Of a stretch of 48,701 nt of DNA, positions 1 through 48,701 are shown piece after piece. Numbering within the stretch: the stretch's first letter is position 1; every line of letters starts with the position of its first letter. The position numbers were made by a program, and so were the translations under genes. The notes under the pieces were generated by a model. The model saw only the letters and a program-made list of their open reading frames with translations, did no database searches and was not told the DNA's origin. Source of the stretch: Eubacterium sp. (GTDB lineage: Bacteria > Bacillota > Clostridia > Lachnospirales > Lachnospiraceae). The stretch is taken from assembly GCA_016280325.1 (NCBI GenBank), contig JAEEGM010000008.1, forward strand, positions 1-48,701. Reading direction: 5' to 3'.

Positions 1-125
1 TCATAAATGAATGACCAGTCAAGTGCACCATCAATCAATCGGAGCAGATGATCCTTGGGAACAAGGTCATCCATACAGATGAATTGAACCTGTTCTCGGT
101 TCTTTTCAACGTTCGTTGACATCAT
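1..125 (-). mobile_element. IS1182-like transposase, N-terminal fragment (cut by window edge)
   Basis: The first 41 codons of a minus-strand gene run off the left edge. The translation begins MMSTNVEKNREQVQFICMDD and continues with LVPKDHLLRLIDGALDWSFI. This matches from memory the start of IS1182-family (DUF772) transposases, which typically read 'LVPKDHLLRKID...DFSFIYDLV'. A good ribosome binding site (GGAGGG) lies 9 bases upstream of the start. Whether the element is complete, and where its terminal repeats lie, cannot be seen because the catalytic part is outside the window. Confidence 0.72.
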
Positions 126-161
126 AGGCAGATACCCTCCATATCTGATTTCTATGATACC

Positions 162-167
162 ATTATA
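162..167 (-). promoter_or_regulatory. -10 hexamer in front of the transposase gene
   Basis: The minus strand reads TATAAT 37 bases upstream of the transposase start. No convincing -35 hexamer is seen. A short dyad (CAGATA - 7 bases - TATCTG) brackets the GGAGGG ribosome binding site and could limit translation of the transposase. Confidence 0.4.
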
Positions 168-227
168 CCAAAAAAACGCTGAAAAATCCAGTGTTTTCGG
201 TGCTTTTCTTCGTTTTTTCTACGAGAA

Positions 228-251
228 AAGCCCGCGGTTTCCCGCGGACTT
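228..251 (-). terminator. Stem-loop terminator downstream of the 343-1689 gene
   Basis: On the minus strand the arms AAGTCCGCGG and CCGCGGGCTT pair (one G-U) across a GAAA tetraloop, followed by a TTTTCTC run. It lies about 90 bases past the stop of the minus-strand membrane-protein gene, so it is a likely operon end. A second perfect hairpin (GAGGCTCC-AACC-GGAGCCTC, 266-285, followed by CTTTT on the plus strand) sits next to it and may stop plus-strand transcription. Confidence 0.6.
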
Positions 252-320
252 TGTCTACAGTCTGAGAGGCTCCAACCGGAGCCTCCTTTTATATCTGATT
301 CCAATGGGTTAAATAGTCTT

Positions 321-355
321 AAAAGACTTTTAACCCAAGGGGTTAAAAGTCTTTT
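321..355. repeat. 16-bp perfect palindrome overlapping a stop codon
   Basis: AAAAGACTTTTAACCC (321-336) and its exact reverse complement (340-355) are separated by three bases. The right arm includes the last codons and stop of the minus-strand gene ending at 343. A partial third copy of the motif lies at 306-320 (GGGTTAAATAGTCTT). It may serve as a 3'-end stabiliser or terminator. Confidence 0.6.
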
Positions 356-1689
356 AATTCCTTTTCCAACAACTTCCACTCTTCATCTAACACCGCGTGT
401 CGGATACGCTCATATCTGGTTACGTGGATACCGGAGATCCGGTACTCACTCATTTCAGACAAAACCTCCAGACACGCGTCGTGATCTTTATCTTTGACTG
501 CGTTCTTCATGCGGTGATAATACTCGTTCAATTCTTTCTCCATGATCAGAGGACGGTTGTGAAGCACATCCGAAACTGTCTCATCCACCTGTGACAGGTA
601 ATGCATCGCGTCTTCGGATTCGCTGTCCGTCTCCGCGGTCAAAGCAGCCGCCGCTGTCAGCTGTTCCATCGGCGTCGGCTCTACGGCACGCATACCGGCC
701 GCCACGACATCCTCTTCCCGTATAACGATCTGCTCCGCTTCCACCAAGACAGGCTGAACCACCGGAATATCGAAAGTCTCCTCGGTACCTTCCTTCACGG
801 ACTCTTCCATAACCGGCTCCGCACTCTCGGAAACCGCCTTCAGATCATCGTCCAGCGAAAGCTTCTGCTTATTCTTCTTTGCTTTTTCATCCGCGCGTAT
901 CATCTGCTCCAGTTCAGGCAACAGCGCTGTCTCCTGCATACGATCTGTCACAATTACGGTGTGCAAAGACTTCTCTTCCTCTTCTTCTGCTTCTTCCTCA
1001 ACAGATTCCACACCGAAAAACCCTCTCTCCTGCAACCGTTCCAGTTCCTCATCCGATACATCCGTGATGATGATCTCGCCGCGTCCGTCCCAGGACATGG
1101 CGATCACAAGAAGCAGGACCAAAACCATAAGCGGTATTGTCGTGATATGCAATACCGAATTCATCACAAAAACAGCCACGCACCCGACCATCGCCGCGAG
1201 CGTTCCGATTCGAAGCCCCCGATCCAATTTTTCATAAAACCATATCGTCATAAAGAACAAAACCAGGGCGTATAGTAACGGCATATATTTTAATACCGCA
1301 GCAGCAAATCCTCCGCGAATCACGATCGTTGCCACAAGCAGAGCCACGCCCGGCAGCTGCAACAACACACCGCTTCCGACACGGATTTCCGTCCGGGTTC
1401 TGAACCACATAATATCAAACGCCACCTGCAGCACACCGATCACACCGGCCAGGTAGATAAAGATATAGAGCATCCCCACACCGTTCAGTGATCTCAACGC
1501 GATATTTGCCGGCTCGCCGATCTCTGTACGAAGCACACCGTCACTGATCAGGTGCATCAATGCAAAGGCCAACAAACACATAAACAGGCCGCGTCCCTGC
1601 ATTTTTCTCGCAGGCACCGCATAGTATCCCCAAGCTGTCACCAACAGGATAAGCACACCTACAACTGAGATGGTTGCGTTTGTTATCAT
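343..1689 (-). CDS. Polytopic membrane protein with long acidic cytoplasmic tail, function unknown
   Basis: This 448-residue protein is not recognised. Residues 1-205 hold about seven hydrophobic segments. The rest is soluble and strongly acidic, with a run of glutamates near residue 230 (VEEEAEEEEEK) and many Glu/Asp/Lys, probably cytoplasmic. The last 75 residues look helical. The start codon overlaps the stop of the FolB-FolK gene by four bases (ATGA), so the two are probably translationally coupled, but nothing in the protein itself suggests a folate role. The end of the gene is folded into a perfect palindrome. Confidence 0.85.
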   Translation of the reverse strand: MITNATISVVGVLILLVTAWGYYAVPARKMQGRGLFMCLLAFALMHLISDGVLRTEIGEPANIALRSLNGVGMLYIFIYLAGVIGVLQVAFDIMWFRTRTEIRVGSGVLLQLPGVALLVATIVIRGGFAAAVLKYMPLLYALVLFFMTIWFYEKLDRGLRIGTLAAMVGCVAVFVMNSVLHITTIPLMVLVLLLVIAMSWDGRGEIIITDVSDEELERLQERGFFGVESVEEEAEEEEEKSLHTVIVTDRMQETALLPELEQMIRADEKAKKNKQKLSLDDDLKAVSESAEPVMEESVKEGTEETFDIPVVQPVLVEAEQIVIREEDVVAAGMRAVEPTPMEQLTAAAALTAETDSESEDAMHYLSQVDETVSDVLHNRPLIMEKELNEYYHRMKNAVKDKDHDACLEVLSEMSEYRISGIHVTRYERIRHAVLDEEWKLLEKELKDF

Positions 1690-2516
1690 GAATATGTCCT
1701 CCGCTCATGTAGTCTTTCCAGCATGTCAAGTGTCGAGCGTCCCGTCGCGGGATGCTTTTTCCAAGGCGCGATCTCCGCCAATGGTTCTAACACAAATTCC
1801 CTTTTTTCTATCTCAGGATGCGGGATTGTCAGGCTCTCACTCTCCAGAATCAGATCACCGTAATACAGGATGTCCAGATCGATCGTTCGGGGCCCCCAAT
1901 GTTCCTTGCGTTCCCTACCCCCGGCCGCTTCCACCTCGTGGAGCTTTTCGAGCAGTTCATCCGGTTCGTACAGCGTCTTCATAAAAATGCACCCGTTCAT
2001 GAAATCCGGCTGATCCTCCACGCCGTACGGCTTTGTCTCAATCAATTCCGATACTCTCAGATCACGGATTTTTCCATCTTGTCGGAGCACTTCCACCGCA
2101 TCCTCAATCTGTTTTGTTCTGTCACCGAGATTCGCGCCTACAGACAGATACACCGGATGCCATCTGCGTTCCATCCGAACGCTTACCGTCTCAAGCGGAA
2201 GCAGGATTGGCGCCCATGGCTTCTTCAGTTCCATCGTGATGGACTCCACCTCCGAAAACGCCATCAATACCGCTTCGCACAGATGCTCAGCAAGCGCTTC
2301 GATCAGCTGATAGGTGGTCTTCTCCATCTCCTCCTTCACCAGATGCGAAACCTGGGCATAATCGATGGAATCATGGATATCATCGCTGACTCCGGCCTTA
2401 TGCAGAGACAGACCGAGAGACATCGACACGAGGAACTTCTGCCCGAGGACATTTTCCTCCTTCAGCACACCATGATGGCCGTATATTTCCAAATCCTTAA
2501 TTATAATCTGGTCCAT
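1686..2516 (-). CDS. folKB: Bifunctional dihydroneopterin aldolase / HPPK (FolB-FolK fusion)
   Basis: This is a two-domain folate enzyme of 276 residues. Residues 1-118 are FolB (dihydroneopterin to 6-hydroxymethyl-dihydropterin), with the family opening YGHHGVLKEENVLGQKF. Residues 119-276 are FolK (pyrophosphorylation of that product), with VYLSVGANLGDR at its start and the HPPK signature GPRTIDLDILYYGD near residue 207. Such fusions are common in Clostridia. It follows folE by 43 bases in the same direction. folP, the next step, is not beside it. Confidence 0.95.
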   Translation of the reverse strand: MDQIIIKDLEIYGHHGVLKEENVLGQKFLVSMSLGLSLHKAGVSDDIHDSIDYAQVSHLVKEEMEKTTYQLIEALAEHLCEAVLMAFSEVESITMELKKPWAPILLPLETVSVRMERRWHPVYLSVGANLGDRTKQIEDAVEVLRQDGKIRDLRVSELIETKPYGVEDQPDFMNGCIFMKTLYEPDELLEKLHEVEAAGGRERKEHWGPRTIDLDILYYGDLILESESLTIPHPEIEKREFVLEPLAEIAPWKKHPATGRSTLDMLERLHERRTYS

Positions 2517-2559
2517 AAGCTTCCTCAGTAATAAATAATACCCGACATTTCTCCGCGGA

Positions 2560-3111
2560 TCATCGTATCATCGAGAAAAACAATTTGCGAAGTTCCGCGT
2601 CCTCCGTAAAGCACCCGGTCGTCTTATATGTCATCGTCTCCGTGCCGGGCTTTTTCACACCACGCATGGACATGCACATATGCTCCGCCTTCGCCACGAC
2701 GATCACACCCTTCGGATGAAGATTGTTCTGGATTGCCTCGGCAATCTGCGTCGTCATCTTCTCCTGGATCTGTGCGCGTCTCGCAAAGATCTCCACGGTG
2801 CGGGCCAGTTTGCTGAGCCCCACCACCTTACCGTCCGGAACATAACCGATCGTAACCGTACCGAAAAACGGCAGAATATGATGCTCACACAACGAATAGA
2901 ACCGGATATTCTTTTCGATCACGATATCACCGGTTTCCGCCGTAAAGGTACGTGACAACGGCTCTGCCGGATCCTGCTGGTAACCTCCGAATATCTCTTC
3001 ACACATATTTGACACACGCGTCGGCGTATCCTTCAGGCCTTCACGCTCGTAATCCTCTCCGATTCCTTCGAGGATCAGTCTTACGCCCTCCTCGATCTTT
3101 AGCTTATCCAT
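2560..3111 (-). CDS. folE: GTP cyclohydrolase I
   Basis: This enzyme converts GTP to 7,8-dihydroneopterin triphosphate, the first step of pterin and folate synthesis. The protein is 183 residues, usual for the family. Zinc-ligand motifs SLCEHH and EHMCMSMRGV are present, as is the signature HILPFFGTVTIGYVP followed by GLSKLARTVEIFARR. The start has a strong AGGAGG site six bases upstream. It lies 17 bases after the CotH-domain gene and is followed by folKB, so it is probably co-transcribed with both. Confidence 0.97.
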   Translation of the reverse strand: MDKLKIEEGVRLILEGIGEDYEREGLKDTPTRVSNMCEEIFGGYQQDPAEPLSRTFTAETGDIVIEKNIRFYSLCEHHILPFFGTVTIGYVPDGKVVGLSKLARTVEIFARRAQIQEKMTTQIAEAIQNNLHPKGVIVVAKAEHMCMSMRGVKKPGTETMTYKTTGCFTEDAELRKLFFSMIR

Positions 3112-3128
3112 GGAAACCTCCTGTCGGT

Positions 3129-5897
3129 TTACTTCTTTTTCTTTTTAACGGTCTTTTTAATCGTCTTCTTTCCATTCTTCTTTGTGTTCTTCTTTGCCGC
3201 CTTCACCGTTACCGTACAGAAAAACATCTTCCCGTCAATGGAAGCAGCGATAACAGACTTTCCTTTTTTCAACGCATGCAGAACACCATCGGGACCCACA
3301 TGGACGACCTTTTCATTCTGTGAGCAGAAATTGAACCCATTCTGATAAGCAAACGCGTTGACCTCCTTCGGTGACGGAGCGACCTTCAGCACTTTATAAG
3401 TACCCTTCGTCATGGTAATATTTTTTTTACTGAACGACAATGTACGAAGCATTTTCAGGTTTTCCCACTTGGTTATATAGATCTTGCACTTGATCGTCGT
3501 CTTCTTGTACTTAGCCGTGACAGTCACTACTCCACGATACCCTTCCGGAGCCGAAAGAACCCCTTCATGCACAAGCACATTATCGCGGTTACAACTCCAC
3601 TTGATCTTATCGACCGATACCTTGTCCGGATAACTTCCGAACGGAATATAATACTCATGGGCAGCATCATCCGTAATATAGCATTCCGAATACGGGAAGA
3701 AAATCTTCGGTCCGTTTTTTACCTTATCCTTCTTGATCCAGCGTGCGTACGCCGTAACATTGGACGTAAATTCCAGACCCAGCACTTCGTACTCGTGACC
3801 TTTCTTATCCTTGGCATACCACCCTTTAAACTGATATCCCTTTTTCTTGGGCTCTGTCGGAATCTGCTCTGCCTCAAGCATATTATTGTTCAGATTAACT
3901 CTGGCATATACCTTTTTCCCTACCTTAAAGGTGACCGTGACGCCACTCGGCGTGATGGCATCCCCGATATGCTGATCCACATATTGGATCCTCGATCGGA
4001 TCCAATCCTTCAACCTGGCGATCTCCGAATCATAATTGACATAAATCTTTCCGCCGGTTTCGGCATCATAAGAATACTCCGAATCCGCCAGCGTCGCTGC
4101 CACGAAATAGTTGGCCTTCTGAGACATATACTGCTGTTTTGATAACTTGTCAATCTCTCCTCCGTCGGCGATCGACTGTTCCAGAAGGTCCTTCAACACC
4201 TTCCAGCGTTCCTTCAATTTTGCTTTGAACACTTCATCCTGAAGCAATCTGCCAATCCAGGCATTGTTCGCGTGGATGAATCCATCTGTCTGGTTTCCGT
4301 AGAACTCGGTCGCGCCCCAGGCGACATAATCAAAGTCCCAAAGAGGTCCCCAAAAGAGTTTACCGTCACGCTTCTTGTACAGATAATTGCTTCCGCCGAC
4401 ATATCCGTCTCCGTTCAAAGAAAACTCCTGAATCAGATAAAAATCAACCGTCGACTGAAGGTCCATATAGTCCGTATAGGACACGCCGTCCGCGTCCTTG
4501 AACTTCTTGCCGAATATCGCGTCCTCTGTTTTTTGCACATAGTCCGAGATGTAGTAGAACTGTTCCGGAACCGGTGTGTTATCACCGAAGTCCGGGCGTT
4601 CCAAAAGGAAATTCATCCCCTTCATCGTAGCGAGGTTGCGATAGTCTCCTTCTTCATATCCCGTCGAGAGAAGATATCCGCCGGTCACGGCACTGCCCGA
4701 CACGGCTCCCGGCTCATCTTCGAGATTATCGATATTCACTCGGGACTTTCCGACACGGACATGCTCGCACAGATAATAACTGCCGAGATACTCTCCGTTC
4801 ATAACGAGATTGACAAACACACACTGCGGTGTGAACTCCATTCCCATCTTATCACCGAGCCAATAGGTGTACTTGTTACGAAGTAACGTATAGTCATAAT
4901 AATTCGCCAAAAGCACCCAGTTTTTATCAGCTCCCATGCCGAAAAAATCCGCTTTATTATCAAGCTTGATCCGGTATGGTCTTTTACTCGGTCCCCAGGT
5001 GGAGTTTCCTCTTCCGCGGATGTATTCCAGTTCATATGTTCCGGAACAATCCTTCCCGCCATACTCCGACACATAACCACTCGGCGTCTCGATCTTTATG
5101 TTCCCGTAGCATTCGGTGTTGTGTACAGGATCATTATTCATCTCAGCGATCGTACCGTCATTCTCATCAATATTTACATTGACTGTCGGAATATCAAATG
5201 CCGTAAACAGAACACCGCGAAGCAATAATTCCGCCTTGTCTTTTTTCTGCTCGGCACTCATGGTATCAAAGGAGAATTTCAATCGAACCGTGTGCTTACC
5301 GGTGATATTTTTACCACTGATATTCACACTGTAATTCTTCCTATAATCCCACTTATCTTTCCCTCTTTGTCTGGGAACGGAAATCGTTCCAAGCGGCGTA
5401 GTTTCGTTGTCCAGATAGATTGAAACTTTGGCCGGTTTTTTGCGCTCACTAAGTGCGTTCACAATAACAAATCCCGGCTTATAATTTGAGAAATCAAACG
5501 CCTGTGAAAAGGTAATCTCACCCTGTTCGATATCCACGGGTTTTGCCTTAATACGAATCCCCTGCTCCGCCTCATCAACGGTGATCTTGTCATCCTTAAC
5601 CGAGACCGTCATCTTTCCTGCTTCAAAAATCTGTGCGCAGTCACGAACCGTATACGCGTCATAGGAATCCACGGTCGGATCATAGGTGGCATCGCTCTTA
5701 CTGTCATAGTTCTGTTCCGGCTTATCACTGACACTCTTAGCCACATCCTCAGACTTGACATGCCTGACGCTTTGTGTCTTAATGCTTTCTGTCTTTTCCT
5801 TCGCCCGCGCCGGTCCTATCCCTGCCATCGCCGAAACTGTCATCGCCATTACCAACGCTACGGTTGTCAACTTCCTCCACGCATTAATTCTTTCCAT
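3129..5897 (-). CDS. Secreted CotH-domain protein with InlB-type B-repeat
   Basis: A 922-residue exported protein. Residues 1-32 form a signal peptide ending ...GIGPARA. Residues 80-235 look like a beta-sandwich. The CotH kinase-like domain spans about 240-640, with RGRGNSTWGPSKRPYRIKL from residue 293 and GPLWDFDYVAWG later, both hallmark CotH motifs. Next come one Listeria-Bacteroides B-repeat (GYQFKGWYAKD...VTAYARW, about 655-725), two further beta-rich stretches and a 20-residue Lys-rich tail. CotH of Bacillus phosphorylates spore-coat proteins. Extracellular CotH proteins of gut Clostridia, which often carry binding repeats, are of unknown substrate. The tail could bind anionic cell-wall polymers (inference). 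Confidence 0.92.
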   Translation of the reverse strand: MERINAWRKLTTVALVMAMTVSAMAGIGPARAKEKTESIKTQSVRHVKSEDVAKSVSDKPEQNYDSKSDATYDPTVDSYDAYTVRDCAQIFEAGKMTVSVKDDKITVDEAEQGIRIKAKPVDIEQGEITFSQAFDFSNYKPGFVIVNALSERKKPAKVSIYLDNETTPLGTISVPRQRGKDKWDYRKNYSVNISGKNITGKHTVRLKFSFDTMSAEQKKDKAELLLRGVLFTAFDIPTVNVNIDENDGTIAEMNNDPVHNTECYGNIKIETPSGYVSEYGGKDCSGTYELEYIRGRGNSTWGPSKRPYRIKLDNKADFFGMGADKNWVLLANYYDYTLLRNKYTYWLGDKMGMEFTPQCVFVNLVMNGEYLGSYYLCEHVRVGKSRVNIDNLEDEPGAVSGSAVTGGYLLSTGYEEGDYRNLATMKGMNFLLERPDFGDNTPVPEQFYYISDYVQKTEDAIFGKKFKDADGVSYTDYMDLQSTVDFYLIQEFSLNGDGYVGGSNYLYKKRDGKLFWGPLWDFDYVAWGATEFYGNQTDGFIHANNAWIGRLLQDEVFKAKLKERWKVLKDLLEQSIADGGEIDKLSKQQYMSQKANYFVAATLADSEYSYDAETGGKIYVNYDSEIARLKDWIRSRIQYVDQHIGDAITPSGVTVTFKVGKKVYARVNLNNNMLEAEQIPTEPKKKGYQFKGWYAKDKKGHEYEVLGLEFTSNVTAYARWIKKDKVKNGPKIFFPYSECYITDDAAHEYYIPFGSYPDKVSVDKIKWSCNRDNVLVHEGVLSAPEGYRGVVTVTAKYKKTTIKCKIYITKWENLKMLRTLSFSKKNITMTKGTYKVLKVAPSPKEVNAFAYQNGFNFCSQNEKVVHVGPDGVLHALKKGKSVIAASIDGKMFFCTVTVKAAKKNTKKNGKKTIKKTVKKKKK

Positions 5898-5964
5898 ATG
5901 ATTTCTCCTGTCATTCCTCTACCTGAACAATACAATTATAATAAACAATCAAATATTCAAACCA

Positions 5965-6999
5965 TCAAACCAACTCTGCCAATTCATATACCAGTCTTTC
6001 CGTCTTCTCCCAACCGAGGCACGGATCCGTGATCGACTTTCCGTATACGCCCTCGCCGATCTTCTGCGCACCGTCCTCAAGATAACTCTCGATCATCAGG
6101 CCTTTGACGATCTCTTTGATCTCATCCGCATGATTTCTGGAGTGAATCACATCCTTGGCAATACGAATCTGCTGCATGTAATCCTTATCAGAATTGGAGT
6201 GGTTCGTGTCGACGATTACTGCCGCGTTCTCCACTTCGCGCTCCTTGTAACTGTCATAAAGATGGATCAGATCCTCAAAATGATAATTCGGGATATTGCG
6301 TCCGAACTTATCCACATAACCGCGAAGGATTGAGTGCACCAACGGATTTCCGGTGGTCTGCACCTCCCATCCCCGATAAACAAAACGCTGCGGATTCTGA
6401 GCCGCCACGATGGAATTCATCATGACAGAGATGTCGCCGCCCGTCGGGTTTTTCATTCCTGCCGGTATTCCCAGTCCCGAAGCAACCAGACGATGTCCCT
6501 GATCCTCCACCGATCTGGCCCCGATCGCCACATAGGCCAAAAGATCCGAGAGGTATCTGTGATTCTCCGGATACAACATCTCCTCCGCACACGTAAACCC
6601 GGTCTGCTCAACCACGCGCGTATGCATCTGACGGATCGCGATCAACCCGGCCAACAGATCCTCATCCTCCTCGGGATTGGGCTGGTGAAGCATACCCTTA
6701 TATCCGAGTCCCACGGTACGCGGCTTATTCGTATACACACGCGGGATCATATAAAGCTTATCCTTTACCTTCTCCTGCACCTTCGCAAGACGATTCATAT
6801 ACTCAAGTACAGCGTCCTCATTGTCCGCCGAGCACGGTCCAATGATCAGTAAAAACCGGTCATCCTTCCCCTCAAAAATAGCCTTAATCTCCTCATCGCG
6901 ACGCTCCTTCACCTGCGCCACACTTTCCTTCAACGGAAACTTTTCTTTGATCTCCTGTGGTGTCGGCATCTGCCGCACAAATTCCATTTGCATTTCCAT
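5965..6999 (-). CDS. aroF: 3-deoxy-7-phosphoheptulonate (DAHP) synthase, AroG-type class I
   Basis: This enzyme condenses phosphoenolpyruvate and erythrose 4-phosphate, the first step of the shikimate pathway. At 344 residues it has the length of the AroF/G/H family. Visible motifs are LLIIGPCSADN (residues about 51-61), YTNKPRTVGLGYKGM, GARSVEDQGHR, GMKNPTGGD and VDTNHSNSDKDY (metal and substrate sites). The N-terminal extension typical of feedback-regulated enzymes is present. It has its own promoter at 7047-7075. The symbol within the aroF/G/H set is arbitrary because the feedback inhibitor cannot be read from sequence. Confidence 0.95.
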   Translation of the reverse strand: MEMQMEFVRQMPTPQEIKEKFPLKESVAQVKERRDEEIKAIFEGKDDRFLLIIGPCSADNEDAVLEYMNRLAKVQEKVKDKLYMIPRVYTNKPRTVGLGYKGMLHQPNPEEDEDLLAGLIAIRQMHTRVVEQTGFTCAEEMLYPENHRYLSDLLAYVAIGARSVEDQGHRLVASGLGIPAGMKNPTGGDISVMMNSIVAAQNPQRFVYRGWEVQTTGNPLVHSILRGYVDKFGRNIPNYHFEDLIHLYDSYKEREVENAAVIVDTNHSNSDKDYMQQIRIAKDVIHSRNHADEIKEIVKGLMIESYLEDGAQKIGEGVYGKSITDPCLGWEKTERLVYELAELV

Positions 7000-7046
7000 G
7001 ATTTCAATTCTCTTTCTTTATTAAAATATAGTCTTAAAACACATTC

Positions 7047-7075
7047 ATCGTACCACAAATCCGTACGTTTCGCAA
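7047..7075 (-). promoter_or_regulatory. Sigma-A-type promoter of DAHP synthase
   Basis: The minus strand carries TTGCGA (7070-7075), a 17-base spacer and TACGAT (7047-7052), about 48 bases upstream of the start at 6999. It lies in the 96-base gap after the preceding operon, where no strong terminator is seen. Confidence 0.6.
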
Positions 7076-7095
7076 GAAAAACATTCTCACACAGC

Positions 7096-10000
7096 CTACA
7101 ATGTCATGGCCTCCACATACCTCTTTTCGAAGGCATCATCCTCCGCCAGCGAGATGGTCTCACACCCGGTCGCAAGCGCGGTCAGTCTTTCCTCTCCTTC
7201 CGGCTCCATCAAAAACCGGATTGCTCCTGTCAGAGCCGTATTGCCGACAGGTTCTGTCTTATCCGCCAGTGTCTCCGGCAAAAGTCCGATCGCAACCGCG
7301 CGGTCGATATGTAAAAATGTTCCGAACCCTCCGGCTATATAGACTTTATCAATCGCATCCGTCGTGATCCCGAATCGCTCACACAGGATTTCGAATCCGG
7401 CCCGGATGGCCGCCTTAGCCAGCTGAACCTCTCGGACATCCTCCTGCGCAAAGGCAAGGATCGTGCCATCGCTGCGCATGGCAAACGGAAAGCCGTCTTC
7501 AAAATAATCATCCACGAGAAGTCCATTCTCATCCGCGAGACCGACTCTCCTCAACTCCGCCACCATATCGATCACACCGGTTCCACAGATACCGGGTGCC
7601 ACCTTCAGTTCTCTACCGCCGGTCATGTCGGAGGACCGTCCCGCAGATCTGTCATAGGAACCGGATTTCGTGTATTCACCGATCCGTTCAACCTCCGCCT
7701 GCCACAGTCCGGATTCATCCTTCTCCAGGCGCACACCGGAGACCGCCCCCTTGATGCTCGCCGTTCCGTATCGGATGTTTCCACCCTCCAAAGCCGGTCC
7801 AGCTGCCGTCGATGTCACCAGCCTACGATTCCTGTCACCGATCACAAGTTCACCGTTGGTTCCCAGATCGATGAGAGCCACTATCTTATCATTTTTATCA
7901 AAATCCAAAGCAAACATACCGGACACGATATCTGCTCCCACATATGTCGAAGCCCCCGGAAGGATGATCACGGGAACCGCCGCTGTGATCTCTTCCAACG
8001 GCCAATCCGGCACCACGTCAAACACCTCGCCCATGGTCTTTTTCTCGAGTGAAAGCGTAACCGGCGTGAACGGAACCCGTCCCAGACCGCTCACATCGTA
8101 TCCCTGCACCAGATGAAGCATGGTCGTATTGCCAACAACAACGACCGTTTCCACATCACCGTATCCGATTCCGTTTCTCACCAATATGGTTTCAATCTCT
8201 TCTAAGAGCGCCTCACAGATTGTCACCCGCATCGCGTCGGCTTTTCCTTCCTCCGCCGCGTGAATACGTGAAATCACATCAGCCCCGAACGAGATCTGCG
8301 GATTGACACGCGTTCTGGTGTCCACACTCGTTCCATCTGCTCGCCGTACCAGGGCTACCGCAAGTGTCGTCGTCCCGATATCGACCGCGACGCCGTATGG
8401 CTTGCCGCTTATCTCCTGCGCACGCCCACCGGCTCCGCCTTCGGAAAGGACTGTCTCACCGACACTCTGCATGCCTTCATAGTCATCTCCGTGTATCTCT
8501 ACATCGACTGCGCCGTTCGGTACCACCTGACAGGCCAACCGGTATTCCGCCTTGCTATCATCACCCGTGATACGCACACGACATTTGCCGCACTGTCCGT
8601 TCCCGCCACAGGAAGCCGGAACCACAATCCCCGATTCCTGCAAAAGAGTCAAAAGATTTTTTTCGGAATCCCCTTCTATATGAACCAGGGAAGTTTTCCC
8701 GGGGGAAGTATTCCCGGTGGAAGTATTCCCCCTAACAATACCGGACTCACGCTCCGCGGCAATTCCCTTCGGATATACCGCCCGCGCCAGTGAAAGACTT
8801 CCAAACACAAGAACCGTTGCCCCACGCTTAGCCGCCTTTTTCTGCATCTTTTCAAGCGCTCCGGCGATATCATCACCACCCTCATAGACCGTGATCCACG
8901 GATTCACCCGTCGGATCACTTCGGAAAGATCAGAAGCGTCAAGTCCGCGCGGTCCCGGTGCGGTCACAGCGACCACCTCGGTGATAAGCGGAAGGATCTG
9001 ACGCACCATCTCCTCCACAGCCTTGTCCATGAAAACACCCATTACCGCGTAAATCCTTCGCCCCGGCAAAAGTGTACGTATGCTCTCCGACAGGACCGTC
9101 ACACCGTCCGTATTATGTGCTCCATCAAAAATGGTAAGCGGATCCTCACTCACGATGTCGAATCGTCCCGGCCAATCTGCGCAGGCGATTCCCTCACGTA
9201 TGATCTCCGCTGTGATCTCATCGCGATTCAAAGCCATCGCTGCTTCGATCGCAAGCGCCGCGTTCCCGGGCTGGAAGGAGCCGCACATTTTCGTATAATA
9301 CGCCTCTCCAAGGTATGTAAATGCCGTTCCCGCAAGCTCCTGTCTGTCGATCCGAAGCGCGTCCTCATTCACATAGCGGATGGACGTTTCTTTCTCCTCC
9401 GCTTCGGAGTTAAGTCTCCCGATGATCCTCTCACGAAGTCTTTCCTGTCTTTTTTCCTCCTTCGTTCCGCCACCCATCTCCAGGCGGACCCCCGGCTGAT
9501 ACGCCACAACAGGACACCCTTTTTTTATGATACCGGCCTTCTCTCCGGCAATCTGGTACAGCGACCCTCCGAGAAACTGCATATGGTCCAGACCGATCGG
9601 CGCGATTACGGACAAGGCAGAACGGGGGATCACATTGGTCGCGTCCTCACGACCTCCCATGCCGACCTCGATGATCGCGACATCGACCTGTTCATTTTTA
9701 AAGGATAAAAATGCCCCCGCACTCTCCAGTTCATACACGGTCGGACGCTCATAGCCATCTGCCACCATCGCTTCTGCCGCCTGGATAACAAAGGTCATCA
9801 GTGACTCATAGATCTCATCTGTGAGATACCGGCTGCCATCCGGCGTCAGGATTCGAATCGTCTCCCTGTCATCAAAAACAGCCGGTGATGAATACCATCC
9901 AACCTTTTTATAAACGCGCGAAAGGATCGACGCCAGATAGGCAGACGTCGATCCTTTTCCGTTCGTTCCGGCGACATGGATAACCGTTATTTCGTCCTGC

Positions 10001-10104
10001 GGATTATCCAATCTCCGGCACAATTCACGCATTCTGTCAAGCCCCGGACGAATGCCCGACGCCGAAGCAGCTGCGAGATAGTTTTTTATTTCTTTTGCAT
10101 TCAT
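7096..10104 (-). CDS. FolC (folylpolyglutamate synthase) fused to [2Fe-2S] / ASKHA corrinoid-activase-like module
   Basis: A single 1002-codon reading frame joins two proteins that are normally separate. Residues 1-445 are a full FolC: the ATP loop is HVAGTNGKGST (43-53), followed by VGMGGREDATN, the HMQFLGG segment, and IFDGAHNTDG (325-334). It adds glutamates to tetrahydrofolate. Residues 446-474 are a Gly/Asn/Thr/Ser linker with imperfect repeats. Residues 475-540 are a [2Fe-2S] ferredoxin with Cys 499, 505, 508 and 525. Residues 570-1002 are a DUF4445-type ASKHA ATPase (GVAVDIGTTTLAVAL, VVVVGNTTMLHL, IDLGTNGELV, GICGTGVIDM). The second half is built like RACE proteins, which reductively activate corrinoid enzymes. 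It is the last gene after serA (25-base gap). Confidence 0.9.
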   Translation of the reverse strand: MNAKEIKNYLAAASASGIRPGLDRMRELCRRLDNPQDEITVIHVAGTNGKGSTSAYLASILSRVYKKVGWYSSPAVFDDRETIRILTPDGSRYLTDEIYESLMTFVIQAAEAMVADGYERPTVYELESAGAFLSFKNEQVDVAIIEVGMGGREDATNVIPRSALSVIAPIGLDHMQFLGGSLYQIAGEKAGIIKKGCPVVAYQPGVRLEMGGGTKEEKRQERLRERIIGRLNSEAEEKETSIRYVNEDALRIDRQELAGTAFTYLGEAYYTKMCGSFQPGNAALAIEAAMALNRDEITAEIIREGIACADWPGRFDIVSEDPLTIFDGAHNTDGVTVLSESIRTLLPGRRIYAVMGVFMDKAVEEMVRQILPLITEVVAVTAPGPRGLDASDLSEVIRRVNPWITVYEGGDDIAGALEKMQKKAAKRGATVLVFGSLSLARAVYPKGIAAERESGIVRGNTSTGNTSPGKTSLVHIEGDSEKNLLTLLQESGIVVPASCGGNGQCGKCRVRITGDDSKAEYRLACQVVPNGAVDVEIHGDDYEGMQSVGETVLSEGGAGGRAQEISGKPYGVAVDIGTTTLAVALVRRADGTSVDTRTRVNPQISFGADVISRIHAAEEGKADAMRVTICEALLEEIETILVRNGIGYGDVETVVVVGNTTMLHLVQGYDVSGLGRVPFTPVTLSLEKKTMGEVFDVVPDWPLEEITAAVPVIILPGASTYVGADIVSGMFALDFDKNDKIVALIDLGTNGELVIGDRNRRLVTSTAAGPALEGGNIRYGTASIKGAVSGVRLEKDESGLWQAEVERIGEYTKSGSYDRSAGRSSDMTGGRELKVAPGICGTGVIDMVAELRRVGLADENGLLVDDYFEDGFPFAMRSDGTILAFAQEDVREVQLAKAAIRAGFEILCERFGITTDAIDKVYIAGGFGTFLHIDRAVAIGLLPETLADKTEPVGNTALTGAIRFLMEPEGEERLTALATGCETISLAEDDAFEKRYVEAMTL

Positions 10105-10129
10105 GCTATAGTTTCCATTCGGTTGATTT

Positions 10130-11296
10130 TTATTTGATCACGCGGACACGAATAACCTCCGGAATTGCTTCCAGATCCTTGACTACCGTATCCGTGATCG
10201 GCGAACAGATATCCAGCACCGAATATGCGAAATTCCCTTTACTCTTATTCCACATGTTCTCGATATTGACATCGTCCTTCGCAAACACATTCGTAAACTG
10301 AGTCAGCATCTTCGGAAGATTCTTATGAAGGATCGTGATACGACCTTCCGTCTGACAGATGCCGGCGTCCGTATCCGGATAGTTGACGGAATTGCGGATA
10401 TTACCGTTATCGATAAAGTCACGGATCTCACGCGCAGCCATCTTTGCACAGTTATCCTCACTCTCCTGTGTAGACGCTCCGAGGTGAGGTGTAACGGTTG
10501 TGTTCGGAAGATTGACGGTTGTCGGATTCGGGAAGTCCACAAAGTAATGTCCGACCTTTCCGCTCTCCAGAGCCACCTTGATATCGTCCTCATTCACCAG
10601 TGTGTCACGGGAAAGGTTGAGGATCACTACACCGTCCTTCATCTTGTCAAAGGCTTCCTTGTTCAGCATTCCCTTGGTGGAATCCAGAAGCGGTACATGG
10701 ATTGTGATATAATCACAGATCTCATAGAGCTCTTCATTCGTCTTTACCATTGTTACGTCTCGTGTCATGTTGACCGCGTTCTCGATCGAGATATACGGAT
10801 CACAACCATAGACATCCATACCGAGACGGTTTGCCGCGTTTGCCACGATAACACCGATTGCTCCGAGACCGATGATACCGAGCTTCTTGCCCTTGATCTC
10901 GGTTCCGGCGAATTCTTTCTTGGCCTTCTCAGCGCTCTTCGCGATATCCGCGTCGTCCTTATTCTCACGACACCAGCGGATACCACCGGCAATGTCTCTT
11001 GCCGACAGAAGCATAGCAGCGATCGTCAGCTCCTTTACACCGTTCGCGTTTGCACCCGGCGTATTGAAAACAACGATACCTTTTTCAGCGCATTTTTCAA
11101 GCGGAATATTATTCACACCGGCACCGGCTCTCGCTACGGCAAGCAGGCCCTCCGGCAACTCCATGTCATGCATCACAGCTGATCTTACGAGCACGGCCTG
11201 TGCCTCGTTGATCTCATCCGTAATCTCATACTCTTCCGGCAACATCTCCAATCCACACTCAGCGATCGGATTTAAACACTTTACTTTCACACTCAT
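10130..11296 (-). CDS. serA: D-3-phosphoglycerate dehydrogenase
   Basis: This enzyme oxidises 3-phosphoglycerate to 3-phosphohydroxypyruvate using NAD, the first step of serine synthesis. It has 388 residues. The Rossmann motif GKKLGIIGLGAIG, the catalytic Arg/Glu/His regions (ILNLSRDTLV and TPHLGASTQESEDN) and a C-terminal ACT domain (about 315-388) are present. This is the short form without the intervening domain. I place the start at the ATG with GAGG nine bases upstream; the frame is also open to a GTG five codons earlier. serC ends 18 bases upstream. Confidence 0.96.
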   Translation of the reverse strand: MSVKVKCLNPIAECGLEMLPEEYEITDEINEAQAVLVRSAVMHDMELPEGLLAVARAGAGVNNIPLEKCAEKGIVVFNTPGANANGVKELTIAAMLLSARDIAGGIRWCRENKDDADIAKSAEKAKKEFAGTEIKGKKLGIIGLGAIGVIVANAANRLGMDVYGCDPYISIENAVNMTRDVTMVKTNEELYEICDYITIHVPLLDSTKGMLNKEAFDKMKDGVVILNLSRDTLVNEDDIKVALESGKVGHYFVDFPNPTTVNLPNTTVTPHLGASTQESEDNCAKMAAREIRDFIDNGNIRNSVNYPDTDAGICQTEGRITILHKNLPKMLTQFTNVFAKDDVNIENMWNKSKGNFAYSVLDICSPITDTVVKDLEAIPEVIRVRVIK

Positions 11297-11314
11297 TACT
11301 TCGTACCTCACTTT

Positions 11315-12397
11315 TTATCCATTGTTCTTTTCAAACTGATCCATAAACTGAACAAGCGCTTCCACACCGGCCTTCGGCATCGCATTGTAAATACTTGCTC
11401 TCATACCACCGACCGAACGATGTCCCTTCAGGTTCTCAAGCCCGGCCGCCTTCGACTCAGCAACAAACTTTGCATCCAGCTCATCATTTCCGGTTACAAA
11501 CGGCACGTTCATCAGAGAACGATCCTCCTTGCGAACCGTACCCTTGAAAAGCTTCGACGCGTCGAGGAAGTCGTAAAGGATTTTTGCCTTCTCCTCATTG
11601 CGCTGCTTCATAGCTGCAAGTCCACCGTTGGCCTTCAACCACTTGAACACCTTTCCGCAGATATAGATGCCATAGCACGGCGGTGTATTGAACAGGCTGT
11701 GCGCATCCGCGTGTGTCTTGTACTGAAGCATTGTCGGTACGTTCTCAGCCAGATCATCACGGATCAGATCCTTGCGGATGATCACGATCGTCACACCGGC
11801 CGGTCCGATATTCTTCTGAACACCACCGTAGATCACGCCGTACTTATTCACGTCTACCGGCTCCGAAAGGAAGCAGGAAGAAACATCGGCAACCAGATCC
11901 TTACCCTTGGTATTCGGAAGTGTCCAATACTTGGTTCCGTAGATCGTATTATTCTCACAGATATAAACATAATCCGCGTCATCATCGATCGGAAGATCCG
12001 AACAATCCGGAATATACGAGAAGGTCTCATCCTCGGAGGAAGCGATCTTGTTCGCCTTGCCGTACTTGCCGGCCTCCTGCCATGCCTTCTTCGCCCACTG
12101 ACCGGTTACGATATAATCCGCTACTCCGTTTTTCATCAGGTTCATCGGGATCGCCGAGAACTGTGTCCACGCACCACCCTGCAAAAAGAGCACCTCATAA
12201 TTCTCCGGAATACCCATCAACTCACGGATATCCGCCTCCGCTGTCTTGATGATGTCATCGTACACCTTGGAACGATGGCTCATCTCCATGACAGACATGC
12301 CGGATCCCTGATAGTCCAGCATCTCAGCCGCTGCTTCCTTCAATACCTCCTCCGGCAGCACGGCCGGTCCTGCTGAAAAATTGTACACTCTACTCAT
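11315..12397 (-). CDS. serC: Phosphoserine aminotransferase
   Basis: A PLP enzyme that transaminates 3-phosphohydroxypyruvate to O-phosphoserine, the second step of serine synthesis. It is 360 residues, the usual length. It opens with YNFSAGPAVLPEEVL, and the PLP lysine lies in GGVQKNIGPAGVT. The C-terminal family segment is GHRSVGGMRASIYNAMP. Its ATG overlaps the stop of ilvB by four bases, so translation is probably coupled. serB is not in the window. Confidence 0.97.
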   Translation of the reverse strand: MSRVYNFSAGPAVLPEEVLKEAAAEMLDYQGSGMSVMEMSHRSKVYDDIIKTAEADIRELMGIPENYEVLFLQGGAWTQFSAIPMNLMKNGVADYIVTGQWAKKAWQEAGKYGKANKIASSEDETFSYIPDCSDLPIDDDADYVYICENNTIYGTKYWTLPNTKGKDLVADVSSCFLSEPVDVNKYGVIYGGVQKNIGPAGVTIVIIRKDLIRDDLAENVPTMLQYKTHADAHSLFNTPPCYGIYICGKVFKWLKANGGLAAMKQRNEEKAKILYDFLDASKLFKGTVRKEDRSLMNVPFVTGNDELDAKFVAESKAAGLENLKGHRSVGGMRASIYNAMPKAGVEALVQFMDQFEKNNG

Positions 12398-14097
12398 GAT
12401 CTTTCTTCCTCCTGTTTATTTAAATCATTCTCATCAAACGACGTGTCGATTGGCTTACCGGGTGCCACCATCGGCCATACCTTCTCGTCCTGATTGATAA
12501 CTACTTCAATGACGGTTGCCACACCGGCATCCACCGCCTCGTGGATCGCGTCATCGAGTTCTTCACGCTTCGTGACGCGGATTGCCTTGGCGCCCATCGC
12601 CTCAGCCACCTTGCAATAATCTACCTTATCCTCAAGGATCGTCTGGGAATAATGCTTGTTATAAAAAAGTGTCTGCCACTGTCTGACCATCCCCAACGCA
12701 TGATTATTAAAAACAACCTCGATGATCGGAATATCATGGCGGGTTGCCGTCGCGATCTCGTTCATGTTCATACGGAAGCATCCGTCACCCGCGAAGTTGA
12801 CCACCACACTATCCGGACATCCTACCTTGGCGCCGATCGCGGCTCCAAGTCCGTATCCCATGGTTCCCATACCACCGGATGTCAGAAGATGTCTGGGCTT
12901 GCGATATTTATAAAACTGCGCTGCCCACATCTGATGCTGTCCCACGTCCGTAGCGATAATAGCATTCTCATCAAGAAGCTTTGAAAACCTCTCCACAACA
13001 TATGGTCCGCTTAATCCCTCGGACGGATACGTCATCGGAAGCGCTTCCTTTCTTGCCATCACCTTATCGATCCATTCTTTATGATACTGCTGATCCAATC
13101 TCTCGTTGAGCTTTTGCAGTGCAACTTTCAGATCACCTAAGACCGCGTGATCCACCCGGATATTTTTACCGATCTCTACCTCATCGATATCAATCTGAAG
13201 TTTCTTTGCGTTTGAAGCGAATTTGGTCGCATCCCCCAGTACACGGTCGGAGAATCTCGATCCCAGCGTGATCAGAAGATCACATTCCGTGACACACAGG
13301 TTGGAGGTCTTGGTGCCGTGCATACCGAGCATTCCGGTGTAGTAAGGCTCTTCCCCGTCGAAGGCTCCCTTACCCATCAGGGTGTCGGTCACCGGTGCGT
13401 CAACCTTTTTCACAAACGTGCGAAGCTCTTCGTCCGCCTCGGATATCACCGCACCGCCTCCGACGAAGATCATCGGCTTTTTACTCTCATGGATCATTCG
13501 GACAGCTACATCCAACGCCTCATCCGTGATCCGATCGGACATCCTTTCGATCTCCGGAAGCTTCATCGGCGAGAACTCGGTTCGCGCTGCCGTCACATCC
13601 TTTGTGATATCTACCAGTACCGGTCCCGGACGTCCGGTCTTCGCGATTGCGAACGCTCTACGTATGCAGTCCGCCAGTTGTGTTACATCCTTCACGATGA
13701 AACTGTGCTTGGTGATCGGCATTGTGATACCCGCGATATCAACCTCCTGGAAGCTGTCCTTTCCGAGGAGATTCAGCGTTACGTTTGCCGTGATAGCCAC
13801 CATCGGTACCGAGTCCATGTAAGCCGTTCCGATTCCGGTTACCAGATTCATCGCGCCCGGTCCCGAGGTTGCCATACAGACACCGACCTTACCGGTCGCC
13901 CTCGCGTATCCGTCTGCCGCGTGCGCCGCTCCCTGCTCATGAGAGGTCAGCACATGATGAATCTGCTCTTTATAACGATACAATTCATCGTATATGTTCA
14001 GGATCGCGCCACCGGGATATCCGAACACGGTATCCACGCCCTGCTCGAGCAGACACTCGATGACGATTTCAGATCCGTTCAGTTGCATTTTTCCCAC
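12394..14097 (-). CDS. ilvB: Acetolactate synthase large (catalytic) subunit
   Basis: A ThDP- and FAD-dependent enzyme of 567 residues that makes acetolactate or acetohydroxybutyrate, the committed step of branched-chain amino acid synthesis. The N-terminal pyrimidine-binding Glu is in LTSHEQGAAHAADGYARATG. The ThDP/Mg motif starts GDGCFRMNMNEIATA and ends VVFNNHALGMV. It lies four bases after ilvD and overlaps serC. The regulatory small subunit ilvN is not adjacent; it may be elsewhere, or the enzyme may work without it. Confidence 0.96.
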   Translation of the reverse strand: MGKMQLNGSEIVIECLLEQGVDTVFGYPGGAILNIYDELYRYKEQIHHVLTSHEQGAAHAADGYARATGKVGVCMATSGPGAMNLVTGIGTAYMDSVPMVAITANVTLNLLGKDSFQEVDIAGITMPITKHSFIVKDVTQLADCIRRAFAIAKTGRPGPVLVDITKDVTAARTEFSPMKLPEIERMSDRITDEALDVAVRMIHESKKPMIFVGGGAVISEADEELRTFVKKVDAPVTDTLMGKGAFDGEEPYYTGMLGMHGTKTSNLCVTECDLLITLGSRFSDRVLGDATKFASNAKKLQIDIDEVEIGKNIRVDHAVLGDLKVALQKLNERLDQQYHKEWIDKVMARKEALPMTYPSEGLSGPYVVERFSKLLDENAIIATDVGQHQMWAAQFYKYRKPRHLLTSGGMGTMGYGLGAAIGAKVGCPDSVVVNFAGDGCFRMNMNEIATATRHDIPIIEVVFNNHALGMVRQWQTLFYNKHYSQTILEDKVDYCKVAEAMGAKAIRVTKREELDDAIHEAVDAGVATVIEVVINQDEKVWPMVAPGKPIDTSFDENDLNKQEEERS

Positions 14098-14101
14098 TCC
14101 T

Positions 14102-15760
14102 TTACTTCAGGATCGCTCCGTTACTGCCGGAGGTCACCATATTCGCATACCGGGCGAGATACCCGTCCTTTACACGCGGCTCTCTCGGTGTCCATGCCGC
14201 CCGTCTTTTCTCCATTTCCTCATCCGACACCTTGACATTCAGGGTGTTGGCCGGAATATCCACTGCGATGATATCGCCTTCCTCGATCAAAGCGATCGGT
14301 CCGCCGACAGCTGCCTCCGGTGAGATATGTCCGATGGACGCACCACGGCTTGCTCCGGAGAATCGTCCGTCCGTGATCAGAGCAACGGATGAGCCAAGCC
14401 CCATTCCGGCAATAGCCGATGTCGGGTTCAGCATCTCACGCATACCCGGACCACCCTTCGGTCCCTCATAACGAATGACAACCACATCGCCCTCTACGAT
14501 CTTACCACCCTTGATAGCAGCGATCGCATCCTCCTCGCAATCAAAGACGCGAGCCGGGCCTTCGTGTACCATCATCTCCGGTACCACAGCGGAACGCTTC
14601 ACGACACCTCCGTCCGGCGCAATGTTACCCTTCAATACGGCGATACCGCCGGTCTCACTGTACGGATTGTCGATCGGACGGATCACCTCCGGATCAAGGT
14701 TGATCGCATTCTGTATGTTCTCCTTAACGGTCTTTCCGGTTACCGTCATACAATCGGTATTCAGAAGTCCCTTCTTATCAAGCTCATTCATCACCGCGTA
14801 TACACCGCCGGCTTCATTCAACTGTTCCATATACGTGTGTCCGGCCGGTGCCAGGTGACACAGATTCGGCGTCTTGGCACTGATATCGTTGGCGATGTCG
14901 AGGTTCAGATCCACGCCTGCCTCATGCGCGATTGCCGGCAAATGCAACATCGTATTGGTCGAGCATCCGAGTGCCATATCCACGGTCATCGCGTTCTGAA
15001 ACGCTTTCTCAGTCATGATATCACGCGGGCGGATATTTTTCTTAAGCATATCCATCACGGCCATACCGGCATGCTTAGCGAGTTTGATTCGATCCGAATA
15101 TACGGCCGGGATCGTTCCGTTGCCGCGAAGTCCCATACCGATCGCTTCGGTCAGGCAGTTCATCGAGTTCGCGGTGTACATACCGGAACAGGATCCGCAG
15201 GTCGGACATGCGTGCTGTACGAAATCGTCCACCTGCTCCTCGGTCATCTTGCCTGCCGCGTGCGCTCCGACTGCCTCAAACATACTGGACAGTGAAGTAC
15301 GCTTGCCCTGAACATGTCCGGCCAGCATCGGTCCACCGCTGACAAACACCGTCGGCACATTGACGCGGGCTGCCGCCATCAGAAGGCCGGGTACATTTTT
15401 ATCACAGTTCGGTACCATCACCAACGCGTCGAAGGCGTGGGCTCTTGCCATACACTCCGTGGAGTCGGCGATGAGGTCGCGGGTTACGAGGGAATACTTC
15501 ATTCCGACGTGTCCCATGGCGATTCCGTCACAGACCGCGATCGCCGGGAAGACGATCGGTGTACCGCCCGCCATGGCAACTCCCTGCTTGACGGCCTCGA
15601 CGATCTTGTCGATATTCATATGTCCCGGCACGATCTCGTTGTAGGAGCTGACGATTCCGACGAGCGGACGTTCGAGTTCCTCCTTGGTCAGGCCGAGTGC
15701 GTTAAAAAGGCTCCGCTGCGGCGCGGTGGCCATGCCTTGCTTTACACTGTCACTATTCAT
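14102..15760 (-). CDS. ilvD: Dihydroxy-acid dehydratase
   Basis: An Fe-S enzyme of 552 residues that dehydrates 2,3-dihydroxy-isovalerate or -methylvalerate to the 2-oxo acids in valine and isoleucine synthesis. Cluster ligands are visible in [15 protein letters not shown] and [19 protein letters not shown]. The C-terminal signature is [11 protein letters not shown] followed by [15 protein letters not shown]. It has a strong ribosome binding site (CAGGAGG). It is separated from leuB by 176 bases, most of which is a long palindromic repeat element. Confidence 0.97.
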
Positions 15761-15800
15761 AAGTTTATCCTCCTGATTTTATTTACGGGGATTCGTATCC

Positions 15801-15925
15801 GGCCGTTTGTTTTTTGTTCGGGACTACGCTTTCGCCATTCCCGAACGCAACGGTGCATGGCTCGAAAAATCCTCGCCTACGCACCGGCGTTCGCGACAGG
15901 TCCCTCACAGAAAAATCAAACGGCC
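15801..15925. repeat. Long palindromic repeat element, copy A (between leuB and ilvD)
   Basis: The outer arms GGCCGTTTG (15801-15809) and CAAACGGCC (15917-15925) enclose nested complementary blocks: GGGAC (15820-15824) with GTCCC (15900-15904), and CGAACGC...CGGTGC (15842-15856) with GCACCG...CGTTCG (15881-15893). The core in minus-strand orientation (about 15908 to 15820) is closely related to the plus-strand core at 42075-42188: both have TGAGGGACC - 4 bases - GCGAACG at one end and GCGTTCGG, TGGCG, AAGCG and AGTCCC at the other. It sits 12 bases past the leuB stop and could act in the mRNA as an attenuator or stabiliser. No U-run follows. Confidence 0.85.
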
Positions 15926-15936
15926 CGACAATTCCT

Positions 15937-17022
15937 CTATTTTATTTTGGAAACAATAATATCTCCCATCTCGATGCATCCGACTTTATTGGTGCCCTCG
16001 CTGTAGATGTCACCGGTACGGTAGCCGTCGGCGAGGACTTCTTTAACCGCGTCTTCTACGGCATCGGCTTCTGCCTGCAGATCGAACGAGTAGCGAAGCA
16101 TCATCGCTACCGAAAGGATTGTCGCAATCGGGTTCGCCTTGTCCTGCCCCGCGATATCCGGTGCGGATCCGTGACTCGGCTCATACAGTCCGAAAGACCC
16201 TTCGGCGAGTGATGCCGACGGAAGCATGCCGAGTGAGCCTGTGGTCATCGATGCCTCATCCGAGAGGATATCGCCGAACATGTTCTCCGTCACGACGACA
16301 TCGAACTGTTTCGGATCGCTGACCAGTTCCATCGCGCAGGCATCCACCAACATATCGGACAGTTCCACATCCTGATAGTCCTTTGCCACTTCTGCGACTA
16401 CCTTACGCCACAGGCGGGAGGAGTCGAGAACGTTGGCCTTATCCACACTGCATACCTTTTTATTTCTCTTCTGCGCGATCTCAAACGCTTTTTTCGCGAT
16501 ACGGCGAATCTCAGACTCCGCATAAATCAGTGTATCCACCGCGGTCATCTCGCCGTTAATCTCCTTCGTATATCGATAACCGAAGTAAAGGCCTCCGGTG
16601 AGTTCACGTACGATCACATAATCGAAGCCGCCCTGTGAGCGGTCGCTCTTCAGCGGGCAGGCACCTTCCAATTCCTTAAAAAGAATCGCCGGACGCAGGT
16701 TGCAGAACAGCCCCAGTCCCTTACGAATCTTCAGAAGGCCGGCCTCCGGGCGCTTCTCCGGCGGCAGCTCATACCAGCTGTCCACACCGACTCTTCCACC
16801 AACCGCGCCAAGCAGTACCGCATCCGCCGCCTTGGCACGCTCCAATGTCTCATCTGTCAACGGATCACCAAACTTGTCGATCGAGCAACCTCCCATGTAA
16901 AGTTCCTCATACTCGAACTCATGTCCGTATACCTCTCCGATTCTGTCAAGAACCTTCTTCGCCTCACGTACGATCTCCGGTCCGATTCCGTCTCCCGGAA
17001 TCACCGCAATATGGTATTTCAT
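15937..17022 (-). CDS. leuB: 3-isopropylmalate dehydrogenase
   Basis: An NAD-dependent oxidative decarboxylase of the leucine pathway, 361 residues. Motifs seen are [25 protein letters not shown] and [19 protein letters not shown], with the usual substrate Arg, Lys and Asp residues, then [14 protein letters not shown]. It is the first gene of the leuB-ilvD-ilvB-serC-serA-folC operon, with its own consensus promoter at 17080-17108 and a leader of only about 50 bases. There is no room for a T-box or leader-peptide attenuator. leuA, leuC, leuD and ilvC are not in the window. Confidence 0.97.
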
Positions 17023-17079
17023 ACAAACCTCCCGGTAAAAACTTTCTTATATTTATGCGTGATGTAACACTGAAATCAA

Positions 17080-17108
17080 ATTATATAATAAACGAGGCCT
17101 TCTGTCAA
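17080..17108 (-). promoter_or_regulatory. Consensus promoter of the leuB operon
   Basis: The minus strand reads TTGACA (17103-17108), exactly 17 bases, then TATAAT (17080-17085), perfect at both hexamers. It probably drives leuB and the five downstream genes. Confidence 0.88.
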
Positions 17109-17125
17109 GGTGGCAAAGCATAAAA

Positions 17126-17156
17126 ATACCACCGGCTCAGATCGAACCGATGGTAT
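17126..17156 (-). terminator. Terminator after the YARHG-domain gene
   Basis: On the minus strand ATACCATCGGTTC pairs with GAGCCGGTGGTAT (two G-U pairs) across a five-base loop and is followed by TTTTT. It lies seven bases past the stop of the gene ending at 17164 and separates it from the leuB promoter. Confidence 0.82.
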
Positions 17157-17163
17157 GCTTTCA

Positions 17164-17949
17164 TCATTTTTGCAAGAGCTTCAGATTATGTCTTTCCGTC
17201 TCGTTAAAGGTTGCCGAAACAGCGTCCTGATCACCGGGTTCGATGTTCTCGTCCACCATGTACCAATCCTGCTCTTCAAAATAGTCTTGCCAGTCCGCGT
17301 TGGTAAAGCGATATCCGTGCGCCGCATACAACGTATTGATGTAGTAGCGTTTCTGAGACGCTGTCAGTTCCGCTACATCTTCCTTGGTAAGCTTAGTTGT
17401 CGTAACAAGGATATGTGTATCCGAATCCGGTTCCAGATCGCCCGGCTCAAAGAAGCCCTCTGTCTCGTCCGTTTTCGATTCCTTTTTGTTCTCTTTGGTC
17501 TCAGATTCGCCTGCCGGCTTTTCGGTTGCCGTTGCCTGCTGCGTATCCGGTGACGCCTTAGGCTCCTTTTTCTTATCTCCGCCAAGCAAAAGAACAGCGA
17601 TCACGCCACAGATTACCAGTACCACAGCTGTTGCGGCGATGATGATCGCCCCGAGCGGCGACTTCTTTTCCTTCGCCGGCTGTCGACCGGCAGACTGTCC
17701 CTGACCGTTTCTTGCCTGATTCGGCTGTCCCTGGTACGGTTGCTGTTGCATCGGCTGTCCCTGATACGGTTGCTGCTGCATCGGCTGCCCCTGATACGGT
17801 TGCTGCTGCATTGGCTGCCCCTGATACGGTTGCTGCTGCATTGGCTGCCCCTGATTCGGCGCCTGTCCACCTAAACTAAACACATGGCCACAAACACCAC
17901 ACGTCTGCGTACCATCCGGCTGATTCGCCATACACTCCGGGCATATCAT
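17164..17949 (-). CDS. Zinc-ribbon, Gln/Pro-repeat membrane protein with YARHG domain
   Basis: A 261-residue protein. Residues 1-25 form a zinc ribbon (CPEC...CGVC). Residues 30-80 hold tandem copies of the decapeptide QGQPMQQQPY. One membrane segment lies at about 100-120 (GAIIIAATAVVLVICGVIAVLLL). Then comes an acidic Lys/Glu linker, and the last 60 residues are a YARHG domain (YINTLYAAHGYRFTNADWQD and onward to WYM). YARHG domains are presumed extracellular, of unknown function. The layout suggests a cytoplasmic ribbon and an outside sensor or binding domain (inference). It is last of three co-directional envelope genes. Confidence 0.9.
   Translation of the reverse strand: MICPECMANQPDGTQTCGVCGHVFSLGGQAPNQGQPMQQQPYQGQPMQQQPYQGQPMQQQPYQGQPMQQQPYQGQPNQARNGQGQSAGRQPAKEKKSPLGAIIIAATAVVLVICGVIAVLLLGGDKKKEPKASPDTQQATATEKPAGESETKENKKESKTDETEGFFEPGDLEPDSDTHILVTTTKLTKEDVAELTASQKRYYINTLYAAHGYRFTNADWQDYFEEQDWYMVDENIEPGDQDAVSATFNETERHNLKLLQK
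17731..17850. repeat. Four tandem 30-bp repeats inside the YARHG gene
   Basis: Four consecutive 30-base units (unit starts 17731, 17761, 17791, 17821) beginning CTGATACGGTTGCTGCTGCA (the first has two substitutions) encode QGQPMQQQPY in frame. Near identity at DNA level suggests copy number could vary between strains by slippage without frameshift. Confidence 0.95.
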
Positions 17950-17975
17950 TATCTTCTCCTCCTATCCTTTACATC

Positions 17976-18740
17976 CTAGTTAAACTGCTTAATGAGATCT
18001 GAAAAATCAGACATGTTGAGATCCGAAAGATCATCACCTTCCTTGGCCAGAATCGTAGCAACCGACATCCCCGAAGCATTCATGTGGAAGTATATCCTTC
18101 CGTTTTTATACTCAACATTTCCACCCACGGAAGACATCATCTCCTGTCCCGTCAGTAATTTCAATTTCAAATTGGTTCCATCGAGTTCCCAACGAATTTC
18201 AGCCTTTTCACTATTATGTGAAAACGAACCGGTTCCGTCTTCTCTGAGCTCGATCTGCATATCAACCGAATTGCTCGGATACGCGCTTAAATCCATCGTA
18301 ACACCATTATAATCAATAGCAACAGGATGGTAATTTCCAGCCACCTCGCTGCCGGCTCCGCCTGAACGGAAGACAAAGAAATACAGCAGTACGCCTGTTG
18401 CAGCCAAAGCAGCCACGATCGCAACGATCAGGATCGGTACCATCGGCGACTTCTTAGCCGGCGTCATCGGTCCGTAAGCCTGCGGCTCAGGCTGTGCAAA
18501 CGGCTGCGGCTCCGGCTGAACTTCCGGGATCGGCTCCTGTACCTGTTCCGGCTCCGGCTGAACCTGTGGTTCCTGCACTGACTGTACCACCGGCTCCAGC
18601 TGTACAGGTGGCTCCGGTTGCACCACCGGTTCCGGCACTGGCTGCGGTTGCGGCTGCGCCGGCGCAACTACCTTCGCACCGCACGATGAACAAAACGCTG
18701 CCCCTTCTGCCACCTCTGCGCCACACTGTGAACAAAACAT
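17976..18740 (-). CDS. Zinc-ribbon membrane protein with lipocalin-like C-terminal domain
   Basis: A 254-residue protein. It begins with a double-CxxC zinc ribbon (MFCSQCGAEVAEGAAFCSSC). A Pro/Gln/Val/Glu-rich stretch (about 27-95) and one membrane helix (about 105-126, VPILIVAIVAALAATGVLLYF) follow. The C-terminal domain from about 133 to 235 starts GNYHPVAIDYNG and contains IELREDGTGSFSHNSEKAEI. That domain aligns by eye with the C-terminal half of the neighbouring lipoprotein (GTYKVVAMSMGD...LVLKKNGKGTLAFDKDKEKI), so the two are paralogous in this part. The function is unknown. It lies 15 bases after the lipoprotein gene, in the same operon. Confidence 0.88.
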   Translation of the reverse strand: MFCSQCGAEVAEGAAFCSSCGAKVVAPAQPQPQPVPEPVVQPEPPVQLEPVVQSVQEPQVQPEPEQVQEPIPEVQPEPQPFAQPEPQAYGPMTPAKKSPMVPILIVAIVAALAATGVLLYFFVFRSGGAGSEVAGNYHPVAIDYNGVTMDLSAYPSNSVDMQIELREDGTGSFSHNSEKAEIRWELDGTNLKLKLLTGQEMMSSVGGNVEYKNGRIYFHMNASGMSVATILAKEGDDLSDLNMSDFSDLIKQFN

Positions 18741-18755
18741 ACTGCTACCTCCTCA

Positions 18756-19454
18756 TTATTGTTGATTTTCTTCCATCATTTTATTATACTCTTCCACGCT
18801 CATCATCTTCAACCAGGATATATCCGTCCCCTTCCTCGCGAAGTAGGCCGCTCCCTTGCCGGACTCTTCGGCATCCGTTTTAAAAACAATCATTTCTTTT
18901 TCATACACGATCTCAATGATAGCTCCCATGGCACCAAGCGTGGTATCGCCTTCCGAGTCGATAATGGTCAGCTTATTCTTTTTCAGTTTCCACTTGATCT
19001 TTTCTTTATCTTTGTCAAAAGCAAGCGTCCCCTTCCCGTTTTTTTTGAGAACAAGGCGAGCACTCTTGACCTCCGGCTCGTTTCTTACGTCCAGACAGAT
19101 ATCTCCCATCGACATCGCAACGACTTTATATGTGCCGAGGATATCCGAATAGGACTTTCCTTTTCCTTCCGACTTCGGCTCCTCCGTCTCCTTCGGTTCC
19201 TCGGTCGCTTCCGGTGTCGGCGTTTCCGTCGCTTCCGGCGTCGGCTCCTCCGACGGCGTCGCAGACGGATCCTCCGAAGAATCCGGCAAAGCATCTTCCG
19301 TACCGTCTCCGACCGCCTCTGCCTTTGCCCCGCCCTGCGACGCAGCCACGACATTCACACTCGGTGACGGCTTCGGATCATCTCCGCACCCGGTCAAAGC
19401 CGCCATCATACCGATCATTACAATAAATAATAACCCCTCTTTTTTTCGTTTCAT
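18756..19454 (-). CDS. Lipoprotein with Thr/Pro/Glu linker and lipocalin-like domain
   Basis: A 232-residue protein with a type II signal peptide ending in the lipobox LTGC (Cys 23). A low-complexity Pro/Thr/Glu linker (about 60-100, repeats of TPEATE/EPKETEEP) follows. The C-terminal domain of about 115 residues resembles that of the next gene downstream. It is likely anchored on the outer face of the membrane with the domain held away by the linker. It is the first gene of the three-gene envelope operon, from a perfect -35 promoter at 19522-19550. No specific function is recognised. Confidence 0.88.
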   Translation of the reverse strand: MKRKKEGLLFIVMIGMMAALTGCGDDPKPSPSVNVVAASQGGAKAEAVGDGTEDALPDSSEDPSATPSEEPTPEATETPTPEATEEPKETEEPKSEGKGKSYSDILGTYKVVAMSMGDICLDVRNEPEVKSARLVLKKNGKGTLAFDKDKEKIKWKLKKNKLTIIDSEGDTTLGAMGAIIEIVYEKEMIVFKTDAEESGKGAAYFARKGTDISWLKMMSVEEYNKMMEENQQ

Positions 19455-19521
19455 GAGTCAACCTCCCCGACTCAAACCATTTCCTTTACATGGCCTGCAT
19501 GTTTTCAATCATACAACAGTT

Positions 19522-19550
19522 AGTATAAAGGATTCCTCATTTTCTGTCAA
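19522..19550 (-). promoter_or_regulatory. Promoter of the three-gene envelope operon
   Basis: On the minus strand TTGACA (19545-19550), 17 bases, then TATACT (19522-19527), about 68 bases upstream of the lipoprotein start. It is divergent from the galK promoter; the two -35 boxes are 34 bases apart. Confidence 0.85.
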
Positions 19551-19584
19551 ACCAATTTTTCGTTTCATTTCCTCTCTTTTCCCG

Positions 19585-19613
19585 TTTACATCAACGCATA
19601 AATCGGGTATAAT
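19585..19613 (+). promoter_or_regulatory. Promoter of galactokinase gene
   Basis: TTTACA (19585-19590), a 17-base spacer, then TATAAT (19608-19613), 50 bases ahead of the galK start. No clear sugar-repressor operator is seen around it. Confidence 0.82.
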
Positions 19614-19663
19614 CAACATCAAGGGCAGATATTAACTCAGGACAATACACGAAAGGCGAAACC

Positions 19664-20959
19664 ATGAACGCAAAAGAACTGATCTCTCATATCAAAAATG
19701 GCCACGCAGACAAAACTCTCCTTGACATCTACCAGACGGAAGCCGAGCTGCAGATCCAAAAGGCGCGCTACGTCAAGGCAATTAAGGAGTATCAGCATAT
19801 TTTTAATCATGACGACTCGGACGAGGTACACATCTTCTCCGCCCCGGGGCGCACGGAGGTATGCGGTAACCACACCGATCATCAGCACGGTGAGGTTCTG
19901 GCCGCCTCGATCAGCGATGACGCGATCGCCGTTGTTTCTCCCCGAAGTGACGGCGCGATCCAGCTTCTCTCTGAGGGTTACGACATGATCACGGTCAAGA
20001 CGGACTCGCTCGCTCCCGACGCATCCGAAGAAGGCACAACTCGCGCTCTGATCCGCGGCGTTCTCGCCAGGACGCAGGAAGAAGGCTACGCGATCGGCGG
20101 CTTCAACGCCTATGTCACAAGCAATGTCCTAAGCGGCTCGGGCCTCTCGTCCTCCGCCGCCTTTGAGACTCTCCTCGGGACGATCCTCTCCGGTCTGTAT
20201 AACGATATGACCATCGATCCGGTGCAGATCGCGATCATCGGTCAATACGCAGAGAATACATACTTCGGCAAGCCCTGCGGTCTGATGGATCAGATGGCCT
20301 GCTCCGTCGGCGCGCTCTGTCACATCGATTTCGCGGATCCATCCGATCCGAAGGTTGAGCGCATCGATTATTCGCTGACCTCAGCCGGCTACAGCCTCTG
20401 CATCACGGACACGAAGGGGTCTCACGCGGACCTGACGCCGGACTACGCAGCCGTTCCGGAGGAAATGCGTTCCGTAGCCGCTCTTTTTGATAAAGAATAT
20501 CTTCAGGAGATCCCGGAGGCAGACATACTCGGTCGCATTCCGTATATTCGTGAAAAATGCGGAGATCGCGCCCTGCTTCGTGCGATTCATTATTATGAAG
20601 AATGCGCTCGTGTTCGCGAAGCCACCGCCGCGCTGAAAGAGGATCACTTCGATGACTTCCTGGATGTGATCCGTCGTTCCGGGGACTCTTCCTATAAATA
20701 TCTTCAAAATGTCTATCCGCCTCACGATCTGTCCAGACAGAACACCTCTGTCGCACTTCAGATCAGTGAGCTTACACTGCGGCAGGCAAACGATGCCGGT
20801 ACGTCCCGTATTCACGGCGGCGGCTTTGCCGGAACGATCCAGGCCTTTGTCCGCAACGACACGGTTGAGACCTATCGCAGAGCCATGGACGACATCTTCG
20901 GTGTCGGCGCCTGCCATGTGCTTCTGATCCGCGCTTATGGCGGCGTGCAGGTGGTCTGA
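19664..20959 (+). CDS. galK: Galactokinase
   Basis: A GHMP-family kinase that phosphorylates galactose at C1 (Leloir pathway), 431 residues. Motifs: APGRTEVCGNHTDHQHG (residues about 60-76, the galactokinase signature, here with CGNHTDH rather than IGEHTDY), VLSGSGLSSSAAFE (ATP-binding Gly/Ser loop, about 157-170) and HGGGFAGTIQAF near the C-terminus. A 40-residue helical N-terminal extension precedes the signature. AAAGG lies six bases before the start. It stands alone: galT and galE are not adjacent, and a strong terminator follows. Confidence 0.93.
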   Translation: MNAKELISHIKNGHADKTLLDIYQTEAELQIQKARYVKAIKEYQHIFNHDDSDEVHIFSAPGRTEVCGNHTDHQHGEVLAASISDDAIAVVSPRSDGAIQLLSEGYDMITVKTDSLAPDASEEGTTRALIRGVLARTQEEGYAIGGFNAYVTSNVLSGSGLSSSAAFETLLGTILSGLYNDMTIDPVQIAIIGQYAENTYFGKPCGLMDQMACSVGALCHIDFADPSDPKVERIDYSLTSAGYSLCITDTKGSHADLTPDYAAVPEEMRSVAALFDKEYLQEIPEADILGRIPYIREKCGDRALLRAIHYYEECARVREATAALKEDHFDDFLDVIRRSGDSSYKYLQNVYPPHDLSRQNTSVALQISELTLRQANDAGTSRIHGGGFAGTIQAFVRNDTVETYRRAMDDIFGVGACHVLLIRAYGGVQVV

Positions 20960-20991
20960 TTCATTTTTCAAAAATGATCTCTTGGTCTGAC

Positions 20992-21033
20992 AATTCCTCA
21001 AACCCGACCAACACGGCGTTTGAGGAATTTTTT
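20992..21033 (+). terminator. Terminator of galK
   Basis: AATTCCTCAAAC (20992-21003) and its exact complement GTTTGAGGAATT (21018-21029), followed by TTTT. The next promoter begins two bases later. Confidence 0.9.
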
Positions 21034-21034
21034 G

Positions 21035-21063
21035 TTGACTTTTTTCTACAAATGTGCGATAAT
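21035..21063 (+). promoter_or_regulatory. Promoter of the CapA-like gene at 21154
   Basis: TTGACT (21035-21040), 17 bases, GATAAT (21058-21063). The leader of about 85 bases holds a small hairpin (GCGCTG-TTTTG-CAGCGC) ahead of the ribosome binding site. Confidence 0.78.
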
Positions 21064-21153
21064 TCCTTCTTGGACAGTCTATCTGTCTGACACTTTTCCC
21101 ATGAACTGCGCTGTTTTGCAGCGCCACCAATCACAAGGAGAAATGAAAGGATC

Positions 21154-22488
21154 ATGAATACGAAAAGAAAAATAGGAATCGGAATTATCGTTTTTGTTAT
21201 CGCTGTCGGCGTCTTCTGGGGCACACCGATCAGTTCTTTGGTGCTCGCGTCATCTACGGATGAAACACCGACCGCCACGAACGCGACCGCATCACCGGAG
21301 GCTTCCGTCGATCCGAATGCGACAACCACACCGGAGATGACGGCTACACCGGAGGCATCCACCGCACCGGAAGAAACCGCCTCCCCGAAGCCGACTTCGA
21401 CTCCGAAGGCAACGACTGCACCGAAGCCGACAACCACACCGACTTCCGATGTATCTTCCTTTACCTTTACCGCCAGCGGTGACGACCTTGTTCACTCCTG
21501 TCTCTATGAGCAAGCTGCCGCACGCGGAAAAAAGAAGGGTAAAAAATATGATTTTTCCTATTGCTTTAAAGATGTTAAAAAATACTTCAAGTCCAAGGAT
21601 CTCAACTGGATCAATCAGGAGACGTTGGTAAACAGTGGCTATACGCCGTCCGGTTATCCGACCTTCTCCACCCCGACGCAGGTAGTCAAGGATCTGAGAA
21701 AGTTGAATTTTACCGTATTTAACACGTCCTCAAATCACAGCTATGACAAGCTTGCCGGTGGACTGAATGCGGCAATGAAATTCTGGAAAGAAATGAAGAA
21801 AAAAGAAGAAGGAAAGGATTGTTATCAGGTAGGAATCTGCAAAAGAAGCAATCCGCTTCCACAGCTGATCCGAAAGGTAAACGGTGTCAAGGTTGGATTC
21901 CTCAGCTACACCTACGGAACCAATGGAATCTCGATCGCAAGTAACAGCAAGTACCGCGTTGTCTACCTGAGCGAAAAGAACCGTATTAAAAAACAGGTGA
22001 AGGCTCTTCGCAAAAAGGCTGATGTTGTCATCGTCTCCTGTCACTGGGGCGTAGAGAACTCACACACCATCTCCGGTGAACAGAAAAGACTCGCAAAGGA
22101 TCTGACCAAGTGGGGCGCCGATCTGATCATCGGAACGCACCCTCACGTGCTTCAGAATTGCGCATGGGTGAAATCCGGATCGAGAAAAGCCTTCTGTGCT
22201 TACTCACTCGGCAACTTCATCTCCGGTCAGGTTCAGACCAACCAGATCCTCGGCGGAACACTGAACTGTACGATCAAGTACAACCGCGCTACGAAAAAGG
22301 TTAAGATCTCGAAGCCGAAAGTAAAGCCGACGGTTACTGTCTATGGTTCAAACCGCAGCAATATCCATGTTAAGTGGCTGGAAGATTATTCGTCATCGGA
22401 TGCTGCCGGACAGAGCAGTCATATCTCACCGACAACGTTTAAGAATCTTGCCAAAAAGATTATCAGTGATAAGTATTTAGATTTATAA
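21154..22488 (+). CDS. Secreted or membrane-anchored CapA-family (PGA_cap) protein
   Basis: A 444-residue exported protein. An N-terminal hydrophobic helix (residues about 5-30) is followed by a Thr/Pro/Ala linker (about 33-105, many TTPE/TPEAS repeats), then a CapA metallophosphatase-like domain. The metal-site motifs run ASGDDLVHS, WINQETLV, NTSSNHSYD, SCHWGVENS and GTHPHVLQ. Family members act in poly-gamma-glutamate synthesis or as extracytoplasmic hydrolases; no capB/capC genes are near, so capsule synthesis is not supported. The GDVML-type first motif is altered (GDDLVH). A second CapA-like protein is encoded at 25058-26254. Confidence 0.88.
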   Translation: MNTKRKIGIGIIVFVIAVGVFWGTPISSLVLASSTDETPTATNATASPEASVDPNATTTPEMTATPEASTAPEETASPKPTSTPKATTAPKPTTTPTSDVSSFTFTASGDDLVHSCLYEQAAARGKKKGKKYDFSYCFKDVKKYFKSKDLNWINQETLVNSGYTPSGYPTFSTPTQVVKDLRKLNFTVFNTSSNHSYDKLAGGLNAAMKFWKEMKKKEEGKDCYQVGICKRSNPLPQLIRKVNGVKVGFLSYTYGTNGISIASNSKYRVVYLSEKNRIKKQVKALRKKADVVIVSCHWGVENSHTISGEQKRLAKDLTKWGADLIIGTHPHVLQNCAWVKSGSRKAFCAYSLGNFISGQVQTNQILGGTLNCTIKYNRATKKVKISKPKVKPTVTVYGSNRSNIHVKWLEDYSSSDAAGQSSHISPTTFKNLAKKIISDKYLDL

Positions 22489-22509
22489 TTATAAACTGAA
22501 ATATAAAAA

Positions 22510-22548
22510 AATAAGCGCGAGCGCACACCGCTCGCGCTTATTTTTTTA
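22510..22548. terminator. Bidirectional terminator between convergent genes
   Basis: The perfect 14-bp arms AATAAGCGCGAGCG and CGCTCGCGCTTATT are separated by CACAC, with A-run before and T-run after. It serves the plus-strand CapA-like gene and the minus-strand exporter gene that ends at 22562. Confidence 0.95.
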
Positions 22549-22561
22549 TCTGATCCTTTTT

Positions 22562-23452
22562 CTAAAAGCTTATCCCCAATACTTCTACGACAACACCAAG
22601 AATCACACCCGCTAAGTAGAGATACGCAACAAGACTGAGATTCTGTTTCAGATGTCGACGGTTGAGGCGGAATAGTACGAGCAAACCGACGCCGGCGCTT
22701 ACCAGCAATCCGGTGATCATCGGTCCCGCGCCGATCACCCCTTCCAGATACAATTCCGTAATTACCACCGAAGCGGCACAGTTCGGAATCAGTCCGACGA
22801 TACCGGCGATCAATTCTCCGACCACAGGTACGCTCGAAAAGAATCCGGAGATCGTCTCCTCTCCGACTCCTTCTACAATCCCTCCGATTACCAAGCCGAA
22901 GATAAAAATAAAGATGGTAATCTGCAGCGTATGGATCACAGCCGACTTAAAGATTGAGCCCTCTTCACAATGGCAATGCTCCCCCTCACAAACCTCATGA
23001 ACGGCGTGCGCGCTCGTCATATTTTTATAACGGAGCGGCCGCTTCATAACACCATGATAAATAGCGTCCAAAAGAAATCCGAATACGATTCCCATCGCCG
23101 CCTTCGTACCGAGGATCCCAAGTATCGTTCCCACCGGAACCTGCTCCGAGATAAAGATCGGAAGCATCTCATCGGAGGTCGATAAAAATACCGCGATCAA
23201 TGTTCCCGCTGTGATCATTCCGCCGGCATATAAGCTCGATGCCGCCGCCGAAAACCCACACTGCGGCGCCACACCGACGACACCTCCGACAAGCGGTCCC
23301 AAGCGCCCGGCCTTAAGGATCGCCGACTGAGACTTTACTTCCATCTTATGTTCAAACCATTCCATCAAAAGATACGTTAAAAATAAGAACGGAATAAGCT
23401 TCAACGTATCCATTCCGGCATCCACCAGAATGTCAAGTATCATGTCCCACAT
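22562..23452 (-). CDS. Putative metal exporter, ArsP_2 / 'putative manganese transporter' family
   Basis: A 296-residue polytopic membrane protein with about eight helices. Family-typical stretches are PQCGFSAAASSLYAGG, AVFLSTSDEMLPIFISE and GLIPNCAASVVITELYLEG, two internally related halves each with a Pro-x-Cys. A short soluble loop near residue 150 is rich in potential metal ligands (HAVHEVCEGEHCHCEEG). This matches from memory the PF11449 (putative 10TM heavy-metal exporter) family. The substrate is not proven. An SmtB/ArsR-like operator overlaps its promoter, which fits metal-induced expression. No regulator gene is adjacent. Confidence 0.85.
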   Translation of the reverse strand: MWDMILDILVDAGMDTLKLIPFLFLTYLLMEWFEHKMEVKSQSAILKAGRLGPLVGGVVGVAPQCGFSAAASSLYAGGMITAGTLIAVFLSTSDEMLPIFISEQVPVGTILGILGTKAAMGIVFGFLLDAIYHGVMKRPLRYKNMTSAHAVHEVCEGEHCHCEEGSIFKSAVIHTLQITIFIFIFGLVIGGIVEGVGEETISGFFSSVPVVGELIAGIVGLIPNCAASVVITELYLEGVIGAGPMITGLLVSAGVGLLVLFRLNRRHLKQNLSLVAYLYLAGVILGVVVEVLGISF

Positions 23453-23472
23453 GAGTCTTCTCCTCTCTGTTG

Positions 23473-23512
23473 ATTATATGAACATGTTTAATACATGAAC
23501 ATATGCTCATGT
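23473..23512 (-). promoter_or_regulatory. SmtB/ArsR-like operator overlapping the exporter promoter
   Basis: ACATGAACATATGCTCATGT (23493-23512) is a 20-bp palindrome with one mismatched pair and contains the TGAACA-N2-TGCTCA pattern of SmtB/CzrA-type operators. A second half-site-like TATATGAACATGTTTAATA lies just beside it (23476-23494). The minus-strand -10 TATAAT is at 23473-23478, so the palindrome covers the -35 region, as expected for repression. The regulator must be encoded elsewhere. Confidence 0.7.
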
Positions 23513-23585
23513 TTTTCTACGTATGTAGAATAATTAGTGATAGACAGTATACTAGAAAGCAAATCAAATGTCAAGCAAAAAAAAT

Positions 23586-23612
23586 AAGGCGTCCGAAATA
23601 CTCGAACGCCTT
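23586..23612 (-). terminator. Terminator of hsp20
   Basis: Minus strand AAGGCGTTCGA and TCGGACGCCTT pair (one G-U) around GTATT and are followed by ATTTTTTTT, ten bases past the hsp20 stop. Confidence 0.85.
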
Positions 23613-23622
23613 ACCCGTATCC

Positions 23623-24060
23623 TTACTCGATCGCTATATATTTCTTGGTCTCAACCTCGGGCTGCTTCTCCTTTTTCGGCACCTGCAAGGTGAGGACACC
23701 GTCCTGGAACTTCGCCATGATATCCTTCTCCGTCACAGCCTCACCTACATAGAAGCTTCTCCTGCACACGCCCTGATAGCGTTCACGACGGATCACTTTT
23801 CCTTCCTTATTCTTCTCTTCGTTCTGTGAACTGCGCTCCGCAGTGATCGTCATATAACCGTCCTTGAGCTCGGCCTGCACATCCTTCTTGGTGTACCCCG
23901 GCAGATCCAGTTCGATAAGATACTCCTTATCTGTCTCTGTGATATCCGCCTTCATCGAGGAATTCCCGGTCACTTGACTTGTCGTCATCAGCGGTGCACC
24001 GAAGAAATCATCAAACACATCATCCATAAAGTTTGTTCCGAATACTGTTGGCATCAACAT
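23623..24060 (-). CDS. Small heat-shock protein (Hsp20 / alpha-crystallin)
   Basis: A holdase chaperone of 145 residues. The alpha-crystallin domain runs about 38-132, with the ADITETDKEYLIELDLPGYT start and the A-x-x-x-n-G-V-L signature as AKFQDGVLTLQVPK. It begins MLMPTVFGTNFMDDVFDDFF, typical of the family. I place the start at 24060, where AAGGA precedes it by seven bases. The frame is open to 24150, but that start lies inside the -10 box. Control by HrcA is indicated by a perfect CIRCE element at 24163-24189. Confidence 0.95.
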   Translation of the reverse strand: MLMPTVFGTNFMDDVFDDFFGAPLMTTSQVTGNSSMKADITETDKEYLIELDLPGYTKKDVQAELKDGYMTITAERSSQNEEKNKEGKVIRRERYQGVCRRSFYVGEAVTEKDIMAKFQDGVLTLQVPKKEKQPEVETKKYIAIE

Positions 24061-24148
24061 AAGACATTCCTTCTTTCTCTTACTCGCGGGCATCGTCACA
24101 CCCACGGTTACCGGGCTTATCATCGCCCTTTTTCCTTTTGACAAGGTC

Positions 24149-24177
24149 ATTCTATCACATTATTAGCACTCTGTCAA
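24149..24177 (-). promoter_or_regulatory. hsp20 promoter
   Basis: Minus strand TTGACA (24172-24177), 17-base spacer, TAGAAT (24149-24154). The -35 box lies in the central nine bases of CIRCE, so HrcA binding would exclude RNA polymerase. Confidence 0.9.
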
Positions 24178-24189
24178 GTCGAGTGCTAA
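24163..24189. promoter_or_regulatory. CIRCE operator (HrcA binding site)
   Basis: Perfect TTAGCACTC - 9 bases - GAGTGCTAA. This is the consensus HrcA operator with no mismatches, about 100 bases upstream of the hsp20 start. Confidence 0.97.
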
Positions 24190-24235
24190 TAAAAAATTGT
24201 GATTTTTTTGTGAACTATTTAGAACGTGAAAAAAA

Positions 24236-24263
24236 GGGATCCGATACCAAAGTACCGAATCCC
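24236..24263 (-). terminator. Terminator of the DUF6465 gene
   Basis: Minus strand GGGATTCGGTAC and GTATCGGATCCC pair (two G-U) and are followed by TTTTTTT. It lies about 28 bases past the stop at 24292. Confidence 0.82.
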
Positions 24264-24291
24264 TGACTTTACTTCTTGGATGTCTTACCTA

Positions 24292-24750
24292 TTATAAGTC
24301 GATAACGTTGCTGTCATCCTGCTTGTCGTTGATTACGTAGTAAGCTTTTCTCTCCTCTACGTTTACATAGATACGAAGAGACTTGATGTTACCTACGCGA
24401 TGACCGGAGTTCTTGTAAGCCTCCTTAACGCGATCAACAAGGTTCTCAGCGACTACGACATCAGCACCCTGGAACTGGATGATTGTCTCCTGTACGCTCT
24501 CTACTACCTTGTTCTTTGAGCCCGGCTTACGACCTCTCTTAGTTGTAGTCTTCTTAGCCGGTGCTTTCTTAGCTGCCGGCTTAGCTGCTGTCTTCTTAGC
24601 CGGTGCCTTCTTAGCTGCCGGTTTAGCTGCTGGTTTAGCTGCTGTTGAAGCTGCCGGCTTAGCTGCTGTCGATGCAGCAGTAGCTGTTGTCTTTGCGGTC
24701 TCTGCAGCCTTTGCTACAGGAGCCTTCGATGTGGTTGTTTTGATATCCAT
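24292..24750 (-). CDS. Ala/Lys-rich histone-H1-like protein with C-terminal DUF6465 domain
   Basis: A 152-residue basic protein. Residues 10-75 are almost only Ala, Lys, Pro and Thr, with AAKP and KKAPAKKT units like histone H1 tails. RGRKPGSKNK (about 77-86) resembles an AT-hook. The C-terminal 66 residues (beginning VQETIIQFQGADVVVAENLV) look like the DUF6465 domain of Lachnospiraceae. A role in DNA binding or nucleoid organisation is inferred from composition only. The promoter at 24800-24828 is strong and the gene is monocistronic. Confidence 0.85.
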   Translation of the reverse strand: MDIKTTTSKAPVAKAAETAKTTATAASTAAKPAASTAAKPAAKPAAKKAPAKKTAAKPAAKKAPAKKTTTKRGRKPGSKNKVVESVQETIIQFQGADVVVAENLVDRVKEAYKNSGHRVGNIKSLRIYVNVEERKAYYVINDKQDDSNVIDL

Positions 24751-24799
24751 GCTTTTATCTCCTTCTTAAAATGGAACAAATCTATACGTTGCATACATA

Positions 24800-24828
24800 A
24801 ATATAACGCTATTTGTAGATAATTGCAA
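24800..24828 (-). promoter_or_regulatory. Promoter of the DUF6465 gene
   Basis: Minus strand TTGCAA (24823-24828), 17 bases, TATATT (24800-24805), 50 bases upstream of the start. Confidence 0.78.
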
Positions 24829-25057
24829 GTCTTTTTTGAAAAAAAGTTATAATTTTCTTACTTTTTCCAAGAATCAGGGCCCGTTTTTCTCAAAAATAAC
24901 CTCTCAAAAGCGGCCGCAAAGCACGATTCTTCGGTACTTTTGCCAAATAACAACGGAATAGTAACATTTTTATGGTCAAATCTCACAAAAATCAACAATT
25001 TTGTAACTGAAACGCTATTTTGACCCCTTTTTGAGTCAATAACAAGTGAATAATAAC
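24829..25057. other. AT-rich intergenic stretch without recognised gene
   Basis: Together with the DUF6465 leader this forms a gap of about 300 bases after the CapA-like lipoprotein gene. It holds a weak minus-strand stem (TTGAC...GTCAA near 25030) and a possible terminator-like pairing (AAAAGT...ACTTTT, about 24838-24862). A 67-codon open frame (24858-25061) has no recognisable features. No RNA family was identified. Confidence 0.5.
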
Positions 25058-26254
25058 TCATTTCTTCACGCAGTATTTGGTCAGCTTTCCTTTATCATTT
25101 TTTAATGTTGTTCCGAGCGGCTCACACATGTTGTTGATCTTATTCAACAGTCTTTTCTTTTCCGATCCTTTCTTCGGAGTCGGCTGATAGTTGTTGTAAC
25201 TCATCGTCGAAGACAGGCAACAGGGGATCAGTTTCATGGTTGTTTTCTTCTTCTTCAGCTTCCCGTTTTTAAAGGTAAATACCGGTCTTGCGATCATGGT
25301 ATCCTTGTCCGACGGATTGGAATTCCCACCGAAGCAGAAGTTTCCGAGACTGTAAACAATATAGACTCCCTTGTATTTTTCCACACCCTGAAGCACATGC
25401 GGATGATGTCCGAGGACGAGATCCGCGCCCGCCTTAACCGCGTAATGTGCCAGACTTCTCTGCGTCCCGTTCGGCGAGTACTGTCTCTCGATACCGGCAT
25501 GCATGCTGACAACAATGAGCGCACATTTTTTCTTTTTCAGTTTTTTGATGCCGTTGGAAATCTGCGAGGTCGCTGCTGAGTAACTCTCTAAACCGTTGAC
25601 CGATACCATTCCGATCTTGATCTTGGTCCCGGTCTTTTTCTTCTTAACCTTGTAGGTCCCAACCTTGGAATAGGATGAATACTTCACTCCGGCATCCTTA
25701 AATGTCGCGATCGTATCCGTGTAACTTCCCTGTCCGAAGTCCCGACAGTGATTGTTGGCAAAGGCTACCGATTCGATATTCCCCTTGGTAATAACCTTGA
25801 TATACGAAGCCGGCGCCTTGAAGGTAAACTTCTTATCCGCACGTGTTGTCCGCGTAGTCAATGTCCCCTCGAAGTTAACCAGTGTCATATCATCATTCGC
25901 GAAATACTTCTGAACATTTTTGAAAAAATATGCCTTGTCTCCTACCCTGTTTACCATCGCGTTGAAACTCGTGGACTGGTTGAAGGCAGGGTCGGTTCCG
26001 ATCGTACAGTCACCGGCGCAGCTGAGTGTCACCGTGTCGATCTTCGGCGTCGGCTTCGGGGTCTTCTTCGGCTTAGCCGTCTTCTCCGGCCCAACCTCTG
26101 CCCCTCCTCCGGATGCCGCCGACAAAGACGTATCCAACGTCGGTGAACTGTCCCCGTTGGACGCTTTCTTTCCTTCACCACAACCGACGAGGCAAAGGCT
26201 GAGCGCCATCACCAGAACGGTTGCCATACGTTTTCTTGCCTCTCTTTTCATCAT
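25058..26254 (-). CDS. CapA-family (PGA_cap) lipoprotein
   Basis: A 398-residue lipoprotein. The signal peptide ends in the lipobox LVGC (Cys 25); a Lys/Pro/Thr linker (about 55-72) is followed by a CapA domain with SCAGDCTIGTD, LVNFEGTLTTR, AFANNHCRDFG, VSMHAGIERQ and GHHPHVLQG. The metal-site residues are better conserved than in the protein at 21154. It starts directly after the hypD stop, with its ribosome binding site in the last hypD codons, so it belongs to the kinase-hypCED transcript. A functional link to hydrogenase maturation is not evident. Confidence 0.9.
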   Translation of the reverse strand: MMKREARKRMATVLVMALSLCLVGCGEGKKASNGDSSPTLDTSLSAASGGGAEVGPEKTAKPKKTPKPTPKIDTVTLSCAGDCTIGTDPAFNQSTSFNAMVNRVGDKAYFFKNVQKYFANDDMTLVNFEGTLTTRTTRADKKFTFKAPASYIKVITKGNIESVAFANNHCRDFGQGSYTDTIATFKDAGVKYSSYSKVGTYKVKKKKTGTKIKIGMVSVNGLESYSAATSQISNGIKKLKKKKCALIVVSMHAGIERQYSPNGTQRSLAHYAVKAGADLVLGHHPHVLQGVEKYKGVYIVYSLGNFCFGGNSNPSDKDTMIARPVFTFKNGKLKKKKTTMKLIPCCLSSTMSYNNYQPTPKKGSEKKRLLNKINNMCEPLGTTLKNDKGKLTKYCVKK

Positions 26255-27301
26255 TCAACCATCCTTTCTTTTATTTATAAAATAAGAATAACAACTGCCT
26301 TCTGTCGATACCATACACGCTCCCTGCGGATTCATCGGCTGACACACCTTTCCGTACAGCGGGCACTCATACGGTCTCATCCGACCGGTCAGAACCTGGT
26401 CACAACAACAGGCGGGATTCTTCTTTTCATCCTGCACAAGCCCCTCGCTCCCGGCATCCCACCTTCGGTATTCCTCCCTCAGGACGTACCCGGAATCAGA
26501 CACCCTGCCCAATCCGCGCCAGGCGGCAGAGCATTTTTGGAAAAATATACCGACCGCTTTCTTCGCTTTTTCATTTCCCTCTCTTGTCACGACCGAAGGA
26601 TAACAATTGGTCACGACCCCCTGACCTCTGTGCGAGATCAAACTGTAGAGCGCACCAAGCAGTTCCTCACCTGTAAAGCCGGACACAGCAAAGGGAATAT
26701 CGTACTTCTTCGCAATCGGCTCAAAGCACTCATATCCTGTCACGACGGACACGTGTCCGGGTGCGAGAAAGCCATCGACCGGCGCCCCGTCAGAGAGCAT
26801 CTGAGTGATTACCTCCGGCATGGTTTTCAGTGCTGTAAGGAGCTTCACATTGCTCCTGTTTTTATCGACGATCTCTTCCATAAGTAACGCGTACACCGGC
26901 GCCGTTGTCTCGAATCCTACAGCCGCAAAGACGAATTCCGTCTCCGGTTCCGCCACAGCCATGTCGATGACATCCATCGGCGAGTAGACCATCTCCACAC
27001 GACATCCTTCACCGCGAACTGCACTTAACGAGTCACGGCTCCCGGGCACACGGATCAGATCACCGAATGTCACGATCACTTTCCCCTGTCTTGCCAGTTC
27101 CACCAACCGATCGATATACGATGAGGTCGTGACACAGACCGGACATCCCGGCCCCGATAACAGTGTGATACGATCTGACAAAAGCGACGGAATCCCGTTC
27201 TTTGCCACCGCGTCGGTATGACTGCCGCAAACCTCCATGATCCGCATCGGAGGACCGTCATAGGTCTGCAGGCGATGTCTTATATCCTCAATTGTCAGCA
27301 T
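26255..27301 (-). CDS. hypD: Hydrogenase maturation protein HypD
   Basis: An iron-sulfur scaffold that, with HypC, holds the Fe(CN)2CO group during [NiFe] active-site assembly. It has 348 residues. Key segments are MEVCGSHTDAVAKNG, SGPGCPVCVTTSSYID, GFETTAP and the C-terminal Cys motif starting CPLYGKVCQPMNPQGACMV. The start overlaps the hypE stop by seven bases. It is complete. Confidence 0.97.
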   Translation of the reverse strand: MLTIEDIRHRLQTYDGPPMRIMEVCGSHTDAVAKNGIPSLLSDRITLLSGPGCPVCVTTSSYIDRLVELARQGKVIVTFGDLIRVPGSRDSLSAVRGEGCRVEMVYSPMDVIDMAVAEPETEFVFAAVGFETTAPVYALLMEEIVDKNRSNVKLLTALKTMPEVITQMLSDGAPVDGFLAPGHVSVVTGYECFEPIAKKYDIPFAVSGFTGEELLGALYSLISHRGQGVVTNCYPSVVTREGNEKAKKAVGIFFQKCSAAWRGLGRVSDSGYVLREEYRRWDAGSEGLVQDEKKNPACCCDQVLTGRMRPYECPLYGKVCQPMNPQGACMVSTEGSCYSYFINKRKDG

Positions 27302-28308
27302 ATCCTCGGCAACCCCTCTCCCTGCAAAACATCCAGTTCACGCAAACCGCCGATCGAAGTCCGAACATAGAGTCCGCCTTTTTCGAACCCGGTCTGTCCC
27401 TGTCCGGGCTCCTCCACGACGCCTACTCTGACGGCATCCGCACCGTAACGGGAATCTCGCATCACGCGTAACGCTTCCTCTTCATCCTGCGGATCCACGA
27501 TACAAACCAACTTTCCTTCATTCCCCATATAGACGGGATCGAGCCCTAAGAGTCCGCAGAACTCCTTCACTTTCGGATTCACCGGTACCAAAGAGTCCTC
27601 GATCACAAAGGCATTATCTGACGCTGTCGCAAGTTCCTTCAGTACCGTTCCAAGTCCCCCTCGTGTCACATCTCTCAACGTGTGTACGCGAAGATTTCGT
27701 AACCCCTCACACATCTGAACCAAAGGCGCTACATCACTTTTTATATCCGTATCAATGGATAATCTCTCACTCAGGATTGCCGCGTGGTGATCTCCCATTG
27801 TACCGGACACCAGGATCACATCTCCCGACCTTGCCCTATCCGCGGAGATATCTATCCCCTCCGGCACCACGCCGATTCCGGTGGTATTGACGTAGATACC
27901 GCCTTGTCCTTCCACCACCTTGGTATCACCACAAACGATCGATATACCGGCCTCCTTCGCCGTCTCAGCCATCGATCGTACCACACGTTTCAGCATCTCC
28001 ACAGATACGCCGACCTCCAGGATCCAACTTGAGGTCAGGTACTTCGGAACCGCTCCCCGCATCAGCAGATCGTTGACCGTTCCGCACACAGCCAGACGCC
28101 CGATATCACCGCCACGAAACTCAACCGGTGTCACGACAAAGCTGTCCGTCGTTACCGCGATCCTGCCCGCCTCCGACGGAAGGACCGCCGCGTCCTCCAT
28201 GGCATCAAGGATCTCATTTTTAAAGGCGGATGCAAACACCTCGTGAATCAACTCACCGGTGGCCGCTCCGCCGCTTCCATGTATCATTGCTATCTGTTTA
28301 TCCATCAT
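27295..28308 (-). CDS. hypE: Hydrogenase maturation protein HypE
   Basis: An ATP-dependent dehydratase that converts the carbamoyl group on its own C-terminal Cys to thiocyanate, the source of the active-site cyanide ligands. It has 337 residues and ends in the invariant PRIC. It opens with IAMIHGSGGAATGELI and has the ATP-binding stretch VTTDSFVVTP. I place the start at the ATG preceded by AGAGGAAAC rather than a GTG eight codons earlier. It lies between hypC and hypD. Confidence 0.97.
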   Translation of the reverse strand: MMDKQIAMIHGSGGAATGELIHEVFASAFKNEILDAMEDAAVLPSEAGRIAVTTDSFVVTPVEFRGGDIGRLAVCGTVNDLLMRGAVPKYLTSSWILEVGVSVEMLKRVVRSMAETAKEAGISIVCGDTKVVEGQGGIYVNTTGIGVVPEGIDISADRARSGDVILVSGTMGDHHAAILSERLSIDTDIKSDVAPLVQMCEGLRNLRVHTLRDVTRGGLGTVLKELATASDNAFVIEDSLVPVNPKVKEFCGLLGLDPVYMGNEGKLVCIVDPQDEEEALRVMRDSRYGADAVRVGVVEEPGQGQTGFEKGGLYVRTSIGGLRELDVLQGEGLPRIC

Positions 28309-28335
28309 TTCGTTTCCTCTGCGTGTGCACACACT

Positions 28336-28554
28336 TCACCCTGCCGACTCTTCCAGATCATGAAAAAGCTGCATAAGTTCCTCCGCCTCGCTCTCGGACA
28401 CCTTTTGGAGGATACAGCCCGCGTGTACCAATACCCGGTCACCCGGCTCTACCTCAACAAGTCCCGTCCGTGCTTCTACCCGGTTCTCCGAAAAGTCTAC
28501 AACAGCCTTTCGATCCCTCACTTCAATCACGGTACCCGGCCACGCTACACACAT
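28336..28554 (-). CDS. hypC: Hydrogenase maturation chaperone HypC
   Basis: A 72-residue chaperone that delivers the iron group to the hydrogenase large subunit. The essential Cys follows the initiator Met (MCVAWPGTVIEV), and the middle GDRVLVHAGCILQKVSE is typical. It is placed after the two sensor kinases and before hypE. Confidence 0.96.
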   Translation of the reverse strand: MCVAWPGTVIEVRDRKAVVDFSENRVEARTGLVEVEPGDRVLVHAGCILQKVSESEAEELMQLFHDLEESAG

Positions 28555-28602
28555 GGATACAACCTTCCTTTCCGACCAGCTTCCCGGTCATCACTTCTGC
28601 TC

Positions 28603-30522
28603 CTATACCGTACTGCCCGGGTAATCCGGAATGATTTTTACCTTGCTCCTCGGAAGGTACCGCAGCAGCACGCCCTCCAACCGATCCTTATTGATAGGCT
28701 TTGGCAGGTACGCGTCAAATCCAACACGAAGATATCCTTCCTTTGCACCCTCCGCCACGTTCGAAGTGAAAACAATACAGGGAACAACACAGTTCGGATT
28801 CTCACGATTCTCTCGCACCAGACGCATAAGCTCGATACCGTCAATCTCACGCATCATATGATCAAAAAGGAGCACATCGTAGGTTTTCTCCGCCATCATT
28901 TCCAATGCCTCGGAAGCACTCTGTGTCGTGTCAACCTGAATCTCTGTCGACTGTAGCAGACTCTTGATGACAGCCAGATTCATCCTCTCGTCATCCACGA
29001 CAAGGATCTTCGCATCCGGTGCAGTATAACTATGATGCGATACATTCTCTTCTTCAAAAGCCATTACCTCACGGGACTTTCGGAAGTCTCCGATCGGTTT
29101 CTCATCGATCACTTTCTGTTTCAGCTTGAAATAAAACGTAGATCCCACACCGAGTTCACTTTCGAACTCCAAAACACTTCCCATCATGCGAAGCTGACGA
29201 CTGGCCATCGCAAGACCCAACTCCGTGATTCCGGACGTGATCTCATCCTCTCCGTGTTCACTCTCTATACTGCCGGTGAACATCTCAACCATACGCTTCA
29301 CGGCTTCTTTCGGCACACCCTCTCCCGTATCACGAACACTGAATTTTAACCATACATAATTATCACGAATACGTTCTCTGGATACATTGAAGTGGATCTC
29401 ACCCTTCTTGGTATAGCGAACCGAGTTATTGAGAAGATTGATCAGACATTGTTTCAGTCTGGTTGTGTCTCCAAAAAGAATACTCGGGAGTTTGTCATCG
29501 ACCTCCGTGATAAACTGTACTTCAGAGTTGCGCATACGTCCGCGAACCATCTCCGACAGATCCGAGATCAACAGGAACGGATCATAGCGCACCGGTTCCA
29601 ACGTGGTGCTCTTGCTGTCGATCTTTGACATATCAAGCACCTCATCCACCAGCATCAGAAGATGATTGCCGGCGTGGCGGATCTCTTTAGCATCTTCACG
29701 CACCTCCGGCTCAACCGATTCACGAAGGATCATCTCATCCATTCCCATAACCATATTGATCGGCGTACGGATCTCATGGGAAATCATATCCAGGAAGTCA
29801 TTTCTCCTAAAGTTTGCCTCCTCTGCCATCGACTTAGCCAACTGCAGTTCTTCCTGCTCTTTGAGTTTCTCTGCCTGTTCCCTCTTAGCATTGCGAAGGA
29901 TCAGCAGGACGATCAGGGCGCAGAAAAAGATTGCCGACGCTCCCAGGATCAGGATCAGACGGAGTTGTGTACCCACCTCTCCCTCGAACCAATCCGCCGG
30001 AAAGTCCGCGCATACAAGGCCGGCCAATTCTCCGGAAGAAGCATAGACCGGACAATACGCCGAGTAAAACGATCCCCAACGATCTTCAACAGCAGCATCA
30101 TCGACAGAAGGTGTTCCGGCCGCTGCTTCCTCCATCGCCGGAGTCCCGACCACAGGCTCGCCGAATTTACCCGGATCCTGAGGATCCGCGTCTATGATAA
30201 AGTTGAATCTTCCACCGGGCTCACATTTTACGGTATAAACATACTGCGCTTGTGTCTTTTTCATAAAAACACTTAACAGTTCATAAATTGACTTGTACCT
30301 GGGCGTGTCCGTATCATTCTCTCCGATTTTGATCAGGTCATCCCCATCGATCAGTTCCGAAGCGCTTCTCGCCACCTCAATCATCTCTTTTTTCAACAGT
30401 TCATCCATGATCCTTCGAGAGCGCGAAGCCGAAAAAAGGGCCAATCCAAGTATGATCGCCAGATACACGGCGACCGCAATAATGACCTTGGTGATTCCCT
30501 TTTTACTCTCGTTGGTATTCAT
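28603..30522 (-). CDS. Membrane hybrid sensor histidine kinase with C-terminal receiver domain
   Basis: A 639-residue protein. TM1 is about 11-30 and TM2 about 187-209, with an extracytoplasmic domain between them (DRWGSFYSAYCPVY near 148-161, Cache-like). HisKA follows with His 249 in DMISHEIRTPINM, then a HATPase domain (N-box QCLINLLNNSVRYT, G1 DTGEGV) and a receiver domain (about 503-625, phosphoacceptor Asp in LLFDHMM, Lys in PKP). The G2 box reads GITELGLAM rather than GTGLGLAI, so kinase activity may be reduced. It lies three bases after another kinase and just before hypC. The ligand is unknown. Confidence 0.93.
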   Translation of the reverse strand: MNTNESKKGITKVIIAVAVYLAIILGLALFSASRSRRIMDELLKKEMIEVARSASELIDGDDLIKIGENDTDTPRYKSIYELLSVFMKKTQAQYVYTVKCEPGGRFNFIIDADPQDPGKFGEPVVGTPAMEEAAAGTPSVDDAAVEDRWGSFYSAYCPVYASSGELAGLVCADFPADWFEGEVGTQLRLILILGASAIFFCALIVLLILRNAKREQAEKLKEQEELQLAKSMAEEANFRRNDFLDMISHEIRTPINMVMGMDEMILRESVEPEVREDAKEIRHAGNHLLMLVDEVLDMSKIDSKSTTLEPVRYDPFLLISDLSEMVRGRMRNSEVQFITEVDDKLPSILFGDTTRLKQCLINLLNNSVRYTKKGEIHFNVSRERIRDNYVWLKFSVRDTGEGVPKEAVKRMVEMFTGSIESEHGEDEITSGITELGLAMASRQLRMMGSVLEFESELGVGSTFYFKLKQKVIDEKPIGDFRKSREVMAFEEENVSHHSYTAPDAKILVVDDERMNLAVIKSLLQSTEIQVDTTQSASEALEMMAEKTYDVLLFDHMMREIDGIELMRLVRENRENPNCVVPCIVFTSNVAEGAKEGYLRVGFDAYLPKPINKDRLEGVLLRYLPRSKVKIIPDYPGSTV

Positions 30523-30525
30523 AGA

Positions 30526-32019
30526 TCACTGCTCTCCCGTTTGCGTATTGTCCGGTTTATAGGTTTCCGTCAGTCTTGCGGCTGCCGTATCATAATCTCC
30601 GATCGGATCATCCTGTATGACCTTCTGCGTGATGATAAAGGAAAACAGCGACCCCTGTCCGTACAGGCTCTCTACCGTCAACTCTGTATCCATCAACTGA
30701 AGCAGGCGCTTAACGATCGCCATACCAAGTCCCGTACCGGTTGTCTGATTCTTGTCCCGATCGAATCGCTCAAACGCATGGAACAATCGTTCCATGTCTT
30801 CTTCATGGATTCCCACTCCGGTATCCTCGACACTGACGCGAATCCGCACCTCGTCTCCATCAAGAGCCATCATAAAGAGCGAGAAGGTTACCGTCCCTTC
30901 CTCCGTAAACTTCACGGCATTGGACAAAAGATTCATCAGACACTGGCTGATCTTGCCCGCGTCACCGCGCAGACGGCGAGGCAATACCTCGTCCACGTTG
31001 ATCACCAGATCCAGTCCCTTCCGGATCGCATCCGGCTTGATCGTACGAACCAGTTTATCCACCAACTCGACCAGATCGTATTCGGCCTCTTCAAGAGCGG
31101 TCGACTCATCTTCCAGATTGGAATAATCCAGGATATCGTTGATCATGGAAAGCAGGTTCTCTCCGGCTACTTCAATGTTTCCCGCGCAGAGTTTCGTTCT
31201 CTCCACGCTTGTTTCCTCCATGATCTTTTTATTTTTTTCAAGAATTGTATGAACCGGAACACGTACCTCATGTGTGGTATGCTCAAGGAAATCACGCTTT
31301 ACCTGATCTGCCTGCTCAATCAATTCCTTGGTCTCGCGAAGCTTTTCACTTTCAACCAGTCGTTCCTTCAGTTCACGTCGAACACGTCTGGTAATAAACC
31401 AGGCCAGAAGTACACTTCCGACGATGGTAACCGCACAGATGATGATCAAAAAGAAATCGAGTGTATCCTTCCTGGTATCAAACCACTCTGCTTCAAAGTC
31501 AACACCGATGGCACCAACCAGTTGTTTTTTGGAATTATAAACAGGTGAATAAGAACTGTAGAAATCTCCCCATCGATCCTCGGTCGGACTCGGTTCCGCA
31601 GACGGGTGTCCGGACATCGCCTGCTCAAGCGCCGGTGTCGTCTCGAGGATCTCACCGTACTCATCCGCCGCCTGCATATCCGGATCCACAACAACGCCGT
31701 ATCCGCCTTCGAGCTTTTTGATCGCGTAGATATACTTCAATCCAACCGTTCTGTAAAATGGAGCCAACCTGTCATTGATCGTTTTATAATACGGTTTATC
31801 CGCATCAGAGACATCACCGACAAGTTTTTCCAGATCGTCTCCGCTCACCATTGACGCCGCCGTGTTGGTGATATTGAGCATACGGCTCTCCATCAGCGAT
31901 TGCACCGTTTTCTGGGAATGATAGACCGACAGAAAGGCAACCGAAACAATCGTTATCGTAAGCGCTACGATAGCGACAATCAGCATTTTGGTTGTGAAAC
32001 TGACTTTCTTTGCTTTCAT
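30526..32019 (-). CDS. Membrane sensor histidine kinase
   Basis: A 497-residue protein. TM1 is about 11-32 and TM2 about 189-210. The extracytoplasmic domain is similar to that of the next kinase (EDRWGDFYSSYSPVY...LVGAIGVDFEAEWFD). HisKA has His 250 in FLEHTTHEVRVP, and a complete HATPase follows (QCLMNLLSNAVKFT, DTGVGI, GTGLGMAIV). It has no receiver or DNA-binding domain. It probably works with the receiver on the adjacent hybrid kinase, though no output regulator is encoded nearby. I chose the ATG at 32019 over an in-frame start 11 codons upstream. Confidence 0.92.
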   Translation of the reverse strand: MKAKKVSFTTKMLIVAIVALTITIVSVAFLSVYHSQKTVQSLMESRMLNITNTAASMVSGDDLEKLVGDVSDADKPYYKTINDRLAPFYRTVGLKYIYAIKKLEGGYGVVVDPDMQAADEYGEILETTPALEQAMSGHPSAEPSPTEDRWGDFYSSYSPVYNSKKQLVGAIGVDFEAEWFDTRKDTLDFFLIIICAVTIVGSVLLAWFITRRVRRELKERLVESEKLRETKELIEQADQVKRDFLEHTTHEVRVPVHTILEKNKKIMEETSVERTKLCAGNIEVAGENLLSMINDILDYSNLEDESTALEEAEYDLVELVDKLVRTIKPDAIRKGLDLVINVDEVLPRRLRGDAGKISQCLMNLLSNAVKFTEEGTVTFSLFMMALDGDEVRIRVSVEDTGVGIHEEDMERLFHAFERFDRDKNQTTGTGLGMAIVKRLLQLMDTELTVESLYGQGSLFSFIITQKVIQDDPIGDYDTAAARLTETYKPDNTQTGEQ

Positions 32020-32086
32020 GATCAGTCCTGCTCCGTTATCCCCTACTTGCATATAAATGCATATAAATAAGAAATCAATCTATAGT

Positions 32087-32115
32087 ATTTTAACATATTT
32101 TCAGCTATCTAGCAA
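32087..32115 (-). promoter_or_regulatory. Promoter for the kinase-hypCED transcript
   Basis: Minus strand TTGCTA (32110-32115), 17 bases, TAAAAT (32087-32092), directly after the radical SAM gene stop. It would allow the two kinases, hypC, hypE, hypD and the CapA-like gene to be expressed apart from the ech genes. Confidence 0.6.
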
Positions 32116-32123
32116 GTACATAT

Positions 32124-33359
32124 TTACGCCAGCGTATCGATCCGAATATCCGGCGTGTATCCCCTTAGTTTATCCGATAAAAATACCGTCATTTCTTTTT
32201 GCCGGTTTGCCGGATAACCGTAGACGCCCCCTTCGTTGACAAAGGGATACTGAACAGCCGCCGAATTCGGTTCTGCCGCCCTCAGACGCTTCAGATAATC
32301 CTGCGAGATCCGAAAGGTTCCGACACTGACATCACGCACCTTCGCAAGCGGAAGCTCCTCATTCACGGTATCCACCATCCGTGCGTAGGCCTCCTTCCAG
32401 CCGGGGATCCGTAACATCGGATCAAAACACAATCTGACAGTAAAGCCCAGATCCAGTGCCTCCTTCGCACACCGGAGCCTCTGCAACAAGGTCGGCGTAC
32501 GATGCTCATAGGCATTGATCACCTCTTCCGGTGAAAGCGTGAACGCAAAAATCATCCTTTCACAGGGTTCCAACTTATCCCAAAGATCATTCCTCGCGCA
32601 CTTGGTACGACACTCCGCAAGCAGCCCCGGATGGCTCCGGACAAACTCGGACCAGAGGCTGACATATCCGGTGAGTTCCTCCAATACGATCAGATCCGTA
32701 TCGTAGGAAAGACATAAATACACCTCATGCTCCGTAAGCATCTCTTCCACCTCTCGGAAGGTATCCTCGATGTTGACATGGATCAGCAGATCTCCCGAGG
32801 GGTGCATCCCCTTAAGATAACAGTATTCACAGTCATACAGGCACCCCGTCGCACAGGACGTATAGTAAAAATAACTTTCATCAAAGTCCTGACATACCGG
32901 CGCTCCGGGAAGAATTCTATCATCCTTTTTTTTGGCAAGTATGATATGTTTTTTTCTTTTATTATTCGCGTTACCGGACGCATTATAATAGACATCTTTA
33001 TAGTGATCGATCAACTCGACATCCGCACCCGGAAATCGTGAAAGGATCGCCTCGGTACGAGGATGTTTTTCTATCTCTTTTTCGATAAAAATTCGATCAG
33101 TCGCAAGTGAAACCTCCCGATATTCGGCCACTTTATCGATGATTCCATCTCCGTCACACACTCTGTTTTTCAGTTCCAAAAGGCGTTTCTTTCCCGCTCG
33201 TCTGTCCGGACAGGGAAGGTCACCGTTTTCATACATGGAACGTAGAATTCCTTCGACATCCACACCGCAAAGTGACGCATATTTCAGACATTGTTTCAGT
33301 TCGAAACGCATCGTCTCAGAACAACACAGATCATCCGCGACATATCCCCATTCTTCCAT
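32124..33359 (-). CDS. SPL-family radical SAM protein (spore photoproduct lyase-like)
   Basis: A 411-residue protein. The radical SAM cluster motif CxxxCxxC is at Cys 173, 177 and 180 (SCATGCLYDCEYCYLKG), matching the ATGCxxxCxYCYL pattern of spore photoproduct lyase, and the flanking regions align with SplB. In B. subtilis SplB the hydrogen-donor Cys141 lies in ASCTSDIVGIDHLT; the matching stretch here is LSYDTDLIVLEELT, with Tyr 219 at the Cys position. About 120 extra N-terminal residues precede the core. It may therefore not repair spore photoproduct. Start chosen at 33359 behind AGAGGG; it lies 23 bases after hypF. Confidence 0.85.
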   Translation of the reverse strand: MEEWGYVADDLCCSETMRFELKQCLKYASLCGVDVEGILRSMYENGDLPCPDRRAGKKRLLELKNRVCDGDGIIDKVAEYREVSLATDRIFIEKEIEKHPRTEAILSRFPGADVELIDHYKDVYYNASGNANNKRKKHIILAKKKDDRILPGAPVCQDFDESYFYYTSCATGCLYDCEYCYLKGMHPSGDLLIHVNIEDTFREVEEMLTEHEVYLCLSYDTDLIVLEELTGYVSLWSEFVRSHPGLLAECRTKCARNDLWDKLEPCERMIFAFTLSPEEVINAYEHRTPTLLQRLRCAKEALDLGFTVRLCFDPMLRIPGWKEAYARMVDTVNEELPLAKVRDVSVGTFRISQDYLKRLRAAEPNSAAVQYPFVNEGGVYGYPANRQKEMTVFLSDKLRGYTPDIRIDTLA

Positions 33360-33382
33360 CCGTATCCCTCTATTTACTTTGG

Positions 33383-35773
33383 TTATTCCGGGCAAAGTGT
33401 CCCGGCATACAACTGTCCCAGCGCCAGTCCGCCATCACCGGGAGGAACCGCTTCGTTCATATACACGGAAAATCCGAGTGCTCTTAACTTCGGTATCAGA
33501 AGCCGCAAGAACAACCCGTTACACATACACCCTCCTCCGAGCGCTACCGGCAGTTCCTTTTTATCCTCTCCGCTTTCCTCCCGGTATGACGCCCGGATCG
33601 AATCGAGTAGTTCTGCCGTCGCGATCGAAAGCGCCTGGTGAAATTCATAAGCAAGCCATGACGGGTCCTCTCCATACAGCATACGTTTGGCGAGCACCGC
33701 CAACAGGAACACGCCGTCCATCCGCCACACACCGAGCGTCTCCACCTCCCGGACAGGTGCCCAGATTTCCGGTATTCCGTCATCTTCGTTCTGCCCGCGA
33801 AGCCATCTTACGGCCGCCGTCTGCAGGCGCTCAGCGCACTCTCCCTCATAGGTGTTGTAAAACGCGAGCCGAAGCAGAGCCGACGCCGCGTCAAAAAGAC
33901 GTCCCATCGAAGACACGAACACGATATTCACACCCGCATCCAACGCCGATGCCACAATATGATAATTATTAACTGTTCCGCCGTCCATCTGATCGACGAT
34001 CTCCCCAATCTCTCCCTCTGTCAGAAGATCACGCATGAACGCCGCGTGAAGATAGGCATACAACGTCGTTCTGGCATCCGTCGCAGAGGCGTCTCCGCCG
34101 ATCAACGGTACCGCCAACAGATTCCCTTTTCTCTCATACGCCCCATTATCGCAAAGCAGGATCTCGCCGCCCCAGATCGAACCGTCATCTCCGTATCCGG
34201 TTCCGTCATAGGCCACGCCGAGAACCGGGCCACGAAGGTCGTGCTCGGCCATCACGGACGCGATATGCGCGTAGTGATGCTGGTATTTTTCTACCCGACC
34301 CGCAGGCTCCTTCGATAGTTTTTTTACGGAAAAATACCCCGGATGCTTATCACCGATATACCGTGTCGGTTCGATACCGAGAAGTCCCGACAAGGTCTGT
34401 ATCCCCTTCTCTCTGGCCTCATATGCCGCCTTTTCGGCAAGGTCTCCAAAGTGACCGGACAGGTAGGCCTTACCGCTCCTGCCAAGCGCGAAAACCGACT
34501 TCAGGTCACCTCCCGCAGCAAACGTATCCTCCGTCAGTTGAACCGGAAGTTCTACCGGTTCCGGAACGAGACCTCTGGCGCGCCGAAGCACCTGTACGAT
34601 CTCTTCAGAAGACTCTTCATCAGAAATCTTTACCACCTGATAGATCGAGTCATCCAGTCCGTTTTCGATCTCACGGTCATGACAAAGCACCGCATCCGGA
34701 AACCCGCCTCTCCACATTGCAAGCATCTCTTCATCATCGGTACAGATGGGTTCTCCGCCACGGTTACCGCTCGTCATGACAAGCGGACCGCACGCCTCAG
34801 CCAAAAGGATCTGCAGCGGATTGCAAGGTAACATCGCACCGATACGTAGACTCTTACCACAGACAGAAGGAGCAAAATCCTTCCCCTCTTTTTTATCTAC
34901 CAGAACGATCGGACGCGCTGACGATGTCAGGATCCTTTCCTCCGTATCCGACACCTCAGCCATCTCACGGATCGATCTCACATCAGGGAACATTACCGCC
35001 AGCGGTTTTTCCTCACGATTCTTATATTCTCGCAGTCTCGTGGCTGCTTCCTCCGCATTCGGATCAAAGCAAAAATGATACCCGCCGATATCCTTGACCG
35101 CAACTATCTTTCCATCCTTCAGCAGGTTCACCGCCTGTGTGAGCGTGTCCAATTTGTGCTGACTATCTACCGCAGAAACCACACCGTCGTCATGGGATCG
35201 TTCTGCATACAAGCTCAGCTTCGGCCCGCATTTTTCACAGGCGATCGTCTGCGCGTAACAGCGGATATCACCGACCGTTTCATACTCGACACGACATTCC
35301 TCACACATCGGAAACCGATCCATCGTGGTACGCTCTCTGTCATACGGTACCGCGCGCATGATTGAAAACCTCGGCCCGCAGGAAACACAACTGATGAACG
35401 GATACCGATAGCGACGATTCTTCGGATCTGTCAGCTCTTTTTCACAGGCTTCACAGGTCGCGATGTCAGCCGGAAGAAAACGCAGTTCATCTTTTCTCCC
35501 CTGACTCTCCACGATCCGGAATCCGTCCGGGAATTCCCCGGACTCGATATTCTCAGCCCGGACCTCATCCACTCTGGCTCCGGGAATGGTACACGACGAA
35601 AGGCGTCGGACGAACTCATCCAACGCCTCTGCATCACAGGATGCCGCACGTACCTTCACAATTCCGCCGGCATTCCAAACTGTGCCGGAGATGGATAACT
35701 CCCGCGCCGCCTCCGCGACGAAAGGACGAAAACCGACTCCTTGCACCAAACCAAAAATGGTTATCTCCAACAT
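33383..35773 (-). CDS. hypF: Carbamoyltransferase HypF
   Basis: This protein makes the carbamoyl adenylate and passes the carbamoyl group to HypE for cyanide-ligand synthesis. It has 796 residues. Domain order: acylphosphatase (GLVQGVGFRPFV, 8-19), two C4 zinc fingers (CEACEKEL...CVSCGPRFS and CEECRVEY...CEKCGPKLS), YrdC-like ATP-binding domain (about 200-395), and Kae1-like domain with the HHYAHIASVMAEH metal site and ALGGGCMCNGLF near the end. Its ATG overlaps the stop of echF by one base, so it is translationally coupled to the hydrogenase operon. Confidence 0.97.
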   Translation of the reverse strand: MLEITIFGLVQGVGFRPFVAEAARELSISGTVWNAGGIVKVRAASCDAEALDEFVRRLSSCTIPGARVDEVRAENIESGEFPDGFRIVESQGRKDELRFLPADIATCEACEKELTDPKNRRYRYPFISCVSCGPRFSIMRAVPYDRERTTMDRFPMCEECRVEYETVGDIRCYAQTIACEKCGPKLSLYAERSHDDGVVSAVDSQHKLDTLTQAVNLLKDGKIVAVKDIGGYHFCFDPNAEEAATRLREYKNREEKPLAVMFPDVRSIREMAEVSDTEERILTSSARPIVLVDKKEGKDFAPSVCGKSLRIGAMLPCNPLQILLAEACGPLVMTSGNRGGEPICTDDEEMLAMWRGGFPDAVLCHDREIENGLDDSIYQVVKISDEESSEEIVQVLRRARGLVPEPVELPVQLTEDTFAAGGDLKSVFALGRSGKAYLSGHFGDLAEKAAYEAREKGIQTLSGLLGIEPTRYIGDKHPGYFSVKKLSKEPAGRVEKYQHHYAHIASVMAEHDLRGPVLGVAYDGTGYGDDGSIWGGEILLCDNGAYERKGNLLAVPLIGGDASATDARTTLYAYLHAAFMRDLLTEGEIGEIVDQMDGGTVNNYHIVASALDAGVNIVFVSSMGRLFDAASALLRLAFYNTYEGECAERLQTAAVRWLRGQNEDDGIPEIWAPVREVETLGVWRMDGVFLLAVLAKRMLYGEDPSWLAYEFHQALSIATAELLDSIRASYREESGEDKKELPVALGGGCMCNGLFLRLLIPKLRALGFSVYMNEAVPPGDGGLALGQLYAGTLCPE

Positions 35774-36273
35774 TATGCTTCCTCTGTTTTTTCCTCGGTT
35801 GCTTTAGCATCAGTTGCTTCAGCAGCCTTTGCCGTTTTTTCTGCCTCGGCAGCTTTTGCAGCCGCTGCAGCCTTAGCCGCCGCTGCTTTCTCAGCCAGCT
35901 CCGCGCGCTTCTTTGCCTCAGCCTCCAGCACCTCCGGAGACTTAGTATAAGTCACGCGACCTTTCTCCGGTCCCGGAGTCTGATACCCGGTGACCATGTG
36001 CAGACATTTTTTCGGACACTTCTCTACACAATAACCGCAGGCAATACAATCGAACCGGTCGATGGACCAGGTTCCCTTGATCTTATCCACGGTCAGCGTC
36101 CCACAGGGACAGCATCTCGTACACAATCCACACCCGATACACTCATCGATCGTGATGTCAATATGTCCGCGTGATCGCTCCGGATACTCATACGGAACGA
36201 ACGGATAGCTTGTTGTAACCGGCTTCTTAAAAAGGTTCTTAAGCGTCGCCGGTGCAAATTTCATAACACCCAT
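35773..36273 (-). CDS. echF: Ech hydrogenase 2x[4Fe-4S] ferredoxin subunit with Ala/Lys/Glu-rich tail
   Basis: An electron-transfer subunit of the membrane hydrogenase. Two [4Fe-4S] motifs are CIGCGLCTRCCP (residues about 42-53) and CIACGYCVEKCP (about 75-86). Residues about 112-166 form a long Ala/Lys/Glu-rich, probably helical tail (EAEAKKRAELAEKAAAAKAA and onward), which is not part of the ferredoxin fold and which I do not know from other EchF proteins. It lies 34 bases after echE. Confidence 0.92.
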   Translation of the reverse strand: MGVMKFAPATLKNLFKKPVTTSYPFVPYEYPERSRGHIDITIDECIGCGLCTRCCPCGTLTVDKIKGTWSIDRFDCIACGYCVEKCPKKCLHMVTGYQTPGPEKGRVTYTKSPEVLEAEAKKRAELAEKAAAAKAAAAAKAAEAEKTAKAAEATDAKATEEKTEEA

Positions 36274-36307
36274 AGTTTACCTCACATTCTGCGTTCAGAC
36301 TCGCATC

Positions 36308-37390
36308 TTATCGTTCCGTACAGCTGACGCAAGGATCGATCGTCAGGATCAGAAGCCCCACGTCCGCCAGTTCCGTATTTTTCAACATCTCACACAATCC
36401 CGGAAGATTGGCGAAGGTTGGGGTGCGGATACGCATTCTCTCTACGAACGGCTTACCACTTGCCTTAACATAGTAAACTGCCTCACCTCGCGGCTGCTCC
36501 AACCGTACGAAGGCTTCGCCGTCCGGATTGCCCTTCACCTGAACGGAAAGCTCATCTGACGCCGGGATCTTTGCGATCGCCTGACGCAAAATATCGATCG
36601 ACTGGAACACTTCCATAATACGACATTTACAACGGGCATAACAGTCACCTTCGTGACTGACGATAGGCTCAAAATCAATGTGCGGATAGGCCGCGTAGCC
36701 GAGCTTTCTCATATCGGAGTGAATACCGCTGGCACGTCCGAACGGACCGCAGCATCCGCGCTCATGCGCCTGCTCCTTGGTCAGAACACCGACACGGACC
36801 AGACGGGACTGTACGGAATAGTCCTCTAAAAATGTCTTGCTCAGCACCTGCAACTCCTCTTCCACCTCAGCGATCGTGGAAAGGATGATCCTCAACTGCT
36901 CATCCGTGATATCCTTGATCACACCGCCGACGCAGTTTACCGAGAAGATCAGACGACCGCCACTGGTCATCTCCTGCATATCCAGTACCTTCTCTCGCAC
37001 ACGCCAGGCCTGATAGAACAGGTTCTCAAATCCGAAACCATCGGCGAGAAGTCCGAGCCACAGAAGATGCGAATGCATTCTTCCAAGCTCCGCCCAGATC
37101 GTACGCAGGAACTTCGCACGGTCCGGAATCTCCACATCAAAAATACGCTCGACGGCTTCGCAGTATCCCATACCATGCTGGAACGAACAGATTCCGCAGG
37201 TACGCTCCGCTACGTAAGTCATCTGGTTGAAATCCCTCTTGTCGACCAGGCTCTCCAGTCCTCGATGGATAAATCCGATCGAAGGGATCGCCTCGACGAT
37301 CTTCTCATCCTCCACCACGAGATCAAGATGGATCGGCTCCGGCAGAACCGGATGCTGCGGGCCGAAGGGAATCACACTTTTCTTAGCCAT
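36308..37390 (-). CDS. echE: Ech hydrogenase large subunit ([NiFe] site)
   Basis: The group 4 [NiFe]-hydrogenase catalytic subunit, homologous to NuoD. It has 360 residues from the start at 37390, which follows GGGGGAG and overlaps echD by eight bases. Both nickel-ligand motifs are intact: RTCGICSFQHGMGYC (N-terminal) and DPCVSCTER (C-terminal). The protein ends at this Arg, so there is no C-terminal peptide to be removed by an endopeptidase. Intact ligands mean a true hydrogenase rather than a complex I-like subunit. Confidence 0.95.
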   Translation of the reverse strand: MAKKSVIPFGPQHPVLPEPIHLDLVVEDEKIVEAIPSIGFIHRGLESLVDKRDFNQMTYVAERTCGICSFQHGMGYCEAVERIFDVEIPDRAKFLRTIWAELGRMHSHLLWLGLLADGFGFENLFYQAWRVREKVLDMQEMTSGGRLIFSVNCVGGVIKDITDEQLRIILSTIAEVEEELQVLSKTFLEDYSVQSRLVRVGVLTKEQAHERGCCGPFGRASGIHSDMRKLGYAAYPHIDFEPIVSHEGDCYARCKCRIMEVFQSIDILRQAIAKIPASDELSVQVKGNPDGEAFVRLEQPRGEAVYYVKASGKPFVERMRIRTPTFANLPGLCEMLKNTELADVGLLILTIDPCVSCTER

Positions 37391-37775
37391 TCTTCTTCTC
37401 CCCCTCTCCCTCTTTTCCCGGTCCGAGCGGATTAACTTTCTTGATCCGGTAGAGTTTATCATTGTAGTCTACGGCGATCATACGGATCTTGACGCCGAAG
37501 AGTTCTTTCATTTCATTTTCATAGAATACGGCCGCCGGAACGATATCCGTGATCGAAGGCACCTCAACATCAGTATCTATCACCAGACGGAGGGTCTTAT
37601 ACTCATAGGTCGTATCATCAGCAAAGGAATAGCTGAGCTCGAATTTTTCATTGATATAGGCCGCGCACGCCTGTGACAGACGCATCCCGTCCTTCTTCAG
37701 TTGCATCACTTTCGGAAGGAGTTCTCCCACCTCGATTGTGATCAGTTGTTCTTCCGGATGGATCACCTCAGCCAT
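37383..37775 (-). CDS. echD: Ech hydrogenase NuoC-like subunit
   Basis: A 130-residue relative of the 30-kDa subunit of complex I. The family core DTDVEVPSITDIVPAAVFYENEMKELFGVKI (about 67-97) is visible in three blocks ending ENEMKELFGV. It overlaps echC by eight bases upstream and echE downstream, which fits a tight complex operon. Confidence 0.92.
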   Translation of the reverse strand: MAEVIHPEEQLITIEVGELLPKVMQLKKDGMRLSQACAAYINEKFELSYSFADDTTYEYKTLRLVIDTDVEVPSITDIVPAAVFYENEMKELFGVKIRMIAVDYNDKLYRIKKVNPLGPGKEGEGEKKNG

Positions 37776-38280
37776 TATCCTTCACCTCACTCTCTGCCGC
37801 CACAGTACCTTCCGCCACATCGGATTCTGCAGGTTTGATACCGTGCTTTTTATTATACTTATGCTCATCCAGACGCTTCTGGAAAAGCTCAACAGCCTGA
37901 ACCACGCCGTCGATGATTGCCTGCGGACGTGCCGCGCAACCCGGCACATAGATATCTACCGGAATCACCGAATCCGCGCCTCCGAGGATGTTGTAACAAT
38001 CCTTAAAAATACCCCCGGTGCAGGCACACACGCCGACCGCTACGACAACCTTCGGTCTCGGCATCTGATCATACAACTGCTGTACGACCGGTGCGTTCTG
38101 CTCATTGATACCACCCGTGATCATCAGGATATCTGCCTGCATCGGATCACCGGTATTCATCACACCAAAACGCTCGGCATCGTACACCGGCGTCAATGCT
38201 GCCAATACCTCAATATCGCATCCGTTACAGCTGGATCCGTCATAGTGAAGCAGCCACGGAGATCGTTTGATATTTGCCAT
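37768..38280 (-). CDS. echC: Ech hydrogenase small subunit (NuoB-like, [4Fe-4S])
   Basis: A 170-residue small subunit carrying the proximal [4Fe-4S] cluster. Ligands are in GSSCNGCDIEVLAAL, VAVGVCACTGGIF and DIYVPGCAARPQAI. A charged C-terminal extension of about 30 residues (from KYNKKHGIKPAES) goes beyond the usual end. It lies 18 bases after echB. Confidence 0.95.
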   Translation of the reverse strand: MANIKRSPWLLHYDGSSCNGCDIEVLAALTPVYDAERFGVMNTGDPMQADILMITGGINEQNAPVVQQLYDQMPRPKVVVAVGVCACTGGIFKDCYNILGGADSVIPVDIYVPGCAARPQAIIDGVVQAVELFQKRLDEHKYNKKHGIKPAESDVAEGTVAAESEVKDNG

Positions 38281-38298
38281 ATTCTCATCCTCGTCTTT

Positions 38299-39177
38299 CT
38301 ATCGTTTCATTACCATCAGTATGATCAGGTTCACGCCCGCGGAAAGTGCTGTCACACCCCAGCTGAGCTTCACCATCATATCCCACTTCACACGTGCGGA
38401 AGTATTGTCGATCAGGATCTCGACAAAGTACGTAACGAGTACCACGCCGATCGCAATGAAAATACTCCACCAGGTCGAATTGACAATATACAGTCCGACC
38501 ACACCCATCAGGAAGACATTCTCATACCACTCCGTCACCTGGAAGATGGCCAGGTTTCTGGCACCCATCTCCGTCGTCAGACCTTTGACCAGCTCCTGAT
38601 GCATATGATGCGACGTAGACAGATCAAACGGCGACTTTCGCATTTTTATCGTTAGGATAAATACAAAGGCTATGAAAAATCCCGGTAAAAATGTAATCGC
38701 ACTCCACTCCGAGCTTGCTATCTCGCTGACATTGAATGTCCCTTCTGCCAGATAGAACCCCACACAAGTGAGAAGCACCGCCGGCTCATATGCCAGCATC
38801 TGGATCAGCTCGCGGTTACCTCCCATCGTCGAATACGGTGTCGATGTAACCATCGCCGCGAAGTACAAAAATGTCGCCCCGGTACTCATGACGAAAAAGC
38901 ACATCAGGATATCCGTTCCCGCGAAGAACATAACGCCGGTCACAACGATCAATACAAAGTAGGACAACAGGAAAAACATCTGCGAACGACTGACGATGAT
39001 CACCTGTTTGGAAAACAGTTTGATCACATCGTAGAACGGCTGCAGAAGCGGCGGTCCCACTCTTCGCTGCATACGCGCGCTTATTTTTCTGTCAAAACCT
39101 TCCAGCAATCCTCCGACAATCGGAGCCAGGAGGACATAGCAAACGACAAGAATAACTTTCGTAGTTGTTATACTCAT
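38299..39177 (-). CDS. echB: Ech hydrogenase membrane subunit (NuoH-like)
   Basis: A 292-residue protein with about eight membrane helices. It has the NuoH/HycD signature near the N-terminus (GFDRKISARMQRRVGPPLLQ), and RKSPFDLSTSHHMHQELVKG later, the loop that contacts the hydrogenase module. Its ATG overlaps the echA stop by four bases. Confidence 0.95.
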   Translation of the reverse strand: MSITTTKVILVVCYVLLAPIVGGLLEGFDRKISARMQRRVGPPLLQPFYDVIKLFSKQVIIVSRSQMFFLLSYFVLIVVTGVMFFAGTDILMCFFVMSTGATFLYFAAMVTSTPYSTMGGNRELIQMLAYEPAVLLTCVGFYLAEGTFNVSEIASSEWSAITFLPGFFIAFVFILTIKMRKSPFDLSTSHHMHQELVKGLTTEMGARNLAIFQVTEWYENVFLMGVVGLYIVNSTWWSIFIAIGVVLVTYFVEILIDNTSARVKWDMMVKLSWGVTALSAGVNLIILMVMKR

Positions 39178-41105
39178 GACAGCGCACCTCCTATGATCAG
39201 AACCATCATCACGATCAGAACCGCCGTCGTGAAGATCTGCGCCGGCTTCATCAGCTTACGCTTGCCGACAAGGTCTTTATAATAATGATTGGAAAGCCAC
39301 AGGGTTTTCCTCTCGCCGAAGGAATCGACAAAGGAGCGGTTATCGCCGTAGTTGACACCGTTCATGTACGAATCCTTTCGGTTGTAGGTCATCTTTCGAC
39401 TGTATACATATGCCGCCACAGGCACCGCAAAGACAAGCAGGATGATCACGACCAGCACGACCAGTACCTCGGTCGGCAGCACGTTCATCGAAGCCCCGAA
39501 GGTCTCACCTACCAGCGGATTCACGTAGACGCTGGAAAGCAAAGGGAACAGTGCGCACAAAAGCAACATCAGTATCGCGTGGATCGTCAACGAGAGCATC
39601 TCGGTCGGCCTCGTGACATCTTTGATCTTCTCCTCCGTCAGATGCGTGTGGCTGACAAGCTTACCCATCCACTTCGTCCAGTACAGTGATGTTGTCGCCG
39701 AACCGAAGGCGATAAACAGCACCAGGATGATATTTCGCTCATCCACAGACGCACGAAACGCCGCCCACTTGGAGATCAGCATTCCGAACGGTGCCAAAAA
39801 CATTCCGGCAATTCCGATAAACATAAACGCCGCCAGCTTCGGCATGATATAGAGAAGTCCGTGCATATCCTCCACGTCACGGGAGTGAAGCGAGTTCTCC
39901 GTCGCGCCCACATCCTGGAACAAAAGCGACTTGGAGATCGCATGGAAGATCATCAAAAATACACCCGCCCACATGGTCTCCGGCGTTCCCACGCCGGCAC
40001 AGGCCACCATCAGGCCGAGGTTGGATATCGTTGAAAAGGCAAGTATCTTCTTACCATCACTCTGCGCAATCGCCATCAGCGAAGTCGCAAGGAAGGTAAA
40101 GCCTCCGATCAGGGCGATCAGATCACCTGTCGTCGTACCGCTCAACGCCGGTGACAATCTGAGAAGCACATAGATGCCGGCCTTAACCATCGTCGCACTA
40201 TGCAACAGCGCCGAGGACGGGGTCGGTGCCACCATCGCTCCGATCAACCAGGTTGAGAACGGCAACTGCGCCGCCTTAGTTAACGCCGCAAAAGCAATGA
40301 GCGCCACCGCGATCGTCACGACCGAGCCATGCGCATTTGCGCACATGGACACCAACGCGTGAAGCGAAACCGTCTTCATATTGACTGCAAAGTAAATAAT
40401 CCCCACTGCCAGCGCGCATCCGCCGAGAAGGTTCATCCACAATGCGCGGAACGAATTGTGGATTGCTTCTTTTTCTCTTGTATATCCGATCAAAAGGAAT
40501 GAGCAGACACTGGTCAGCTCCCAGAAGAAATCAATCCAAAGCAGACTCTCGGAAAGGACGAATCCAAACATCGCCGAGAGGAACAAAAACAGTAGCATAA
40601 AGAAATAATGACGTCTGTCCTGAACGTCTTTATGATGGTTGTGATAACCGTGCATATAACCCACGGCATAGATGACGATCAATCCGCCGATCACACCGAC
40701 GATGACACACATCAGCAGCGAAAGATGATCGATATAGATATGGGTAATCTCACTTGTCTTCGGTCCGGCAAGCTCCAACCAGATCATAGCCGCCGTCGGA
40801 ATGATCGACAGAAGCGATACCCAATATTTCCTATACTTAAAGCTTAAAAATGTTACGACACACATCAGGATAACTTCGGCGCCAAGGATCGTGTAATCCG
40901 CCACCTCGGTATCCACATACAGGGTCATGATCTTGGATCCGTTATCGATCCACATCCAGACAAGATACCCCACTCCTGCCATGATAAGTACAGCTCCGAT
41001 ATAAGCGATCACCGCGCGCACCTTGTCCACGCGTACAACAAACATGAGAAACGCGATCACAAGCGGTGCGATGATCAAAAACGGAACTACCGGTAAGTAA
41101 TTCAT
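39174..41105 (-). CDS. echA: Ech hydrogenase antiporter-like membrane subunit (NuoL-like)
   Basis: A 643-residue protein with about 16 membrane helices, the ion-pumping subunit related to NuoL/MrpA. The proton-channel family segment is LLWIDFFWELTSVCSFLLIGYTREKEA (about 187-213), followed by AALTKAAQLPFSTWLIGAMVAPTPSSALLHSATMVKAG in which the conserved Lys and His residues are present. It has a strong AGGAGG site and is the first of six ech genes. It starts 36 bases after the AraC-type regulator gene. Confidence 0.95.
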   Translation of the reverse strand: MNYLPVVPFLIIAPLVIAFLMFVVRVDKVRAVIAYIGAVLIMAGVGYLVWMWIDNGSKIMTLYVDTEVADYTILGAEVILMCVVTFLSFKYRKYWVSLLSIIPTAAMIWLELAGPKTSEITHIYIDHLSLLMCVIVGVIGGLIVIYAVGYMHGYHNHHKDVQDRRHYFFMLLFLFLSAMFGFVLSESLLWIDFFWELTSVCSFLLIGYTREKEAIHNSFRALWMNLLGGCALAVGIIYFAVNMKTVSLHALVSMCANAHGSVVTIAVALIAFAALTKAAQLPFSTWLIGAMVAPTPSSALLHSATMVKAGIYVLLRLSPALSGTTTGDLIALIGGFTFLATSLMAIAQSDGKKILAFSTISNLGLMVACAGVGTPETMWAGVFLMIFHAISKSLLFQDVGATENSLHSRDVEDMHGLLYIMPKLAAFMFIGIAGMFLAPFGMLISKWAAFRASVDERNIILVLFIAFGSATTSLYWTKWMGKLVSHTHLTEEKIKDVTRPTEMLSLTIHAILMLLLCALFPLLSSVYVNPLVGETFGASMNVLPTEVLVVLVVIILLVFAVPVAAYVYSRKMTYNRKDSYMNGVNYGDNRSFVDSFGERKTLWLSNHYYKDLVGKRKLMKPAQIFTTAVLIVMMVLIIGGALS

Positions 41106-41141
41106 AACTGCCTCCTATTATTACTTGTATTTGTATTCGTA

Positions 41142-41906
41142 TTACCGATAGTAACGCAATCGGTATTGTTTCGGTGTGATCTTCATCTGTTCACGGAAGA
41201 CCTTGATAAAGTGAGAATTGGAACCAAACCCGAGCCCCGTCGCAATCTGCGTCAGCGTGTAATTCGATTCCTTCAACATCACGGAAGCCACCGCCACGCG
41301 CTGGTCTCTCACATAGTCCTGAACGGTCGTCCCTGCTTCCTCGTGGAATCTCGTCGCCAGATAGTTGGGCGAAAGACTTACCGCCTTGCCGATATCCTTC
41401 AGCATCAGTTTGGTGTGGAGGTTCTCGCGGATGTACGTCATCGCCTGGGCGATCGACCGACTGATCTTCGCACGGCCTTTTTCCTCAGCCGCCTGACTCT
41501 CCTCGATGAACTCCTTGCTCTCCTGCACTTTTCTCGTAAAGTCAAGGAACATGATCGTATGCAGTTCGTCCACCGCCTCGATGGTCTTGCAATCATCCAT
41601 TCGGCTGATATAGAGATTCTTCAGCGCTGTAGCCGCTTCTGTCTGCATCCCGCCCTGCATCGCGAAGAAGGCCGCCATCGTTGTCGATGACACAAAGAGG
41701 AACTTCTTATTCATCAGTTCGTCATTCGAGAGCTTATCGCCGTCCACACTGTCGATCAGAGCCTTACAGCTCATCACACCCTCGATGTTTCCGTCTCTCA
41801 AACTGTAGTACGGAATCATCGCGAAGCTGGGGATCCGCTTCTCCTTCTGCTCTTCCTTCTCCTCCGATTCATCGCGAAGGTATTCCAGATAGATCGGTTC
41901 ATCCAT
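41142..41906 (-). CDS. AraC-family transcriptional regulator
   Basis: A 254-residue protein. The C-terminal 100 residues are the AraC double helix-turn-helix (AMTYIRENLHTKLMLKDIGK..., LSPNYLATRFHEEAGTTVQDYV, and the signature IATGLGFGSNSHFIKVFREQMKITPKQYR). The N-terminal part (1-140) is not a recognisable sugar-binding cupin and may sense another signal. It lies immediately upstream of echA in the same direction, so it may control the hydrogenase operon and be transcribed with it (inference from position). A dyad overlaps its likely -10 box. Confidence 0.92.
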   Translation of the reverse strand: MDEPIYLEYLRDESEEKEEQKEKRIPSFAMIPYYSLRDGNIEGVMSCKALIDSVDGDKLSNDELMNKKFLFVSSTTMAAFFAMQGGMQTEAATALKNLYISRMDDCKTIEAVDELHTIMFLDFTRKVQESKEFIEESQAAEEKGRAKISRSIAQAMTYIRENLHTKLMLKDIGKAVSLSPNYLATRFHEEAGTTVQDYVRDQRVAVASVMLKESNYTLTQIATGLGFGSNSHFIKVFREQMKITPKQYRLRYYR

Positions 41907-41925
41907 TCGGCCTGTCCTCCTTATC

Positions 41926-41948
41926 GTATAATTCGTGATATATTATAC
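41926..41948. promoter_or_regulatory. Dyad overlapping the likely -10 box of the AraC-ech transcript
   Basis: GTATAAT (41926-41932) and ATTATAC (41942-41948) are exact inverted repeats nine bases apart. On the minus strand the distal copy supplies TATAAT, about 36 bases ahead of the regulator start. The -35 is weak (CTTTGA), which would suit an activated promoter. Confidence 0.5.
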
Positions 41949-42053
41949 ATAATCTATCAATTCTCAAAGGTTTTTTACTCGCAGCAGTACTATTATATCA
42001 CAATTCTCCGATAAATCAACCGCTAGATGTAGGTTTTGATACGCATAAAAAGA

Positions 42054-42207
42054 GGCATTTGGTAAATATATCCGGTGAGGGACCTTTTGCGAACGACACT
42101 GCGCAGCGCGCGTATAAGCGACGCGAAGCGTCGGTATTCGCACGCGTGCAGTGCTGCGTTCGGAACTGGCGCAAGCGCAGTCCCTCACGGATATATAACC
42201 AAATGCC
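42054..42207. repeat. Long palindromic repeat element, copy B (downstream of fakA)
   Basis: The arms GGCATTTGGT-AA-ATATATCC-G-GTGAGGGAC (42054-42083) and GTCCCTCAC-GGATATAT-A-ACCAAATGCC (42180-42207) are complementary apart from small bulges. Inside are GCGAACG/CGTTCG, CACTGC/GCAGTG and CGACGC-GAA-GCGTCG hairpins. The core 42075-42188 matches the core of the element at 15801-15925. On the minus strand the outer stem extends to GAGGCATTTGGT...ACCAAATGCCTC and is followed by TTTTT, so it may also terminate fakA. It fills most of the 321-base gap between fakA and the AraC-type gene. Confidence 0.88.
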
Positions 42208-42227
42208 TCGGCTATAATTCCAAAACC

Positions 42228-43952
42228 TTATTCCACCGATATAAAATAATAGTAAATCGGCTGGCCTCCGAATTGTATTTCAAAATCAACGTCGAGCCTC
42301 TCAAGGCCGATCTTCGAAGCGATCTTCGCCGCCTGCTCTTCGTCCGCTCCCTCTCCGTAGTAGAGGGTAACGAGTTCGGATTCATCGGTAAGCATCGAAC
42401 GGATCAGATCCACGGTCGTATCCACGATATCCGTGCCGACCGCCTCGATCTTCTTGCCGCAGATACCCATGATATCACCGTTTTTGATTTCCTTGCCGTC
42501 AACCGTCGTATCGCGAACCGCGTATGTCACCTCGCCCTCGCGAATCTCAGTGATCGACTCATTCATCGACGCTTCGTTATCTTCGGCTTCCACCCCGTCG
42601 ATGAAACCGAGCATCGCCGCGATACCCTGCGGGATATTTTTCGACTGGATCACGTGAACATCCTGATTCTTCGCCATGCTCTTCGCCTGGTTGGCAGCCA
42701 AAAGGATATTGCCGTTATTCGGAAGGATGAAGATGTGGTCCGCATCCAACCGGTCGATCGCCGTCAGGATATCCTCCGTACTGGGGTTCATCGTCTGACC
42801 GCCCTCGATGATGATATCCACACCGAGATCACGGAAAATATCACTGATTCCCTCACCGGCCGATACACTGATGAAAGCGTTCTCCTTGTGCGGGAACTTC
42901 TCCGGTTCCTTCGGTGCCTTCGCCGCGTCCGCAGCCGCCTGCTCGGCAGCAACCTTCTCTGCGTTCTGGATGACACGCTCATGGTGCTCCTGACGCATGT
43001 TATCAATCTTCATACGTGTCAGCTGACCGTATGTCAATGCACGCTGGATAGCAAGTCCGGGATCGTTGGTGTGGACGTGAACCTTGACCACCTCATCATC
43101 CGCCACGCAGACGATGGAATCTCCGATCGAACTCAAAAATCCTTTGAAATCATGCTCCATATCATCCGTAAACTCATTCTCAAGCATGATGATAAATTCT
43201 GTACAATAGCCGAACTTGATATCGGCATCGGCAACTACATTCGCATCGGCGCGAAGCGATCCGGTCATCTCTCCGGCTCCCGCCTGATGATTCACGGTAC
43301 CGGCTGTCTCGTCGATATCGGTATCCACCTCACGACCGAGCAGGACATCATAGCATCCCTGCAGGAAGTACAGCAGGCCCTGGCCGCCGGAATCCACTAC
43401 CCCGGCTTCCTTCAGCACCGGAAGCATATCCGGTGTCTGCTCAAGCACATCTTCCATATGGATCAAAACGGCATTGACCATCTCCACGAGATTGTCCGTT
43501 GTCTCTACCATCTCAAAAGCCTTCTCGGCGCCCCCTCTGGCCACCGTGAGGATCGTTCCCTCCTTCGGCTTCATAACTGCCTTGTAGGCCTGTCCGACCG
43601 CACGCTCAAATGCCGCCTGCAGGATCGGCACATCCACTTCCTTCACATCCTGGATCCCCTTGGTAAAACCACGCAAAAGCTGGGACAGGATAACACCGGA
43701 GTTTCCACGCGCGCCCTTAAGCGAGCCACCGGAGATTGCCTTGCAAAGCGTCTTCATGTCCGGCTCTTCCGGTAACGCGGCCACTTCACGCGCCGCGGAC
43801 ATGATCGTCATGGTCATATTGGTTCCGGTATCACCATCCGGCACCGGGAACACGTTTAACTCATTGACTATTTCTTTATTGGCATCCAACGCCTTCGCAC
43901 CGGCCAGAAAACACCGGCGAATCACGGAAGCGTCTATCGTCTGGATCAGCAT
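42228..43952 (-). CDS. fakA: DAK2/DegV-type protein, fatty acid kinase catalytic subunit FakA (YloV)
   Basis: A 574-residue protein. The N-terminal DhaL/DAK2 kinase domain carries the Mg-ATP Asp cluster in LNVFPVPDGDTGTNMTMTI (about 32-50) and GARGNSGVILSQLLRGF. The middle and C-terminal FakA domains follow (PDMLPVLKEAGVVDSGGQGL and the EGGQTMNPSTEDIL stretch). FakA phosphorylates fatty acids bound by a FakB partner. Upstream order rpmB-asp23-fakA is the conserved Firmicute arrangement (rpmB-yloU-yloV); the recG often found further along is absent, and a palindromic repeat element follows instead. Confidence 0.94.
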   Translation of the reverse strand: MLIQTIDASVIRRCFLAGAKALDANKEIVNELNVFPVPDGDTGTNMTMTIMSAAREVAALPEEPDMKTLCKAISGGSLKGARGNSGVILSQLLRGFTKGIQDVKEVDVPILQAAFERAVGQAYKAVMKPKEGTILTVARGGAEKAFEMVETTDNLVEMVNAVLIHMEDVLEQTPDMLPVLKEAGVVDSGGQGLLYFLQGCYDVLLGREVDTDIDETAGTVNHQAGAGEMTGSLRADANVVADADIKFGYCTEFIIMLENEFTDDMEHDFKGFLSSIGDSIVCVADDEVVKVHVHTNDPGLAIQRALTYGQLTRMKIDNMRQEHHERVIQNAEKVAAEQAAADAAKAPKEPEKFPHKENAFISVSAGEGISDIFRDLGVDIIIEGGQTMNPSTEDILTAIDRLDADHIFILPNNGNILLAANQAKSMAKNQDVHVIQSKNIPQGIAAMLGFIDGVEAEDNEASMNESITEIREGEVTYAVRDTTVDGKEIKNGDIMGICGKKIEAVGTDIVDTTVDLIRSMLTDESELVTLYYGEGADEEQAAKIASKIGLERLDVDFEIQFGGQPIYYYFISVE

Positions 43953-44006
43953 TCTATTCCTCCTTGATCAGGTTTCCTTCGGATTGTCAAAAATCGGCGG
44001 TCATAC

Positions 44007-44378
44007 TCAGTCAACCACACGCACACCTTCAACGCATACGATGATCTTGCCTACATCCATTCCGGTAAACTCCTCGAGGTTGTAGCGCACCGTATCCACC
44101 AGATTCTCAGCAACAGCGAGAATGCTGACACCGAAAGCCACGATGATGTGGAGCTCGACACGAAGCTTCCCGTCTACCATCGTGATATTCACGCCATGAC
44201 GGAGGTTGTCGCGCTTCAAAAGCTTTACGATACCGTCTTTCATGTTGACCGAAGCCATGCCGACCACGCCGAAGCACCCAACAGCTGCCGAACCGGCGTA
44301 CTTGCCCAACACATCTTCATCGATCACGATCGTACCCAATTCCGTATCCATCTGTCCCTTCATATCGGATTCCTCCAT
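44007..44378 (-). CDS. Asp23/Gls24-family envelope stress protein (YloU)
   Basis: A 123-residue protein with the Asp23 pattern: GTIVIDEDVLGKYAGSAAVGCFGVVGMA, then VDGKLRVELHIIVAFGVSILAVAENL and a DVGKIIVCVEGVRVV end. I place the start at 44378, behind AGAGG; the frame stays open 16 codons further. It precedes fakA by 54 bases and is probably co-transcribed. Members coat the inner face of the membrane or are membrane-linked. Confidence 0.92.
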   Translation of the reverse strand: MEESDMKGQMDTELGTIVIDEDVLGKYAGSAAVGCFGVVGMASVNMKDGIVKLLKRDNLRHGVNITMVDGKLRVELHIIVAFGVSILAVAENLVDTVRYNLEEFTGMDVGKIIVCVEGVRVVD

Positions 44379-44480
44379 TTCATAACCTCTTTCGAGGTGG
44401 ATTATCAAAAATGCCCCGAACGGCACATTCGTTCACTACAATAGACTATCACATTTCAACAAAAAAGGCAAGCACAAATC
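44379..44480. promoter_or_regulatory. Leader and probable promoter region of asp23-fakA
   Basis: The minus strand offers a weak promoter (TTGCCT, 17 bases, TAGTCT, about 44442-44470) and a small hairpin (GCC-GTTCGG-GGC followed by ATTTTTG) shortly before the ribosome binding site. No regulator site is recognised. Confidence 0.3.
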
Positions 44481-44665
44481 GAGCAGAGGCCTGCCCTCTG
44501 CTCACGCGCCGCTCACGTGCACCAAAGGGACAAGTTTCCTTACACGGGCGGGATCGAGTAGGGGGATTCATCCCCCTACTCGTCCATGCGCTGTCATCTC
44601 GAAAGCAAAGCTTTCTCGATGACCGTTTGCTCAGCCATGCATGGAAAGCAAGCTTTCCTGCATGG
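44481..44665. repeat. Cluster of four hairpins between rpmB and asp23
   Basis: Consecutive inverted repeats: GAGCAGAGG/CCTCTGCTC (44481-44503, perfect); CGAGTAGGGGGA/TCCCCCTACTCG (44555-44582, 12 bp perfect, TTCA loop); GTCATC..GAAAGC/GCTTTC..GATGAC (44593-44623); CCATGCA.GGAAAGC/GCTTTCC.GCATGG (44635-44665). The last two share the tip GAAAGC-A(n)-GCTTTC. No T-run follows any of them, so they are not ordinary terminators. No coding potential was seen in this part. Confidence 0.75.
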
Positions 44666-44685
44666 CGTTCGCTATTCGCACAAAA

Positions 44686-44713
44686 AAGCGGTAATCCTTT
44701 TCGATTACCGCTT
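44686..44713 (-). terminator. Main terminator of rpmB
   Basis: Minus strand AAGCGGTAATC and GATTACCGCTT, perfect 11 bp, followed by TTTT. It lies 46 bases past the rpmB stop. Confidence 0.92.
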
Positions 44714-44729
44714 ACTTATCTATCAGTGG

Positions 44730-44752
44730 GAAAGGACGATGTATGTCCTTTC
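44730..44752. terminator. Hairpin immediately after rpmB
   Basis: GAAAGGAC and GTCCTTTC are perfect 8-bp arms with a seven-base loop, six bases past the rpmB stop. There is no T-run, so it may protect the mRNA end rather than terminate. Confidence 0.5.
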
Positions 44753-44758
44753 GGCCGA

Positions 44759-44944
44759 TTATGCTCGGCTTACTTTGCCTGAACGGAGGCACGATGTACA
44801 TACATACATTTTCTTGGAACCACCATTCGTCTTCACGCGAACAGACTTCAGATTCGACTTCCAAATCTTATTACTCCGTCTGTGTGAGTGGCTGACTGCG
44901 TTACCGAAATGAACGCCTTTTCCACAGATCGCACATTTAGCCAT
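44759..44944 (-). CDS. rpmB: Ribosomal protein L28 (bL28)
   Basis: A 61-residue protein: MAKCAICGKGVHFGNAVSHS at the start with the CxxC half of a zinc site, and MYVCTSCLRSGKV with the other half, so this is the zinc-binding form. It has a strong AAGGAGG site, its own promoter (44982-45010) and its own terminators. Confidence 0.97.
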   Translation of the reverse strand: MAKCAICGKGVHFGNAVSHSHRRSNKIWKSNLKSVRVKTNGGSKKMYVCTSCLRSGKVSRA

Positions 44945-44981
44945 GACTGCACCTCCTTACATAAATCACATAAACGACGTT

Positions 44982-45010
44982 ATTTTACCAAAGATTGATC
45001 GGAAATGCAA
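44982..45010 (-). promoter_or_regulatory. Promoter of rpmB
   Basis: Minus strand TTGCAT (45005-45010), 17 bases, TAAAAT (44982-44987), 37 bases ahead of the start. Confidence 0.8.
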
Positions 45011-45051
45011 GCATTTTTTTCAAAAAATGTAATTTTTTCAGAAAAACGACC

Positions 45052-45516
45052 TCACACGTCGTGAACAACGACATCTCCGTCGGTGAATTCTTCTACCACG
45101 GTTTCGTCCGACTTCGCGTCCTTATCCTTGTCCTTTTTCTTCTTTTTCTTCTTATCTTTCTTGTCTTCGTCATCGTCGCCGCCGGCAAACTTGTCGACAA
45201 AATCCGGAACCATATCCAGGATCTTCGTCATGCCGCTCTGATTCTTGACATTGACAAGCTTCGATGTACCATCCTTGATGACGAGCACGGCACTCGGCTG
45301 GATCTTTCCACCCATACCGCCACCACCGTTGTTCTTCTTGTCACCGTCGTTGGCAAAGGCTCCGGCAGCCACACCAAAGCTGACATCGACGAGCGGAAGG
45401 ACGATCGTACCATCATCAAACTTTACGGCATCACCGACAACCGTCTTCGATGAAATAAAAGTATCCATCCCTTTGAAAAGAGACTCCATCGTTTCTCCAA
45501 ATTTGTTTTCTGACAT
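45052..45516 (-). CDS. ytfJ: GerW/YtfJ-family sporulation protein
   Basis: A 154-residue protein of the YtfJ family, needed for germination-related functions in Bacillus. The core is GDAVKFDDGTIVLPLVDVSFG, then AVLVIKDGTSKLVNVKNQSG and KILDMVPDFVDKF. A Gly/Asn patch (NNGGGGMGG, about 62-70) and a charged Lys/Asp tail (about 115-140) are notable. It follows the DUF2953 gene by 12 bases, the same pairing as ytfI-ytfJ in Bacillus. A weak hairpin overlaps its stop. Confidence 0.93.
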   Translation of the reverse strand: MSENKFGETMESLFKGMDTFISSKTVVGDAVKFDDGTIVLPLVDVSFGVAAGAFANDGDKKNNGGGGMGGKIQPSAVLVIKDGTSKLVNVKNQSGMTKILDMVPDFVDKFAGGDDDEDKKDKKKKKKKDKDKDAKSDETVVEEFTDGDVVVHDV

Positions 45517-45528
45517 TGGTTATTCCTC

Positions 45529-46620
45529 CTATGAATCCAAGCTCAGGGCCTCCCCCTGCTTTTTGAAATCCTTCTTCATCCGACGGTATCTCCGCCACAG
45601 ATGATGTACATCCTTATTAAACCATATCCGAAGTCCCATCCGTACAAAGTAAACCACTCGGACACGCCCTCGCACGGTACAGTCACCGACCAGACACTTC
45701 TCCTCGAAGTTCGGTCGTATCGAGACATCTTTCTTATAGGCAAGCCTGCACAGGCTCACGCCACAGAGGATCATCCCCGTACTGCCGGGATCTCCGGTAC
45801 CGAATTCCAACGATCCGCTGATCTTCTTCGGTCCGACATACCGGATCGCTGCCACCAGCTCTTTCATCAGTTTTTTAACTGTTCGCCTTGACGCGCGATC
45901 TTTCACAAAATCTATTATACTAGATATCTTGTAAAAAATAAAGCGAATTTTCTTAAAAGTGTTGCGAATCTTCTTTTTTATTCCATCGACCTTGTCGCGA
46001 ACCGCCTTTGCAAACCTCGCGGGCGGTGACAGATGCTCTTTCTCTTCCGTCCGAGTCTCATCGCTTTCTACTTCTGTCTTCCGCTTTTCTTTTTCCTTCT
46101 TCTCTTTCCTGTTCTCTTCCTCTGAAAAATCTTCCAATTCTTCTATCGCTGTCTCCCTGACACCACCGATCTCATCAGCGGACGATTCGGATAGTTTTAC
46201 TTCCTCATCAGCAATCCGCGCCAAATCCTCCGTAATCCGCGACGGCTCCTCAGCTGTCACCGGCTCTTCGGGTGGGGACGTCTCGTCCATAAAATCTTCC
46301 TCCCAGATGTCATCCGCCGAAAAATCCTCTTTTTCTTCTGACTCGCCCCCCATCCTTCGGATCGGTATGCCAAAGAGTCGTATCACAATCTCATCTGTCT
46401 CCGGTTCCTTCCTCACACTGATCGCATGCGCCAGCCAGTAGACGCCGAAACCGTAGACCACTTTTTTCTCTCCGGTCTCATCTGTCGCCACGACCGCCCG
46501 ATATCGGAACGGAACGAACAAAACCACGAGAAGGATAAGCAAAGCCAGCGCCAAGATTCCCAACACCAGGCATCCCAGCACGATTCCGATCCACTTTAAT
46601 ATGGAAAGAGCAATCATCAT
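45529..46620 (-). CDS. DUF2953-domain membrane protein (YtfI-like)
   Basis: A 363-residue protein. Residues 1-36 contain a long membrane helix. A soluble part follows (RYRAVVATDETGEKKVVYGFGVYWLAHAIS in the first beta region), then a strongly acidic middle (about 95-185, Glu-rich) and the C-terminal DUF2953 region (AAIRYVGPKKISGSLEFGTGDP and onward, VYFVRMGLRIWF near the end). The start is placed at 46620; the frame is open to 46728 but that would overlap the previous gene. Pairing with ytfJ suggests a shared sporulation role. Confidence 0.85.
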   Translation of the reverse strand: MMIALSILKWIGIVLGCLVLGILALALLILLVVLFVPFRYRAVVATDETGEKKVVYGFGVYWLAHAISVRKEPETDEIVIRLFGIPIRRMGGESEEKEDFSADDIWEEDFMDETSPPEEPVTAEEPSRITEDLARIADEEVKLSESSADEIGGVRETAIEELEDFSEEENRKEKKEKEKRKTEVESDETRTEEKEHLSPPARFAKAVRDKVDGIKKKIRNTFKKIRFIFYKISSIIDFVKDRASRRTVKKLMKELVAAIRYVGPKKISGSLEFGTGDPGSTGMILCGVSLCRLAYKKDVSIRPNFEEKCLVGDCTVRGRVRVVYFVRMGLRIWFNKDVHHLWRRYRRMKKDFKKQGEALSLDS

Positions 46621-46645
46621 ATGCAGGCTCGCTTTCTGTTTTGAC

Positions 46646-47143
46646 TCACTGTTCCACCGTTTCTTCTTCCTGAGACTCTTCTGCCGCAGCCTCATCTTCC
46701 TCGGCTTCCGTTGGCTGAACCGCTCCAACTTCCTCAGCCGTATAGGTTACATAATCCTCATCATTTTCAAATTTTTTTCGCGGATCATAGTCCGGGTCCT
46801 TCTCATATCCTTCCGACAACAACGCTTCCAAATGATTGATTGCGACGTACTCGGAGGAAAAAATGCCGACCACATACATATCCGTCCGCTCATAGTGGCG
46901 GAAAATCCACTGCCGTATTCCCATAATATCAAAAAGATTGTCCGGATTGGACGCCCTCATCATCACCACATAATCCCTCCACGGGATCTTCTTGCCGACG
47001 TAGCGTTCCCACCAGCTCTTTTTGTCACGGAAAATCTTACTCTTCGGCAAGGCGCGATAATATCGCTCCACACGAAAAATATGCCGCTCGGTCTTTCTCT
47101 TCAAACTGTCATCGACCATCAGGTCACGATACCAGTACAGCAT
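46646..47143 (-). CDS. Unrecognised soluble protein with acidic tail
   Basis: A 165-residue protein I cannot assign. It opens MLYWYRDLMVDDSLKRKTER, rich in Arg, Lys and aromatic residues, with a compact mixed fold to about residue 120 (ERTDMYVVGIFSSEYVAINHLEALL), then a tail of almost only Glu, Ala and Asp. It has a strong AGGAGG site. It lies between a 450-residue unknown gene (42-base gap) and the DUF2953/ytfJ pair, in one probable operon. Confidence 0.85.
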   Translation of the reverse strand: MLYWYRDLMVDDSLKRKTERHIFRVERYYRALPKSKIFRDKKSWWERYVGKKIPWRDYVVMMRASNPDNLFDIMGIRQWIFRHYERTDMYVVGIFSSEYVAINHLEALLSEGYEKDPDYDPRKKFENDEDYVTYTAEEVGAVQPTEAEEDEAAAEESQEEETVEQ

Positions 47144-47185
47144 CCTTACCTCCTGTCATCCTTTGCCGGACGGGCCCGACGTGAT

Positions 47186-48538
47186 CTAATCCTCCATCAT
47201 CTCGATCAGAATCGCCATAACAGCGCATTTTTCAGCCTTATCCCGACAACCGAACAGATTGGTACGTACATACTCCTCGATCGTGTTCTGGCTGGTCAAA
47301 AATGGCGGCAGCTTCTCGAGCACCTTGGCTATGATTGCCTTTTTCACCGGCTTCTGGGAGGACTTCATCGCCTCCGCCAATTCCTCAAAGAACACATCTT
47401 CTTTCTCTCGGATCGTCTCCTTCGTCACCTTCTTTGACTCGACAAAAAGCGGATCGATATCCGCGAACATACTATTGGAAAGGAGTCTCGCAAGTGTAGC
47501 GATATCTAAGTACTCCTCTTCTTCCTCGCCGTTCATATCCGGTGCCTCAACCTGTGCCATCTGGCGCTGGAGGCGCTCCGATACGGCCTCGATACGCCCC
47601 TCCAAGGGCACCAGGCTCTCCTCGTCCGGCTTATCAAGGCAACTGAGCACTGCGCCCTTCTCGGCCTCGCCGAACAATTCATCCTCTCCCGGCAGCCACT
47701 TACGCACCAGGCAGAGCGACAACAGATCATTGGTACAGCGCTGCAACTCACAGTAATAATCCATGATGAACTGAAGTTTTCCGGACAGTGAGAATACCTC
47801 ATCGCGAAGCAGATTGTACCGCTCCTCCGGCATCGTCATAAGTTCCGTCTCTTCAAAATCCTTCAGCGTCTGCTTCAACAGCGGATAAATCTCTATCGTA
47901 TCCTCGTCTGTCTTCGCGACCAGTCCCGCCATACGGAGCATATAGATCAACTCATTCAGCGCGGTCTCATCTGAGTCCAGATACAGAGAGAACGTCCCGT
48001 CGATCCGCTCAAAGAGCTTATTTTTCGTGATCTGGATCGGGATCTCACCGATCACCGACTGAAGCTTGGTTCCGAATACCCGCTGGTCACGGTCCCTAGT
48101 GAGATACATGATCAGTCGGTTCAAAAACGCGTCCTCCGGATTGGACTTTAAGAAGTCATCCAGCCTTTTCTCCGGCGAATACTTGAGTTCACACCGATTC
48201 AGCACATATTCATATGCGACCAAACGATCGGTAAGCGCCGTGAAAAACTCCATGCGCGCCTTGTTGTCACGTCTGAGTTCGCGAAGCGCCGGCTCGATCT
48301 CTTCTGCCAGCATCCCCAGCTGCACCCTGACATCCTCTTCTTCCCCGGTGATCCGGAGAACCTCGCGAAGGTATTTTTCAAAACGCTCATACGAGGTCTT
48401 CTCTCCCTCACCGAGAAGCACCTTTCGATCCGGCTCGTCCTCGTCCGTATCCTCCTGCATGCCGCGCAGATTGAAAAGCGAAAACGCCAGGTCGATCGAA
48501 GCATATTCTCTACAAACCAAAAACTCGTTGCGATTCAT
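47186..48538 (-). CDS. Unrecognised 450-residue helical protein
   Basis: The function is unknown. The sequence is almost wholly predicted helical, Glu/Leu/Arg-rich, without signal peptide or membrane segment. It contains a stretch with a winged-helix flavour (about 195-235, LIYMLRMAGLVAKTDEDTIEIYPLLKQTL) and an acidic EEEEEY patch near 345. The start has AGGAG 7 bases upstream, overlapping the stop of the previous gene. It is upstream of the DUF2953/ytfJ pair in the same direction. Confidence 0.85.
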   Translation of the reverse strand: MNRNEFLVCREYASIDLAFSLFNLRGMQEDTDEDEPDRKVLLGEGEKTSYERFEKYLREVLRITGEEEDVRVQLGMLAEEIEPALRELRRDNKARMEFFTALTDRLVAYEYVLNRCELKYSPEKRLDDFLKSNPEDAFLNRLIMYLTRDRDQRVFGTKLQSVIGEIPIQITKNKLFERIDGTFSLYLDSDETALNELIYMLRMAGLVAKTDEDTIEIYPLLKQTLKDFEETELMTMPEERYNLLRDEVFSLSGKLQFIMDYYCELQRCTNDLLSLCLVRKWLPGEDELFGEAEKGAVLSCLDKPDEESLVPLEGRIEAVSERLQRQMAQVEAPDMNGEEEEEYLDIATLARLLSNSMFADIDPLFVESKKVTKETIREKEDVFFEELAEAMKSSQKPVKKAIIAKVLEKLPPFLTSQNTIEEYVRTNLFGCRDKAEKCAVMAILIEMMED

Positions 48539-48547
48539 CCCATTCTC

Positions 48548-48701
48548 CTATTCCCGGACTAGTGTTGCTGTTTTCAAATATCTGGACATTTTACGCAGGA
48601 TGTTTTCTCCATCCTGCAAGGCGCCTGAACGCGTCGATGCGGTGGCATCGGCAAGTGAAGGCAACGAAGCAGGTGGAAAAACAGACAAGTAATAATGCCC
48701 A
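48548..48701 (-). CDS. C-terminal end of a gene cut by the window edge
   Basis: The minus strand is open from the window end to TAG at 48548-48550: 50 codons ending SRYLKTATLVRE. The stop codon merges into the ribosome binding site of the next gene (TAGGAG), the usual arrangement in a tight operon. The product is unidentified. The stretch also contains two short stems (GCAGGATG/CATCCTGC and CGATGC/GCATCG), so a structured non-coding role is the alternative. Confidence 0.55.
   Translation of the reverse strand, partial: GHYYLSVFPPASLPSLADATASTRSGALQDGENILRKMSRYLKTATLVRE

Follow-up and report, generated by a model that had tools for sequence, protein, structure and literature searches.

Two long palindromes of a Eubacterium contig as probable members of a small foldback mobile family of the Lachnospiraceae

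The window analyzed here, a stretch of 48,701 nucleotides from Eubacterium sp., harbors two long palindromic sequences, copy A and copy B, in which a similar core is enclosed by outer stems of unrelated sequence. The question raised by this locus is how one core came to lie within stems that differ in sequence and pair with themselves. The sequence-only reading had offered two answers, either that RNA structure is under selection or that the core enters hairpins already in place, at their tip. The present analysis showed that the two copies are ordinary residents of a real and widespread mobile hairpin family. With a probability of roughly 0.6, they are resident members of a small, non-coding, foldback mobile family distributed across the Lachnospiraceae, the private stems being the element's own diverging arms. 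The best reading is that of a MITE-like foldback element located just behind stop codons, mostly in antisense orientation, and neither of the two earlier answers fits as well as a mobile foldback element that has arms of its own.

The coordinates of the two copies and of the adjoining genes are given in Table 1. The shared core blocks occur in the same order in both copies, as borne out by alignment A1, and the outer arms are unlike between the copies yet self-complementary in each, as had been noticed from the letters. The inverted-repeat arms of copy A (15798-15815 / 15911-15928) are 89% complementary. RNA folding was compared with dinucleotide shuffles, and 0 of 200 shuffles folded as well as either copy; copy A folded as DNA gave a z of -6.5. 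None of the Rfam 15 covariance models covered copy A or copy B, and a covariance-model search of the rest of the window gave no match beyond these two (next-best E of 0.14). Two other inverted repeats were seen in the window. A perfect 21-bp repeat with a 5-nt loop lies between convergent ORFs at 22503-22549, with A-rich sequence before and T-rich sequence after it; it looks like a bidirectional terminator and gave weak matches to sRNA families. A perfect 18-bp repeat with a 3-nt loop lies at 319-357, at the 3' end of an ORF at 343-1689 (minus).

Table 1. Copies A and B, their parts and the neighboring genes, in window positions
Feature	Position	Strand	Details
Copy A core, structured tip	15815..15909	minus	R1 107.6 bits, R2 99.1 bits; alignment A1; fold z -7.4
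Copy A core parts			P1 GGGAC/GTCCC, P2, P3, variable P4, 3'-side GNRA mini-hairpin GC-GAAA-GC
Copy A distal outer arm	15798..15814	minus	GGCCGTTTG at 15801-15809 plus A/T extension
Copy A proximal outer arm	15910..15928	minus	CAAACGGCC at 15917-15925; starts ~11 nt past leuB stop codon
leuB	15937-17022	minus	Upstream of copy A; NCBIfam TIGR00169 above cut-off
ilvD	14102-15760	minus	Next gene past copy A; NCBIfam TIGR00110 above cut-off
Copy B core with enlarged P4 tip	42074..42188	plus	R1 79.8 bits, R2 72.1 bits; fold z -9.4
Copy B outer arm distal to upstream gene	42052..42073	plus	GAGGCATTTGGTAAATATATCC
Copy B outer arm near gene	~42190..42209	plus	18 nt past stop codon of YloV-family gene
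YloV-family gene	42228-43952	minus	TIGR03599 above cut-off; precedes copy B
TTTTT, terminator-like U tract on gene strand	42047..42051	minus	Directly past copy B distal arm; tail TTTTTATGCG

The palindrome is dispersed in its own genome and among related bacteria. A covariance model built from 12 copies (R1) gave 24 matches in the own genome, where a DNA search gave 13, one of them partial. In the genus, 19 of 39 genomes matched R1, with up to 64 copies per genome. In the family Lachnospiraceae, at least 97 of 397 genomes and at least 86 of 334 genera matched R2, both figures being lower bounds obtained at E ≤1e-4 with strict filters and at most 10 candidates scored per genome. A class-wide sample of 391 genomes contained nine matching genomes, all nine from Lachnospiraceae. 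Among named records, the genus-type core was present in 29 stretches titled Lachnospiraceae, 'Eubacterium sp.' or Clostridiales, several of them from the rumen, and strain P6B14 was represented. Plasmids gave no match by blastn, viral contigs held no exact match to two consensus patterns, and copy A had no match in phages; L274 showed two weak partial matches to unannotated fecal contigs labelled phage. The Lachnospiraceae are common gut and rumen bacteria, and a mobile hairpin present in about a quarter of the sampled genomes of the family would matter for annotation, for the evolution of gene 3' ends and for the origin and upkeep of long perfect stems.

Read 5' to 3' on the core strand, the element comprises an outer arm, often a tandem GA opposite GA, then P1, P2, P3, P4 and a mini-hairpin on the 3' side. 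P1 is GGGAC/GTCCC and P2 is GCGAACG/CGTTCGG, with many variants of the former and variants of the latter, and P4 is variable with a T-rich loop. A G.T pair in P3 is near-invariant within the genus (G.T or T.G in 95 of 117). The mini-hairpin is found on the 3' side only and consists of two pairs closing a GNRA loop, which was present in 115 of 117 distinct copies (GCAA 76, GAAA 21, GCGA 12, GGAA 4, GTAA 1, GAGA 1, others 2) and in 34 of 35 distinct rows drawn nearly all from other genera. Covariation exceeded that of shuffled alignments at each depth: in the 12 copies, two-sided change affected 59 cells as compared with 19.7 after shuffling; the corresponding figures were 787 against 229 (score 0.649 vs 0.206) for 93 distinct rows in which two wrong-strand rows were still included, and 345 against 94 (score 0.761 vs 0.205) for 35 distinct rows. 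Alignments A2, A3 and A5 were fitted to the model structure, which favors that structure; A1 was free of such fitting, although the copies it contains also supplied its structure. The reverse-strand matches L010:1487 and L011:1516, still in A2 for covariation and arm scoring, were excluded from later counts. The P4 loop carries an extra hairpin (e.g., GAAACTC...GAGTTTC) in L101, L104, L094, L117 and the window (42100-42150), a module gained at the very tip. Also, a core variant with an additional hairpin of ~85 nt on the 5' side was present at three loci of genome G022 (L042, L044 and L045), and hence this variant has itself spread.

The outer arms were found to pair in nearly all copies. Nineteen of the 24 own-genome copies were read, and 18 of them had pairing arms with a stem-extension score of at least 10; neither of the outcomes that the sequence-only reading had named as refuting, a lack of further copies or arms without pairing, was thus obtained. 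The sole own-genome failure, L009, contained extra hairpins in its 3' half by inspection. Across all genomes, 91 of 105 copies reached a score of at least 10 compared with 3 of 104 mismatched left/right controls, 95 of which scored below 4; the 14 copies scoring below 10 include the two wrong-strand matches and some that are cut by contig ends or bear insertions. The arms of the 18 own-genome copies were all different from each other by inspection, and with such private arms no recent movement is visible in the own genome. One own-genome copy (L092) has arms in common with a copy of genome G002 (L122), their cores being closely similar. Elsewhere, arms are common within subfamilies, for example the GGCCACAATAGGGCAGG and GCAGCCATACGGAG groups of G011 and G002. 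At two loci of G002 (L118 and L117), a single core is flanked by several successive left arms or several successive right arms, a pattern suggestive of repeated nesting or duplication of hairpins. The proximal arm enters the 3' end of the upstream ORF at seven loci (L016, L024, L028, L099, L100, L112 and L249), so that part of the stem is coding there.

Whether the outer stem exists in relatives lacking the core was examined at both loci of the window. Between leuB and ilvD, hairpins occur in G000, G008, G048, G043 and G022, and their arms are unrelated. By inspection, two of these hairpins (G043 and G022) have diverged tips, and both R1 and R2 fail on that of G022. Genome G012 retains a core remnant. 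The site in G011, a genome closely related to G048 (97% across 1,499 bp at another place), has the appearance of a deletion derivative. In seven relatives without the core (G002, G010, G007, G047, G041, G023 and G046), the spacer measures 16-69 bp and contains no stem of this kind. The outer stem of copy A is therefore absent from core-less relatives, and hence the arms probably belong to the element itself. Past the YloV gene, inspection of predicted folds showed a tipped hairpin followed by T-rich sequence in G000, G012 and G043, and a plain terminator-like hairpin without the core in G010, G011 and G048; the other ten genomes had no obvious equivalent. R2 matched the tip at this locus in G012 and did not match in G043. 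Each of the two readings, arms of the element or stems of the host, thus has one locus in its favor, and that of copy A is the clearer.

The second reading holds that only the core is mobile, entering existing hairpins (intrinsic terminators, for instance, or other elements) at their tips, and that the outer stems are terminators of the host. The plain hairpins at the YloV locus are in agreement with it, and so are several arrangements in other genomes. In G022, closely similar outer arms surround four different cores. In L136 and L137, the arms of one element enclose another that is complete; the same arms also occur, at three loci, as short forms without a core. The orthologs L028 and L154 keep their outermost arms and differ at 25 of 95 core positions. 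Against this part of the sequence-only reading stand the short leuB-ilvD spacers and the recent copies described below, which bring their arms along; moreover, the loci compared included no clean case of an empty hairpin whose arms could be aligned. Tip insertion is supported in part and is considered unlikely as the general explanation. A related view is comparably doubtful: the folded tip would be the true selfish unit, its compact fold with the GNRA mini-hairpin being recognized by a non-HUH enzyme, and it would sit on any pair of arms, be swapped between them and be nested tip in tip, the private arms being perfected or re-perfected in DNA by inverted copying from one side.

The preferred reading, a mobile element with its own arms, draws on copies in which core and arms recur together. 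One identical core was present at eight loci in G022, six of which have exactly the same right arm and the same left arm save the outermost base, the remaining two having a second arm type. Seven near-identical copies with unrelated outer flanks were found in G091, and three copies with an identical core, closely similar arms and unrelated outer flanks in G173. Recent copies with the same core and arms are thus observed at unrelated loci. Units with inverted ends were also observed. Loci C46 and C5 of G022 share a unit of ~440 bp (length in C46) with inverted ends AAAATGATTATTTAG / CTAAATAATCATTTT and unrelated flanks, the C5 copy being without the tip, and the seven G091 copies are near-identical units of ~490 bp with inverted ends of the AACTGCAGTTTAAA type, one of them (L281) with an internal deletion. 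The combination of terminal inverted repeats and unrelated flanks that characterizes MITEs was thus found in G091 (seven copies) and in C46/C5 of G022, and not in the own-genome copies. The one long G091 unit tested (L276) contains two cores in inverted order. A whole-unit search of G091 gave 7 long and 33 shorter or partial places among the 40 of 83 candidates scored, and no copy split around an ORF was recognized in the pieces inspected. By inspection, TA stands at both ends of the G091 copies and of one G022 copy, as it would in a target-site duplication, although it could also be part of the inverted repeat; in the second G022 copy, TG is found at one end. L013 was considered as an autonomous copy with an ORF in or beside the core and was rejected, since what lies there between two long ORFs is a degenerate 3' half.

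Several apparent empty sites weigh against the element reading, since they are, or may be, deletions of older copies. Three sites considered as proof of insertion (C17 of G048 compared with L097, the leuB-ilvD locus of G011, and C5 of G022) are better read as deletions or are indistinguishable from them, and the same holds for G048 compared with L099 and with L122. The cleanest present/absent pair, L110 of G002 and L168 of G048, cannot be polarized.

The position of the copies relative to genes was evaluated with genes called by a simple longest-ORF rule. Among 132 copies, 120 had genes on both sides, of which 89 pairs were codirectional, 25 convergent and 6 divergent, compared with 132, 29 and 51 in a set of 212 intergenic regions of at least 120 bp from G048 stretches. 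Another overlap rule on a smaller set gave 1 divergent in 73, and the larger count of 120 copies was used. Relative to the nearest gene upstream, 78 of 119 copies had an antisense core and 41 a sense core; the median distance to the stop codon was 38.5 nt in the former and 72 nt in the latter. These counts include orthologous copies, so the events are not independent, and copies of the same lineage lead the counts to overstate the events. The position past stop codons is plain in these data. Copy B resembles an intrinsic terminator in its place past a stop codon and in the TTTTT that comes next on the gene strand. The family differs from such terminators: of the 86 copies that had an arm score of at least 7 and a stop codon no more than 120 nt away, just 9 carried TTTT within 10 nt past the distal arm, and the tip of the element is far larger. 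A general role as terminator was rejected on this count, the U tract at copy B notwithstanding. The rarity of the T run also speaks against host terminators as the source of the outer stems.

The other answer of the sequence-only reading invoked RNA structure. In the form evaluated here, a structured RNA, in a 3' UTR or as an antisense RNA, would be selected for its fold and spread by duplication, and the compensatory changes would reflect RNA function. The GNRA loop, the near-invariant G.U pair of the genus and the location after stop codons accord with it. So do four ortholog pairs with 0 (L095/L178, L145/L147) or 1 (L100/L190, L123/L176) core change in surroundings 86-94% identical, which suggests constraint; five others (L028/L154, L101/L225, L107/L182, L117/L217 and L022/L184) were much changed. 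The excess of copies antisense to the preceding gene points the other way, as does the absence of an Rfam family covering a core in the further copies tested, aside from one sub-threshold overlap (mir-71, 23.9 bits vs a gathering threshold of 50).

The mismatches within stems bear directly on the choice between DNA and RNA. Outside the conserved G.T and loosely paired positions, G.T was found in 35 and A.C in 34 of 3,682 cells, and over all pairs of alignment A5 the figures were 20 and 18 of 1,182 cells. In 16 tRNAs of the same sequence set, 25 G.U and 0 A.C occurred in 345 pairs as found by ARAGORN, a finder that itself favors G.U. In copies differing at 1 or 2 pairs, 24 of 35 changes were two-sided. 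Such strand-symmetric mismatches together with dominant two-sided changes are not the usual RNA pattern, and they suggest that the stems are maintained at the DNA level. RNA selection as the sole cause is weakened by the equal rarity of G.T and A.C. It was kept as a rival given the closest comparisons (≤3 changed pairs), in which the one-sided changes were 19 G.T, 0 A.C and 3 other; this lowest-divergence excess leans toward an RNA constraint on the core strand and, with the GNRA loop, stands against a pure DNA view. Thus, the RNA part of the sequence-only reading retains the loop, the G.U pair and the low-divergence lean and loses ground on the symmetry of mismatches and the dominance of two-sided changes, and as an account of the family it is rated quite unlikely.

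The arms could be followed where cores are nearly the same. In 39 comparisons with near-identical cores, 47 of the arm changes were one-sided and 26 two-sided, and 22 of the latter pair. In the pair L270/L282, the 96-nt cores are identical and the arms differ by five two-sided changes, all pairing, and one one-sided change. These changes fit arm-to-arm copying in DNA beside ordinary mutation; arm copying is not the sole process, as one-sided changes outnumber two-sided ones. Template-switch mutation in hairpins, according to PMC8794818, predicts multi-base compensatory changes and perfect stems arising in one step. Unlike the family described here, that process is a mutation mechanism and not an element family. 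Identical tips with differing but paired arms, as in L270/L282, provide a natural setting for telling template switching apart from slow compensatory evolution.

Similar to bacterial MITEs and foldback elements, the element is small, non-coding, intergenic and dispersed, with inverted ends in the G022 and G091 units; unlike them, it has a conserved folded tip across 86 genera, its arms and ends vary between lineages, and no autonomous partner was recognized among the G091 candidates scored. The REP/BIME palindromes associated with RAYT are palindromic sequences found at gene 3' ends and in inverted pairs. The present element shares these features and is intergenic and strand-asymmetric: among 11 close core pairs of the genus, one is plus-plus and the other 10 are inverted, each with the minus core first. 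One could therefore consider a REP/BIME-type element whose mobility depends on a Y1 (HUH) transposase, RAYT or IS200 TnpA for example (cf. PMC3733652 and PMC2817692). The Y1 transposase domain PF01797 was present in three of seven lower-copy carriers (G041, G046 and G014) and in 10 of 39 genus genomes overall. It was absent from all 12 genus genomes with at least five R1 matches, some of them incomplete (G000, G002, G007, G008, G009, G010, G011, G012, G022, G023, G043 and G048), on which ground RAYT/IS200 mobilization was rejected for the higher-copy genomes and is largely refuted in the genus. The unit, at 130-250 nt or more, is also far longer than REP, and this origin is regarded as highly improbable. 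In sponge mitochondria, repetitive hairpin-forming elements divergent in sequence invade intergenic regions (PMC2800124), which resembles the location and divergence of the present hairpins; these and the double-hairpin elements are organellar and serve as analogy only. The element was not described in the literature searched, including the accessible parts of PMC8794818, PMC2800124, PMC12306157 and PMC2267715, which is not proof that it is unpublished.

Under the preferred reading of a foldback element with its own arms, the arms of each unit would form a long inverted repeat, and the core would be the conserved, asymmetric folded tip that closes it. The whole palindrome could be moved by non-autonomous transposition, with an enzyme acting in trans and the core serving as the common cis signal for it. 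The arms would drift apart between loci and stay complementary if changes were copied from arm to arm in a DNA hairpin, possibly by template switching or conversion. Additional selection for a hairpin at gene 3' ends may also operate, and a copy may act as, or replace, a terminator, copy B being a candidate.

Two neighborhoods of individual copies were also recorded. Beside a copy of G011, a second repeated sequence (L097:1240-1486) has relatives in G048, G000 (C153 and C12), G008 and G010, and it sits within larger inverted flanks TTTGATTATTCAGTAGCAT / ATGCTACTGAATAATCAAA. In G091, one unit (L269:980-1770) lies just past a tmRNA gene (Rfam match at 980-1338), with its cores at 1390-1485 and 1672-1770.
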